Shown piece after piece: positions 1-52,057 of a DNA stretch of 52,057 nucleotides. The DNA lies in NCBI GenBank assembly GCA_944324245.1, contig CALUVO010000005.1, positions 1-52,057 of the forward strand. Reading direction: 5' to 3'. A model generated the notes under the pieces. The model was not told the origin of the DNA and ran no database searches. It saw only the letters and a program-made list of their open reading frames with translations. The DNA is from Candidatus Gastranaerophilales bacterium. GTDB taxonomy: Bacteria; Cyanobacteriota; Vampirovibrionia; Gastranaerophilales; Gastranaerophilaceae. How positions within the stretch are numbered: the stretch's first letter is position 1; each line of letters starts with the position of its first letter. A program made the translations under genes and the position numbers.

Positions 1-92
1 AACCTGTTCAAGAAGTTATACCGATTATAAAAGCTAAAATCCTAAATAACCAAGTTCGAACCCTAAAAAGTGTTGATATTAAAATAAAATAG
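1..92 (+). CDS. C-terminal end of an unidentified protein (partial)
   Basis: Reading frame 3 is open from the window edge to a TAG at 90-92 and encodes 29 residues, rich in Lys, Ile and Val, ending SVDIKIK. The stop codon overlaps the first arm of a strong terminator hairpin, which supports this being a real gene end. Too little is left to name the protein. Confidence 0.6.
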   Translation, partial: PVQEVIPIIKAKILNNQVRTLKSVDIKIK

Positions 93-114
93 ACCTCTTT
101 AGAGGTCTATTTTT
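89..114 (+). terminator. Rho-independent terminator, probably bidirectional
   Basis: An inverted repeat AGACCTCT / AGAGGTCT (91-108) is flanked by A-rich sequence on the left and a T run on the right. It ends the partial gene on the + strand and could also stop transcription from the tRNA on the opposite strand. Confidence 0.75.
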
Positions 115-119
115 AAAAA

Positions 120-196
120 TGGGGCGGGTAATGGGATTCGAACCCATGTATATCGGAACCACAATCCGAGGTCTTAACCACTTGACGATACCCGCC
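120..196 (-). tRNA. tRNA-His (GTG anticodon)
   Basis: The minus strand folds into a full cloverleaf. The anticodon stem TCGGA/TCCGA closes a 7-nt loop TTGTGGT with anticodon GTG. The T arm contains GGTTCGAATCC. The acceptor GCGGGTA/TACCCGC is preceded by an encoded G at -1 facing a C73 discriminator, the identity pair of tRNA-His. CCA is encoded in the genome. It reads away from the 306-2298 operon. Confidence 0.96.
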
Positions 197-257
197 ACTA
201 TGTGTACAGCTACTATATCAATAAAAAAAAACTTTTTCAACAATTTTTTTGTATAGT

Positions 258-287
258 AAAAGCGGCAGTATGCAACCCGCCGCTTTT
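258..287 (-). terminator. Hairpin terminator downstream of the pseudo-AAA+ gene
   Basis: Inverted repeat AAAAGCGGC / GCCGCTTTT with a 12-nt loop, lying 18 bp beyond the stop of the gene at 306-1295. The T run on the minus side is short, so this is a moderate-strength call. Confidence 0.55.
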
Positions 288-305
288 GTACATATAAGAA
301 TTGGT

Positions 306-1295
306 TTAACAGTTAACTTTTACGCCTATTCTGTGTGAAGCTAGCGCTTCATCAAGGTAATTTGAAGAATCATCTGTTCTGAATATAATTGTTGCTTTGT
401 TATCATCTGCACAGGAGGTCATCAGCCCTTTCATCCATTCCAGATATTCAAAAGGATTGTCCTGATCTATCAATTTGCCGAAATTTTCGACTTCTATCAG
501 CGTTCTTGTGCCGCTTTTGTCATATTCTTCTTTTGCTTTTACCAGTTTATCATCCAGCTCTTTCATCATTTCCAGCTGGTCATCATTGTCCTGTACGTAG
601 TCAAAATTAACCTGTGAATTTTTTCTTGTATAATCAATCAATTCTTTGCCGAGTTTTTCATTTTTTTCTTCAATCATTATTACGTTTGGGATTTCGGCAT
701 ATTTTCCGAGTCTTTCATCTTCTACCGGCGTAACAAATCCGTCTTTAAGCTCTTTTTGATATACCATTACTCTGTTTGCTTTTTCTGTTTTATCAAGCAT
801 AGAGTCTATTTTCTTTATATGATTTGCAATCTGCTGCTGCTCCTGTTTTGCTTTCATATCACATATTAGCATACCTATTCTTTCAACTTCTTTGTCCAGC
901 ATTTTATTTTCTTTTGCTCTTTTGAGAGCTGCTTCTGCAGCGTTGAATGGAGCATTTGCTATTTCCCACAATAATAATGTTGCACCGTCCAAAAATATTC
1001 TGGACATAGTTCTTGCATCTTCCCAGTCCTCCGTAAGCGGTCGGGCTAAAACTGCTGTGATATAATTTAAACCGTTTGACTCCATGTATAAGTCCTTAAA
1101 AGGTCTTTGTTTACTTTCTTTATGCTGCGTTTTCCATTCATCTCCTGACTGATTTATGAATTGTTTGGCTATTTGTATTTCATAATCCTCATAGTATCCG
1201 GAAGGATAATATTCGCCCCTAAAGGAGGGATTTGTCTGCATTGTGTTTTTTCTGTTGTACTGAATTGTTCTGTTTGTGATTGCTGGTATTCTCAT
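306..1295 (-). CDS. Unknown protein with a degenerate AAA+-like C-terminal half and N-terminal F-x-G motif
   Basis: A 329-residue protein of no recognised family. Residues 23-27 read PSFRG, the short motif shared by several proteins in this window. The middle (about 125-190) is charged and probably helical or coiled. From about residue 200 the order of segments resembles an AAA+ core. A strand (VIMI) is followed by EEKNEKLGK where GPPGTGKT would be, then a Walker-B-like strand RTLIEVENF at 264-272 without the DE pair, then IIFRTDD near 303 with a downstream Arg (SHRI) like a sensor 1 / arginine-finger segment. No lid domain follows. It starts 16 bp after the stop of the true AAA+ gene, with GGAAAGAGAG as ribosome binding region. 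I infer a non-hydrolysing partner of that ATPase. The fold assignment is by eye. Confidence 0.8.
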   Translation of the reverse strand: MRIPAITNRTIQYNRKNTMQTNPSFRGEYYPSGYYEDYEIQIAKQFINQSGDEWKTQHKESKQRPFKDLYMESNGLNYITAVLARPLTEDWEDARTMSRIFLDGATLLLWEIANAPFNAAEAALKRAKENKMLDKEVERIGMLICDMKAKQEQQQIANHIKKIDSMLDKTEKANRVMVYQKELKDGFVTPVEDERLGKYAEIPNVIMIEEKNEKLGKELIDYTRKNSQVNFDYVQDNDDQLEMMKELDDKLVKAKEEYDKSGTRTLIEVENFGKLIDQDNPFEYLEWMKGLMTSCADDNKATIIFRTDDSSNYLDEALASHRIGVKVNC

Positions 1296-1311
1296 AGTCT
1301 CTCTTTCCTTT

Positions 1312-2298
1312 CTATTTCATATATTTCTCATAATCTTCTGCAAAATTTTTAACTCTGTTTAATGGCAAAAAACGTTCTCTGGCAAATCGTTTAATTGCAG
1401 CCATTATTAAATCCTGTTCATTAACAATTTGTGATGATGATAGGGCAATTTTTGCAATACCTTTCAAATCCGAATTAGTTAATAAACTATCGTTTGATTG
1501 TGCATAGTCAAACAATTTATCTACAACTTTTTTGTAATTAATATTGCTATCGGCACTTTCGCGCAAATAATGTTTTAAAACCTGTATAGCGTTATATTTT
1601 GATGGTGGTTCAAATGCAACAAGCACGGGTTTTAGCGCCATAAAATCATCACCTGCCTGTGAAAGATTATTTGTAGCCCCGAAGAAGGTGCATTTGTATT
1701 TGTCACTGCAGTCTTTTAACAGTTCGGCAAATTGTTTTTTACTCTCTTCTCCTTTATTGAATTTTGTAAATTCATCCATGAAAATAATCCTGCGTCCGTC
1801 CTGGGCAAAATTGTCACTGCTCTTTTCAAAAAGTTTTTTGAATTTTTCAAAAACTGTTTCCGGTGAATCAAAAGGTCTTGCGTCAATTTTTTCTACAATA
1901 CAGCCTGTTTCTTCGGCAATAGCAAGAGTCGAGGTGGTTTTTCCGTTGCCTCTGGGGCCGAAAAAGGCAAACACTCCGGGGATATTTACATCTTTGCCTT
2001 CTCTTTCCAGTTTTATTTTACTGATAAATTCTCTGTTCAGGATATTTTTTATGTCATCATAGCCGGCAATTTTTCCAAATCCAAAACCTTCAACCGGTTT
2101 ATATTTTATTTCAGGTTTACAATCATTAAGAAACTTATTTATTATCTCGCTGCTTTCAGCTCTTGCTTGTCCGTAAAACTCAAGAACCTGCATTTTTAGT
2201 TCTTTTAATTTTGCAATTACGGCAAGTTTATTTTGCTCTATTCCCGATTTTATTGCTTGTGAATAAGCAGCTTCCAGCTCTGTGTATCTGGCAGTCAA
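1312..2298 (-). CDS. AAA+ ATPase, apparently 5'-truncated
   Basis: An AAA+ ATPase. From the TTG at 2298 it shows a GKIAGYDDIK linker typical of classic AAA proteins, Walker A GPRGNGKTT (about 114-122), Walker B RIIFMDEF (170-177), a sensor-1-like FFGATNN (205-211) and a helical C-terminal lid. The frame stays open and protein-like upstream to 2403, encoding PSFKAVKGLGG and then an amphipathic stretch, but this has no ATG or GTG before an in-frame TAA at 2404-2406. Repeat sequence begins at about 2414. I infer that the original start codon and ribosome binding site were lost when the repeat arrived. The present start would be the TTG at 2298, or the gene is silent. It is cotranscribed with the pseudo-AAA+ gene downstream. 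The substrate is unknown. Confidence 0.85.
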   Translation of the reverse strand: MTARYTELEAAYSQAIKSGIEQNKLAVIAKLKELKMQVLEFYGQARAESSEIINKFLNDCKPEIKYKPVEGFGFGKIAGYDDIKNILNREFISKIKLEREGKDVNIPGVFAFFGPRGNGKTTSTLAIAEETGCIVEKIDARPFDSPETVFEKFKKLFEKSSDNFAQDGRRIIFMDEFTKFNKGEESKKQFAELLKDCSDKYKCTFFGATNNLSQAGDDFMALKPVLVAFEPPSKYNAIQVLKHYLRESADSNINYKKVVDKLFDYAQSNDSLLTNSDLKGIAKIALSSSQIVNEQDLIMAAIKRFARERFLPLNRVKNFAEDYEKYMK

Positions 2299-2413
2299 GG
2301 TGCTCTTTTCTGCACCTGTTTTTGCGATAAAGTCTCTTATTATTTTAAGAAGGTCTTCCGCACTGCCGCCAAGGCCTTTTACAGCCTTAAATGACGGTGT
2401 ACTTTAATATTAT

Positions 2414-2760
2414 TTGAGTGGGACCTCGCTTGTAGGAGTGGTACACACTCTGCCGAATAAATATGCCTGTGGCATATTTATGAGATGTAGCGAGTGGCGC
2501 CGAGTCTAGCATTTTACGACTCTGCCGAAGAAACAATTAAGTATTGTTTCTGAGAGGTAGACCCCATGCGCTTGTTGACTGTGCCGGACTTATTGTTAAA
2601 TATTGAACTTGCTTATTGCACAGGTTCAACAAGTAGTCGGAGTCAGTTGACGATATGAAATGTCTCTATCCGAAACGTGGCACAGGCACCTTTCCCACAG
2701 AGTTCTTGTTCACGTCGCTTTGCTCATTATCACGAATTTTTTTCGGACAATTTTCAGGGC
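2414..2760 (-). repeat. Mosaic intergenic repeat, copy A
   Basis: Non-coding and clearly richer in GC than the neighbouring genes. It holds GAGTGGG..CTCGCTTG (2415-2432); a perfect palindrome TAAATATGCC-N3-GGCATATTTA (2458-2480) between CTCTGCCGAA and TGAGATGTAG; a second hairpin module GAAACAAT..ATTGTTTC in the same kind of flanks; ACCCCATGCGCTTGTTG; and the end module with GGAGTCAGTTGACGATATG (2633-2661). From about 2712 to 2760 it carries the reverse complement of a module also found at 8624-8666 (TTGTCCGA..AATTCGTGATAA). Nothing else is seen in the 2404-2851 gap. Confidence 0.85.
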
Positions 2761-2851
2761 GTAGTTGGCTTTTTACTATTTTTTCAAAATAATACTTTTA
2801 CATAGGTCAATTTAAAAAATACCACCATATGCCAGTTTATCTTTATAACTG

Positions 2852-3448
2852 CTAGTTTGCAAATTCATCAAAATTTTCTTTTTGTATTTCAAAATTCTTG
2901 TATTTAAAGTTTGAATTTTTTTCTTTCATATTTACTTTTTGCAAAAATTTTGCTTCAGAAGGTTCTTTTGCTGTTGCGCTGACACTTTGGACATTTGTCC
3001 TTTTATCTATTAAATCTACGAATTTTTTGATAAGAGCCATACCGATATGTTTGATATCTCTTTTATTTTTATTTTGGGCGTATGCAAATTGCGGATTTAC
3101 ACCGATTTTGAATATTTCTGCAGAATCTTCAGTATTGCTTTTAAATTTATTTGTTGTCAGCATTCCCAGAATTTTTTTAGGATTTATATTTTGAAAGTTT
3201 TTATTTTGTGTTGTAAGTGCAAAAACAGGAATATTAAAATTTTTTGATTGTCCTTCTATTTCGACTGACAAATTTTTTCCACTCCACAATCTTGTTACAT
3301 CTTCTAATGCAAATAAATCTCCTTTATTGCTTTGTGGATTAAGTCTTACTATACTAACAGGTATTTCTTTCCAGGTATTGTTTATTTTTGCCTGTATGTT
3401 GGTTGTGCCGATTTTTCTTGCACCAAATGCCACATTGTTGTTTCCCAT
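2852..3448 (-). CDS. Hypothetical protein with N-terminal F-G motif and possible GNAT-like C-terminus
   Basis: A 198-residue soluble protein with no signal peptide. It opens with NNNVAFGARKIG, an example of the N-terminal F-x-G class in this window. The C-terminal third (IKHIGMALIKKFVD, then VQSVSATAKEPSEAKFLQKVNMK) has the pattern of an acetyl-CoA-binding helix, strand and helix of GNAT acetyltransferases, where the final segment usually reads FYekLGF. The canonical Q/RxxGxG is degraded, so an enzyme role is uncertain. ATG start, with GAGG about 8 nt upstream. It stands alone, facing repeat copy A. Confidence 0.75.
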   Translation of the reverse strand: MGNNNVAFGARKIGTTNIQAKINNTWKEIPVSIVRLNPQSNKGDLFALEDVTRLWSGKNLSVEIEGQSKNFNIPVFALTTQNKNFQNINPKKILGMLTTNKFKSNTEDSAEIFKIGVNPQFAYAQNKNKRDIKHIGMALIKKFVDLIDKRTNVQSVSATAKEPSEAKFLQKVNMKEKNSNFKYKNFEIQKENFDEFAN

Positions 3449-3562
3449 TTACTTTTCCTCTTTGTATATCGTTTTAGCGTGAGTTTACTGACTATATAAA
3501 AGCCTGTAATAAGCATAAAGTATGAACATAAAATATTTTGTCAGCTTGTTAAATTATTTTAA

Positions 3563-3594
3563 CAAAAAATCCGGATATCATTCCGGATTTTTTG
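3563..3594 (-). terminator. Terminator after trxA
   Basis: Perfect inverted repeat CAAAAAATCCGGA / TCCGGATTTTTTG with a 6-nt loop, five bases past the trxA stop codon on the minus strand. Being A/T symmetric it can work in both directions. Confidence 0.85.
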
Positions 3595-3598
3595 TCTT

Positions 3599-3928
3599 TT
3601 AGTTGTTACTGTGTTTTAATGCAATTTTTTTTAGTTCATCAAGCTGCTGTACTCCGGCTTTTTGTTCTACAAGTTTACCGTTTTTAAATATAAGAATTGC
3701 AGGAATACCGCTTATAAAATATTCTGCGGCTTTTTCTCTGTTTTCGTCTACGTTTAGTTTAGCGACAACTGCCTGACCGTCCAGTTCATCAGCAAGTTTC
3801 TCGATAATAGGCCCCTGTGTCCGGCAATGCCCGCACCATGGTGCAAAGAAGTCTACTATTACAGGATTTTTTGTGTTTTTTAATTCAATATCAAAATTTT
3901 CGTCTGTAAATTCCAATACCTTTGACAT
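3599..3928 (-). CDS. trxA: Thioredoxin
   Basis: A 109-residue single-domain thioredoxin, the usual length. It has the active site WCGHC (residues 31-35; the GH variant instead of the commoner GP gives a more oxidising, PDI-like centre in studied proteins), the conserved Asp in VDFFAPW, and the cis-Pro in GIPAILIFKNG. No signal peptide, so cytoplasmic. A strong AAGGAG lies 7 nt before the ATG and overlaps the stop of the upstream small membrane protein gene, so the two are translated from one message. It reduces protein disulfides, normally with electrons from thioredoxin reductase, which is not in this window. Confidence 0.95.
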   Translation of the reverse strand: MSKVLEFTDENFDIELKNTKNPVIVDFFAPWCGHCRTQGPIIEKLADELDGQAVVAKLNVDENREKAAEYFISGIPAILIFKNGKLVEQKAGVQQLDELKKIALKHSNN

Positions 3929-3939
3929 TATTAACTCCT

Positions 3940-4143
3940 TTAATTTTTACATATATCGCATTTTCCAAAAAATGTTTCTTCTCTGGAATTTTGAGGAATC
4001 TCTTCAATACATATATATCTATCAGAGAATTTTATGTTCTCAGTTTCTGTTTCTTTGCTCTGTGATTGATTTTTGTTTCTATTTTTTATAAAAACAGTTA
4101 CTGCAGCAATAAATAGAGCAGGCAATAATATTTTTTTTAGCAT
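3940..4143 (-). CDS. Small membrane-anchored protein with C-terminal CxxC
   Basis: A 67-residue protein starting at the ATG at 4143, preceded by AAAGGA at good spacing. A longer frame upstream to 4206 lacks such a site. Residues 3-19 form one hydrophobic segment (LPALFIAAVTVF), followed by a Lys/Asn-rich, Glu-rich linker and a C-terminus ending KCDICKN. The CxxC at the very end, in a gene cotranscribed with thioredoxin, suggests a redox partner or substrate. This is inference. No family recognised. Confidence 0.75.
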   Translation of the reverse strand: MLKKILLPALFIAAVTVFIKNRNKNQSQSKETETENIKFSDRYICIEEIPQNSREETFFGKCDICKN

Positions 4144-4307
4144 ACATATTCCTTTCTTTTTTGCATGTTTATTATTTATATATTTGAAGCTTTTTTTCAT
4201 TGCCATTCAGGATAATTTTTTATATTAACTTTAAATTTATAGTAATATGTTCTTGACAAAAAGTTAGTAAAGCCTTACATTTATTTTGGTAAAACAAGGA
4301 GGATTTG

Positions 4308-4772
4308 ATGATTATAAAGCCTGTTGGATTATTAATATATTCCGGCAATAAATGTGTGCAAAGACAACAAACTTATTCTAATATTGCTTTTGGTGAGACA
4401 AAGGTACCGGATTCATTTCGACATAATGAATTAAGAGTCTTTTATCACCATATATATGAGTACAAAAAGGGGTTAAGGAGTCTTGTTCTTACAACTGAAC
4501 GTGCAGATAACAGAAAAATAATAGAAGCCAGACTTAAAAGAGAAAATATTCCGTATGTAATAAATGATGTGAATAAAAAGAATATAAATGTATTTTTCGG
4601 AAATAATGATTGTATAAAAGTAGTATCAACTTTTAACAAAAGACTTGATAAACTGACACCGGAGCAGGATTTTATGCTGGGCATAATGCTTGGCTATGAT
4701 AAAATTCTGCAATGCAAAAGATATTTTGTTATGAGAGACAAGTATTTTAAACAAAACAGTGAAAAAGTCTGA
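4308..4772 (+). CDS. DUF2023-like protein
   Basis: A 154-residue protein. From about residue 40 it carries FYHHIYEYKKGLRSLVL, IPYVI, NVFFGNNDC and TPEQDFMLGIMLGYD..QCKRY. I recognise this order as the DUF2023 family, which in other bacteria is often next to flavodoxin genes and whose function is unknown. It has an extra N-terminal piece of about 35 residues with YSNIAFGETK, the F-x-G motif of this window. I chose the ATG at 4308 because AAGGAGG ends 5 nt before it; the TTG at 4305 is too close. A terminator overlaps its stop. No flavodoxin gene is nearby. Confidence 0.85.
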   Translation: MIIKPVGLLIYSGNKCVQRQQTYSNIAFGETKVPDSFRHNELRVFYHHIYEYKKGLRSLVLTTERADNRKIIEARLKRENIPYVINDVNKKNINVFFGNNDCIKVVSTFNKRLDKLTPEQDFMLGIMLGYDKILQCKRYFVMRDKYFKQNSEKV

Positions 4773-4790
4773 GTTCGCCTCAGACTTTTA
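4763..4790 (+). terminator. Terminator overlapping the DUF2023 stop codon
   Basis: AAAGTCTGAG / CTCAGACTTT inverted repeat with a short TTCGC loop followed by T and A residues. The TGA stop at 4770-4772 lies inside the first arm. Confidence 0.8.
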
Positions 4791-4847
4791 AATATTTTAT
4801 ATAGTATAATTTTAAGAAAAATTGTAAATTTAAGACGGGATTGTGTT

Positions 4848-5330
4848 ATGTCGGGAAAAGATTATAAAACAAATGTAATGAGAATTTTGGAGAAATATAA
4901 AATACCGTATAATCATTATTCTTATGCAGATACAGATGCAATAAGCGGTATAGAAGTGGCTTCAGTGCTTAATCAAAATCCCGATAAAGTTTTTAAGACG
5001 CTTGTTACTGTAGCTAAATCAAAAAAATACTATGTCTTTATGATTCCGGTTGCAAAAGAGCTGGATTTAAAAAAAACAGCACATGCCGTTAATGAGAAAT
5101 CAGTTGAAATGCTGCATTTAAAAGATCTTTTGCCTCTAACCGGATATGTTCACGGCGGGTGTTCTCCGATTGGTATGAAAAAACAGTTTGATACAGTAAT
5201 AGATGCGTCTGCAACAAATTTTGATACAATAATTTTCAGCGCAGGGAAAATAGGTTATCAGGTTGAATTATCTCTTGATAGTTTGAAAAAAGTTATAAAT
5301 TATTCTGTTTCGGATATTGTTTCAGACTAA
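4848..5330 (+). CDS. ybaK: Cys-tRNA(Pro)/Cys-tRNA(Cys) deacylase, YbaK/EbsC family
   Basis: A 160-residue protein of the YbaK branch of the INS-type editing superfamily. These proteins hydrolyse Cys wrongly attached to tRNA-Pro. Family signatures seen are KVFKTLV near residue 48, the catalytic-site Lys in AKELDLKK, and GYVHGGCSPIGMKK at about 98-111, which is nearly diagnostic. Full length for the family. It overlaps the 3' end of the convergent ZIP transporter gene by four bases. A TATAAT at 4804-4809 upstream could be its promoter. Confidence 0.93.
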   Translation: MSGKDYKTNVMRILEKYKIPYNHYSYADTDAISGIEVASVLNQNPDKVFKTLVTVAKSKKYYVFMIPVAKELDLKKTAHAVNEKSVEMLHLKDLLPLTGYVHGGCSPIGMKKQFDTVIDASATNFDTIIFSAGKIGYQVELSLDSLKKVINYSVSDIVSD

Positions 5331-6166
5331 GAATGAATAACAATAAGCCCTATTAAAATTCCTATCATTACAAAAAATGCAGGAAGTTTGCTTCTGTACA
5401 TAAGAATTGACTGCGGTAATATCTCGCCAAATACAACATACAGCATTGCACCGCTTGCAAAACCCAGGCTCAACGCAAGACCGAGCGGGCCAATATCCCC
5501 GAGCCAGTAGCCTATAATCGCACCGACAATTGTAGGAGCTCCGCTTAAACCTGTGACAAGTATTGCCATACGTCTTTTTACTCCTCCGTTTATAAGAGGA
5601 ACGGCTATTGCCATACCCTCGGGTATATTATGAAGGCCGATTAATATTGCAAGTACAAGAGCAGACCCCTGCATAACACCGTTAGTATTTGCAAAAGACG
5701 CACCGATTGTCATCCCTTCAGGAACATTATGCAGTGCAATTGCGCACGCCATTATTACACCGGCAACAAACAAAGAAAATCTTGTATCATTCTTTTTTAT
5801 ATGAACGGAAAGATGATTACTGTGTATGATTTCATCCAAATCATCAGCTGTTTCGGGGTGTTCTTTGTCTATGTGAGAAACTTCTTTGTTTGTAACTCTG
5901 TCAATAAAAAGGTTTAAAAGATAAACAACACCTGCTCCAACAGAAATAGCAAGACTGACAATGTACACATTTGTTTTTGTCTCAATTGCGCTGACTATCA
6001 AATCAAAACACACAATAGCAACCATTACACCTGCTGCAAAACTCAAAAGCAGACTGGCTGTTTTGTTGGAATCACGTTTAAAAAGTGCTCCGATTGCACC
6101 GCCGAGTCCGGTTCCTCCGATTCCGGCCAGTGCTGTTGCCTGTATCAATATCCAGAATTTTTCCAA
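5327..6166 (-). CDS. zupT: ZIP-family metal transporter (ZupT/GufA-like)
   Basis: A 279-residue integral membrane protein with about eight hydrophobic segments. The two metal-binding helices carry HNVPEGMTIG and HNIPEGMAIAV, the ZIP signature of HN-PEG repeats. A His/Asp/Glu-rich cytoplasmic loop (residues about 95-120) separates the first and second halves, as in GufA-type ZIPs. The start is a TTG at 6166, chosen because GGGAG lies 6-7 nt upstream and no ATG fits. It follows zntA by 61 bp on the same strand, so zinc-responsive control is likely. ZIPs usually import Zn or Fe into the cytoplasm, so pairing one with an exporter is notable. Confidence 0.9.
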   Translation of the reverse strand: MEKFWILIQATALAGIGGTGLGGAIGALFKRDSNKTASLLLSFAAGVMVAIVCFDLIVSAIETKTNVYIVSLAISVGAGVVYLLNLFIDRVTNKEVSHIDKEHPETADDLDEIIHSNHLSVHIKKNDTRFSLFVAGVIMACAIALHNVPEGMTIGASFANTNGVMQGSALVLAILIGLHNIPEGMAIAVPLINGGVKRRMAILVTGLSGAPTIVGAIIGYWLGDIGPLGLALSLGFASGAMLYVVFGEILPQSILMYRSKLPAFFVMIGILIGLIVIHS

Positions 6167-6227
6167 TTTTTTCTCCCTGAATTATCAATATATTTATAGC
6201 TAATATGATATATCTAAATTACTAAGA

Positions 6228-8123
6228 CTATTTTTGAATAAAACATTTTGTATGTAAAGCCCTCAGGGAATTTAAAACGGCAATCAGTGCTACACCGACG
6301 TCAGCAAAAACAGCACCCCACATAGTTACAAAGCCCATTGCTCCAAGCATAAGAAATAATAATTTTACACCGATTGCAAATACTATATTCTGTTTTACTA
6401 TGTGCATTGTGTTTTTTGCAATTTTTATTGCAACAGGTATTTTTGACGGTTTGTCATCCATAATAACGACATCTGCTGCTTCTATTGCCGCATCAGACCC
6501 CATTGCGCCCATTGCAATACCTATATCCGCTCTTGTCAGGACAGGCGCATCATTGATACCGTCTCCGACAAATATTACAGAACTGTTAGCTTGTTTTTGA
6601 TTAATAATTTCTTCAGTTTTTTCTACTTTATCTGCCGGTAATAGCTCAGAATATACTTTATCAATACATAGTTTTTTAGCCGTGTATTGTGCAGCAGAAT
6701 CAGAATCACCGGTAAGCATTATGGTTTGTTTAGCTAACTTTTTCAATTGTTTGATTGCTTTTTCAGAGTCTTCTTTGACCTCGTCGGAAATAACAATATA
6801 ACCGATGTATTGATAATCTTTTGCTGCATATACGATAGTGCCGGCTTCTGCGGCTTTTGTATATTTCACATTAAATTTATCCATTAATTTTGAATTGCCA
6901 GCCAGAATTACAGCATTGTCAACAGTCGCTTTTACGCCGTTTCCTGCAATTTCTTCAATGTCTTTAACATCAGAAGGATTGATTTCTTGTGCATACGCTG
7001 CTTTTACAGACACAGCTATCGGATGATTTGAATAATTTTCCGCAGTTGCTGCATATCGTAAAAGTTCATTTTTTTCAATGTTATTTGGTACAATCTTGGT
7101 AACTTTAAAAGTTCCTTTTGTAAGAGTCCCTGTCTTGTCAAAGATAACAGAATCCGGTTTTGACAGTAATTCCAGATAACTGCTGCCTTTAATAAGGATT
7201 CCGCATTTTGAAGCTCCGCCAAGACCTGCAAAGAATCCTAAGGGTACAGATATAACAAGTGCACACGGACAAGAAATTACAAGAAATGTCAGTGCTCTGG
7301 AAAACCATAAGCTGAAAGGTGCACCTGTTATAACCGGCGGAATAATTGCAAGAGCTGCTGCACCAAGCACAACTGCCGGTGTATAATAACGTGCAAATTT
7401 AGTTATAAAATTCTCTGCTTTTGCTTTTTTGGAGCTTGCGTGCTCTACCAGTTCAAGAATTTTGGAAACAGTTGATTCACCAAATTCTTTTTCTACACGA
7501 ATTTTTAAAAATCCGTTTGTGTTAATACAGCCGCTTATTGCTGTATCGTTTTCTTTTAATTCTCTTGGTACAGGCTCGCCAGTCAAAGCAGATGTATCAA
7601 CAGCTGCTTTACCTTCAATAACAGTACCGTCTAGCGGTATTTTTTCACCTGTTTTGACAATTATAATATCACCTATTGCTACTTCTGCTGGTAATTTCTT
7701 TACAATTTGATTGCCGTTTTCTTCTACATTGGCATAATCAGGACGAATATCCATAAGCTCCGTGATTGAGCGTTTTGATTTTTCTACAGCAATATCCTGT
7801 AAAAATTCTCCTAATTGGTATAAAACCATTACCATTACTGCTTCAGGGTATTCTTTTATTGCAAATGCACCTAATGTTGCTAAGCCCATAAGAAAGTTTT
7901 CATCAAAGAAATCTCCCTTAAAAATATTTCTTATTGCTTTATATAAAACATCCCAGCCAGCAATTAAATATGCAGCAACAAAAGCCGTGACTTTTATTAA
8001 TCCTGTAAAAGGAAAAATAATAGCCGAAAGAAAAATTGCGAAAGCCAGGACTAACCTGTAAATCCTTGTTTTGTCCTGTTCGTGATTGTGATGATGCTCA
8101 TGTGAGTGACAGGAGTCGCACAT
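6228..8123 (-). CDS. zntA: P1B-type Zn/Cd/Pb-exporting ATPase
   Basis: A 631-residue heavy-metal P-type ATPase that exports divalent metal from the cytoplasm. It begins with a metal-binding tail rich in Cys and His (MCDSCHSHEHHHNHE) in place of an HMA domain. It shows TGEP (181-184), the CPC motif in a membrane helix (285-287), the phosphorylation site DKTGTLT (319-325), a GDGINDAP hinge and a last-helix segment FADVGVALIAVLNSLR. The Asp there is typical of the Zn/Cd group (P1B-2). The ATG has AAGGAG upstream. Its promoter contains an SmtB-type operator, and the divergent gene encodes the matching repressor. Confidence 0.96.
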   Translation of the reverse strand: MCDSCHSHEHHHNHEQDKTRIYRLVLAFAIFLSAIIFPFTGLIKVTAFVAAYLIAGWDVLYKAIRNIFKGDFFDENFLMGLATLGAFAIKEYPEAVMVMVLYQLGEFLQDIAVEKSKRSITELMDIRPDYANVEENGNQIVKKLPAEVAIGDIIIVKTGEKIPLDGTVIEGKAAVDTSALTGEPVPRELKENDTAISGCINTNGFLKIRVEKEFGESTVSKILELVEHASSKKAKAENFITKFARYYTPAVVLGAAALAIIPPVITGAPFSLWFSRALTFLVISCPCALVISVPLGFFAGLGGASKCGILIKGSSYLELLSKPDSVIFDKTGTLTKGTFKVTKIVPNNIEKNELLRYAATAENYSNHPIAVSVKAAYAQEINPSDVKDIEEIAGNGVKATVDNAVILAGNSKLMDKFNVKYTKAAEAGTIVYAAKDYQYIGYIVISDEVKEDSEKAIKQLKKLAKQTIMLTGDSDSAAQYTAKKLCIDKVYSELLPADKVEKTEEIINQKQANSSVIFVGDGINDAPVLTRADIGIAMGAMGSDAAIEAADVVIMDDKPSKIPVAIKIAKNTMHIVKQNIVFAIGVKLLFLMLGAMGFVTMWGAVFADVGVALIAVLNSLRALHTKCFIQK

Positions 8124-8140
8124 ATCTTTGTCTCCTTAAT

Positions 8141-8154
8141 TGAATAACTGTTCA
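8141..8154 (-). promoter_or_regulatory. SmtB-type operator near the zntA ribosome binding site
   Basis: TGAATAACTGTTCA, identical in reverse complement to the operator at 8233-8246. It lies between the zntA promoter and its AAGGAG, where bound repressor would block elongation. Confidence 0.75.
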
Positions 8155-8165
8155 ACTATATTTAT

Positions 8166-8195
8166 ATTATGATTGAACAATTGTTCAATTGTCAA
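8166..8195 (-). promoter_or_regulatory. zntA promoter with operator filling the spacer
   Basis: On the minus strand, TTGACA (8195-8190), an 18-bp spacer, then CATAAT (8171-8166). The spacer is exactly the perfect palindrome ATTGAACAATTGTTCAAT (8172-8189), which matches the TGAACA..TGTTCA core of zinc-responsive ArsR/SmtB sites. Repressor binding would exclude RNA polymerase. Confidence 0.8.
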
Positions 8196-8231
8196 GTGTT
8201 TAAATAAGAATTTTAATAATTCTTCATATAG

Positions 8232-8259
8232 TTGAACAGTTATTCAATTATGCTATAAT
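8232..8259 (+). promoter_or_regulatory. smtB-type promoter and autoregulatory operator
   Basis: TTGAAC (8232-8237), 16 bp, TATAAT (8254-8259). The operator TGAACAGTTATTCA (8233-8246) overlaps the -35 and spacer, and it matches the known cyanobacterial SmtB operator core as I remember it. The start codon follows after only six bases, so the message is probably leaderless. Confidence 0.75.
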
Positions 8260-8265
8260 TTTAAT

Positions 8266-8622
8266 ATGAATAATGAAACAAAAAAAACAGATTGCGAACC
8301 TATAAATTTAGATTTGGTAAATAAAATCAAACCCAATATGCCGGATTTGAATCTTTTGTATGAGTTGTCGGATTTCTTTAAAGTTATGGGAGATGGTACG
8401 CGCATACAGCTTTTATGGGCACTTGAACAAAGTGAGATGTGTGTAGGAGATCTGGCAGTGCTTTTGAATATGACAAAATCGGCAGTTTCCCATCAGCTTA
8501 AGGTACTTAGAACTGCAAAACTTGTCAGAGCGCATAAAAACGGAAAAAATGTTTATTATGCATTAAATGATTCACATGTAAAAGATATTTTTGAAAAGGC
8601 ACTTGAACACATTTGTGAATAG
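8266..8622 (+). CDS. smtB: Zinc-sensing ArsR/SmtB-family repressor
   Basis: A 118-residue winged-helix repressor. The region SEMCVGDLAVLL..TKSAVSHQLKVLR is the typical ArsR/SmtB helix-turn-helix. The C-terminal helix has D-x-H at DSH, a His 11 residues on and a Glu three further (DSHVKDIFEKALEHICE), exactly the spacing of the alpha-5 zinc site of SmtB (Asp104, His106, His117, Glu120). The alpha-3 site is incomplete: one Cys only in EMCVGD, unlike CadC. So zinc sensing through alpha-5 is likely. It is divergent from zntA with shared operators. No Shine-Dalgarno precedes the ATG. Confidence 0.93.
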   Translation: MNNETKKTDCEPINLDLVNKIKPNMPDLNLLYELSDFFKVMGDGTRIQLLWALEQSEMCVGDLAVLLNMTKSAVSHQLKVLRTAKLVRAHKNGKNVYYALNDSHVKDIFEKALEHICE

Positions 8623-8623
8623 T

Positions 8624-8996
8624 TGTCCGAGAAAAATTCGTGATAAGGAGCAAAGCGACGTGAGCGAATTTTTAGCAAAGCGAACACGCGCAATGAAGTG
8701 AGCAGTAGTGAGCCTGTTTTTGAAACTTAACGAAGTTAAGTGTAGGTGAGTGTCATTTGTTCACTATACGTGAAGACATTTTGCACGAAATCAAAGCCCT
8801 CTCACAAAACTTGACATTTAGTCAACTTTTGTTCGGCAGAGTGGCAAAAGAAGTCAAAGGTGAGCAGCGACGGCTTAAAGACTCAGGTCGGCAACTGCGA
8901 CACTAGATTAGATTATTATTGCTGTATTCCTTGCATCTGATATGGTATCGAGTTTTGTAAGGTTGTTTGTTCGTTGCCGGTTAACAATATGAAATT
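8624..8996 (+). repeat. Mosaic intergenic repeat, copy B
   Basis: It begins with TTGTCCGA..AATTCGTGATAA (8624-8666), the inverted counterpart of 2712-2756. It contains the hairpin ACTTAACGAAGTTAAGT (8726-8742), TTCGGCAGAGTGG (8831-8843), the module AGCTTAAAGACTCA-like (8872-8920) repeated at 9057-9107, and a degenerate end module TTAACAATATGAAAT near 8981-8995. No gene is visible in 8623-9106. Confidence 0.75.
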
Positions 8997-9055
8997 TGAA
9001 AATCTTTGTATGATTGGTATAGAATAAAAGAGCTGTTTTTAATTATGTACGGTTA

Positions 9056-9107
9056 CAGCTTAAAGACTCAAGACGGCAACACCGACACCGGATTAGATTT
9101 TTATTAG
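9056..9107 (+). repeat. Short repeat module abutting the porin start
   Basis: The stretch from CAGCTTAAAGACTCAAGACG to GGATTAGATTTTTATTAG is a near copy of 8871-8923. It runs right up to the GTG start of the next gene and leaves no recognisable ribosome binding site. Confidence 0.7.
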
Positions 9108-10444
9108 TGAATATCGTGAAAAAGTTTTTATTTTTAATTTTAATACTTGGACTTAGTCAAATACCTGTATATTCACTAGATGTAATTACCCTGGAAACTG
9201 ATTCAAGACCGTTTTTTTCTGATACGGTTCTGGATATTCAAGAGTCTGATGACAATCCTGTTTCCGGTATTGATGAAAACAGCATATACGGTAAAATTCA
9301 AAATATTGAAAATAAAAACACATCTACTGACTATGCTAAACAAAATAAACAAACTTTTAAAAGCGGTATTGCTGATTACTCTGCGGAGGATTTTTCGTCT
9401 AAATTCTTTTTATTAAATATTCTTTCGAATGCAGCAAAAGATATCTATAATCTCGAAATAGAAAGAACAGATGTTCCTTCTGCCTTGTTAAAAGATAAAC
9501 TGACTTTTAATATACAGGAAGGGCCCGTTGAAAGTGTACACTTCTGGACAGCTTTTCAAAGCCACTTTACAACTGAAATAAATGAAAACAGTGATGCAAA
9601 TTCAAATTTTGATGTCGGATTAATTAATGTGCTCATTGACGGTAAATTAAGAGGCGGCAAAGAAAACTTTAGAATAATGCTTGATCCTACGCATAGAAGC
9701 AGCCATACACCTTTTATGCAGACATTTTTTCAGGATATGTATATAGAAACAAACAGAATTCCCCATACAAGAGTTCTTATAGGTAATTCCCGACCTGGAG
9801 TCGGCATAGAAGGTGCTCAATCACCTTATACCCTTTCTTTTATTAATCGTTCCATGATTTCAAGAAACTTATCTAATATGCGTAAATTCGGCGTCAGAGT
9901 AAGAGGTGATTATTCATTGATGAATTATGATGCGGGTATATACAGCTCTTCAACTAATTTTACCTCTTTTTTTCCGGGACATGAGTTTGATGCTTGGATA
10001 AATCTTAAACCTCTTGGAAAAACCGATGGAAAATACGGAAAACTCGTGACCGGGGCAGGGGTTCAATCCGGTGAAAAGCATGATACAAGCTACTATATGA
10101 CAGGTGCCTATGCCGGATACGAATATAAAAAATTCTGGACAAAATTTGAATACGCCAGAGCAAACGGCTCTAACGGCGGGGCAGGTCTTACAAATAAACA
10201 TTCTCAGGGTATGTTTGTTACTGCTGCATACAGATTAACAAAAAAACTGGAATTGCTTGCAAGATACGACCATTTTGATCCGGACAGAGATGTTTCGAAT
10301 AATAATCGCAGAGAAATTACTTTAGGAACGAATTATTATTTAAAAGGTCAGGCTTTGAAACTGATTTTTAATTATGTATTCTGCAAAAATGACAGTATTG
10401 ATGATTCACACAGACTTATGGTAGGTACACAGCTGCTTTTGTAA
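9107..10444 (+). CDS. Porin-like outer-membrane beta-barrel protein
   Basis: About 445 residues. It has an N-terminal signal peptide (KKFLFLILILGLSQIPVYS) and then a low-complexity, Asp/Asn-rich stretch. From about residue 125 come many alternating amphipathic strands ending in aromatic/Gly patterns (YYMTGAYAGYEYKKFWTKFEYAR, AAYRLTKKLELLARYDHFDPDRD). The C-terminus NYVFCKNDSIDDSHRLMVGTQLLL looks like a last barrel strand. It resembles the phosphate-selective porin / OprO-type barrel and lacks the SLH domain of cyanobacterial porins. Starts are GTG at 9107 or GTG at 9116; neither has a Shine-Dalgarno because a repeat module sits directly upstream. Substrate unknown. Confidence 0.8.
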   Translation: MNIVKKFLFLILILGLSQIPVYSLDVITLETDSRPFFSDTVLDIQESDDNPVSGIDENSIYGKIQNIENKNTSTDYAKQNKQTFKSGIADYSAEDFSSKFFLLNILSNAAKDIYNLEIERTDVPSALLKDKLTFNIQEGPVESVHFWTAFQSHFTTEINENSDANSNFDVGLINVLIDGKLRGGKENFRIMLDPTHRSSHTPFMQTFFQDMYIETNRIPHTRVLIGNSRPGVGIEGAQSPYTLSFINRSMISRNLSNMRKFGVRVRGDYSLMNYDAGIYSSSTNFTSFFPGHEFDAWINLKPLGKTDGKYGKLVTGAGVQSGEKHDTSYYMTGAYAGYEYKKFWTKFEYARANGSNGGAGLTNKHSQGMFVTAAYRLTKKLELLARYDHFDPDRDVSNNNRREITLGTNYYLKGQALKLIFNYVFCKNDSIDDSHRLMVGTQLLL

Positions 10445-10466
10445 CAATTTGCGGTTATATAAAAAT

Positions 10467-11039
10467 TTACCAGTTCGGGAAATAATAAATTTCAACAACT
10501 TCTCTTGTCTTAAGCTTTGCATGCCCGCCTTTGATAAAGTTTGTCAGAGTACCAGTGGGAGGCAGTATTGTTAGCGCCCATTTAAGAGGATATACCCAAA
10601 GACTTCTGTCCTGTCCGAATTTTTCATATGTATCTATGAGCTGGTTGTTCTCTATATTGTTAAATTTAAAGTCACTAAAGATGATACTTGCCGGTATACC
10701 ATTCATTCCGCTTGATATTACTGTTTCTACCGTAGCATATACAAGCTCGCCCTTTTTTGCAAAGCATTTCCCCTTGTACCATACATCTTCTAAAACTCTG
10801 AATACTATTGTCTGTCCTTCTTTTAATTCTTTTTCCGACTCAATATCCGCAATTACGGATAATCGAATCGGTATTCTTTTTGTATCATTATAATCGTATT
10901 TATTATTTACTGGCGGTTTTTCAAGATGTCTTGTCTTTAATGCTTCTGCTAGTTCATCTTTTATTAATCCGGCAGCATAAGACACTGTATAAAAACCTGA
11001 TATTAAAAATATTAGAGTAGCTTTAATAAATTTATCCAT
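10467..11039 (-). CDS. Secreted hypothetical protein
   Basis: A 190-residue protein with a clear signal peptide (residues 1-22, cleavage likely after SYA-A). The mature part has a central beta-rich region (PIRLSVIADIESEKELKEGQTIVFRVLEDV, then GELVYATVETVISSGMNG and ASIIFSDFKF) and a terminal PPTGTLTNFIKGGHAKL segment. I do not recognise the family. It is the last gene of a three-gene operon behind a GspF/PilC-like protein and a dead M48-like protein, starting 15 bp after the latter's stop. An envelope-assembly role is plausible but inferred. Confidence 0.8.
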   Translation of the reverse strand: MDKFIKATLIFLISGFYTVSYAAGLIKDELAEALKTRHLEKPPVNNKYDYNDTKRIPIRLSVIADIESEKELKEGQTIVFRVLEDVWYKGKCFAKKGELVYATVETVISSGMNGIPASIIFSDFKFNNIENNQLIDTYEKFGQDRSLWVYPLKWALTILPPTGTLTNFIKGGHAKLKTREVVEIYYFPNW

Positions 11040-11054
11040 AATTTTGTTTAGACC

Positions 11055-11765
11055 TTACTGGTAATCAAGTTCTTCTTTTGAACCTGTTTTGATTTTTTCT
11101 TCAAGCAGTTTTCTGTTTTCAATAGATGTTAACAAAAAATTCTGGTAATGTTCATTTTCGTAATACGGGTTGTTAGCCAGATAGTAAGGGTATTTTGTAT
11201 AAATATATTCATATATGTGAGCAAGTCTTTTAGAAGTTAAATTTTTGTTTGAAAACTTATCGAATCTTTTTTGCGGACAGCTTTTTTGCAGTAATGTAAT
11301 AAGCCCGACCGGATGATATCCGGCATTTACCATAAAATCAACAGCTCTTTTGTCTGATGCAAGTTCGAATTTTTTTGGTGCGGCTTTAAGTTCAAATGCA
11401 CTCAAATATCCGTTAAACAAGCCTTCATATGATTTTGCGGCAATCAAAATCCCTCTGGCCAGACAGGCTGCCAGCTCATCATCATTCTGTGTAAATTTAT
11501 ATTCATTTTTGTATACTACAACCTGCCTTCGGGTAAGCTCCGGATTGATTTGCAAAAAGATATCTTTTGCATTTTCGTCATATACAAAAATAATCCTTTT
11601 ATCAATTTTATTTGCATTGAGCAGCTTAGAGCCGATATCGTTGATTCTCGATTGGATAGACTGTTCCTGCGCAATTTGTTCTTCCGTTGTTATTGTTTCA
11701 TCAGCAAATACGGCAATCTGTGATGACAGTATTATTAATGCTGTTGCCAAAAGTTTTTTAATCAT
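11055..11765 (-). CDS. M48-peptidase-like secreted protein lacking the zinc motif
   Basis: A 236-residue exported protein (signal peptide 1-21). The layout follows M48 metalloproteases: strand VVVYKNEYKF, then DELAACLARGILIAAKS where active members read DELAAVLAHEIAHVTAR, then ELASDKRAVDFMVNAGYHPVGLITLL matching the ExxxD-AG-P region. The HExxH is replaced by RGILI (residues 104-108), so both His and the catalytic Glu are gone, while the Glu134..Asp138 pair remains. I infer a non-catalytic periplasmic protein, perhaps a chaperone like parts of BepA. It is the middle gene of the operon, 9 bp after the GspF-like gene. Confidence 0.8.
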   Translation of the reverse strand: MIKKLLATALIILSSQIAVFADETITTEEQIAQEQSIQSRINDIGSKLLNANKIDKRIIFVYDENAKDIFLQINPELTRRQVVVYKNEYKFTQNDDELAACLARGILIAAKSYEGLFNGYLSAFELKAAPKKFELASDKRAVDFMVNAGYHPVGLITLLQKSCPQKRFDKFSNKNLTSKRLAHIYEYIYTKYPYYLANNPYYENEHYQNFLLTSIENRKLLEEKIKTGSKEELDYQ

Positions 11766-11774
11766 TTTCCATAC

Positions 11775-12779
11775 CTATAAACTGTTAAATATGCCGCCGT
11801 ATAAACGGGCGTAAAAATTTACGGCTATATAACCTACCAGTAATCCTACAACTACAATTGCTGCGGGCTGGATTATACTCATTATAACATCAAGTGCTGT
11901 TTTTATGTTCTTTTCGTAAATATTTGCAATATTTCGAAATTCCTGTCCGAGTTTACCCGCTTTTTCTCCTATTGATATGTGAGACATAGTGTTGTTGTCA
12001 AACAGCATTGATGCGCTGAATGCAGTAGTTAAATCGCAGTTATTTGCAAGCATATTATTTGTCCTGTACATACCAGAAACTTCTCTTTTTGTTTTAAAAA
12101 GTTCTGACGCCGTTTGGACAGATTCTCTGATTGGCACTCCCGCATCATAAAATGCTGCAAGAACGGCAAAGAAGTTTGTAAAATATATGTTTTTTATCAG
12201 AGGAGAAAAGAAAGTATGCTCTTTAATAAAATCTGCAATTTGAGCACACAGCTTTTTATTAAACACTATATAAAAAATCACTCCAAAAATTGAAGCGTAA
12301 ACAGCTAATATTTTTATCATTGCGCTGAAAAACAGAGAAGAAAGACAAATGTTCGCTGTCATATTTTCAAAAATTTTAAAGAAAAAGAAATGACAGAACA
12401 TTAAAACTCCAAGTGCGCCTAATAATAAAAGCACGGGATAAGTCAGTGATGCTATTATTGAACTTTTCAGATTTTCAGTTCTTCTTATATCTTTTAATAT
12501 ATTTTCCGTTGTTTCTTCAAGTTTTCCAGAGCTGTCTCCGGCACAAAAAAGCATTGCATACTGTACGCCGAGAATATCTTTGTATCTCATAATAAGAGTA
12601 CTGACAGGTGTGCCTGCATCCAGACCGGTTTTTATTATATATGCAAGCTGTATGATTTTTTTGTTTGTTGTTGATGTTTCAAAAGTCTTAAAAATATCGG
12701 TATAAGAATATCCTGCACCGTACAGACTGCCGATTGTTCCAAAAAATAAACGTTTTTCCGATAATGTAAATTCTTTCAT
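11775..12779 (-). CDS. GspF/PilC-like inner-membrane platform protein
   Basis: A 334-residue protein with two T2SF domains. The first is about 8-130, with TGLDAGTPVSTLI and AGDSSGKLEETTENILKD; the second is about 190-320, with AAFYDAGVPIRESV and IGEKAGKLGQEFRNIANIYEKN. Three membrane segments are visible (about 110-135, 150-175, 300-325). This is the inner-membrane platform of type IV pili or type II secretion. It is somewhat shorter at the N-terminus than the 400-residue standard. No pilB, pilT or pilin gene is in view. First gene of its operon; ATG start. Confidence 0.9.
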   Translation of the reverse strand: MKEFTLSEKRLFFGTIGSLYGAGYSYTDIFKTFETSTTNKKIIQLAYIIKTGLDAGTPVSTLIMRYKDILGVQYAMLFCAGDSSGKLEETTENILKDIRRTENLKSSIIASLTYPVLLLLGALGVLMFCHFFFFKIFENMTANICLSSLFFSAMIKILAVYASIFGVIFYIVFNKKLCAQIADFIKEHTFFSPLIKNIYFTNFFAVLAAFYDAGVPIRESVQTASELFKTKREVSGMYRTNNMLANNCDLTTAFSASMLFDNNTMSHISIGEKAGKLGQEFRNIANIYEKNIKTALDVIMSIIQPAAIVVVGLLVGYIAVNFYARLYGGIFNSL

Positions 12780-12861
12780 AACAACTAGTATACAATTTTT
12801 TTGATAAAATTCATACTTTTTTGCTTCTGTAGTATGATAAAAGAAAAGAAGGGAGTATATT

Positions 12862-13065
12862 ATGTTCCACGTTTACACGCAAAAAAAAGGTGCGGATTTG
12901 ACAAAAACATTGATTAAAGATTTTAAAGATTTGGAAGAGGCTTTTGATTGTGCCGAAAAATCAATCGAAGGCAAATCTGATTTAAAATATATTATCGAAG
13001 AAACCTCAGGTCATTTTAACAGCTACGGAGAACTCTTGACGGATGTTGTAGCTGAGAGCGAATAA
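12862..13065 (+). CDS. Small hypothetical protein
   Basis: A 67-residue acidic, soluble protein (MFHVYTQKK..LLTDVVAESE) with mixed helix and strand pattern and no recognised domain. GAAGGGAG sits about 8 nt before the ATG, which supports expression. Its TAA stop is followed at once, with no gap, by the end module of a mosaic repeat. It is divergent from the GspF-like operon. Confidence 0.7.
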   Translation: MFHVYTQKKGADLTKTLIKDFKDLEEAFDCAEKSIEGKSDLKYIIEETSGHFNSYGELLTDVVAESE

Positions 13066-13341
13066 ATTTCATATCGTCAACTGACTCCGACTACTTGTTG
13101 AACCTGTGCAATAAGCAAGTTCAATATACGACAACAAGTCCGGCACAGCCAACAAGCGCATGGGGTCACTTCCGTAAAATTTATGCTTTTGCGCCCTCGC
13201 TACCTCTCGCAAATATGCCACAGGCATATTTATTCGGCAGAGTGTGTACCACTCCTAGCTTGAGGCGTAGGCAAACCGCAGGTGCCGCTGTACGCATCAG
13301 GATGCCCTCGGGTGCAAGCGAGCTCCCACTCAGACAGTATA
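13066..13341 (+). repeat. Mosaic intergenic repeat, copy C
   Basis: It starts with the end module containing CATATCGTCAACTGACTCC (13066-13094), one base after a stop codon. Then come TTGAAC..GTTCAA, AGTCCGGCACAGCC, AAGCGCATGGGGTCACT, the palindrome AAATATGCC-N3-GGCATATTT (13211-13231), TTCGGCAGAGTGTGTACCAC, and GTACGCATCAGGATGCCCTC with GCAAGCGAGCTCCCACTC. All these modules recur in inverted order in copy A. An 83-codon frame here is judged spurious. It fills the gap up to the pgi ribosome binding site. Confidence 0.88.
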
Positions 13342-13372
13342 GTTAGTATTAATATATAAAGGAGAAAAAATC

Positions 13373-14674
13373 GTGTTAACAAAAAATTCCGATATCAAAA
13401 CAAACTTCAGCGGAGTTGATTTTTCAAAATACTCTTCTAAAGTTTCTGAATTTGTAAATGAATTTTCAAAAAGAGCAAATCAAAAAGGACAGTTCCTGAA
13501 CTGGGTAAACCTGCCATCAGAACAACTCAAAAGAGTGGATGAAATTTACGAACTTGCTGATAAATTAAAAGCACAAACAGGTGCAAAAAAGCTGAGCGTT
13601 ATGGGTATCGGCGGTTCTAAACACACTGTAGAACACATGCTCTCAATAAACGGATTGAATATTTGTCATGATTCAATTGAGTTTTATTCTGATGTTGATT
13701 CGGCAAGTCTGGAACGATTCCTCTACAGATTGGGTAATGATGTTACAAAATCAAGCTTTATGATTGCATCAAAATCAGGTTCAACATTTGAAACAAAAGA
13801 CGGATTCTTAAGAGTTATGGATATGCTGGTTGATGCATACAAGTCTCAGGGAAAATCTGAAGAAGAAGCTAAAAAACTTGCCAACAAACATTTTATCGCT
13901 GTAACTGACGCTAATGCAGAAAAAAGCGAACTCAGAAGAACTTCTAACGAAAACGGCTGGCTCGGTGATTTGTACATCCACGATGATGTAGGCGGAAGAT
14001 TCTCTGCTTTTGACGATCATGCACTGTTTGCTCTTGCTTATGCAGGCATGAAAAAAGAAGATATGAAAGAAATGCTTCAATCTGCACAAGACATGTCAGA
14101 GCTTTCTTTATCTTCTGATTTAGAAATTAATGATGCACTGAAAGAAGGTATTTTCTGGGCTGACGCTAAATTGAACGGTATAGAAGCTTCAGTTCACCAG
14201 TATATGGGTGCTATTTTTGAAAATACTGTATACTGGCATGCTCAAATGCAAAACGAATCTGTAAAAGATACCCTAAAACAGGTTGCAAAAGTTCCTGATG
14301 CGATGCACCACAGTGCGGAAGCTCACTTTAATCCTGCAAACAAACTGGTGTTTGCTCTGACTGTACCTGTTGATAACGGTGTATGTAAAGAAAATGCAGA
14401 TGCTTATATCGGTGCGCTTACAAAATCTTATGAAGTCACAGGTGCAACATTTGTAGAACACATACAGACAAAAGGAATGGGACTTACTCCTTATGCTGCA
14501 GGTGCAATGACACAATTGAGGGCATTTGCTACCGTATATCAGGAAATTGTTGAAAAAATTATGAAGAATATCGAATTTCCTGAAGTTTTAGACAGTGTTC
14601 TTCAGCCGCATGTTGAGTTCTATAAAAAGAACTTAAAAGGCGGGGTTGTAGTTCCAGGAAGAATTTCAAAATAA
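13373..14674 (+). CDS. pgi: Glucose-6-phosphate isomerase family protein
   Basis: A 433-residue SIS-fold sugar-phosphate isomerase that interconverts glucose-6-phosphate and fructose-6-phosphate in glycolysis. Seen are MGIGGSKHTVEHML, ASKSGSTFETK (phosphate-binding SIS motif), DDVGGRFSAFDDHALFALAYAGM and VHQYMGAIFENTVYWHAQMQN. The C-terminal region is divergent: I do not see the usual QWGVELGK, so substrate range could differ. GTG start at 13373 with AAGGAG 8 nt upstream. It lies between two mosaic repeats and is followed by a terminator, so it is monocistronic. Confidence 0.82.
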   Translation: MLTKNSDIKTNFSGVDFSKYSSKVSEFVNEFSKRANQKGQFLNWVNLPSEQLKRVDEIYELADKLKAQTGAKKLSVMGIGGSKHTVEHMLSINGLNICHDSIEFYSDVDSASLERFLYRLGNDVTKSSFMIASKSGSTFETKDGFLRVMDMLVDAYKSQGKSEEEAKKLANKHFIAVTDANAEKSELRRTSNENGWLGDLYIHDDVGGRFSAFDDHALFALAYAGMKKEDMKEMLQSAQDMSELSLSSDLEINDALKEGIFWADAKLNGIEASVHQYMGAIFENTVYWHAQMQNESVKDTLKQVAKVPDAMHHSAEAHFNPANKLVFALTVPVDNGVCKENADAYIGALTKSYEVTGATFVEHIQTKGMGLTPYAAGAMTQLRAFATVYQEIVEKIMKNIEFPEVLDSVLQPHVEFYKKNLKGGVVVPGRISK

Positions 14675-14692
14675 AATTCTTAATAATTGAGA

Positions 14693-14728
14693 AAATAAGG
14701 CTGCTTTTAATAAGCGGCCTTATTTTTT
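14693..14728 (+). terminator. Terminator after pgi
   Basis: AATAAGGC-T-GCTT / AAGC-G-GCCTTATT stem with a 5-nt loop and a following T run, 19 bp past the stop codon. Confidence 0.9.
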
Positions 14729-14831
14729 TATTTTGATACAGTATTTCACAAATAGCCTGTGTGTATTAGCTGTACTGGATTACTAATTTAATAAAGTTTT
14801 GTGTTCAAATTAGAATCGTAAAAGCTAAAAT

Positions 14832-15043
14832 GTCTGAGGCGGCATCCCTTGTATGCGTGTACACACTCTGCCGAATAAATATGCCGGTGGCATATTTATG
14901 AGAGGTAGCAAGTGACGCCAAGTCTAGCATTTTACTGAAGTGACCCCATGCACTTGTTGGCTGTGCCGGACTTGTTGTTAAACAGCGAACTTGTTTATTG
15001 CACAGGTTCGACAAGTAGTCGGAGTCAGTTGACAATATGAAAT
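14832..15043 (-). repeat. Mosaic intergenic repeat, copy D
   Basis: Same module order as copy A. GAGGCGGCATCCC..TGTATGCG is followed by TACACACTCTGCCGAA, the palindrome TAAATATGCC-N3-GGCATATTTA (14876-14898), TGAGAGGTAG, AGTGACCCCATGCACTTGTTG, TGTGCCGGACTTGTTGTT, TTGCACAGGTTCGACAAG, and the end module GGAGTCAGTTGACAATATG (15015-15043). It stops two bases before the GAAAGG ribosome binding site of rubrerythrin. A 108-codon frame on the minus strand in it is judged spurious. Confidence 0.88.
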
Positions 15044-15059
15044 AGAAAGGCGGCAATTG

Positions 15060-15641
15060 ATGAGCACTGGCGATGAAGATGATTTTTCTAAATTTATTAA
15101 TAAAAATTTGGAAGGTACAAGAACGGAACAAAACTTAAAGGAGGCATTCTGCGGTGAATCACAGGCAAGAAATAAATATACTTTTTTCTCCAAACAGGCT
15201 AGGAAAGAGGGATACATCCATATTGCTGACATCTTTGATGAGACGGCTGGCAATGAAGAAGAACACGGCAAAATCTGGTTCAGACTGCTTAATGACGGAA
15301 AGATACCAAAAACTTTAGACAATTTAAAAACTGCAGCCGGTACAGAATGCTATGAATGGCAAGATATGTACGCAAAATTTGCAGATGAAGCAAGAGAAGA
15401 AGGCTTTGACAAAATAGCCTGCCTGTTTGAAACAATAAGAAGCATAGAAAAAATGCATATGACAAGATACAATATTCTTATTGATGAGATTGAAAATAAC
15501 ACTCTTTTAAAAAAAGAAAAAGAAGTGCTCTGGCAATGTTCAAAATGCGGCTACAGCTTTGAAGGAAAAGAACCTCCAAAAAACTGCCCTTTTTGTAAAC
15601 ATCCGAAAGAATATTTTGTAGTAACAGAGAAACTGTCCTAG
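15060..15641 (+). CDS. rbr: Rubrerythrin
   Basis: A 193-residue non-haem iron protein that reduces hydrogen peroxide in anaerobes. The N-terminal four-helix ferritin-like domain has the di-iron ligands in EAFCGESQARNKY, in ETAGNEEEHGK and in the matching second pair (ECYEWQ; ETIRSIEKMH). The C-terminal rubredoxin-type domain has CSKCGY and CPFC. Usual length and domain order. The ATG at 15060 is preferred over the TTG just before it because GAAAGG lies about 9 nt upstream. It is flanked by a repeat and a terminator, so it is a single gene. Confidence 0.95.
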   Translation: MSTGDEDDFSKFINKNLEGTRTEQNLKEAFCGESQARNKYTFFSKQARKEGYIHIADIFDETAGNEEEHGKIWFRLLNDGKIPKTLDNLKTAAGTECYEWQDMYAKFADEAREEGFDKIACLFETIRSIEKMHMTRYNILIDEIENNTLLKKEKEVLWQCSKCGYSFEGKEPPKNCPFCKHPKEYFVVTEKLS

Positions 15642-15665
15642 AACCAATTCAGGTCATAAAATTTT

Positions 15666-15697
15666 ATTCCGGTGCATACATTGTATGTGCCGGAATT
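15666..15697. terminator. Bidirectional terminator between rbr and the sensor kinase
   Basis: ATTCCGG-TG-CATACA / TGTATG-TG-CCGGAAT inverted repeat with a very short loop and A/T-rich flanks, between two convergent genes. Confidence 0.75.
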
Positions 15698-15700
15698 TAG

Positions 15701-17512
15701 TTATTTATTTATCTCTGCTTCTTCTGTATCTTCAGGAGGATTTATAGGAAGCCTGAACCCGAAAGTAGAGCCTTCTCCTGGTTTGCTCTTTACAAAAACC
15801 TCGCCTTTATGATGTTTTTCAATTGTTATTTTAACAAGATGCAATCCTAATCCCGTGCCTTTTACGGTGTGAGTATCATTTTCCACCCTGTAAAAACGTT
15901 CAAAAATCTTTTTCTGGTGCTCTTCTGATATACCGCAGCCCTGATCTTCAACCGAAACTTCCACGTATTTTGGATCTCTGGCGATTTCTGCACGGACTTT
16001 AATTCTGCCGTTTTCCGGTGAGTATTTAATCGCATTTGATAAAAGATTATTCAGCGCTCTTTCTATGCTGTCAGCATTGATAGGAATTTGGGGCAGGTCT
16101 GGCTCTTTGATTAAAGAGAATGTAACATGTTTTTCTTCAGCAAGAATCTGCATTGATTTTATTTCAGATTCAATCAGCGGAACAATATCTGTCAATTCTT
16201 TTTCTACATTAACATTGCCTGATTCAAGTCTTGAAAAATCAAGAATATCATTCACCATTTTCTGGAGCCTTGCAGCTTCTTTATTAATTACTTCAAAAAA
16301 CTCTTTATTTGTTTGTTCGTCAAATTCATCAGAATGATTGTATATGGTATCAATATAAGTTCTTAAAACAGTAACGGGAGTTCTTAATTCGTGGCTGACA
16401 TTTGATATGAAGTTGCTTTTCATCCTGTCTATTTCAACTTCTTTTGTCACGTCAATCAGAACTATCACGTATCCTACATATTCTTGATTAGAAGAAAACA
16501 TAGGAGATATAACAGCTTTTATTACCCTTGAATCAACTTCTATATTAAATTCAAGAGGCTTATTCTCCATAACATCGAGCGGAGTATCTTTAAACTGTTC
16601 TATTTTTTCTTTAAAACATAACTCGCCGTCAGTATCGCAGTACATTTGAATTTTTGTATTCAAAATTTGAGAATCTTCTACCTCTAGCATCTTTTTGGCA
16701 GCATTATTAACAAGAACAACATTGTCATAGTTGTCACATACAACAACACCGTTTACAATACTCATCAATACCGCTTCAAATTTATTTCTTTCAAGAGTAA
16801 GCTGGTCAATATTCTGCTCTTCATACTGGTGCAACCTTAAAGACATATTGTTGAATGCATTTATAAGGTCTTTTATCTCGCCTGAAGTGTTTTTATCATC
16901 GAGAGTATAGCCGAATTGACCGGTTGTAATCTTTTTTACACCATGATGCAGCATGCTGAGTTCACGTGTAATCAGTATTGTGTTTATCAGGATTACAAAA
17001 GTAAACACCAGCCAGGCAACCGTAAAGACAACAAGCATAGAGTTTCTGGTTGCATGAGAGATGTCTTTTGTTGCTCCGCCTGTCAGTCCGACCGTAACTT
17101 TTCCTATAGTGGTTTTTACACCGTCATTGTTGACTATCATCTGGGCAGAGCTTGTTATTTTTGCCTGCTGTGCACGGTTTGGATATTCTTTTTTGCTTGA
17201 ATAAATTATATTATTTTTATCATCCTGAAATTCAACAAAGGCTATTTCGTTATTGCTGTTGATAATAGAATGGGTATGGGCTTGAAGGGTGGAAAATTTT
17301 TCAAATTCCTGAACGTTTTTTGTTATTTCAACACTCTCTATAGCCAGCGTTTTTGTAAGTATTTCACCGAATCCGGAATAAACCTCGGAGATTTTTTGCT
17401 GGATATTTGTAATGGCAAAAACAGCCAATCCTACGATAAGAATTGTGCTTATTACCAAACCTAAAAGTATTAATTTATTCTGTGTACTTATACTTAGCGA
17501 CTTTTTATTCAT
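15701..17512 (-). CDS. Orphan membrane sensor histidine kinase (HAMP-PAS-HisKA-HATPase)
   Basis: A 603-residue two-component sensor. Order: TM1 about 13-35; periplasmic sensing region about 36-155; TM2 about 157-181; HAMP about 182-235; PAS about 245-355; HisKA with phospho-acceptor His374 in NVSHELRTP; then N box NNLLSNAIKYSPENG, G1 EDQGCGISEEH, F box FERFYRVEN and G2 GTGLGLHLVK. This plan is that of WalK/VicK and of cyanobacterial NblS/Hik33, which would be natural homologues, but I cannot decide by eye. No response regulator is adjacent. Signal unknown. Confidence 0.93.
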   Translation of the reverse strand: MNKKSLSISTQNKLILLGLVISTILIVGLAVFAITNIQQKISEVYSGFGEILTKTLAIESVEITKNVQEFEKFSTLQAHTHSIINSNNEIAFVEFQDDKNNIIYSSKKEYPNRAQQAKITSSAQMIVNNDGVKTTIGKVTVGLTGGATKDISHATRNSMLVVFTVAWLVFTFVILINTILITRELSMLHHGVKKITTGQFGYTLDDKNTSGEIKDLINAFNNMSLRLHQYEEQNIDQLTLERNKFEAVLMSIVNGVVVCDNYDNVVLVNNAAKKMLEVEDSQILNTKIQMYCDTDGELCFKEKIEQFKDTPLDVMENKPLEFNIEVDSRVIKAVISPMFSSNQEYVGYVIVLIDVTKEVEIDRMKSNFISNVSHELRTPVTVLRTYIDTIYNHSDEFDEQTNKEFFEVINKEAARLQKMVNDILDFSRLESGNVNVEKELTDIVPLIESEIKSMQILAEEKHVTFSLIKEPDLPQIPINADSIERALNNLLSNAIKYSPENGRIKVRAEIARDPKYVEVSVEDQGCGISEEHQKKIFERFYRVENDTHTVKGTGLGLHLVKITIEKHHKGEVFVKSKPGEGSTFGFRLPINPPEDTEEAEINK

Positions 17513-17618
17513 TATGAAGAAATTATAGCATATATAAATAAATTGTGTATATAAATAGGTTATACATAAAAATATTCTTCATTTTAGTAAAATTGAACTT
17601 TTTAGATTCTCTCTCGTT

Positions 17619-17655
17619 TATAATCATGTAGGTAAGCAGGTGTTTGTGCACCTGC
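17619..17655 (+). promoter_or_regulatory. SIMPL gene -10 box and leader hairpin
   Basis: TATAAT at 17619-17624 is followed by a leader with the perfect hairpin GCAGGTG-TTTGTG-CACCTGC (17636-17655) before AGAAGGAG and the ATG. The same leader occurs upstream of the broken copy near 41240, where the stem changes GTG/CAC to GTA/TAT and so keeps pairing. Confidence 0.6.
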
Positions 17656-17687
17656 ACTAATAGATTACATTTTGAGAAGGAGAAAAT

Positions 17688-18434
17688 ATGAAAAAGTATT
17701 TATCTGCGGCACTTATAGCAGCACTTGTAGCTGGTTTTGTTTCTTCAGGCGCACTTAAAGCAACTGCTGATGTTATAGAAAGAGGTTTTGTATCCGTTTC
17801 TACTACGGCTAATACAGAGCTGCCGCCTGATGTGGTAGAAATAAGTATTGCCGTACAGACACAGGATGATAAATCGCTTCAAAAAGCAACAGAAGAAAAT
17901 AAGCAAATTTCTGACAGAGTATACACAGAACTCTCTAAAATGATTAACAAAGATAACGGAGACTTTATAAAAACAACAAATTACAATGCATCTCCTATAT
18001 ACAACTACAAAAATAACAAAAAGAATCTTGTAAGATACGAGGTATCTAACAGTATAGTTGTGCATACAAAAGCAATTAAAGATGCTGGCAAAATGATAGA
18101 CAAGGCAATTTCACTGGGTGCTACGAATATTGATAATCTCAATTTTTCAATATCAGCATACGACAAGGAATGCGACCAGCTTCTCGGTATTGCTGCAAAA
18201 AAAGCATACACAAGGGCTGGTATACTGGCTGCTTCTGCCAATAACTCTTTAAATGGAATAAAATCAATGAATGGCAGCTGTTCTACCTCTAGTGCAATGC
18301 CCCAGTACAGACTTCTTGCAAAGAATATTTCTCTCGGCGCCTCAGCTGACAGCGCAGCAGAAAGTTCAAGTCCTATACAAGGCGGTGTAATAAAGCTTTA
18401 TGCAAACTTAAATGCTTCTTATTTTGTAAAATAA
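17688..18434 (+). CDS. SIMPL-domain (DUF541) exported protein
   Basis: A 248-residue periplasmic or surface protein. Signal peptide 1-27 (AALIAALVAGFVSSGALKATA). The mature part fits the SIMPL/DUF541 pattern: RGFVSVSTTANTELPPDVVEISIAVQTQ at the start, a helix with KQISDRVYTEL, YEVSNSIVVHTKAIKDAGKMIDKAISLGATNIDNLNFSIS in the middle, and a helix KAYTRAGILAASANNSLNG. Family members are linked to envelope stress or outer-membrane integrity, with poorly defined activity. Strong AGAAGGAG before the ATG. A decayed second copy lies at 41282. It is convergent with pnuC. Confidence 0.9.
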   Translation: MKKYLSAALIAALVAGFVSSGALKATADVIERGFVSVSTTANTELPPDVVEISIAVQTQDDKSLQKATEENKQISDRVYTELSKMINKDNGDFIKTTNYNASPIYNYKNNKKNLVRYEVSNSIVVHTKAIKDAGKMIDKAISLGATNIDNLNFSISAYDKECDQLLGIAAKKAYTRAGILAASANNSLNGIKSMNGSCSTSSAMPQYRLLAKNISLGASADSAAESSSPIQGGVIKLYANLNASYFVK

Positions 18435-18559
18435 TCTAAGTTTTGCACTCCACTCTAAACTAACAGTAACCGAACTTTATTCAAAAACTCAAACCCGACC
18501 AGGGTGCAATATACTCATCATAGCACCATATTATCCGTAAATCGATGTAAAGAACAGAA

Positions 18560-19270
18560 TTATTCTGTTTGCGCATCGATTTCTTTTTTCCATTGAAAAT
18601 AAAAATAAACAGCAAGAAAGAAATATACGCACCACATAATAAAAGTGGCATAGGTCTTTGCACCGTGCAAAACAAGATTCAGCCACATAACAGAAGACAA
18701 ACCGTTAACTATCATCCAGACTATCCACTGTTCGATACATCTTTTAACTGTAAAATACATTCCAAATACGGACAAAACAGTCGTTGTTCCGTCAAAGACA
18801 GGACTGCTCCCGCCGAAATATTTGATAACAAATACAGCTATAGTACAGGCGGCTATTGCAATTAGAAAATATAAGATTTTTTGCTTTTGTGTAAGCTGCT
18901 TTTTTATTATTTCACGTGTATCTGTTTTAAGGTGTTTTTTCCAGGCAAAAATTCCGGCAACTTGCATAGGAAAGTAATAACACATGTATAAAACAAGATT
19001 TCCCCACAGAGCATTTTCAAACGAAAGCCAGCTGTAGCAGCAAGTGCCGGCAAGTCCGAAAAAATAGCAGGAGATTTTGCCCTTACCTGCAATCGTTGAA
19101 TACAGAATACCGCATACGGCAGAAATTACCGCTATAATACTGTCTTTTACTATAAAAGCATTTACAAAAATCACGAAAAAAACTATTGAAAGCCCGATTG
19201 TTTCAGTTTTTTTCCAGCCTTTGCATTCCGCTTTTATGAATGATTTTATAATTTCCTTAAAATTACTCAC
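18560..19270 (-). CDS. pnuC: PnuC-family vitamin B3-type transporter (nicotinamide riboside)
   Basis: A 236-residue membrane protein with seven hydrophobic segments. Family features are the pattern SWLSFENALWGNLVLYMCYYFPMQV, followed by AWKKHL, and the late helices WIVWMIVNGLSSVMWLNLVLHGAKTYATFIMWCVYFFLAVYFYFQWKK with Trp/Asn residues that bind the substrate in PnuC. It carries nicotinamide riboside, or thiamine in PnuT relatives, into the cell by facilitated diffusion. No NadR, thiamine kinase or riboswitch is visible nearby, so the exact substrate stays open. Confidence 0.87.
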   Translation of the reverse strand: MSNFKEIIKSFIKAECKGWKKTETIGLSIVFFVIFVNAFIVKDSIIAVISAVCGILYSTIAGKGKISCYFFGLAGTCCYSWLSFENALWGNLVLYMCYYFPMQVAGIFAWKKHLKTDTREIIKKQLTQKQKILYFLIAIAACTIAVFVIKYFGGSSPVFDGTTTVLSVFGMYFTVKRCIEQWIVWMIVNGLSSVMWLNLVLHGAKTYATFIMWCVYFFLAVYFYFQWKKEIDAQTE

Positions 19271-19314
19271 CGCTCAATTTACTTTTTAATATGTATGTTA
19301 TCTAATTAAAATAG

Positions 19315-20340
19315 ATGAAAATTAAAACTATTACAAATCAAAATTCCCAGATTTCATTTAAAGGGATGTATAACAATAAATTGCTGCTAAAAAGTTTAAA
19401 ATTGGCTTCAGATAACGGCACACTTTTTAATGCAACGGCAACTCTTGTTCTTTCTTCCGTTGCAAGACCTGTTGCTATTATGTCTACTCCAAAAACAGAT
19501 AAAGAAAATAAAAAGCTTGCCTGTGCAAAAGCTCTTTCTTCAACAGCTGTAGGCTATTTAATAATGATGCTTGCATCATTACCCGTAGCAAAAGCCATAC
19601 GAAAAATCGATAATAAGCCGTCTGAATTTTTAAAAGAATCAACAATAAAAAATCTTCAATCTAATGCAAAAAGTCTTAGAACATCAAAAATATACTCTTT
19701 TGCAACACAACTGTTCAAACTGGGAGTCGGATTTGTAATTGCAGCACCTAAATCAGCACTTACCTGTTCCTTAATTCCGGCAGTTATGCTTTTATTTCCT
19801 AAACAGAAACAAAAGCAAAAAGACGGAGCAAACAGCAAAGTCACATCAAAGGTCATATCTTTTAAAGGCCTCTATAATAACGCAACAGAATCTCTTGCAA
19901 AAGGAATAGGAAAAATCATAGACACAAAGCCGCTGCAAAACTTTGTAAAAAAATATTATGAAACAAACTATGCCCAGCATATCACATCACTGACAGATAC
20001 ACTGTTAACCCTTGCTTTTGTACAGCAGACAGCAAAAAGCAAAAAAATTGAACAAAAACGAAAAAAACCGCTTATATACAATTCTCTGATTTCAACAGGA
20101 TTATGTATTGCCGGAGGTTATGCACTAAACAGTGCAACAAAAAAATCAACCGCAAAATTTATCAATAAATTTAAACAAATAAATAAGGATTTGCCTGAAC
20201 TGGAAAAATATGTGGAGGGCATAAAGATTGCTAAGCCGGCGTTACTGCTGGGTATTATTTATTACATCTTTATACCTGTTATATCTACATTTCTGGCAGA
20301 CAGAACATATACTGAGCACAGACCTAATTTGTTAAAATAA
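19315..20340 (+). CDS. Internally duplicated hydrophobic protein with two ISFKG motifs
   Basis: A 341-residue protein of unknown family. The N-terminus has ISFKGMYNN (residues about 13-21), and ISFKGLYNN occurs again at about 182-190. Each is followed by a similar course of a basic amphipathic helix and hydrophobic helices (TATLVLSSVARPVAIM, STAVGYLIMMLASLP, GVGFVIAA in the first half; SLTDTLLTLAFV, LISTGLCIAGGYAL, ALLLGIIYYIFIPVIST in the second). This looks like a tandem duplication of a tag plus membrane unit. There is no classical signal peptide and no good Shine-Dalgarno. Function unknown. Confidence 0.8.
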   Translation: MKIKTITNQNSQISFKGMYNNKLLLKSLKLASDNGTLFNATATLVLSSVARPVAIMSTPKTDKENKKLACAKALSSTAVGYLIMMLASLPVAKAIRKIDNKPSEFLKESTIKNLQSNAKSLRTSKIYSFATQLFKLGVGFVIAAPKSALTCSLIPAVMLLFPKQKQKQKDGANSKVTSKVISFKGLYNNATESLAKGIGKIIDTKPLQNFVKKYYETNYAQHITSLTDTLLTLAFVQQTAKSKKIEQKRKKPLIYNSLISTGLCIAGGYALNSATKKSTAKFINKFKQINKDLPELEKYVEGIKIAKPALLLGIIYYIFIPVISTFLADRTYTEHRPNLLK

Positions 20341-20388
20341 AAAGCGGTCTTTTGTAAAAATGAATAAAGAACCGCCTTGCTTTTTTTA
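20339..20388 (+). terminator. Terminator after the duplicated membrane protein
   Basis: AAAGCGGT..TTT / AAAGA-ACCGC inverted repeat followed by TTGC and a run of seven Ts, directly after the stop codon. Confidence 0.7.
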
Positions 20389-20395
20389 TTTGTCT

Positions 20396-20424
20396 GAGGC
20401 TCTTGCTTGTACCCGAGGGCACTT
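20396..20424 (-). repeat. Mosaic repeat, copy E, left fragment
   Basis: GAGGCTCTTGCTTGTACCCGAGGGCA is close to the reverse complement of the right part of copy C (13300-13325). It is cut off at the inverted-repeat end of the foldback element, and the other end module of the same repeat family reappears at 21225-21253. Confidence 0.7.
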
Positions 20425-21037
20425 GTATATGTTACGTAATTCGATAACCGATTTATATACTGATAATATTTATTATGTAAAAAACAATTTGTCATCCTGA
20501 GGAGCGAAGCGAGCTCAGGATCTTACCGGCTTAGTGATTACTTTTCCGATTGGTAAGATTCTGAACACAGCACTATCATTATAGCAATGCATATTTAATG
20601 CTTCAGAATTACATGTTTTAAAACAGCAGGGGGTACGGGGGCGGCACGCCCCTGTTGTAACCTTGGTTAGAAACAGTTGTGTTTTGAGGCAATTTTTACA
20701 GCAGACTGTCGCTGAAAAATTGCCGTTTAAATACTTACTGTTTCTTTTGAATAAGCGTCCTTTTTCTCTTTCTTGCTTGAGATGTAGGCGAGGTACGAGC
20801 CGTACATATCAAGCAAAGAAAGAAAAGAACGCTATGTAAAAAAACACAGTAAATATTCAGAACAAATTTTGCATCCACAAGGTCTGAAAAAATTCATTCT
20901 GAATATCAACTGTGTTTAATCAAGGTCACAACGGCAGAGCCGTCTTACACTTCGTGTGCAGCTTCGCTGCTAATTGATTTTCTTATAATAAATATTATCA
21001 ATATATAAAATCTGTCATTGAATTACGTAACATATAC
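20425..21037. mobile_element. Foldback / MITE-like element with about 53-bp terminal inverted repeats
   Basis: The ends GTATATGTTACGTAATTC (20425-20442) and its exact reverse complement (21020-21037) are followed inward by a further stretch of similar inverted sequence (to about 20476 and from about 20985). Inner segments also pair: TTGTAACCTTGGTTA near 20655 with TAATCAAGGTCACAA near 20919, and CTTTCTTGCTTGA near 20768 with TCAAGCAAAGAAAG near 20808. The whole 613 bp can therefore fold into one long imperfect hairpin. There is no plausible ORF, so it would be non-autonomous. It contains the common repeat TCATCCTGAGGAGCGAAGCG (20494-20513). Confidence 0.72.
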
Positions 21038-21253
21038 ACGAGTGACAGTACCGAGCGGGAAGAAAATCCAAGAGCGGTTTGCCTTCTTTTGCCGTTGAGC
21101 TGAGGCGAAACGTGCAAAATGGCTTCACGAAATTATCAATAGTTTTTCTTTGTATTATTGATTTGTAAACAGTGAAAGTGCGGCTGTGGAAACAGCCATG
21201 TGAACAACGTCAATAATCCAAGACGTAGTCGGAGTCAGTTGACGATATGAAAT
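21038..21253 (-). repeat. Mosaic repeat, copy E, right part
   Basis: It contains the GCGGCTGTGG-AA-ACAGCC hairpin and ATGTGAACA (21180-21206), AATAATCCAAGAC (21212-21224) and the end module GGAGTCAGTTGACGATATG (21225-21253). The same parts, in inverted orientation, form the repeat at the right edge of the window. The last base coincides with the final base of the hcp stop codon. Confidence 0.8.
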
Positions 21254-22785
21254 TATCCGAAAATTTCTTTTAAGTCTCTGTCCGGTGTTGAAATTGGTTT
21301 TATCTTAAACTTATCCGCAAGAATATTAAGCACATTAGGTGATACAAAAGCCGGCAATGTCGGGCCGAGTCTTATGTTTTCTATACCGAGATACAAAAGT
21401 GTAAGCAATATACACACAGCTTTTTGTTCATACCAGGATAAAACAAGAGATAAAGGAAGTTCATTTACGGAACAGTTAAAAGCCTTAGAAAGTTCCACAG
21501 CGACTTTTATAGCAGAATAAGCATCATTACACTGCCCCATATCAAGGAGTCTCGGGATTCCGTTTATAGTACCCAAATCCATATCATTAAAACGAAACTT
21601 ACCGCACGCAAGAGTCAAAACTAATGTATCCTTTGGTGTAAGTTTTACAAATTCCGTATAATAATTTCTCCCGGGTTTTGCACCGTCACATCCTCCTACA
21701 AGGAATATGTGTTTTAAATCACCTGATTTTACAGCTTCTATAACCTTAGGCGCAACAGAAAGCACTGTTTTGTGACCGAAACCGGTTGTCAGAATATTAC
21801 CGCCGTTTATACCTGTCATAGGCCTGTTTTCTTTATATCCGCCCAGTTCCAGTGCTTTGTTTATAACCGGAGTAAAGTCTTTATCCTCACCAATATGAAC
21901 TGTGTCAGGATATTCAACAACTGAGGTTGTAAATACTCTGTCTTTATAGCTGTCTTTTACAGGCATGATACAGTTTGTTGTAAACAAAATTGCTGCGGGA
22001 ATATTGTCAAACTCCTTTTGCTGGTTTTGCCAGGCAGTACCGAAATTACCTTTAAGATGAGGATATTTTTTTAACTCCGGATATGCATGGCAGGGAAGCA
22101 TTTCTCCGTGTGTATAGATATTTATTCCTTTATCTTTTGTTTGTTCCAATAACAGTGCAAGATCTTTCAAATCATGCCCTGTTACAACAATAAAAGGACC
22201 TTTTTCTATATTTGTTGTAACCATAGCCGGTTCCGGAGAACCGTAAGTTTCTGTATTTGCTCTATCCAAAAGCTCCATACATTTAAAATTAATTTCACCT
22301 GTTTTTAAAACCAGAGAAAGCAGTTCATCAGCTGACAATTCTTTTGAAACACCCTGCAGCGCTTCATAAAAAAATGCATCTACAATTTCATCTTTGTAAC
22401 CCAGCACTCTTGCATGATGAGCATAAGCTGCAATACCTTTTAGCCCGAACAGTATTAAAGATTTGAGGCTTCTTATATCTTCATTGCAATTCCATACTGA
22501 TTGTATGTCAAAGTCTATTTCACCTGCGGCTTTTATTACTTTGTCTATATCTTCTTTAATCGAGTTTTTATCAAAATTTACATTGGTAATAGTAGTAAAC
22601 AGGCCCTCTATCAAAAGTTGTGTATTTTCTTCCGTTTGCGGCTGTGTATTAGCCAGTTTTATTAATGAGCTGGTCAACTCATCCTGCAGGTTTGCTACCT
22701 CAGGAGTTTTACCGCAAACACCCGATATTGTGCAGCCGGTGCATTTAGCAGTTTGTTCGCATTGAAAACAAAACATTTTTTCCAT
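21253..22785 (-). CDS. hcp: Hybrid cluster protein (hydroxylamine/NO reductase)
   Basis: A 510-residue iron-sulfur enzyme. The N-terminus MFCFQCEQTAKCTGCTISGVCG carries the Cys cluster of Hcp. Hybrid-cluster ligands are seen in VVTGHDLKDL, in HGEMLPCHAYPEL, in TTNCIMPV, in FLVGGCDGAKPGRNYYTEF and in ACGKFRFN. Hcp reduces hydroxylamine in vitro and acts as NO reductase under nitrosative stress. I place the start at the ATG at 22785, which has AAGGAG 8 nt upstream; the longer frame to 22830 lacks this. A palindrome at -41.5 and a divergent Crp/Fnr gene suggest NO-responsive activation. Confidence 0.97.
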   Translation of the reverse strand: MEKMFCFQCEQTAKCTGCTISGVCGKTPEVANLQDELTSSLIKLANTQPQTEENTQLLIEGLFTTITNVNFDKNSIKEDIDKVIKAAGEIDFDIQSVWNCNEDIRSLKSLILFGLKGIAAYAHHARVLGYKDEIVDAFFYEALQGVSKELSADELLSLVLKTGEINFKCMELLDRANTETYGSPEPAMVTTNIEKGPFIVVTGHDLKDLALLLEQTKDKGINIYTHGEMLPCHAYPELKKYPHLKGNFGTAWQNQQKEFDNIPAAILFTTNCIMPVKDSYKDRVFTTSVVEYPDTVHIGEDKDFTPVINKALELGGYKENRPMTGINGGNILTTGFGHKTVLSVAPKVIEAVKSGDLKHIFLVGGCDGAKPGRNYYTEFVKLTPKDTLVLTLACGKFRFNDMDLGTINGIPRLLDMGQCNDAYSAIKVAVELSKAFNCSVNELPLSLVLSWYEQKAVCILLTLLYLGIENIRLGPTLPAFVSPNVLNILADKFKIKPISTPDRDLKEIFG

Positions 22786-22805
22786 AATGATTCTCCTTAT
22801 GTTGT

Positions 22806-22854
22806 TTATAGAAGTATATTCTGCTACCATAAAAAAGTCTGTTGCAATTGCAAC
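22806..22854 (-). promoter_or_regulatory. hcp promoter with perfect palindromic activator site
   Basis: The palindrome GTTGCAATTGCAAC (22841-22854) is centred at 22847.5. A TATACT -10 box on the minus strand (22818-22813) predicts a start near 22806, putting the palindrome at -41.5, the class II position of Crp/Fnr activators. It also lies just before the divergent regulator gene, so autoregulation is possible. Confidence 0.7.
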
Positions 22855-22874
22855 GAAATATACAAGGTTAGTCT

Positions 22875-23525
22875 ATGAATATATTTGATAATATTTCGGA
22901 ATCTGAAAAGCACCTGCTGTATAAATGTGTAAAGGCAGTATTAAAAAACTATAAAAAAGGAGAATTAGTATTTTCTGCCGATGAAAATATTGACTCTATC
23001 GCTTATGTCATTGAAGGTAATATAGAATTGACAAAAAATGACTATAACGGTAATGAAATACTACTTACACGCATAAGCAAAGGAGAAATTTTTGCGGAAA
23101 CATTTGTGTGCGCCGGAGCAAAAAGTATCGTACAGGCAAAAGCTATTGACAATACAAAAGTACTCTTTTTAAACTTTAATAATATTTTGAATATTTGTCC
23201 GCAAAACTGCATCTTCCACAAAAAGCTATTGGAAAATTTAATTAAAATAATTGCACAAAAAAATTTGTTTCTCCAAGACAGACTGGAAATGTTTTCTCAC
23301 AAAACATTAAAAGAAAGAATCATATATTTGCTTACAAAATACAAATCTGCAAAGGATAACAGTGTATTTGAAATTCCGTATTCAAGAGAGCAGATGGCGC
23401 AATATCTGGGAGTAAACAGAAGTGCGCTTTCTAAAGAATTGGCTAAATTAAAGTCAGAAAAAATACTTGATTTTCACAGGAATTCTTTTAAGCTCTTTGT
23501 TAATAAAACTTCACAAGAATTTTAA
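22875..23525 (+). CDS. Crp/Fnr-family regulator, probably controlling hcp (HcpR-like)
   Basis: A 216-residue regulator. The N-terminal cyclic-nucleotide-binding-like beta roll (IDSIAYVIEGNIELTKNDYNGNEILLTRISKGEIFAE) lacks the Arg/Ser phosphate-binding set of a cAMP site. A long dimerisation helix follows, then a Crp-type helix-turn-helix ending SREQMAQYLGVNRSALSKELAKLKSE. Only scattered Cys residues are present, so no Fnr-type N-terminal cluster. Divergent placement from hcp fits the HcpR group, NO sensors. The ATG has only a weak AAGG, and a TATACA box lies 10 nt before it, so the leader is very short. Confidence 0.9.
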   Translation: MNIFDNISESEKHLLYKCVKAVLKNYKKGELVFSADENIDSIAYVIEGNIELTKNDYNGNEILLTRISKGEIFAETFVCAGAKSIVQAKAIDNTKVLFLNFNNILNICPQNCIFHKKLLENLIKIIAQKNLFLQDRLEMFSHKTLKERIIYLLTKYKSAKDNSVFEIPYSREQMAQYLGVNRSALSKELAKLKSEKILDFHRNSFKLFVNKTSQEF

Positions 23526-23534
23526 AAAAATAAC

Positions 23535-23579
23535 AATTTTATTCCCTATATATTTTTTATATATATAAGGAATAAAATT
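23535..23579 (+). promoter_or_regulatory. Long hairpin sequestering the ribosome binding site of the next gene
   Basis: AATTTTATTCC (23535-23545) pairs perfectly with GGAATAAAATT (23569-23579), and a further 7 bp (TATATAT/ATATATA) pair after one mismatch, closing a 7-nt loop. The AAGG Shine-Dalgarno of the gene at 23581 lies in the right arm, which ends one base before the ATG. This could be an RNA thermometer or translational switch. Confidence 0.55.
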
Positions 23580-23580
23580 T

Positions 23581-24312
23581 ATGACTAAAATTGTTAACCA
23601 ATACTGTCAAACCACTAATATAACAGAAAGACGAATACCGCCTCAAACAGAGCGGGGTGTTTATATTTGTCCCAGTGAATCAACAAGAATTGATGCAACC
23701 GGATATAAAGAATGGGATATTACTCTGCCTTATGTTTTAAAGGGAGATACTGCTGAAACACCATTGTCAGTAATATACAATCCTGTGTATAAAATTAGCT
23801 ATGCCGTTTTAAAATACGGTAATTTCAAATATAAAGTAGAGGACAATAAAGGTGTTAACAGAACAAATGCATCTAATGAAGATGTATGTCTTGCAATTTA
23901 TTCCCAAGCAATAGCAGACGAAATAAGTAATGTAGGAGCCTGTTATACCGGAGTTAAAAAAGCATTTTTATCAGCCGGAATCATAGATAATTATGATGAT
24001 ATGCCAAGAGGTGAAGCAAAAGAATCAATAAAATACTTTGAGGCACACCCGGAAAAATTTAAAAAAATAGCTGTATCAAAAGAAGGACTAAAAAATCTGC
24101 CTGCAGGAAGAATAATCATATTTACAAAAGACGGTGAAGCAGGTCATATTTGTATTACAAACGGCAACGGGCAGGGAATGAGCAGCTCTACAGATAATCT
24201 TGGCTGGTTGGATGCAAAAGGAGACGGGGCATCTTATGTTGTTTATGAACTGACTGACGGTTGGAAATATGACAGAGCAACAAGAAAACTTGTTTTTAAT
24301 GAGACTAAATAA
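23581..24312 (+). CDS. Putative NlpC/P60- or CHAP-type cysteine hydrolase
   Basis: A 243-residue protein with no signal peptide. The second half has GACYTGVKKAFLSAGI, a Cys at a helix start, and LPAGRIIIFTKDGEAGHICITNG, a strand pair with a His. This is the Cys..His layout of NlpC/P60 and CHAP amidases that cut peptidoglycan peptides. The N-terminal 90 residues are unlike known targeting domains. Family assignment is by motif only. It follows the regulator gene by 55 bp, with its ribosome binding site inside a long hairpin. Confidence 0.65.
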   Translation: MTKIVNQYCQTTNITERRIPPQTERGVYICPSESTRIDATGYKEWDITLPYVLKGDTAETPLSVIYNPVYKISYAVLKYGNFKYKVEDNKGVNRTNASNEDVCLAIYSQAIADEISNVGACYTGVKKAFLSAGIIDNYDDMPRGEAKESIKYFEAHPEKFKKIAVSKEGLKNLPAGRIIIFTKDGEAGHICITNGNGQGMSSSTDNLGWLDAKGDGASYVVYELTDGWKYDRATRKLVFNETK

Positions 24313-24411
24313 ATGTTCTCATAATATTTTCAGGCATCATATTTTATAGTAAATAAAAGAATCATTTATAAAAATGGTTACAAATAAAAAGAGAATTACT
24401 ATAATAAAAAA

Positions 24412-25689
24412 ATGGCTAGAATTAAAGTTCAATCACAGATATCAACCCCTGTTTTTATTTTATACTGTATTATTTCTATTGTAATAATAGGTATTGTTGT
24501 TAAATTTATATTTTTTGATAGTGCATTAAGCTATCATACAAAAAGTAACGGATATGAATTAATATTTCTTCTTTTGTTTTTTGTTCCGCTGTTTTTTAGA
24601 TCCACCGGAAAACAAGAGTATGTAAGCGAACTTGTAATTACAAACAATGAGCTGGATATTATCTATAAAAGAAAAAATACATTAGTTAATACAAAAAGAA
24701 TACCAATAGATAGTATTGAAAGTTTTAATGTATCAGTAGATTTAAACAATGTACGATACAGCATAACAACAATTTTAAGCACAAGAATCATAACTGAAAT
24801 ACAGTTAAAAAATAAAGATACAATAACGTTTGATAATACGTACGAAACAAAATTCTTCGGATGTCCTTATCAATATATATTAGATATTATAAAAGCTTCT
24901 GCTCTATTGCCAAACTTTTCACTTAATTTGACCGGCAATAGCGAGTTTGATAAAGAAAATATACAATATTTCAGACGTTTTGGAAAAACATTCCCGTTTA
25001 TGCTGGCAGCAAAATATCGATTCAAGTTAATGCCTAAAAGTGCAAAAACAGTTGTCGTTTTTTTTGCAATCATATATTTATTTATATTCTGTATGTTTTT
25101 ATATATAAATGTGCCTTCTCCTCTCAGCAAGCAGGAAAAGCAGTATTTTAAAATATATAGTGCAGCAATGGATCTAAAAAGAAATAAAAACTATTCGCTT
25201 GCTATACAAAAATTGAATGAAGCACAAAGTATAATAAATACATCCTCTGACAGCTATCTTCAAAAAGCATACTGCTATAAATACTTGAAACAGTACAATT
25301 CTTGTATTGCAGAAGCAAAAGAAGGTTTGAAATATGCTGATAAAAAGTCAATATATTATAAAGCCAAAAATTTTAAATTCTCCGGTGATGACAAAATTGC
25401 TCTTAATACAGTACTCGGCGACTGCGGATTGAAAAGTAAAAATTACAATGACTCTATTTATGCTTTTACATATGTAATTAATAATGTTAAATATATTTAT
25501 ACAGATGCTTATTTTAAACGGGGCAGAGCGTATTATTATCTTGGTCAATATAATCTTGCACTATCAGATTTTATAATGCACAAAAGCATAATAGAACAAT
25601 GTTTACAAAGTGATTGTTCAAGATATAAAGCTAAAAATTTAAACAATATTAACAAATGGATAGCTGCATCACAACGGAATATGAAATAA
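24412..25689 (+). CDS. Membrane-anchored TPR protein
   Basis: A 425-residue protein. Hydrophobic segments lie at about 13-34, 46-62 and 214-235 (KTVVVFFAIIYLFIFCMFLYI). Between them is a beta-rich PH-like stretch (SELVITNNELDIIYKRKNTLVNTKRIPIDSIESFNV) of the kind found in bacterial PH-domain membrane proteins. From about residue 250 come tetratricopeptide-like helices (AAMDLKRNKNYSLAIQKLNEA; SYLQKAYCYKYLKQYNSCIAEAKEGL; AYFKRGRAYYYLGQYNLALSDF). Probably a scaffold. TATAAT (24400-24405) ends only 6 nt before the ATG and there is no Shine-Dalgarno, so a leaderless mRNA is likely. Confidence 0.8.
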   Translation: MARIKVQSQISTPVFILYCIISIVIIGIVVKFIFFDSALSYHTKSNGYELIFLLLFFVPLFFRSTGKQEYVSELVITNNELDIIYKRKNTLVNTKRIPIDSIESFNVSVDLNNVRYSITTILSTRIITEIQLKNKDTITFDNTYETKFFGCPYQYILDIIKASALLPNFSLNLTGNSEFDKENIQYFRRFGKTFPFMLAAKYRFKLMPKSAKTVVVFFAIIYLFIFCMFLYINVPSPLSKQEKQYFKIYSAAMDLKRNKNYSLAIQKLNEAQSIINTSSDSYLQKAYCYKYLKQYNSCIAEAKEGLKYADKKSIYYKAKNFKFSGDDKIALNTVLGDCGLKSKNYNDSIYAFTYVINNVKYIYTDAYFKRGRAYYYLGQYNLALSDFIMHKSIIEQCLQSDCSRYKAKNLNNINKWIAASQRNMK

Positions 25690-25775
25690 TTATTCTGATT
25701 TTTTGACAGCAGTATCGCTTCTAAAAAAATTTTTTTTAATAGCAAAAAAAATAATTCTTATGTTTATAATCAATT

Positions 25776-26411
25776 ATGAGAATTGCAAATGTAAGAATTA
25801 CTGTAAAAAGAAATCTTTCCATAATCGGGCTGGCAGGATTACCATTATTATTTGCTCCTCAGCAAATAAAAGCGCAAAATCTTGAAAAAACTCCGGACAA
25901 AGATTTGTTTGAAAAGAATATTTCGATTCCACCAAAAGGAACAAAAAATAATACGATTTTATTAGGCGCACCTTCACCTGAAATAGAAATTGCAGGAGTT
26001 AAAGATACTGCAAAGATAGTTGTTGATTTGTCTAAAAATGTTTTATATACATATAATGAAAACGGACAGGCGCAATGTGCATATCTTATTGCCAGCGGAA
26101 AGCCAAAATACCCGACAGATACGGGAATAAGAGTAGTTACCCATGTTGAGTCTTATCCGTACAAATCAGCTCCACGCTCAACAAGACGTCGCAGAAGACC
26201 GAATGACTATGGCCCTAAAATTATATGCCTGCAAAAAATTGATGTAAAAACAGGAGAAAGAAGTAATACCGGAGAATTTATCCACGGGACAAATAAACCT
26301 GCTTCACTCGGGAAATACGCTTCTCTCGGGTGTATGAGAATGGATAATGAAGTTATACAAAAACTGGCAAAAGAAGTCCATCGTGGTGATATTGTTTTGA
26401 TTACAAAATAA
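25776..26411 (+). CDS. L,D-transpeptidase (YkuD domain)
   Basis: A 211-residue exported cell-wall enzyme. The N-terminus is basic then hydrophobic (LSIIGLAGLPLLFAP, ending KAQN), a signal peptide or anchor. The YkuD domain spans about 75-211: AKIVVDLSKNVLYTYNENGQ, then FIHGTNKPASLGKYASLGCMRMDN with the catalytic His and Cys in the signature HGT..S.GC-R, and finally RGDIVLITK. It cross-links peptidoglycan (3-3 links) or attaches proteins to it. An unusual run of arginines (RRRRR) precedes the catalytic segment. TATAAT (25765-25770) ends 5 nt before the ATG with no Shine-Dalgarno. Confidence 0.93.
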   Translation: MRIANVRITVKRNLSIIGLAGLPLLFAPQQIKAQNLEKTPDKDLFEKNISIPPKGTKNNTILLGAPSPEIEIAGVKDTAKIVVDLSKNVLYTYNENGQAQCAYLIASGKPKYPTDTGIRVVTHVESYPYKSAPRSTRRRRRPNDYGPKIICLQKIDVKTGERSNTGEFIHGTNKPASLGKYASLGCMRMDNEVIQKLAKEVHRGDIVLITK

Positions 26412-26444
26412 ATTATATTAATTCAGTTTAATCGCCTGTTTAAA

Positions 26445-27164
26445 TTATATCTGTGCACCGCCGTCTTTTTTCATTTTATCAAGAGCTTTTTTTGCACCTG
26501 TGCTTTCTTTTGCAAGTTGTATCACAAAATCAGCTGCCTGTGCATCTCTTGCTATAGCTTCTTTTAGTGCCAGTATTTCTTCTACGGTCATTTCTTTTGT
26601 ATCAGACATCTGATCTAGATTCTCTTTAAAAAGCTCCTGCGCTTTCTCATCATATCCCGGCAGGTTTTTCTTAAACCCGTACCATTTATGAAACTGATGC
26701 AGCATATAATATATGTTTATCTCTCCGTTTCTCAGCACAAACATTTCTCTTGATTTAAAAGAAAGATGCAATTTCTTTTGTGCAAATAGACCTGTCATAA
26801 AATTTAGATATAATGCTTTAAATCCTTTCATAGGAGTAATAAATCCTTCCTCTTCATCAATTTTTTTAAGGATTTTATCTGCATACGCAACTTTATATAC
26901 AGGAGTGCCCTGCTGTTCTACAAATTTTAACAATAATTCAGGATTTGTAAGGCAGGTTTTTACAATGTTTTTTACTTCTGCATCCATTGCTGCCAGAATT
27001 TTTTCTGTCTCAACAGACAGTGTCATTGTTTCGGAAGCATTTATATGAGTTTTTGTTGTTGAAGTTGTATAAGTCTTGGGCTTAAGCTTGTTCATTGTGT
27101 GCTCAAGTCGTTTTTTTCTGCGTTCTAAGATATAATTTACTATTCTGTTTATAAATTTGTTCAT
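26445..27164 (-). CDS. Hypothetical soluble protein
   Basis: A 239-residue protein if it begins at the ATG at 27164 (MNKFINRIVNYILERRKKRL). A longer frame reaches 27275 but would translate repeat sequence, so I reject it. It is basic at the N-terminus, mostly helical, with a central segment FKALYLNFMTGLFAQKKLHLSFKSREMFVLRNGEINIYYML and an acidic, Ala/Lys-rich helical C-terminus. No domain recognised. TAATAT lies 5 nt before the ATG and GGAA just upstream, so expression signals are weak. It is convergent with the L,D-transpeptidase gene. Confidence 0.7.
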   Translation of the reverse strand: MNKFINRIVNYILERRKKRLEHTMNKLKPKTYTTSTTKTHINASETMTLSVETEKILAAMDAEVKNIVKTCLTNPELLLKFVEQQGTPVYKVAYADKILKKIDEEEGFITPMKGFKALYLNFMTGLFAQKKLHLSFKSREMFVLRNGEINIYYMLHQFHKWYGFKKNLPGYDEKAQELFKENLDQMSDTKEMTVEEILALKEAIARDAQAADFVIQLAKESTGAKKALDKMKKDGGAQI

Positions 27165-27225
27165 ATTCCATATTAAAACACATTTTTGCGAGTCTATACA
27201 ATATATACAGTATAAAATACCACAA

Positions 27226-27273
27226 GCCGTACGCATCAGGATGCCCTCGGCTACAAGCGAGGCAGCCGCGGAC
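27226..27273 (+). repeat. Short mosaic-repeat module
   Basis: GCCGTACGCATCAGGATGCC with CTCGGCTACAAGCGAGG matches 13287-13325 of copy C. It contains the small stem CCTCG..CGAGG. It stands alone between two minus-strand genes, without the end module, so it is either a fragment or a separate mobile unit. Confidence 0.7.
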
Positions 27274-27341
27274 ATATTAAGAAAGTTTTTGATGATATAC
27301 TGCGTAAAATTTCTATATATCTCCAGAATATTTTGTTAATA

Positions 27342-28220
27342 CTAAAATTTTTTGCTTATTGTCTGACAAGTTTTAGGATCATTAAAATATTTTAAAAATG
27401 TTACTTCCTCATTCTGACCGACTACAGGCATTCCTTTAACAAGCACAGACCCCTGAATATCTGGATTTATCATTGCTTTATAGTATTCGTCTATTTGTTT
27501 TTGAGTGAAATAACAGGTTATGACATTTGAGCCTCTCTGCCATATATGAGTTTCCACATAAACACATTTTCCGCTCCCGTCAGGTGCATAACCTTTTATT
27601 TCATATGTGCTTTTTGAATTATATGCTGTATTGAACTTTGATTCCGAATAAGGTCTGCAAATTACAAAATGCTGTATAAAAGCCGGTGTATATTTTGATT
27701 TTGCTGCGGCAGAGGGCGCAAAAAACATAGAAAGTATAAAAATTCCGAAGGCTATTATCACAATGATTATCAATCCCAGGCACCCTGTTAGTATTCTGTT
27801 TGCTGTTTTTTGTGATTTTTCCAGTTCTGCTTCTTCTCGCATTTTTATATCAAAATTAAACTTTTCGACAGTAAGAGCTGGATTTGATTTTTTTGTGTTT
27901 TCATATTTGTTTACATAAGATGAAAATACTTCTTTTTCTATAGAAGAAATTCCCCTAAGGTGCACAAAACTCAACAGCATTTTAATTTCATAACTCATAT
28001 CTTTCAGAATACAGCAGTCATCAAAATCTTTTTCTTCTGTTTTTACAAGCCTGTAATCATTGTCATCGCACAAAAATTCAAAATAGCACCATTTTCCTTC
28101 ATCAAAAAACCACTCTCTTTTTTGCTCAGGTTCAAAGATAACTTTTGCACACTCAAGAGAATTGCAATATTTTCTGTGTCTAAAATATTCTTCTACAATG
28201 TCGGTATAGTTTTCGTCCAT
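27342..28220 (-). CDS. Hypothetical single-pass membrane protein
   Basis: A 292-residue protein. The N-terminal half (1-140) is acidic and soluble, with an aromatic-rich segment WFFDEGKWCYFEFLCDDNDYRL. A single membrane helix follows at about 146-168 (LTGCLGLIIIVIIAFGIFILSMFF). The C-terminal 120 residues are probably outside (SKYTPAFIQHFVICRPYSES, then YEIKGYAPDGSGKCVYVETHIWQRGSNVITCYFTQKQ). The last part has even strand spacing and two Cys that might pair. No family recognised. It is divergent from the glycan cluster. ATG start. Confidence 0.75.
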   Translation of the reverse strand: MDENYTDIVEEYFRHRKYCNSLECAKVIFEPEQKREWFFDEGKWCYFEFLCDDNDYRLVKTEEKDFDDCCILKDMSYEIKMLLSFVHLRGISSIEKEVFSSYVNKYENTKKSNPALTVEKFNFDIKMREEAELEKSQKTANRILTGCLGLIIIVIIAFGIFILSMFFAPSAAAKSKYTPAFIQHFVICRPYSESKFNTAYNSKSTYEIKGYAPDGSGKCVYVETHIWQRGSNVITCYFTQKQIDEYYKAMINPDIQGSVLVKGMPVVGQNEEVTFLKYFNDPKTCQTISKKF

Positions 28221-28328
28221 TGTTTTAGTTTATAACATTTGAAATTATTTTTAAACTGTATAAAAGTATATTTTATTGACTAACTATATACTAAATGTTA
28301 GCATTAACAAATAGACAGGATAGAAGTT

Positions 28329-28748
28329 ATGACTGAAAAAAGATTGAGTAGTGAAGAAGACTTTATTGCATATTTAAAAAAAATAAATTTTGCTAAACAT
28401 CTGACAAAAATAGCAAAAAAATTAAAAGACAAAAAAGTTGTAATATATGGAGCCGGTTCGTTTTACCAGACTCTGATCAAAGAATATGACTTATCATGTT
28501 TGAATATTATTGCAATTGCAGATAGAAAATTTATTAATCATGACGATGATGTAATGTTTAGCGGATATAAAGTATGTGCTCCTGATGAAATTAAATTGCT
28601 GGAACCCGATTATGTTCTTGTTAGTATGATTTCTCCTATTAATGTTATTGAAGATTTGGAAGAAACAAGTCTGAAAAATGTGAAGGTAAAAATAAAACCG
28701 TTAATCAACAAACCTTTTATTGATATCTGGAAAGAAATTTGGAGCTAA
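28329..28748 (+). CDS. Stand-alone Rossmann-like sugar/nucleotide-binding domain protein
   Basis: A 139-residue protein. After a helical lead it has KKVVIYGAGSFYQTLI, a dinucleotide- or nucleotide-sugar-binding strand-Gly-helix, followed by LNIIAIADRKF, SGYKVCAPDEI and EPDYVLVSM. The same module forms the C-terminus of the FkbM protein at 31884-33392 (VIVYGAGKHFDEL, NVIAVSDKKF, GYTAITPYEI, KPDIIYIAM). In glycan clusters such modules often sit beside methyltransferases or nucleotidyltransferases. Exact role unknown. AGGA before the ATG. First gene of the cluster, one base apart from the glycosyltransferase start. Confidence 0.8.
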   Translation: MTEKRLSSEEDFIAYLKKINFAKHLTKIAKKLKDKKVVIYGAGSFYQTLIKEYDLSCLNIIAIADRKFINHDDDVMFSGYKVCAPDEIKLLEPDYVLVSMISPINVIEDLEETSLKNVKVKIKPLINKPFIDIWKEIWS

Positions 28749-28749
28749 A

Positions 28750-29730
28750 ATGACAGCAAACTTCTTAATTTCAATTATTTTACCTGTATATAATGCTCAG
28801 GATTATATTGAAAAATGTTTGAATTCTTTGCTTGCACAGACTTATCCGAATATAGAGATTCTTTGTGTGGATGATTGTTCTACTGATACTTCTTTAAAAA
28901 TAATAAATGATATTGCCCAAAAAGATGCAAGGATAAAAGTTTTATCAACCAAAACAAACAGCGGTCCGGCAACAGCAAGAAACCTAGGTCTTGATAATGC
29001 TCATGGTGAATTTATTATGTTTTGTGACAATGATGATACATATTCGCCTGATATGTGTAAAATCATGCTTGATACAATGCAAAAATACAATGTAGAGCTT
29101 GTAACCTGCAAAGCTAATATAGAAAATAAGTATATAGATGAGGAACTAGGAAATTATATCAACAGCAATCCCCTTGGCGAAATTGTTTTAAAAAGCGACA
29201 TAAAGCATTCTATAAATGTTCTTTTGTGGAATAAAATATATAAAAAATCAATTATAGACAAATATTCAATCAGGTTTCCCGATGGAGTGTCTGCTGAGGA
29301 TGATGCTTTTATCAGCCAATATGTCAGTGTAATTTCCCGTTATTATGGATTAAAGCTTCATCTATATAATCATCTGTTCCGTACCACATCATATACAAAT
29401 ACAATTGGCAGAGCAAAATCTGCTGAAAAAAAATTTGATAAAATAAAAATTATTCAAAATATATATGAGTTTTTGGTAAAGAATAATCTTTTGGAAGCAG
29501 AAGAAGAATATTTTAAAAATAGAACAAGAGCAGAGTTACTTTATATGTTTTCGTATAATAAAGAACTCGGAGATAAACAAAAAATAATAAATTTATATAA
29601 TGATTTTGTAAAAAACAGTCAATATTTAGACTACGGAAAATACAATTATTATTCTTTTTACAAACGAATGTATAAAAGATTAAATCCTATTTTGTTGTTT
29701 TCGTTAATAAGGAAGTGCTGCTGGTTTTAG
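28750..29730 (+). CDS. Family 2 glycosyltransferase
   Basis: A 326-residue GT-A glycosyltransferase. The start SIILPVYNAQDYIEKCLNSLLAQTYPNIEILCVDDCSTD is the textbook GT2 beginning, followed by NSGPATARNLGLDNAHGEFIMFCDNDD with the metal-binding DND and the acceptor-side EDDAF. The C-terminal 90 residues are helical. It adds a sugar to a surface glycan or glycoprotein. I chose the ATG at 28750 (GGAGCTAAA before it) and not the in-frame ATG at 28720, which lies inside the preceding gene. Part of the 28.3-31.9 kb operon. Confidence 0.93.
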   Translation: MTANFLISIILPVYNAQDYIEKCLNSLLAQTYPNIEILCVDDCSTDTSLKIINDIAQKDARIKVLSTKTNSGPATARNLGLDNAHGEFIMFCDNDDTYSPDMCKIMLDTMQKYNVELVTCKANIENKYIDEELGNYINSNPLGEIVLKSDIKHSINVLLWNKIYKKSIIDKYSIRFPDGVSAEDDAFISQYVSVISRYYGLKLHLYNHLFRTTSYTNTIGRAKSAEKKFDKIKIIQNIYEFLVKNNLLEAEEEYFKNRTRAELLYMFSYNKELGDKQKIINLYNDFVKNSQYLDYGKYNYYSFYKRMYKRLNPILLFSLIRKCCWF

Positions 29731-29745
29731 ATAAATGAGGTTGAG

Positions 29746-31032
29746 ATGAAAAGCCCGAAAGATATGAAAATTATACAGATAGATATTACAAATGCCTGCA
29801 TAAACAGGTGTTCTAACTGTACAAGATTCTGCGGGCATCATACAAAGCCATTTTTTATGGATTTTGAAACTTTTAAAAAGGCTGTAGATTCTTTCGATGG
29901 TTGGGAAGGCTGTGTCGGTATAATAGGCGGAGAGCCTACACTGCATCCGGAAATCGAAAAATTTATTGACTATTTAAGAGAAAAGAGAATAGGAACACCT
30001 TTAAAACTTTCCAGAGAACCTATCTGCAATATGCAGGAGCATATATATAAAAATTTGAATAACAGCTGTTCAAAAATAGGATTCTGGTCATCGTTAAATA
30101 AGGGATACTATAGACACTTTGAGACAATCAATGATGCATTTGACTGGCAGCTTTTAAATGACCATAACAATAAATGTCTTCATCAGGCAATACTTATGGC
30201 TCGAAAAGATTTGGGAATAAGTGATGAAGAATTTATCAAAAGAAGAGATAATTGTTTTGCTCAAAATACCTGGTCAGCCACAATTACACCTAAAGGGGCT
30301 TTTTTCTGTGAAATAGCAGCAGCTTTGGATATGCTTTTTAACGGCCCTGGCGGGTGGCCTATAGAAAATGGCTGGTATAACAGAACTCCTGATGAATTTG
30401 GAGAACAATTACAATGGTGTGAATTATGCTCGCTTTGTCTGGATGTGCCCCAGAGAATTTCGTGCGAAGATATTGATGATATTTCACCGACATTGTTAAA
30501 AAAACTTCAGGAGATAAATTCTCCGAAAGTAAGAGCAGGCAAATATTGTCTGCATGATATTAATGATTATGACAAGCATAAATCTTCATATAAATCTTTT
30601 GAACATTGCGATGATTATATGCAGGCCGGTTCTAACATAAGAACAACAACTAACAACAAAAATTACTATCCAAGAAGTTTTGAAATTACAACATTAGAAA
30701 ATGCCGCATCTGTAATTAACAAAAAAACAGATTGGGTGATACTTTCAAAAAATAAAAAAGATGCTCGAAAAATTAAAAAATATTTGAAAAATATGGTAAT
30801 AAATCCTGGATGTTTATATAGGTATAAAGAAGAACTTATCTTTAATCCTCTTGCAAGAAGCATAAGAGATATAATAAAGACACCGAAAAATTTTGATTTT
30901 CAGAATCTGACATCATACTATCCTTCTGATAAAATCATAGATATTGAAATACAACGACCGGATTATTTATCAAAAATATTTGGCAAAAAGTTTGTTAAAA
31001 TATTGAAAATATATAAATATAAGTGGATTTAA
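29746..31032 (+). CDS. Radical SAM protein of the glycan cluster
   Basis: A 428-residue radical S-adenosylmethionine enzyme. IQIDITNACINRCSNCTRFCGHH supplies the CxxxCxxC that binds the 4Fe-4S cluster, and VGIIGGEPTLHPEIEKFIDYL is the GGEP motif. Further Cys residues in the middle (FFCEIAAAL; WCELCSLCLDVP) could bind a second cluster, as in SPASM-like enzymes. The last 130 residues look like an added domain (SFEITTLENAASVINKKTDWVILSKNKKD). The product is unknown. Its place between a GT2 and an epimerase suggests sugar or peptide modification for the cell surface. RBS GAGG before the start. Confidence 0.88.
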   Translation: MKSPKDMKIIQIDITNACINRCSNCTRFCGHHTKPFFMDFETFKKAVDSFDGWEGCVGIIGGEPTLHPEIEKFIDYLREKRIGTPLKLSREPICNMQEHIYKNLNNSCSKIGFWSSLNKGYYRHFETINDAFDWQLLNDHNNKCLHQAILMARKDLGISDEEFIKRRDNCFAQNTWSATITPKGAFFCEIAAALDMLFNGPGGWPIENGWYNRTPDEFGEQLQWCELCSLCLDVPQRISCEDIDDISPTLLKKLQEINSPKVRAGKYCLHDINDYDKHKSSYKSFEHCDDYMQAGSNIRTTTNNKNYYPRSFEITTLENAASVINKKTDWVILSKNKKDARKIKKYLKNMVINPGCLYRYKEELIFNPLARSIRDIIKTPKNFDFQNLTSYYPSDKIIDIEIQRPDYLSKIFGKKFVKILKIYKYKWI

Positions 31033-31051
31033 AAAAATAAAGGTTAAAAAT

Positions 31052-31894
31052 ATGAAAGCACTTGTAACAGGAGCTAACGGATATATTGGTTCTCATGTTG
31101 TAAAAGCACTCATTGATGCGAAAAATGATGTAATTGCAGTTGATTTTAAACATGACAATATCGATGACAGGGCCCAAAAGCTTGATATTGATATTTTTTC
31201 TGAACAAGAAAATTATTTTGAATATTTTGGACAGCCTGATGTGCTGATTCATCTTGCTTGCAAAGATGTTCCTGTTCATAATTCTATGTATCATATCGAA
31301 TCGATACCGAAAAATTTTAAATTTATAAAAAATCTTATTGATAACGGTTTAAAACAGGTCGTAACTGTTGGTTCCATGCATGATATAGGCTATTTTGAAG
31401 GAGCTGTAAATGAAAATACAGAACCACATCCAATGACCTTTTATGGCGTATCAAAAGACACGTTAAGAAGACTTGTTGAAATTTATACGAAAGATAACGA
31501 TGTAGTGTACCAGCATCTTAGATTTTTCTACACATATGGTGATGATGAAAAAAGTTCAGGCTCTATTTTTTCAAAAATTCTTCAAATGGCAAAAGACGGA
31601 CAAAAAACCTTTCCTTTTACCGATGGGAAAAATCAATTTGACTACATAGAAATTCATGAACTTGCAAAACAGATTACTGCTGTAGCAATGCAAAAAGAAG
31701 TTACGGGAATTATCAACTGTTGTTCAGGCAAACCTGTGGCAATAAAAAATCAGGTAGAGTTTTTTATAAAAGAACACAATCTTGATATTAAACCGGATTT
31801 TGGTAAATATCCATCCAGAGTTTATGACTCTCCCTGTATATATGGCGATAATACAAAGATTACCCAAATTATGGAAAAATCCGTTAATCTTTAA
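31052..31894 (+). CDS. NAD-dependent epimerase/dehydratase
   Basis: A 280-residue short-chain sugar-nucleotide enzyme. ALVTGANGYIGSHVVKAL is the GxxGxxG NAD-binding start, IHLACKDVP is the usual strand 4, and YGVSK is the catalytic Y-x3-K. The Ser/Thr partner probably lies in VTVGSMHD. It is slightly shorter than typical UDP-glucose 4-epimerases. The substrate is likely a nucleotide sugar for the same glycan as its neighbours. The 3' end overlaps the convergent FkbM gene by 11 bases. Confidence 0.9.
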   Translation: MKALVTGANGYIGSHVVKALIDAKNDVIAVDFKHDNIDDRAQKLDIDIFSEQENYFEYFGQPDVLIHLACKDVPVHNSMYHIESIPKNFKFIKNLIDNGLKQVVTVGSMHDIGYFEGAVNENTEPHPMTFYGVSKDTLRRLVEIYTKDNDVVYQHLRFFYTYGDDEKSSGSIFSKILQMAKDGQKTFPFTDGKNQFDYIEIHELAKQITAVAMQKEVTGIINCCSGKPVAIKNQVEFFIKEHNLDIKPDFGKYPSRVYDSPCIYGDNTKITQIMEKSVNL

Positions 31895-33392
31895 TAAACT
31901 TGATGTTTGCTAACTTCTCTTTGTATATATCATTTAAAAAATTGTATGCAACAATACTTTCTTGCATTGCAATATATATTATATCAGGTTTGTAGTTCAA
32001 TATTTCATATGGCGTAATAGCTGTATATCCTTTATATGTTCCTGAGTTTTCGAATTTTTTGTCACTTACTGCAATTACATTGATATTTTTGAACTTACCT
32101 TTTTTATAAAGCTCATCAAAATGTTTGCCAGCTCCGTATACAATTACTCTTCTATTTTTTAACAACATAAAATTGATATATTTTTTGACAAAATTGTAAA
32201 TTTTTATGTGGAAAATATCATATACAAAACTTTTGGTTATGTTATAAAATCTCTTAAGCAAAGATGGTTTTACTGCATAAAGCACCGTTTCACAATTCAT
32301 TGCAGAATGATGATATATGAAAAAATCATAGCCAATATTTAACGAATTTATATATAAAATAATTTCCCACAGGTGTATTGGCGAATGATAAATACAAACA
32401 GCCATATCCGGTTTGTATTTTTTTATAGTTTTTTGTGCACCCTTCAAAGCGTTTGGCTCAGCAGATTCTATATCCATTTTTATATAATCTACTTTGTTTA
32501 TTTTATTGCTTTTAACAAAATCATCCAGTGCTACCAGCTCACACTCAACTGATTCACCTGTTATAGGATATAATACGGAAGAACCGCCGTTTCCGACTGC
32601 CATCTGCATTTTTTCTTTTTGATTCCATAAACCTAGCTCGATTAGTTCTACATTATTTAAATCAGGATTATTTTTTATAAGTTTATCCGCTTTTTTATAT
32701 TCTATCGGAGAGGCTTCAAAAGCATATATTCTGCCGTTTTGCCCTATCATTTTTGAATATTCTTCCAGCTCAAATATACTGGAAGAAATTCCTGCATCAA
32801 TAACTACTGAACCCTTTTTTACTGTAGGCATTAATTCTTCCGGAAAATAATCAAGCTCTCCATTGTATTCCAGATATCCGGTATCTCCTTCTATTAATGA
32901 TTTTAACCGCTCTAAAAAAATCTTTTTGCTTTTATCAGATGAAAGTAAAGAATATGCTTTGTGTATTTGCTCTTTATGTGCTTCATAGAATCCTTTAAGA
33001 GGCGGATACAGCAGCAGACATCCTTTTTCATATTCTTTTTTTGTATAAAAATAATATTCGCCGCGATGATGTTTTGCTATCATGTTCATTGGCACAATCC
33101 AATGATTGTCTGCCATTTCATAAAAATCTATGTATACTGCAAGATTATCTTTGTCATAATAGTCATCAAGAGATACAACAGGTACAGATTCATAAGATGA
33201 GATATCTTTTTTGCATGGGAAATAAGAGGGGATACAAATTCTTTCTATTTTAGCTGTGTATTTATTCTTGAATATATTTACAGCCTCTTCTATTTCGTAT
33301 TCAAAACAAACGATAGATACGGTATTTAATCCGGACTCGGAAAAAGGCTTTCTGTGTTTTTTCAATTCTTCATATAATCTTTTATTAATCAT
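31884..33392 (-). CDS. FkbM-family methyltransferase with N-terminal unknown region and C-terminal Rossmann module
   Basis: A 502-residue three-part protein. The N-terminal 180 residues (FSESGLNTVSIVCFEYEIEEAV, ending YLEYNGELDYFPEEL) are unassigned. The FkbM methyltransferase core (about 185-360) has KKGSVVIDAGISSSIFELEEYSKMIGQNGRIYAFEASP, VELIELGLW, VALDDFV and VDYIKMDIESAEPNALKGAQKTI. The last 100 residues repeat the stand-alone Rossmann module at 28329. The start is the ATG at 33392 with GAGGGG upstream; the TTG at 33413 is rejected. It probably O-methylates a sugar of the surface glycan. Confidence 0.88.
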   Translation of the reverse strand: MINKRLYEELKKHRKPFSESGLNTVSIVCFEYEIEEAVNIFKNKYTAKIERICIPSYFPCKKDISSYESVPVVSLDDYYDKDNLAVYIDFYEMADNHWIVPMNMIAKHHRGEYYFYTKKEYEKGCLLLYPPLKGFYEAHKEQIHKAYSLLSSDKSKKIFLERLKSLIEGDTGYLEYNGELDYFPEELMPTVKKGSVVIDAGISSSIFELEEYSKMIGQNGRIYAFEASPIEYKKADKLIKNNPDLNNVELIELGLWNQKEKMQMAVGNGGSSVLYPITGESVECELVALDDFVKSNKINKVDYIKMDIESAEPNALKGAQKTIKKYKPDMAVCIYHSPIHLWEIILYINSLNIGYDFFIYHHSAMNCETVLYAVKPSLLKRFYNITKSFVYDIFHIKIYNFVKKYINFMLLKNRRVIVYGAGKHFDELYKKGKFKNINVIAVSDKKFENSGTYKGYTAITPYEILNYKPDIIYIAMQESIVAYNFLNDIYKEKLANIKFIKD

Positions 33393-33497
33393 ATTAAACC
33401 CCTCATAGAGCAATTATATCAAAAAAATATTTTCTACAATCTGCTTCTATCCATTTCCATATTGAGCTATTAATTGATTTGCATTTATTCTATTATC

Positions 33498-33511
33498 GTG
33501 AAAAAAATCAC
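33498..33511. promoter_or_regulatory. Possible distal Rex-like half-palindrome
   Basis: GTGAAAAAAATCAC differs in one base from the GTGAA-N4-TTCAC core seen at the adhE promoter. It lies 147-160 bp upstream. It may be chance in such AT-rich DNA. The 33414-33690 gap otherwise holds the palindrome at 33519 and the adhE promoter. Confidence 0.35.
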
Positions 33512-33518
33512 TTTTTAT

Positions 33519-33540
33519 AAAATCTAAAATTTTAGATTTT
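33519..33540. promoter_or_regulatory. 22-bp perfect palindrome upstream of adhE
   Basis: AAAATCTAAA-AT-TTTAGATTTT reads the same on both strands. It has no T run or G/C stem suited to termination, so an operator for an unidentified dimeric regulator is the better guess. Confidence 0.4.
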
Positions 33541-33624
33541 ACATATAAAGAATTTATAAAGATAATCCTTTTTATATCTGCTTTTTAAGATATAACTTTT
33601 TATTAATAATTGTAAAAATAACAC

Positions 33625-33671
33625 TTGCAATTTTCTTTTTTATAAGTTATATTAATAGTGAATAATTTCAC
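33625..33671 (+). promoter_or_regulatory. adhE promoter with Rex-like operator at the start site
   Basis: TTGCAA (33625-33630), 17 bp, TATATT (33648-33653), predicting transcription start near 33660. The perfect palindrome GTGAA-TAAT-TTCAC (33658-33671) covers that start and matches the core of Rex (NADH-sensing repressor) sites, TTGTGAA-N4-TTCACAA. Rex control of adhE is known in other anaerobes. The rex gene is not in this window. Confidence 0.65.
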
Positions 33672-33690
33672 GATAAAGGAGACTTACACT

Positions 33691-36333
33691 ATGGCAACTA
33701 AAAAGCAAGCCGAAAAAGAAAAGCTCGAAAAAGCTTTTAACAAATCCAGTGAAGTTAAAACTCACGACGATTTAAAATTAATCATTGAAAGAGCAAAAAA
33801 AGCTCAAAAGATTTATGCTACTTTTTCACAGGAACAGGTAGACAAAATTTTTAAAGCAGCAGCTACTGCCGCTGACAAAATGAGAATACCTCTTGCCAGA
33901 ATGGCTGTTGAAGAAACAGGCATGGGCGTTATGGAAGACAAAATCATTAAAAACCACTTTGCTGCAGAATATATCTACAACAAATACAAAAATATGAAAA
34001 CTGCCGGTGTTATCGAAGAAGATAAAGCTAACGGCATCAAAAAAGTAGCAGAACCTATCGGCGTAATTGCAGGCGTTATTCCTACCACAAACCCGACTTC
34101 AACTGCTATTTTTAAATCATTAATAGCTTTAAAAACAAGAAACGCTCTTGTTTTCTCACCACACCCGAGAGCTAAAAAATGTACTATTGAAGCTGCAAAA
34201 ATCGTTCTGGAAGCTGCTGTTAAAGCAGGCGCTCCGGACGGACTTATTGCCTGGATTGATGAACCTTCAGTTGAACTTTCAGCTGCACTAATGCATCACG
34301 AAGATATCGATATGATTCTTGCTACAGGCGGTCCGGGCATGGTTAAAGCTGCTTATTCATCAGGCAAGCCGGCTCTTGGCGTTGGCCCCGGCAATACTCC
34401 TGCAGTTATTGACGAAACAGCTGATATTAAAATGGCAGTTTCTTCAATTCTTATGTCAAAAACTTTCGACAACGGTATGATTTGTGCTTCCGAGCAGTCA
34501 GTTGTTGTAGTTAAAGATGTATATGAAGAAGTTAAAAAAGAATTCCTCTTAAGAGGTGCTTATATTCTTAACAACAAAGAAAGAGAAAAAGTAGGCGCTC
34601 TTGTTATCCAAAACGGAAGAGTAAACCCTGCTATTGTTGGTCAGCCTGCTGCTAAAATTGCCGAAATGGCAGGTATCGAAGTAGAACCCGATACCAAAGT
34701 TCTTATCGGCGAAGTTACTGACATTTGCGAAGAAGAACCTTTTGCTCATGAAAAACTTTCACCTGTTTTGGCAATGTATAAAGCAAAAGATTTTGATGAT
34801 GCTGTACAAAAAGCTTATGATCTGGTAGACTTTGGAGGTGCGGGTCACACATCTGTTCTTTATACAGATGAAAGATTCCCGGAAAGAATCGAAGCATTCG
34901 GCTTGAAATTACACACAAGCAGAATCTTGATTAACTCACCTTCTTCTCAGGGCGGTATCGGTGACTTGTACAACTTCAGACTCAATCCGTCATTGACACT
35001 GGGCTGCGGCTCATGGGGCGGCAACGCTGTTAGTGACAACGTAGGACCACAACATTTATTGAACATCAAAACAGTTGCTGAAAGGAGAGAAAACATGCTC
35101 TGGTACAAGGTTCCTGCAAAAGTATATTTCAAAAGAGGAGCTTTGGATCTGGCTCTCAGAGAATTGCAAGGCAAAAAACGTGCATTTATTGTTACTGACA
35201 GATTCTTGTTCAATTCCGGCATGACAAACTCAATCACAAATACACTGGATGATATCGGTGTTGATTATCAAATCTTCTTTGATGTTAAACCGGATCCGAC
35301 ATTGTCTACTATCAACGATGCAATGATGATGGTTAAGGCTTATGAACCGGATGTTTTCATTGCACTGGGCGGCGGTTCTTCTATGGACGCAGCAAAAATC
35401 CTGTGGTTGATGTATGAACAGCCTGATACAGTATTTGAAGATATTGCAATGAGATTTATGGATATCAGAAAGAGAATCTGCATGATTCCGCCTCTCGGCA
35501 AAAAAGCTGAAATGGTTTGTGTACCGACTACATCAGGTACAGGTTCTGAAGTTACTCCGTTTGCAATTATCACAGATGACCAGACAGGTGTTAAATACGC
35601 AATCGCTGATTACGCATTGACTCCGAATGTAGCTATCGTTGACCCGAACCTCGTTGACACAATGCCAAAAGGTTTGACCGCTGTTTCAGGTTATGACGCA
35701 ATTGTTCACTCACTGGAAGCTTACGTATCAGTAATGGCAACAAACTTCACAAATTCTAATTCATTAGAAGCTCTGAAATTGTTGTTCAGATATATGAAAC
35801 GCTCTTACGACAACGGTGCGAAAGATCCTGTTGCAAGAGAAAAAGTTCACTATGCAGCAACAATTGCAGGTATGGCTTTTGCTAACGCATTCTTAGGTAT
35901 TTGCCACTCTATGGCTCACAAACTGGGTGCAATGTTCCACGTACCGCACGGTATGGCAAACGCATTGTTAATCAATCAGGTTATCAAATTCAATGCAACT
36001 GATAAACCTGTTAAACAAACAGCATTCCCTCAGTACAAATTCCCGAATGCTAAAGCTAAATACGGTCAAATTGCTGATGAATTAGGTCTCGGCGGCAAAA
36101 ACGACGATGAAAAAGTCGAATTGCTGCAACAGGCATTGATTCAGATGAAGAAAGATTTGGGCTTGCCGATGTCTATTAAAGAATTCGGTATTGAAGAATC
36201 TGAATTTATGTCAAAACTCGACGAAATGGTAGAACTTGCATTTGACGATCAGTGCACAGGTGCAAACCCGAGATATCCTCTGTTTGAAGAAATCAAACAA
36301 ATGTATCTCGATGCATACTACGGCAGAATATAA
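33691..36333 (+). CDS. adhE: Bifunctional acetaldehyde/alcohol dehydrogenase
   Basis: An 880-residue fermentation enzyme converting acetyl-CoA to acetaldehyde and then ethanol, re-oxidising two NADH. The N-terminal ALDH half has GVIAGVIPTTNPTSTA, an NAD site GPGMVKAAYSSGKPALGVGPGN and catalytic Cys in NGMICASEQS. The C-terminal iron-dependent ADH half has GGGSSMDAAK, TTSGTGSE and the metal His residues in HSLEAY and ICHSMAHKLGAMFHVPHG. Start at the ATG at 33691 with AAAGGAG at good spacing; the GTG at 33658 is the operator sequence. Smooth, repetitive codon choice (GCT, AAA, GGC) suggests high expression. Confidence 0.97.
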   Translation: MATKKQAEKEKLEKAFNKSSEVKTHDDLKLIIERAKKAQKIYATFSQEQVDKIFKAAATAADKMRIPLARMAVEETGMGVMEDKIIKNHFAAEYIYNKYKNMKTAGVIEEDKANGIKKVAEPIGVIAGVIPTTNPTSTAIFKSLIALKTRNALVFSPHPRAKKCTIEAAKIVLEAAVKAGAPDGLIAWIDEPSVELSAALMHHEDIDMILATGGPGMVKAAYSSGKPALGVGPGNTPAVIDETADIKMAVSSILMSKTFDNGMICASEQSVVVVKDVYEEVKKEFLLRGAYILNNKEREKVGALVIQNGRVNPAIVGQPAAKIAEMAGIEVEPDTKVLIGEVTDICEEEPFAHEKLSPVLAMYKAKDFDDAVQKAYDLVDFGGAGHTSVLYTDERFPERIEAFGLKLHTSRILINSPSSQGGIGDLYNFRLNPSLTLGCGSWGGNAVSDNVGPQHLLNIKTVAERRENMLWYKVPAKVYFKRGALDLALRELQGKKRAFIVTDRFLFNSGMTNSITNTLDDIGVDYQIFFDVKPDPTLSTINDAMMMVKAYEPDVFIALGGGSSMDAAKILWLMYEQPDTVFEDIAMRFMDIRKRICMIPPLGKKAEMVCVPTTSGTGSEVTPFAIITDDQTGVKYAIADYALTPNVAIVDPNLVDTMPKGLTAVSGYDAIVHSLEAYVSVMATNFTNSNSLEALKLLFRYMKRSYDNGAKDPVAREKVHYAATIAGMAFANAFLGICHSMAHKLGAMFHVPHGMANALLINQVIKFNATDKPVKQTAFPQYKFPNAKAKYGQIADELGLGGKNDDEKVELLQQALIQMKKDLGLPMSIKEFGIEESEFMSKLDEMVELAFDDQCTGANPRYPLFEEIKQMYLDAYYGRI

Positions 36334-36358
36334 TCTGATTTAAGATTATAAATATACA

Positions 36359-36394
36359 AACAGCATCCGCCGAAATATGCGGGTGTTGTTTTTT
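36359..36394 (+). terminator. Terminator after adhE
   Basis: AACAGCATCCGC / GCGGGTGTTGTT stem (two G-T wobbles) with an 8-nt loop and a T run, 25 bp after the stop. Confidence 0.88.
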
Positions 36395-36528
36395 ATATTC
36401 TTTAAGGTAACATAATTTCATTGTATTAAGACAATAGGATAATATACATTAGGATTATTGTCAGATTTGAACTATAATAATAATATAAATTGCCATACAA
36501 TTAATTGTTACTTATGAAAGGCATGAAA

Positions 36529-38730
36529 ATGGAAAAGAGAGTTTTAGCGGCATTTTTTTTGCTTATGACAGCAAATCTCTGTGTAAACGCAGAAGATAAT
36601 ATTATGCCTGTAAGCAATCAAGTGTATTCTCAAAGCGGATATTCAGAACAGGGTTCACAATATTATAATAACGGCGTCAGCTTTTTAAAGTCCGCCCAGT
36701 ACACAAATGCTATTACAGAATTTCGAAAAGCTTTGAGAGAAAATCCTGATGACAAATCATCCCGAATTCAGCTTGTAAACTCATATATCTCAAGAGCCCA
36801 GTATTTTAATAATAAGTCGGCTGATTATAATAAAGCTGCAAATGATTTGCGTTCAGCTATATTTTATATGAAGTATTATAATAATCAGCCGGTTGATGCG
36901 CAGTATCTCACGGATTTGAATACAATGGAGGACAATCTGGAAAACATACTGTATGCAATGAATGCTGATCAAACACCAAAAGGCAGATATACGATGGGGC
37001 GTTCTTTAAGGGCACAGGGCGAATTTGCTGCAGCTGCAACAGAGTTTCAAAAATCCCAGAATGATGTAAATTACAGAAAATCTTCTCTGGCAAATCTTGG
37101 AGAAATATATTATACCCTGAATTTAAATGAACAGGCTGTTTCATATCTTGATCAGGCTCTTGTTCTCGACCCTAAAAACGCAAATTTGCATCTTAAGCTG
37201 GCAGAAGCTTACGAAAGATTGGGAAAAGTCGATTTAGCAGCAGAACAATACAATCTTTCATTGTCAAAAAACGGCGATAATCAGGAAATTTTGATGTCTC
37301 TTGAAAATATCTGGAAACAAAAAATTGCGGAAAATCCTGACAATGCGGAAGCTTATGCAAATTTAGGAGCGGTTTACCAAAGACAAAACAACTTTACAGC
37401 AGCTTTGCAGCAGTATGAAAAAGCTGAATCTTTGAACCCGTCTAATGTAAATACCCGTTTGAATCTCGGTACTTTATATCAGGCGCAAAAAGAATATGAT
37501 ACAGCAATAGCTGCTTATGACACTATTCTTGATGTTAATCCGAATTTTAAACTTGCATACTTATATAAAGCACAGTGCTATAGAGCACTAGGCAATAAAG
37601 ATGCAGCAATTCAAAATTATAAACTGGCTCTGAATCTTGATCCCACTAATCAGGAGATAAAAGACGAACTTTTTAATATGTACGAAACAGATATGACACC
37701 TGAAGAAAAACTTGCTTATATAAATGCACAGCTTCAAAAAGAGCCGAATAATCCGGCACTTGTGTACAAATATGCATTTGAACTTCATACTGCAAACAGA
37801 ATTGCAGAGGCCATACCTTATTACAATCAGGCCATAAAATTAAATGCAAAAAATGAAGACGCTTATATAAATCTTGCTCAGGCATACAAACAACAGCAAA
37901 GATATGATAAAGCAAGAGAGATTTTGACAAATGCAAAGGCACTGTTTCCAGAAAGTTCTGCAATAAAAAAACAACTTGCCTTAATAGATACAGAAACTTC
38001 TTCACTTTTATATAATGATGCAACAGAATTGTTCAAGCAAAAGAAGTATATGGAAGCAATTAATGTGTACAACAAAATAGCACCGGCTACAGCTGATTCA
38101 TTACTCGGAATCGGTGCCTGCTATCAGGCATTGAATAATAATAAACAGGCTGCACAATATTATGCAAACTCGTTTTCTCTAGATGAAAAAAATGCTGAAA
38201 CAGCATATTATGCCGGGCTTGCATATGCAAATGCACAGGACTTCGCCAATGCAAAAGTCTATGCAAAAAAAGCAATTGAATTAAATGCAAACAATAAAAA
38301 TGCTAAGGAGCTTTTGACTTATGTAATTGAGCAGGAAAATACCGTAAAAATGGATAAAGCTATAGAACTGTTTGAAAAACAGCAGTATCAGCAGGCGCTT
38401 TCTATTTTAGACAATGTAATTGTGCAGGATCCAAAGGATTCTAATGCTTATTATTACAGAGCAATGGTATATGACGCACAAAAGAAATACCAGCTTGCAA
38501 TCAATGACTACAAAAAAGCACTGCAGTATAATCCGCAGATGATAATTGCAAATTATTCAATAGCTGTAGATTATGATTATCTTGCACAATACACAAATGC
38601 TTTGATGTACCATAAAAAGTATCTGGCAGCAGCACAAAAAGCCGGAGAGACAAACGATTATACCAGATATTCAGCAAAGAGAGTGCAGGATTTAAAAGCC
38701 TATGAACCCAAACCCGCAGCAAAAAAATAA
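36529..38730 (+). CDS. Large exported tetratricopeptide-repeat protein
   Basis: A 733-residue protein from the ATG at 36529 (AAAGG 7 nt upstream; two earlier in-frame starts are badly placed). The signal peptide is MEKRVLAAFFLLMTANLCVNA. The rest is about fifteen TPR units with the usual W/L-G-Y-A-P pattern, for example QYYNNGVSFLKSAQYTNAITEFRKALRENPDD, AEAYANLGAVYQRQNNFTAALQQYEKAESLNPS and AYYYRAMVYDAQKKYQLAINDYKKALQYNPQ. Probably a periplasmic or outer-surface assembly scaffold. It ends KPAAKK, and the dus gene begins 29 bases before its stop, so the two are translationally coupled. Confidence 0.92.
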   Translation: MEKRVLAAFFLLMTANLCVNAEDNIMPVSNQVYSQSGYSEQGSQYYNNGVSFLKSAQYTNAITEFRKALRENPDDKSSRIQLVNSYISRAQYFNNKSADYNKAANDLRSAIFYMKYYNNQPVDAQYLTDLNTMEDNLENILYAMNADQTPKGRYTMGRSLRAQGEFAAAATEFQKSQNDVNYRKSSLANLGEIYYTLNLNEQAVSYLDQALVLDPKNANLHLKLAEAYERLGKVDLAAEQYNLSLSKNGDNQEILMSLENIWKQKIAENPDNAEAYANLGAVYQRQNNFTAALQQYEKAESLNPSNVNTRLNLGTLYQAQKEYDTAIAAYDTILDVNPNFKLAYLYKAQCYRALGNKDAAIQNYKLALNLDPTNQEIKDELFNMYETDMTPEEKLAYINAQLQKEPNNPALVYKYAFELHTANRIAEAIPYYNQAIKLNAKNEDAYINLAQAYKQQQRYDKAREILTNAKALFPESSAIKKQLALIDTETSSLLYNDATELFKQKKYMEAINVYNKIAPATADSLLGIGACYQALNNNKQAAQYYANSFSLDEKNAETAYYAGLAYANAQDFANAKVYAKKAIELNANNKNAKELLTYVIEQENTVKMDKAIELFEKQQYQQALSILDNVIVQDPKDSNAYYYRAMVYDAQKKYQLAINDYKKALQYNPQMIIANYSIAVDYDYLAQYTNALMYHKKYLAAAQKAGETNDYTRYSAKRVQDLKAYEPKPAAKK

Positions 38731-39727
38731 AAATTTAAGAATAGGAAATGTTGAAATAAAAAGCTGTGCTGCTCTTGCTCCTATGGCAGGAATTACTGAT
38801 ATGCCGTTAAGGCAGCTTGTGAGGAAATTTTCTAAAAACTGTCTTTTAACAACAGAAATGATAAGCTCTGAAATGCTTATGCAAAACAGACAGGATGAAC
38901 ACGAAAAAATAACAGCTTATCAACAAAATGAATTTCCTCTGGCATTTCAAATATCCGGACACAAGCCTTTTATGATGGCAAAGGCTGCAAAAATACTTGC
39001 TGGTAAAGGTGCTTCTATAATTGATATAAATATGGGATGTCCAGTAAAAAAAGTTGTTTCAGGCGGCGACGGCTCAGCTCTTATGAGAACACCTCAGCTT
39101 GCATGTGATATAGTAAAAGCCGTTAAAGATGCTGTAGACATTCCTGTTACAGTCAAATTCAGGCTTGGATACACTGCTTCGGAACAAAACTTTATGGAAT
39201 TTGCTGTGTTAATGCAATCCGCAGGAGTGGATGCAATGACCATCCACTGCAGAACCCGCTCACAAATGTATTCCGGTAATGCTGATTGGGGTGCTATAGC
39301 TGCAATAAAAAAAGAGATTAGTGTTCCGGTTTTTGCAAATGGTGATATAGTTTCTCCCGAGACTGCTAAAGAATGTCTTGAACAAGCGGGTACAGACGGT
39401 ATTGCCGTTGCCAGAGGCGTTTTGGGCCAGCCGGATTTGATTTTTAGGATAGAACATTATCTGCAAACAGGTGAGTTGCTGCCCGAGCCTGATATTTTTC
39501 AAAAAATAGAACTTCTGAAAGAACATATAAAAGATGAAATTGAACTCAGAGGAGAAAAGGTGGCAATGCAGTTTGTCAGAAAGTTTTACCCTTACTATAT
39601 AAGAGGAATAAGAGATGCTGCAATATACAGAGGCAAGCTTGTAACAGAGACTGATTTTGACAGGGTGATATCAGTTCTTGATTTAATTATAAAAAAAGAA
39701 TCAGCCGGCTTATACAACTATATATAG
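38702..39727 (+). CDS. dusB: tRNA-dihydrouridine synthase (DusB-like)
   Basis: A 341-residue FMN enzyme that reduces uridines in the tRNA D-loop. Seen are LAPMAGITDMPLRQLVRKF, the substrate segment INMGCPVKKVVSGGDGSALM with catalytic Cys in MGCP, VTVKFRLGY, TIHCRTRSQMYSGNADW and VFANGDIVSPETA, then ARGVLGQPDLI. This order and length fit the bacterial DusB clade. The ATG at 38702 lies within the 3' end of the TPR gene. Confidence 0.94.
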   Translation: MNPNPQQKNKNLRIGNVEIKSCAALAPMAGITDMPLRQLVRKFSKNCLLTTEMISSEMLMQNRQDEHEKITAYQQNEFPLAFQISGHKPFMMAKAAKILAGKGASIIDINMGCPVKKVVSGGDGSALMRTPQLACDIVKAVKDAVDIPVTVKFRLGYTASEQNFMEFAVLMQSAGVDAMTIHCRTRSQMYSGNADWGAIAAIKKEISVPVFANGDIVSPETAKECLEQAGTDGIAVARGVLGQPDLIFRIEHYLQTGELLPEPDIFQKIELLKEHIKDEIELRGEKVAMQFVRKFYPYYIRGIRDAAIYRGKLVTETDFDRVISVLDLIIKKESAGLYNYI

Positions 39728-39763
39728 CCTAAAGTATTGATAATATAAGAAAAATAAAAAATA

Positions 39764-39793
39764 TGTTATTGAATTATGCAGTATATACATGGG
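39764..39793 (+). repeat. Possible degenerate solo end of the foldback element
   Basis: TGTTATTGAATTATGC..ATATACATGGG matches the right terminal repeat region at 21013-21042 in 23 of 30 positions, and all seven differences are transitions. It lies in the 171-bp gap after dusB, where I see nothing else. Confidence 0.4.
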
Positions 39794-39898
39794 TTCTTAT
39801 TTAGCTGTTTTTAATGTAATTGCTATATAATAATCTTTCACAGGCAATTTTTTCTATATAATTGTTTTTATATATTTTTGTCATTTTAGGAAATCATA

Positions 39899-41184
39899 AT
39901 GGTTAATATAGGTAGTATTAAAGCATTTATAGCAGCTATAAAAAGGACACCAAGCTATTTAGCTACAAATCCGGTTGTAAAAGATATACAAACTAAAGGT
40001 ATAAGATATTGTCCACAAGCATTAGGGGATGTTTATGTCAGAACAATTCCTCAGAAAAAATCTGTACAACTAATTGATAATATGGCAGGAAAGCTAAATA
40101 TTGCACCTGACAATTATGAAACTCTGTCGCTTCAATTGTATAGAAACATACATAAATCAGGCAAAAATTTTGCAAGTACAGGTGTAATAAAAGAACTTGT
40201 TCAAAAAACAGGTCTAAGTGAAGCACAATTTGCACAGGAGATGGATAGCCTTGCAACAATGATTACATTGCTAAAACCAACAAGTTTAAAATTTGAAGAA
40301 CCTCATAAAATTTTTGATATTATGATTTGAGAAATAAAAGCAAAAGTTTCATATATTGCAAAAGGAATGTCAGGTTCTGTATACAAAATAGAAATCCCTG
40401 GAGCAAAGCCGATTGCACTAAAGAAATACCACGGTGACATACATCAGATAGCAAATTCAGAAGGCGTATACGCAGAAGCTGCTATTCAAAAAAAATTATA
40501 TGAAGATGGTGTCAGTGACACAGCTGCCCTAATCTGTACAAATCCTGACAGAGGCTGGATTTTATCTGAATTTATCGATTCAAACTACAAAATGAGAACT
40601 AATGGAATAAAAGTAAAAGAATATTTAGAAAAAAACGGATTAATGTTTGATGACATAAACGGTGGAATGAATATAAAAGACTCTGCCGGCAATGATATAC
40701 TTGTTGAATTCGGATATATAATTCCAAAATCAAGAAAAATAAAAGATTTGCATTATTTCATAATAGATGTAAATGAGGAGATATTAAAAGAAAAACAAAC
40801 AATCAATTATGATAAAATCGTAAAATTATACGAAGAAAATCCTAAAAAAAGATTCCAGATTATTCATGACCTGCAACGCTTTTACGACGAAGGTTTTGAT
40901 ACTGATTTATACAAAACATTTTATGAAAGGACGAAAAATACTCCACAAATGAGACTGAACAACGATTATTCATGATACCTGTTTGCAAAAGAAATAACCG
41001 ATGATTCAATAATGCCGGCTTCAGAACGATTGCAAAAGGCAAAGGCTGCACAAAAAGCCTTCAATGAATGCGGATTTGAGGTGATATAGATAATTTTGTC
41101 GGTTCACAAAAAGAATATAATATTTATACAACACGTTTTAATGACTTTGCATCAGCATTTTATGAAAAAATATTTTCATTTTAG
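39899..41184 (+). pseudogene. Kinase-like gene with two in-frame UGA codons and a 3' frameshift
   Basis: One frame runs from the ATG at 39899 (AGGAAA before it) to TAG at 41087-41089, broken only by TGA at 40328-40330 and TGA at 40973-40975. Between them AKVSYIAKGMSGSVYKIEI, PIALKKYHG, AEAAIQKKLYEDGV and RGWILSEFID look like the N-lobe of a protein-kinase / phosphotransferase fold (Gly-rich loop, Lys). Both stops fall where Trp would read well (MI-stop-EIK; DYS-stop-YLF), and the gene uses TGG elsewhere. After 41080 the minus-one frame continues coding-like (NFVGSQKEYNIYTTRFNDF) to 41184. Decay is the simplest reading; functional recoding is a weaker option. No catalytic HxD is evident. Confidence 0.7.
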
Positions 41185-41281
41185 TAAAAAACTTTTATGA
41201 TTTTCTCTCGTTTATAATCATGCAGGTGAACAGGTATCTGTGTATCTGCACTAATAGATTAGATTTTGAGAAGGAGAAAAT

Positions 41282-41566
41282 ATGAAAAACTATTTATCTG
41301 CGGCACTTATAGAAGCACTTGTAAAGGGTTTTGTTTCATCAGGCGCACTTAAAGCAACTGCTGATGTTATAGAAAGAGGGTTTGTATCCGTTTCTATTAC
41401 GGCTAATACAGAATTGCCGCCTGATGTGGTAGAAATAAACATTGCCGTATATGCTAGGATGACAAATCTCTTCAAAAATCAATGGAAGAAAACAAACAAA
41501 TTCCTGACAGAGTATATAAACAACTCTCTCATATTATTGACAAAGATTTAAAAGTAACAAATTACA
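41282..41566 (+). pseudogene. Truncated, frameshifted copy of the SIMPL gene
   Basis: The first 57 codons match the SIMPL protein at 17688 closely (MKNYLSAALIEALVKGFVSSG and onward to VVEINIAVY). One base is then missing relative to the intact gene (near 41450), shifting the frame. Nucleotide similarity continues (ACAAATTACAAT) until it stops just before the end of rph. About 105 bp of leader, with TATAAT, the hairpin and AGAAGGAG, are copied too (from about 41176). A segmental duplication that has decayed and lost its 3' half. Confidence 0.85.
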
Positions 41567-41571
41567 ATTTT

Positions 41572-42273
41572 TTAATAAGCATTTATTATTTTTTGAATAG
41601 CCAGTTCTGCCGTATCCAGAATTTTATATAATTCCTGTTTTGTAAAAGGATTGCCTTCTGCAGTTGTTTGAAATTCGATAATTTTACCGCTTTTTGTCAT
41701 AACAATATTTGAATCAACCTGTGCATGAGAATCCTCGGAATAATCCAAATCCAGCTTAACTTCACCGTCAATCAGCCCTGCGGATACTGCTGCTATGGGC
41801 TCAAGTATCGGATTTTCTTTTAGCTTTCCCTGCTCCATAAGCTTTTTTACAGCCTGCTCCAGTACAATATATCCTCCGCAGATACTTGCACATCTTGTTC
41901 CGCCGTCAGCCTGTATTACATCGGCATCAATTGTAATAGTCATTCCTGTCATTTTTTCCAAGTCGACACAAGAACGGAGACTCCTGCCGATTAAACGCTG
42001 GATTTCCTGTGTACGTCCGGAGATTTTTGTTCTTTCTCTCTGGCATCTCGTTTCTGTAGAAGTCGGTAAAAGTGAATATTCAGCTGTTATCCAGCCTCTT
42101 GGATCATCTTTTTCCATCCATTTAGGAGCTTTTTCTTCTGCTGTAGCAGTTACAATAACTTTTGTATCTCCGAATTGAACAAGGACAGAGCTTAGAGCAT
42201 GTTTTGTATAATCTTTTATAAAGTTGATTTCTCTTAATTCATCGTTTTTTCTGCCGCTTAATCTTTCTGACAT
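41572..42273 (-). CDS. rph: Ribonuclease PH
   Basis: A 233-residue phosphorolytic 3'-5' exoribonuclease that trims tRNA 3' ends. Seen are GDTKVIVTATAEEKAPKW, GWITAEYSLLPTSTETRCQRE, GRTQEIQRLIGRSLRSCVDL (phosphate and RNA-binding arginines), IDADVIQADGGTRCASICGGY and LDLDYSEDSHAQVDSNIVMT. Usual length. AAAGGAG lies before the ATG. The 3' end abuts the SIMPL pseudogene. Confidence 0.97.
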   Translation of the reverse strand: MSERLSGRKNDELREINFIKDYTKHALSSVLVQFGDTKVIVTATAEEKAPKWMEKDDPRGWITAEYSLLPTSTETRCQRERTKISGRTQEIQRLIGRSLRSCVDLEKMTGMTITIDADVIQADGGTRCASICGGYIVLEQAVKKLMEQGKLKENPILEPIAAVSAGLIDGEVKLDLDYSEDSHAQVDSNIVMTKSGKIIEFQTTAEGNPFTKQELYKILDTAELAIQKIINAY

Positions 42274-42347
42274 TTTAAAGCTCCTTTATTATCCAAGCAT
42301 TTTGTGATAATTTTATCTTAGCAAATAATATTAAAGTGGGATAGATT

Positions 42348-43922
42348 ATGACAAAATTTTACTTAACAACAGCAATTGATTATGTAAACGGAGCTCCACA
42401 TATCGGACACGCTTATGAAAAAATACAAACAGATGTGCTTGCAAGACACTTCCGCCAGAGATACGATGATGTCTATTTCCTGACCGGTACTGATGAACAC
42501 GGTATAAAAATTCAAAAAACATCCGCAGCTAAAGGCATTACACCAAAAGAAATGTGCGATGAAAACGCAAATAAATTTAAAGAATGCTGGGCAGGTCTTG
42601 ATATTTGCTACAACCAGTTTATAAGAACAACAGATGAACAGCACGAACAGATTGTTCAAAAAATATTTAAAAAACTTCAGGATAACGGTGATATTTACAA
42701 ACATTCTTATACAGGGCTTTACTGCTCGGGGTGTGAATCTTTCTTGAATCCCCGTGATTTGACAGAAGACGGCTTGTGTCCCGATCACCTTAAAAAGCCG
42801 GAAGAAGTCAAGGAAGAAAACTACTTTTTTAGACTCTCAAAATATAAAGACAGACTGATTGAACATATAAAATCACATCCTGAATTTATTCAACCTTCAT
42901 TTAGAGCGAATGAAGTATTAAATCAGCTTGAAAATATAGAGGATATTTCGGTTTCCCGTTCAAAAGACTCCGTAAGCTGGGGTATACCTGTCCCCGATGA
43001 TGACAGCCAGACTATTTATGTTTGGATTGATGCACTTTCAAACTATATTACGGCACTCGGTTATGACCCTGTAAATCCTTCTGAAAAATTTAAAAAATAC
43101 TGGCCGGCTGATGTTCAGGTGATAGGAAAAGATATCTTAAAATTCCATGCAATATACTGGCCTGCATTTTTGATGTCGCTTGATTTACCTCTGCCTAAGA
43201 CTATATTTGCTCACGGCTGGATTACAATAGACGAAACAAAGATGAGTAAATCTTTAGGCAATGTTATTGCGCCAAAAGATGTGCTGGAGCATTTTGAGCT
43301 TACTCATCCTGACGCATTCAGATACTTTATGATGACAGCTGCGCCTGCCGGTCGTGACGGAAATTATTCCGACAATGACTTTAAAGAAAAGGTAAACGCT
43401 GATCTTGCAAACAATATAGGAAATCTGCTGAACAGAACTCTTAATATGCAGGTTAAATACTTTGACGGCGAAATAAAACCTGAATTTATTACCCCAGCTG
43501 ACAATGAAATAGCAAAAGCTGCTGTATCTGCAGTTCAGTCGGTAAAAGCTCATTTTGACAAATTTGAAGTAGCTGAAGCAGCACAGGAAATAGTTAATTT
43601 TTCAAACACAGTGAACAAATACGTAAATGATACAGCCCCATGGGGTCTTGCAAAAGAGGGCAAAATGGATGAATGCGCAAAAGTGTTGTACAACGTGCTT
43701 GAATCAATGAGATTTATTGCCACAATGCTTGCTCCTTATTGTCCTAACATTGCAAAAGATGTATATGCGCAGTTGAATCTTAATACTGACCCATCTGATA
43801 TTAAACTGGACTCACTCAAGTGGGCGCAAATACCTGCAGGCAAGATAACAGAAAAAGAAAAAATCAAACCGGTTTTTTTAAGAGTTGATTCTGAAATTGC
43901 GGGCGCAGCAAAGAAAGGATAA
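42348..43922 (+). CDS. metG: Methionyl-tRNA synthetase
   Basis: A 524-residue class I synthetase charging tRNA-Met. The HIGH motif appears as APHIGHAYE (residues about 12-20). The connective peptide has the zinc knuckle CSGCESFL, of the shorter one-knuckle type. WGIPVPDD and VWIDALSNYITALGY form the Met pocket, and KMSKSLGN is the KMSKS loop. The anticodon-binding helical domain follows. It lacks the C-terminal tRNA-binding (EMAP-like) domain of longer MetRS proteins. GTGGGA precedes the ATG. A strong terminator follows. Confidence 0.96.
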   Translation: MTKFYLTTAIDYVNGAPHIGHAYEKIQTDVLARHFRQRYDDVYFLTGTDEHGIKIQKTSAAKGITPKEMCDENANKFKECWAGLDICYNQFIRTTDEQHEQIVQKIFKKLQDNGDIYKHSYTGLYCSGCESFLNPRDLTEDGLCPDHLKKPEEVKEENYFFRLSKYKDRLIEHIKSHPEFIQPSFRANEVLNQLENIEDISVSRSKDSVSWGIPVPDDDSQTIYVWIDALSNYITALGYDPVNPSEKFKKYWPADVQVIGKDILKFHAIYWPAFLMSLDLPLPKTIFAHGWITIDETKMSKSLGNVIAPKDVLEHFELTHPDAFRYFMMTAAPAGRDGNYSDNDFKEKVNADLANNIGNLLNRTLNMQVKYFDGEIKPEFITPADNEIAKAAVSAVQSVKAHFDKFEVAEAAQEIVNFSNTVNKYVNDTAPWGLAKEGKMDECAKVLYNVLESMRFIATMLAPYCPNIAKDVYAQLNLNTDPSDIKLDSLKWAQIPAGKITEKEKIKPVFLRVDSEIAGAAKKG

Positions 43923-43960
43923 CAACAAAAAAGGAACTTAATAGTTCCTTTTTTGTTGTT
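43921..43960. terminator. Bidirectional terminator after metG
   Basis: Perfect 18-bp stem AACAACAAAAAAGGAACT / AGTTCCTTTTTTGTTGTT with a TAAT loop, between metG and the convergent secreted-protein gene. It ends three bases before that gene's stop. Confidence 0.95.
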
Positions 43961-43963
43961 TTG

Positions 43964-44353
43964 TTAATTAAAATCGCTATATATAGAATCAAGTTTTTTC
44001 ATATATATATTTGGTTCAGAACCACTACAGTGTTTACCAAGCAATTGTTTGTATTCATAATTGAGTTCGACTTCACATTTTGTTGTACCAAAATTATGAA
44101 CGACCTTTTTAACCGGAAAACACCTGCCGCTTTTATAGGCTTCTTTAGCTTTTTTATTTAGCAGTAAACATTCTTTATACTGCAAATTTTTATATTTATT
44201 GCAATCTATATCAGAAGATTCTGTATCATAAACTCGTGAGTAAATAATTCCTCCTAATTTAATATTAGGGCAGTAATACTTTTTACACTGTGCATCTGAA
44301 GAAAATAAAACAAAAATAAATAGTAGTATCAATAAATTTAGCAATATTTTCAT
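43964..44353 (-). CDS. Secreted Cys-rich hypothetical protein
   Basis: A 129-residue protein with a strong signal peptide (LLNLLILLFIFVLFSSDAQC). The mature part has six further Cys (YCPN, DCNK, ECLLL, RCFP, KCEV, HCSG), so disulfides in the periplasm are likely. If the Cys at the signal end were a lipobox Cys it could be a lipoprotein, but DAQC fits that poorly. TAGGAG lies before the ATG. No family recognised. It is divergent from prfB. Confidence 0.78.
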   Translation of the reverse strand: MKILLNLLILLFIFVLFSSDAQCKKYYCPNIKLGGIIYSRVYDTESSDIDCNKYKNLQYKECLLLNKKAKEAYKSGRCFPVKKVVHNFGTTKCEVELNYEYKQLLGKHCSGSEPNIYMKKLDSIYSDFN

Positions 44354-44414
44354 ACAAAACTCCTATATAACATTAAAATATAAATATAGCATATTTGTGA
44401 TAAAATTTAAAATT

Positions 44415-45522
44415 ATGATAGACATAGAACAAAAACAAAAGTTAGAAGAATTGGCTTTGAAAGTAAACAAAGCAAAGGAGTGTCTTTGACCTTGCAAAAA
44501 TAGAAGCAAGAGCAAAAGATATTGATTTAAGACTGCAAAGCGAAGATATCTGGTCAGACCCTCAGGCTGCAGCAAAACTATCTCAAGAACTAACTGAATG
44601 TAAAAATAATATTGAAAAAGCAAAAAATTGGGATAAACAAATTGATGATTGTAATGTCCTGATAGAGCTCTATAATGAAACAGAAGATGAATCTCTGTGG
44701 GAAGAACTCCAAAGCACTCTTGATTCACTTGAAAAAGAGATGAATGAGTGGGAAGTTCAAATGACTTTGTCTGGTGAGTATGATTCTTATGATGCAATTT
44801 TGACTGTTAATGCAGGAGCGGGTGGTACAGATGCTCAGGACTGGGCGCAGATGTTACTTAGAATGTACACACGCTGGGCAGAACAAAAAGGCTGGAAAGT
44901 AGAGCTTTTAGACAAATCAGACGGAGACGAAGCAGGTATTAAATCAGCGACAATAAAAGTTACCGGTAAATACGCCTTTGGACTGGCTAAAGCGGAAAGA
45001 GGCGTCCATAGACTTGTCAGAATTTCTCCATTCAATGCAAACGGAAAACGCCAGACAAGTTTTGCATCACTGGAAGTAAGTCCTGTTATAGAAGATTTTG
45101 AAAAAGTTATAACGATTCCTCCGGAAGACATAGAAGTCGACACAATGCGCTCCGGCGGAGCAGGCGGTCAAAATGTAAATAAAGTAGAAACTGCAGTCCG
45201 TATATTACACAAGCCGACAGGTATTGTTGTAAAATGCCAGCAGCAGCGTTCTCAGCTTCAGAATAAAGAAACAGCAATGCAAATGCTAGCAGCAAAATTA
45301 CTTGCAATAAAACAGGCTGAACACGACAAAAAGCTGGCAGAATTAAAAGGCGAGAATTTTGATATAAATTTTGGTTCACAAATACGTTCTTATGTTTTTC
45401 ACCCGTACAAAATGGTAAAAGACCACAGAACCGGCTATGAGGTCGGAAATGTTGACTCTGTTATGGACGGGGACATAGATGGATTTATTGAAGCTTATTT
45501 AAAACAAAATATTAACGTCTGA
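44415..45522 (+). CDS. prfB: Peptide chain release factor 2 (programmed +1 frameshift)
   Basis: RF2, 368 residues when the 24 codons before the in-frame TGA at 44487-44489 are joined by a +1 shift to the long frame beginning at 44488. It has the stop-codon-reading tripeptide SPF ([10 protein letters not shown]), specific for UGA and UAA, and the GGQ motif in [16 protein letters not shown] that triggers peptide release. The frameshift makes synthesis rise when RF2 is scarce. No Shine-Dalgarno precedes the ATG, and a TAAAAT box lies 8 nt upstream. It shows that UGA is a true stop in this organism. Confidence 0.96.
44475..44490 (+). other. prfB programmed frameshift site
   Basis: AAGGAG-TGT-CTT-TGA-C. 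The internal Shine-Dalgarno AAGGAG (44475-44480), three bases before CTT-TGA, and the C after the stop are the canonical elements of the RF2 autoregulatory +1 shift. Confidence 0.96.
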
Positions 45523-45754
45523 ATCTTTCATAAATTATATCCGGAGAATAATATCCGGGTTTATTACCAAGAGTTATCTGCGACATTGCAAGAGAACGCA
45601 TAGCATTTGCATAGTCTTTGCTTACAGGCTCAAACCGCGGTAATGATACTGCAGGATTCTTTTCTATTAAATTGTTTGCAGTCTCCTCAAGCCGATTGCT
45701 TACCACCTTTTTAGGTGAAGTAAGCCCCTGAGGGATTGAATGCATATTTTCCAT
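45512..45754 (-). CDS. Small hypothetical protein
   Basis: An 80-residue protein ([27 protein letters not shown]), basic, without membrane segment or known domain. It overlaps the convergent prfB 3' end by 11 bases. Codon use looks normal and the frame is well bounded, but the ATG has no clear Shine-Dalgarno, so the start is uncertain. Confidence 0.6.
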
Positions 45755-45849
45755 TTTTCACACACTAAGAAATTACTACCTATGTTTATATAAAAACATT
45801 TTTGCTTTAATAATTGCCTTAAAATTCTAAACCCGTTACAATTGTAAAT

Positions 45850-46809
45850 ATGTTCAATACTATGCCGATACAGATAGAATACTTACTGATGTTGCAGAAT
45901 TTCAGGGAACTGACTAACGGAGTTTTTGATAATTTTTTTCTTTCCGTTACATGGCTTGGTGAAGTATTGATACCTGTATTTGTAATGGCTGTTATTTACT
46001 GGGGAATAAATAAAAAAGCCGGCACATTTATATTTTTTACGTTCGGGCTTACTCTTTACGCAAATGTATTTTTAAAAATGACGGCATGCATAAAACGCCC
46101 CTGGTTTATTGACTCAAGAATAACCCCTATAGACAGCGCACTGCCGGCTGCAGACGGATATTCATTCCCGAGCGGACATACGGCAGGAGCAATGGCTGTA
46201 TGGGGCAGTATTGCATACAAATGGTGGAATAACCGGATAATCAGATATTTAATGATAACTATTGTTTTACTTGTTGCCTTTTCAAGAAATTATATAGGTG
46301 TGCATACGCCGCAGGATGTACTTGTATCAATAATTGCCGGTATTGCTTTGATATTTATAACAGCAAAATTAACGGATTGGATTGATACAGGCAAAAAACG
46401 TGATATATTTTTTTATTTGACAATGATTGTTCTTACAATAATTCTCTATTTGTATTTACATATAAAATGTAATATACAGATGCAAAGTTTCAATCCTCTT
46501 GCAGATTGCATAAACCCCGTCGAAATGAAACACGGCGTTTATTATAAAATCGGTTTTATGCTGGGAATTTTTACGGGATGGATTTTAGAGAGAAGATTGG
46601 TAAATTTTTCAATTATAAATAACTTAAAAAAGAAAATTATATTAATTTCTGCAGGTTTAATATTTTTGTACACTATTTGCGCATTTTGCACAAAGATTTT
46701 ATTGTTGATTTTACCTGACCGTTTTGCTTATTCTATAACTGAATTTTTAATACCGTTTTATATTATATTTTTGTATCCGGTTGTTATAAAAATATTTGCA
46801 AGTCGTTGA
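45850..46809 (+). CDS. PAP2-superfamily membrane phosphatase
   Basis: A 319-residue integral membrane protein with about eight helices. The three phosphatase motifs are present: KMTACIKRPW (C1), FPSGHTAG (C2) and SRNYIGVHTPQD (C3, with catalytic His and Asp). Such enzymes remove phosphate from lipid phosphates, for example undecaprenyl pyrophosphate or phosphatidate. It is longer at the C-terminus than minimal PAP2 enzymes. The promoter TTGCCT-N17-TACAAT ends 7 nt before the ATG and there is no Shine-Dalgarno, so a leaderless mRNA is likely. The 3' end overlaps the next gene by 26 bases. Confidence 0.92.
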   Translation: MFNTMPIQIEYLLMLQNFRELTNGVFDNFFLSVTWLGEVLIPVFVMAVIYWGINKKAGTFIFFTFGLTLYANVFLKMTACIKRPWFIDSRITPIDSALPAADGYSFPSGHTAGAMAVWGSIAYKWWNNRIIRYLMITIVLLVAFSRNYIGVHTPQDVLVSIIAGIALIFITAKLTDWIDTGKKRDIFFYLTMIVLTIILYLYLHIKCNIQMQSFNPLADCINPVEMKHGVYYKIGFMLGIFTGWILERRLVNFSIINNLKKKIILISAGLIFLYTICAFCTKILLLILPDRFAYSITEFLIPFYIIFLYPVVIKIFASR

Positions 46810-47659
46810 TATAGTTTTTTATTTCAATGCCTGCTGATTCAAGTTTCCTGTAATCATCAGATATAGTAAAAGCAGAGTTTGAAGATATTAATATAACGTT
46901 TGTTATATCTATCACCCTTTTATCAATATCAAAAAATGATTTGTAATACACCCTGTCTGATTCATTGCCTTTGAACACTGCCAAATGTTTAAAATAAGAT
47001 TTGTAAGTCTGAATAACAGAACGGAAAAATATATTGTTCTCATTTTTTAAATCCGCACTTGAGCACAGATTCGATACAAACAGTCCTTTATTTGAAAGAG
47101 ATTTATTTATAAGTTTAAAATACTCATCACTCAAAAAACGGTCGTCAATTCCGTCATCAGATGCAACATCGACAACTATCAAATCGTATTTTTTTGTATT
47201 TCCTCTTAAAAACACAATGCCGTCTTGCAGATAAAAATTGGTTCTGTCGGATTTTCTGAAATCAAAGTACTCTTCCGCTATATCAAAGATATTTTCTTCT
47301 ATATCAACAACATCTATACAATCAATGTGGTCAAAAATTTTTTCCCAATCATTGACAATTTTTCCTGTACCAAAGCCGATTAAAAGAATATTTTTGATGT
47401 CAGGGTTAATAAGATAAGGAATTACGAAATAGTTGATATAAGGCAGATTGCCTTTGTATACCGGTGTATCTATAAACCCTGCCTGATAGGTGTCTTTGTA
47501 ATGCAAAAAACGTCCGATTTCATTTTCGACAACTTTTATATTATGAAAATCAGACTGCTTTTCATAAAGAACTCTGTCGTTAAACTCCTTGTTGTTTAGT
47601 ATTTCAAGCAGTTTTTCATCAGGTTCATGTATAGCAAGGTATTCGGGTATTATTATCAT
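46784..47659 (-). CDS. Spermidine-synthase-like aminopropyl/methyltransferase-fold protein
   Basis: A 291-residue protein. The Rossmann core has ILLIGFGTGKIVNDWEK, CIDVVDIEENIFDIAEEYF, FYLQDGIVFLRGNTKKYDLIVVDVASDDG and FLSDEYFKLINKSLSNKGLFVSNL, the layout of spermidine synthase and its relatives. The usual GGGDG is GFGTG and the catalytic Asp set is partly different, so polyamine synthesis is not assured. I use the ATG at 47659; the TTG at 47680 lies within the promoter of the divergent ksgA. A TACAAT box ends 7 nt before this ATG. Confidence 0.8.
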   Translation of the reverse strand: MIIIPEYLAIHEPDEKLLEILNNKEFNDRVLYEKQSDFHNIKVVENEIGRFLHYKDTYQAGFIDTPVYKGNLPYINYFVIPYLINPDIKNILLIGFGTGKIVNDWEKIFDHIDCIDVVDIEENIFDIAEEYFDFRKSDRTNFYLQDGIVFLRGNTKKYDLIVVDVASDDGIDDRFLSDEYFKLINKSLSNKGLFVSNLCSSADLKNENNIFFRSVIQTYKSYFKHLAVFKGNESDRVYYKSFFDIDKRVIDITNVILISSNSAFTISDDYRKLESAGIEIKNYINDLQIFL

Positions 47660-47683
47660 ATTTTTTATTGTATCATACAACTT

Positions 47684-48523
47684 ATGAGCGACTATTTTTT
47701 AAGAGCAAAATTATTTAAAACAAAAAAACGCCTCGGTCAGAACTTTCTTGTTGATGACAGCGTAATAGAAAGAATACTTGAGGAAGTATCAATAGATGAT
47801 ACCATTCTGGAAATAGGTCCTGGAGCCGGATTTGTTACGGAAAACATTGTAAAAAAAGCAAAAAGAGTTTATGCAGTAGAAATTGATGAAGATGCAATTG
47901 AAGCCCTGCTGCACATTAGAATGCAAAATTTTCATCTTATACACAATGATATTTTAAAAACGCAGTTAAAAGATTTTGAAGATACTAAATTTAAAGTAAT
48001 AGCAAATATACCGTATTACATAACAAGCCCTATTCTTGCTCATTTACTCGGTGAAATTGATGATTTAAACAATGAAAACAGAAATCATATATCGGAAATA
48101 ATACTTATGGTGCAGTGGGAAGTAGCACAAAGACTAATTGCAGATGAAAATTCACCCTCAAAACAGTACGGCTTATTGTCTATTCTGACTCAATTTAATG
48201 CTGATGTTGAACTGATTCAAAAAGTAGGCAGAAGGTCTTTCTACCCTGCACCAAAAGTAGATTCTGCCCTCGTTAGAATAACCATAAACAAAGATCCGAA
48301 AGTAAAAGTCAGCGATTATACTTTTTTAAGAAGAGTTATTAAAGCCTGCTTTGCAACAAGACGGAAAAATCTTAAGAATTCTTTGATTAATGCGGGGTTT
48401 AATAAAGAGTCAGTGTCCGAAACACTTCAAAAACTTAACCTGAACGAAAATGTCAGAGGCGAAACTCTATCAATAGATGAATTTGCACAACTGTCAGAGG
48501 AGTTGAAAAAGAATAATGCTTAA
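47684..48523 (+). CDS. rsmA: 16S rRNA dimethyladenosine transferase
   Basis: A 279-residue KsgA/RsmA enzyme that dimethylates two adjacent adenines near the 3' end of 16S rRNA. RLGQNFLVDDSVIERILEE is the family start, ILEIGPGAGFVTENI the SAM site, VYAVEIDEDAI the acidic loop, and VIANIPYYITSPIL the NIPY catalytic motif. The ATG at 47684 begins SDYFLRAKLFKTKK; the longer frame to 47627 would run through the divergent gene's promoter. No Shine-Dalgarno; a TATCAT box ends 7 nt upstream. It overlaps ispE by 8 bases. Confidence 0.95.
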   Translation: MSDYFLRAKLFKTKKRLGQNFLVDDSVIERILEEVSIDDTILEIGPGAGFVTENIVKKAKRVYAVEIDEDAIEALLHIRMQNFHLIHNDILKTQLKDFEDTKFKVIANIPYYITSPILAHLLGEIDDLNNENRNHISEIILMVQWEVAQRLIADENSPSKQYGLLSILTQFNADVELIQKVGRRSFYPAPKVDSALVRITINKDPKVKVSDYTFLRRVIKACFATRRKNLKNSLINAGFNKESVSETLQKLNLNENVRGETLSIDEFAQLSEELKKNNA

Positions 48524-49361
48524 GATAAAAGTGGCTGCGCCTGCTAAAATAAATTTGACACTTGAAGTCCTAAATAAGAGAGACGATGGTTTTCATAATA
48601 TTAAAAGCGTTATGCAGGCAATAAGCCTTTATGATTATCTTTCATTTACTATAGAAGATGCGGCGGAAACCAAAATAATCTTGACGGGCAACAGCGATAA
48701 GATTCCTTATGACAACAAAAACCTTGTATATAAGGCTGTAGAAAAATTTTTAGAAAAAGCACAAATAAAAAACAAGAAGATTGAAGTTTATATAGAAAAG
48801 AATATTCCTGTCGAAGCAGGTCTTGCCGGAGGCAGTACAGACGCAGCAGCAGCATTTTTTGCTTTAAATAAACTGTTTAATTTTGTACTCAGTAACAATG
48901 AAATACAAGAATTGTGCGCGTCATTGGGCTCTGACTTAAATTTCTGTTTGCAGGGAGGAACAGCATTGTGTACGGGCAGAGGTGAGAATATAAAAAAAAT
49001 AAATACACCTGATTTGGATATTACACTTATAAAACCATCAAAATTCGGTATTTCAGCTAAAGAAGCATATACAAAATTTTCAAAGTTACCTGAAATATTA
49101 AAAAAAATACCTGATAATACGGAAAAAATTGCAGAAAAATTTGACAGCAGCCTATTATACAACAGTCTAGAACAGGCCGTTATAAATGACTATGATGAAC
49201 TGAAAGAAATAAAGAAAATGCTGCCGGAAGCTGTTATGTCAGGCTCAGGTCCCACCTTTTTTATTACGGAATCAAAATGCCACATACCCTTTGATAACAG
49301 CAGATTTATCGTTATAGGGGGACTAAAATTCTTAACAGACGGTATAAAAGAAGTTTGTTAA
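48516..49361 (+). CDS. ispE: 4-diphosphocytidyl-2-C-methyl-D-erythritol kinase
   Basis: A 281-residue GHMP kinase of the MEP isoprenoid pathway. APAKINLTLEVLNKRDDGFHNIKSVMQ is the N-terminal signature, VEAGLAGGSTDAAAAFFALN the ATP-binding glycine loop, and MSGSGPTFF the third motif. Usual length. The pairing and overlap with rsmA is common in bacteria and implies coupled translation. Confidence 0.96.
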   Translation: MLKIKVAAPAKINLTLEVLNKRDDGFHNIKSVMQAISLYDYLSFTIEDAAETKIILTGNSDKIPYDNKNLVYKAVEKFLEKAQIKNKKIEVYIEKNIPVEAGLAGGSTDAAAAFFALNKLFNFVLSNNEIQELCASLGSDLNFCLQGGTALCTGRGENIKKINTPDLDITLIKPSKFGISAKEAYTKFSKLPEILKKIPDNTEKIAEKFDSSLLYNSLEQAVINDYDELKEIKKMLPEAVMSGSGPTFFITESKCHIPFDNSRFIVIGGLKFLTDGIKEVC

Positions 49362-49463
49362 TTATTGTTAAAATATTATTTAAAAATATAAAGTTTTAGA
49401 AAATATGACCGATATATCTCATGTAAAGCTGATAGGGATAAGTAAGCCGAAAAGGAGATTTAT

Positions 49464-49769
49464 ATGCAGGTAAACAGATTAAGTTTTGGATTACAAGAAG
49501 AATTACAAAGAGCATCAAATTTTAATACAGCAAGAAGCGAAACTCTTTTTGATTCAGAAAATTATCCCCAAAATGAAGAAGGAAATGTAGATTTTTCTGA
49601 TATTAATATAGAAGATTTGAATATTAGCGATGCACAAATTCAATCTTTACTAGGCTCATTTACTGATGAGATAACAAAATTTTTCGGTGTGCAGCCTCAA
49701 CAGCCTCAACAACAGCCTCAGCAAAATGAACAAGTAAGGGCTCAGGCTGGTGGTAATTTTCTTGCATAA
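49464..49769 (+). CDS. Small acidic protein with N-terminal F-G motif and Gln/Pro tail
   Basis: A 101-residue protein. It starts MQVNRLSFGLQEELQ, with the F-G motif within the first nine residues. The middle is acidic (NVDFSDINIEDLNISDAQIQSLLGSF), and a flexible tail of PQQ repeats follows near residues 76-88. No known domain. AAAAGGAG before the ATG and a strong terminator after it show it is a real gene. Its tag plus short length make it a simple test case for the motif. Confidence 0.78.
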   Translation: MQVNRLSFGLQEELQRASNFNTARSETLFDSENYPQNEEGNVDFSDINIEDLNISDAQIQSLLGSFTDEITKFFGVQPQQPQQQPQQNEQVRAQAGGNFLA

Positions 49770-49818
49770 ATAATAAAAAGCCCCTCTTTTAATTCTAAAA
49801 GAAGGGCTTTTTATTATT
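49769..49818. terminator. Bidirectional terminator
   Basis: AATAATAAAAAGCCC..TCTTTTA / TAAAAGA..GGGCTTTTTATTATT stem, between the convergent small-protein gene and the HEAT-like gene. Confidence 0.93.
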
Positions 49819-49825
49819 TTAAATT

Positions 49826-50188
49826 TTACATTGAATATGTAATCAATGCTTTTACTGAACGAGCAGTGTCTTTAACTTCTTGTTTTTCAGCACTGTTCAT
49901 TGTTTCTTCCAAAATCTTCAAAACTTCTGTTTTATCGTTTAGTGAAAGAATTTCATTTATAGAACTCATTGCTACTCTTGCACTCAGGTCATTTATGCCT
50001 TTACCTGCAGAAGAAATAACGATTTTTAATGACTCCGGACAATTCTTTCTGATAAGTGCCTGAGCTGTTTTTTCTCTTATTTCATCAATTTCGGAATTTG
50101 TCCCGATTTCTTCCAAAACTTCGATTGATTTTGGATCTTCGTGTCTGCCAAGGGCTTCAATTATATTATCAATTCTGTTTGTTTTCAT
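49826..50188 (-). CDS. HEAT-repeat-like protein
   Basis: A 120-residue all-helical protein. Helix pairs IDNIIEALGRHEDPKSIEVLEEIG, EIREKTAQALIRKNCPESLKIVISSAG, LSARVAMSSINEILSLNDKTEVLKILEETM and QEVKDTARSVKALI follow the HEAT pattern with a conserved Ala/Arg and Asp. It is a likely protein-interaction scaffold. It follows the tagged gene at 50197 by 8 bp on the same strand and is presumably its partner. Confidence 0.75.
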   Translation of the reverse strand: MKTNRIDNIIEALGRHEDPKSIEVLEEIGTNSEIDEIREKTAQALIRKNCPESLKIVISSAGKGINDLSARVAMSSINEILSLNDKTEVLKILEETMNSAEKQEVKDTARSVKALITYSM

Positions 50189-50196
50189 ACTTTCAC

Positions 50197-50688
50197 CTAC
50201 GCTTTCAGACTTTCTTTGTATGCAGCATGTTCTATGGCTAGCATTGTATGAAGGTCATCAACCGGTCGTTTCAGCAAATTATTTACACTGTAAGTGTTAT
50301 CAAATTTGGAAGAAATTGACTCCATCAAACCTTTAAAATCAAGAGAAATTTCTGTATTTTTAGCTTTTTCCCAGGAATTTGCAAGATTATCTTTAATCTG
50401 TCTGCCAAAAGAGATAATAGAGTTTATTCTTGAACGGAAAGCTTCATTAAATGAATTCATACCACCGACAAAAGCACTCGCTACCATTTTTGATTTGTTT
50501 GTTAATTTAGTAAATGAATCAAACGGATTTGATGAGTTTGTTGTTTCTTTTGCTTTTGTAGATTCAAATACATCTGATGTTAATACATTGCCTTTAAAGT
50601 TGATTCCAAACGGGTTGGAATGTACTTCCTGTCTTTCTTCTTTAGACATAGGCTTAAAAATTGAAAAATTTGTTTGAGAGATTTTCAT
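50197..50688 (-). CDS. Hypothetical protein with N-terminal INFKG motif
   Basis: A 163-residue soluble protein. After a charged start it has NPFGINFKGNVLTSD (about 25-39), containing both FG and FKG. A Ser/Thr/Asn-rich linker follows, then helices (ASAFVGGMNSFNEAFRSRINSIISFGRQIKDNL; DDLHTMLAIEHAAYKES). LDFKGLMES near residue 117 is a second FKG. No family recognised. GGAAGG lies before the ATG. First gene of a two-gene operon with the HEAT-like protein. Confidence 0.75.
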   Translation of the reverse strand: MKISQTNFSIFKPMSKEERQEVHSNPFGINFKGNVLTSDVFESTKAKETTNSSNPFDSFTKLTNKSKMVASAFVGGMNSFNEAFRSRINSIISFGRQIKDNLANSWEKAKNTEISLDFKGLMESISSKFDNTYSVNNLLKRPVDDLHTMLAIEHAAYKESLKA

Positions 50689-50831
50689 TTTAATTTCGCC
50701 TTCCTTATTTAACTAGATACTCATAATTTATTATATTTAGAATACTTATCTAAAGTATCATTATATGAAATGCGAATAATCATCTTTTTGGAGGATTTAT
50801 TGTGGTTTTAACTACAACTTTAGTATAAATT

Positions 50832-51548
50832 CTATCCTGCACTTAAACCCGCACACAGACTAATCGATTGTCCTGTCATGCCTTTTGCTTCTTCTGAAAC
50901 AATATATTTTACAAGGTTTGCAATCTCGTCCGGACAGATGAATCGTCTTTGCGGAATCATATCTATTTCTTCCTCATAAGAAAAATCACTTACAGAAACC
51001 GCATTTTCTGCAAGTTCTGTTTCTACCCACCCCGGGTTAATTGTATTTACCGTAATATTATCCTGAGCAAGTTCAAGCGCAAGCGCTTTTGTTAAACCAG
51101 TAAAAGCAGATTTTGTCATAGAATATAACGAAGCATTAGCTTCACCAACGACACCGCTTATAGACCCGATATTTACAATTCTGCCCCATTTTTTCTGTTT
51201 CATATACGGCACTGCATATTTTATCAATCTGTAGGGTACTTCACAATTTAGTTTTATCAGCTTTTTTATATCGTCATCTTTTGTATTTTCAACAGATGAA
51301 TAAATATAATCACCGGCATTATTTATGAGAATATCAAAATTGTTTGTCATTAATTTTTTACAGGCATTGTCATCAATAAGGTTACAAACAAAATAACCTG
51401 CTGCATTTATTTCATGAGCTGTATTTTTAAGTGTTGTTTCTGTGCGGGCACATATATATACATCATAACCCTCCAAAGACAAGAGTTTTGCAATGCTTTT
51501 ACCTATGCCTTTAGATGCGCCTGTAACGAGTACTGTTTTATTTTTCAT
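50832..51548 (-). CDS. Short-chain dehydrogenase/reductase
   Basis: A 238-residue SDR. VLVTGASKGIGKSIAKLL is the cofactor-binding TGxxxGIG, ILINNAGDY the NNAG motif, VNIGSISG the catalytic Ser and YSMTK the Y-x3-K pair, with NTINPGWVETELAE after it. It resembles FabG but is not in a fatty-acid gene cluster, so the substrate is open. I start at the ATG at 51548, inside the 3' end of the preceding gene; two earlier in-frame ATGs are possible. Confidence 0.9.
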   Translation of the reverse strand: MKNKTVLVTGASKGIGKSIAKLLSLEGYDVYICARTETTLKNTAHEINAAGYFVCNLIDDNACKKLMTNNFDILINNAGDYIYSSVENTKDDDIKKLIKLNCEVPYRLIKYAVPYMKQKKWGRIVNIGSISGVVGEANASLYSMTKSAFTGLTKALALELAQDNITVNTINPGWVETELAENAVSVSDFSYEEEIDMIPQRRFICPDEIANLVKYIVSEEAKGMTGQSISLCAGLSAG

Positions 51549-51879
51549 TTGAACCATTATTATATTCTGCCAGTATTTGTACAATAGATTCCATTAATAA
51601 TGATATTATTTCTTTTCTTTTATCATCATCGAGATTTTTTATTATTTCTACAGCAGAGTGTAATGAAATATTTTTATCGTACCACCTTCTGTATTCAGTA
51701 ATTTTATTTTCAGACAGCAGCGATATTTCACTGTCTTTATTTGTTCTTATTTCGCTGAGAATTATTTGAATCAAATCCTGTGCAATTTCTTCTCTTATAT
51801 CATCGGAAAGGTTTTCAATAAAAGTCATTAAATGACTCAAATCAGGATCTTTATCATACCAGCGTACATACTTGTTCAT
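51538..51879 (-). CDS. Small protein with two WYDK repeats
   Basis: A 113-residue helical, acidic protein made of two similar units. YVRWYDKDPDLSHLMTFIENLSDDIREEI..IQIIL (about 4-41) and YRRWYDKNISLHSAVEIIKNLDDDKRKEI..VQIL (about 63-103). The repeated core R-W-Y-D-K followed by an aliphatic helix and DD-R-EI is clear. Function unknown. Its 3' end overlaps the SDR start by about 11 bases, so the two are coupled. Confidence 0.75.
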   Translation of the reverse strand: MNKYVRWYDKDPDLSHLMTFIENLSDDIREEIAQDLIQIILSEIRTNKDSEISLLSENKITEYRRWYDKNISLHSAVEIIKNLDDDKRKEIISLLMESIVQILAEYNNGSNEK

Positions 51880-51909
51880 AACATCAATAAAATAGCATAT
51901 TTTATTTTA

Positions 51910-52057
51910 CATCGTCAACTGACTCCGGAGATGTCTTGGATTATTGGCGTTCACAAGGTCAAGTACTTCATTTCAAATTTTTATTCTAAAAATTTTCCAT
52001 TTCGTTGTCCTTGTTCACATGGCTGTTCGCTCTCTTCGTTCGACTCCACAGCCGCTC
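51910..52057 (+). repeat. Mosaic intergenic repeat, copy F (runs off the window)
   Basis: It starts with ATCGTCAACTGACTCCG (51911-51927), the end module in the same orientation as copy C. GTCTTGGATTATTGG (51933-51947), TTGTTCACATGGCTGT (52010-52025) and CCACAGCCGC follow, as in the right part of copy E. Between them is an insertion not seen in copy E (about 51955-52005). No gene in this segment. Confidence 0.8.

Follow-up and report, generated by a model that had tools for sequence, protein, structure and literature searches.

An intact AAA ATPase and a degenerate AAA+ neighbour in Gastranaerophilales: candidate subunits with a split active site

The window analysed here, a stretch of 52,057 nucleotides corresponding to contig C5 of a 2.04 Mb Gastranaerophilales genome bin, contains two neighbouring genes on the reverse strand, gene A (1312–2403) and, 16 bp downstream of it, gene C (306–1295). 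Judged by sequence, A is an intact ATPase of the classic AAA type, with p97/Vps4 as the nearest relatives. C is almost certainly a dead AAA+ homologue of A, i.e., a pseudo-ATPase, since its Walker A and Walker B motifs are gone. What links the two predicted proteins is a pair of complementary losses, the arginine finger in A and the P-loop in C, and we consider it probable that A and C complement each other within a AAA+ machine that is obligately hetero-oligomeric and in which the finger is supplied in trans.

Genes A and C in the window

Gene A was found to be an open frame of 363 codons. The first-pass annotation had placed an ATPase gene with intact Walker A and Walker B motifs at 1312–2298, and both motifs are indeed present on the reverse strand, GPRGNGKT at 1936–1959 and the acidic pair DE of FMDE (IIFMDE) at 1771–1776, in a frame that stays open to 2403. 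The shorter span is the frame read from TTG 2298, the sole listed start; no ATG, GTG or TTG start is listed upstream of 2298, and the open frame is limited by a TAA (2404–2406) directly before the PSFK lead, whose PSFKA (2383–2397, reverse strand) lies upstream of the TTG. Protein A matched PF00004 in Pfam (E 3e-10). The A profile was nearest to p97/VCP (E 7e-38), with archaeal Vps4/CdvC also matched, and among NCBIfam models A proteins scored higher with CDC48/CdvC than with RFC/DnaX. The structure predicted for A, which was of fair confidence (pLDDT 61.8), matched Rpt subunits, Vps4, p97, and ATAD1 with E-values of 1e-6 to 1e-8.

Of the features by which a classic AAA protein is recognised, Walker A, Walker B, and the sensor-1 Asn are all present in A, and the arginine finger or fingers of the SRH are absent. 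The stretch from the sensor-1 Asn to the PP (1603–1671, reverse strand; NNLSQAGDDFMALKPVLVAFEPP), which is the canonical place of the AAA arginine finger, does not contain a single Arg, and no Arg was found between Asn 245 and P266 in the A proteins of the window and of two related genomes, G230 and G008. Among classic AAA proteins the finger stands 14 residues past the sensor-1 Asn, as in p97 (NRPNSIDPALRRFGR359FDR362).

Gene C starts with ATG and encodes 329 aa. In the alignment to A, EKNEKLGK (residues 210–217; 645–668, reverse strand) was found to stand on the P-loop GPRGNGKT and LIEVEN (residues 266–271; 483–500, reverse strand) on the Walker B IIFMDE. There is no GxxxxGK[ST], the acidic pair is replaced (VEN), and a residue other than Asn occupies the sensor-1 position. 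The earlier description of this product as AAA+-like without P-loop or Walker B was confirmed, since hhalign of 13 C proteins against 13 A proteins gave a probability of 99.7% (E 3.3e-26) over 150 columns that span the P-loop, Walker B, and sensor-1 strands; this profile homology and the motif comparison support the pairing of an active with a pseudo-AAA+ protein. An iterated search seeded with C alone recruited C homologues and then absorbed the A family. The window protein had no significant match in Pfam, and the C profile matched archaeal Vps4/CdvC among solved structures (E 1.2e-6), with the HR of C on the finger segment of Vps4. An AlphaFold2 model from five sequences was of fair confidence (mean pLDDT 61.6; mostly 62–87 in the core, residues 205–307), and its core followed the order b1-a1-b2-a2-b3-a3-b4-a4, which is that of AAA+ proteins. 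The best Foldseek matches were p97 D1, Vps4, and FtsH, with a probability of 1.0 but E ~6e-3. The structural check suggested in the first-pass annotation thus pointed to an AAA+ fold, at modest model confidence.

Protein C ends 7 residues past R322 (codon 330–332, reverse strand), and the helical C-terminal lid is absent. R322 occupies the arginine-finger position, corresponding to p97 R359 by a gapless register from sensor 1 and to the Vps4 finger in the HMM alignment. Only three columns are invariant in all 13 C proteins, whose mean column identity is 28%, and R322 is one of them. A retained Arg had been noticed in the first reading as well; its probable role as a finger is added here. Since A has no Arg in the finger loop while C has R322 there, the two active sites appear to be complementary, with the P-loop coming from A and the finger from C.

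Cassettes and arginine fingers in Gastranaerophilales

Both of the named relatives closest to gene C are Gastranaerophilales MAGs. A search of named genomes with three close C members returned only G230 and G008, and the genome search assigned both to the family and genus of the window genome. The C profile, which also catches A-type proteins, so that weak matches are not all C, matched in 116 of 286 sampled genomes of the order and, in a phylum-wide sample, in 56 of 292 genomes, every one of them from Gastranaerophilales; outside the order, this sample gave no match. No C relative was detected in collections of viral contigs, phages, and plasmids, and a phage or plasmid origin of C was set aside on this ground. 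In the literature library that was searched, no paper on AAA systems of Gastranaerophilales was found.

Among the 81 loci fetched, both kinds of subunit, with and without P-loop, were found together in 67; several of the other 14 are short contigs. Adjacent P-loop/dead pairs were on the same strand in 78 cases (53 of them within 40 bp) and on opposite strands in 20, and the linkage of the two genes, for which a check in relatives had been proposed, was thus shown. In the usual cassettes the genes share a strand in the order B-A-C or A-B-C, and most gaps are below 40 bp. In subunit B, which is part of many cassettes, a membrane segment is joined to a dead, finger-bearing AAA domain; such segments were predicted in 38 of 107 dead proteins versus 6 of 104 P-loop proteins. 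In the nearest cassette (G230, locus L127), B is located at 3587–4840, A at 4803–5984, and C at 6001–6990. The two-gene operon of the first-pass annotation therefore stands as far as A and C are adjacent on the same strand, but the cassette in its ancestral form comprises the three subunits B, A, and C. No DNA-handling domain was recognised in the cassettes.

Other arrangements were also observed. Four loci (L104, L107, L110, and L111) contain larger cassettes of four to five AAA-related genes, in which P-loop subunits with and without finger occur together with degenerate ones, which suggests rings of several distinct subunits. Single proteins of ~635 aa that combine a membrane segment with three degenerate AAA-like domains in tandem, of which only the last has an arginine finger, were found in L055 (2886–4790), L056 (1319–3226), L082 (7114–9033), and L124 (4401–6320). 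In L058, an ankyrin-repeat protein with the N-terminal motif described below (2761–4950) and three unannotated genes are divergently oriented beside the cassette, and a similar arrangement was seen in another genus (L059, 3581–5818).

The finger window was defined as an R at positions 14–17 counted from sensor 1, and it was scored in 222 domains, 117 of them without and 105 with a P-loop. An R was found there in 97/117 P-loop-less domains and in 36/105 P-loop domains; for comparison, other 4-residue windows of the same stretch contained R in 6–16 of the 117 P-loop-less domains. In each of the 67 loci where both kinds of subunit occur, at least one P-loop-less subunit bears the finger. In single-P-loop loci the P-loop subunit was without finger in 37 of 47, and 18 of the 20 multi-P-loop loci contain a P-loop subunit that retains it (Fisher p 2e-7, a value that overstates independence, since only ~5 P-loop losses can be counted on the domain tree, with too few independent pairs for a test). 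These counts fit a ring requirement by which the finger is dispensable only in a subunit that faces a dead site. The main argument is the Arg that is still conserved in dead, highly diverged domains, rather than the Fisher p. Ten single-P-loop cassettes (e.g., L060, L075, and L106), in which the P-loop subunit still has an Arg in the finger window, fall outside the simplest rule.

The window copy and the N-terminal motif

An interspersed repeat (2404–2661) separates A in the window from its first ~30 codons. The repeat is modular, is ~257 bp long, ends in GTTGACGATATGAAAT, and showed 63 partial matches in the genome, on many contigs; further copies in the window are located at 13066–13257 and 14845–15043. 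It had no match in Rfam and does not appear to be a known RNA family, because the Rfam search of the first 20 kb gave only a tRNA. The upstream part of the cassette was found on another contig of the same genome (C91, locus L131), in the order of an upstream gene shared with G230, a reduced B (mini-B), the start codon of A with ~30 codons, and the repeat at the contig end; A in the window begins directly after the same repeat. It is likely that the repeat was inserted in the leader of A and that the assembly break is inside the repeat. The mini-B (L131, 3723–4187; 154 aa) consists of the N-terminal motif and the membrane tail, and the entire degenerate AAA domain is missing. In the B protein of G230, near-identical stretches (EKPSVKNTNTIKEEIKDGxKQSxQ) are present on either side of the AAA domain, and recombination between flanking stretches of this type could have produced the deletion. 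The window's own A/C copy may be decaying, as A is cut by the repeat and B has no AAA domain.

The PSF(R/K) lead had been regarded as a tag shared by the two proteins. It is present on both (in C as PSFRG at 1215–1229, reverse strand), but it was rejected as a mark of the A/C pair only, since many unrelated neighbours carry the same motif. PSFRG and PSFKA belong to a motif that begins with M[KR]I and continues through a variable Asn-rich stretch to [ILVP][SAN]F[KGT][GSA]. In its broad form, this motif was found within the first 75 residues of 30% of the proteins in the fetched loci versus 4.7% of internal windows, and by class in 115/211 AAA proteins and 80/442 others, with the counts drawn from the fetched loci and the window; many unrelated proteins in most of the fetched loci carry it. 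The carriers in the window are the genes at 306–1295, 1312–2403, 2852–3448, 19315–20340, and 50197–50688, and the motif was seen again in a DUF2023 protein (4305–4772) whose leader contains SNIAFG. Because the motif is clade-wide, the PSF(R/K)G lead is no evidence for pairing of A and C; it is possibly a sorting signal.

Proposed machine, alternatives and known systems

In the proposed machine, A would bind ATP via its intact Walker A, Walker B, and sensor-1 Asn, and would be unable to complete a neighbour's site since it has no arginine finger. C, with a catalytically dead AAA+ core, would not bind ATP and would present its arginine finger to the nucleotide of A from the next ring position; that the finger of C complements A in a complex in this way has, in our judgement, good odds in its favour. 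Hydrolysis would be possible only at an A–C (or A–B) interface, as in Torsin with LAP1/LULL1, because A is without finger and C without ATP binding. B would be a second finger donor in the intact cassette, and its transmembrane segment would tether the machine to the membrane; on balance, though with less assurance than for the finger, we favour membrane tethering of intact cassettes. B and C could either replace each other or alternate as partners of A. Assembly in one ring, most likely alternating, or in dimers would be expected, and activation in trans would occur only once A meets B or C. We infer complex formation between A and C as well as the activity and the substrate of the complex. 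The substrate would be remodelled without classical threading, because aromatic pore loops are almost absent (an aromatic-hydrophobic-Gly motif was found in 6/105 P-loop domains).

Alternatively, C and also B may be pseudo-ATPases with a regulatory or scaffolding role, which bind A but leave its active site incomplete, with the HR kept for folding or for another interface. Purely structural pseudo-ATPase subunits are possible, the HR could pack locally, and the ten single-P-loop cassettes have an Arg in A too; we nevertheless regard this as unlikely, since the Arg of C is in the canonical finger register and among the three residues that survive unchanged in 13 highly diverged proteins, and since the loss of the finger in A tracks its being the sole P-loop subunit. 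Somewhat more improbable is that each subunit forms its own homo-oligomer, that A uses another Arg as finger, e.g., R204 just before Walker B, and that the operon reflects co-regulation only. R204 is invariant in the A family, but many C and B proteins retain the same Arg (RTL), which makes it look structural. From AAA+ topology, R204 would also lie away from the active-site end, as it stands at the N-terminus of the Walker B strand; C, being without P-loop, would moreover have no need of a finger.

The damage to the cassette of the window genome, in which the repeat interrupts A and B is without AAA domain, would also agree with C being an ordinary decaying paralogue, i.e., a functionless degenerated duplicate of A. 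This is very improbable in view of the dN/dS values against the nearest cassette (G230), which were 0.145 for A and 0.147 for C and show that purifying selection still acts on both in the comparison with G230, though a very recent loss would be compatible with such values too. Against decay also stand the matches of the C profile in 116 of the 286 genomes of the order, the many genomes that have intact cassettes with C under purifying selection, and the Arg and P203-N204 of C, which are held while P-loop residues drift. Complementary subunits with a finger supplied in trans are thus the reading that we prefer.

The best-known case of a finger-less AAA+ ATPase that a dead, membrane-anchored AAA+ partner activates is that of the eukaryotic Torsins, whose action is disputed; Torsins are related to Clp/HSP100, and TorsinA is found with LAP1/LULL1 at the ER and nuclear envelope. 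LAP1, a membrane-anchored protein without Walker motifs and C-terminal domain, carries R563 as its finger Arg and activates the finger-less Torsin (PMC4358337), and aromatic pore loops are absent from Torsins (PMC5425593). The cassettes described here are alike in their finger-less catalytic subunit, in a partner with an AAA+ core that has lost Walker A/B and the lid and conserves the finger Arg, in the membrane anchor of a partner (here B of the relatives, as the window genome has only a domain-less B tail), and in the near absence of aromatic pore loops. They are unlike in that A is closest to p97/CdvC/Vps4 and has no Clp/HSP100 ancestry, so that A is no Torsin, in that partners and catalytic subunit are plainly homologous in sequence and are encoded in bacterial operons, and in that there are often two partners, C and a B with membrane segment, in several cassette types. 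By analogy, Torsin–LAP1/LULL1 is probably the closest mechanistic parallel, which does not imply membership.

Other systems share single features. Clamp loaders (RFC, and the gamma complex with delta') and ORC likewise consist of AAA+ paralogues, not all of which are ATPases, and their Arg fingers act in trans; the present cassettes differ from them in having no recognised DNA-handling domain, in the membrane segments of B, and in weaker matches to RFC/DnaX models than to CDC48/CdvC. The classic AAA proteins p97/CDC48, CdvC/Vps4, and ATAD1/Msp1, which are relatives of A in sequence and fold, are typically homo-oligomers with finger arginines, whereas A has no finger arginines and has dead partners. 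Models of IetA from the Iet anti-phage system matched most A proteins (E up to 7e-10), but this is a general AAA match and no partner protease was recognised among the neighbours examined; the window's own A had no match in PADLOC. A reading as a defence system was not adopted, as PADLOC gave only general AAA matches such as IetA.

For the order as a whole, we give about even chances to the view that Gastranaerophilales possess clade-specific, repeatedly diversified, membrane-tethered AAA+ machines with split active sites, which would be a mechanistic counterpart of Torsin–LAP1 with an independent origin from p97/Vps4-type AAA. If this is true, the 'bookkeeping' of the ring, i.e., which subunit may drop its P-loop or finger and when, could be tested directly in bacteria and compared across natural variants, in a set that is independent of the Torsins and has one to four P-loop domains in each cassette. 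It would also open up, for the first time, a large gene family that lacks annotation in a gut lineage not yet cultured.
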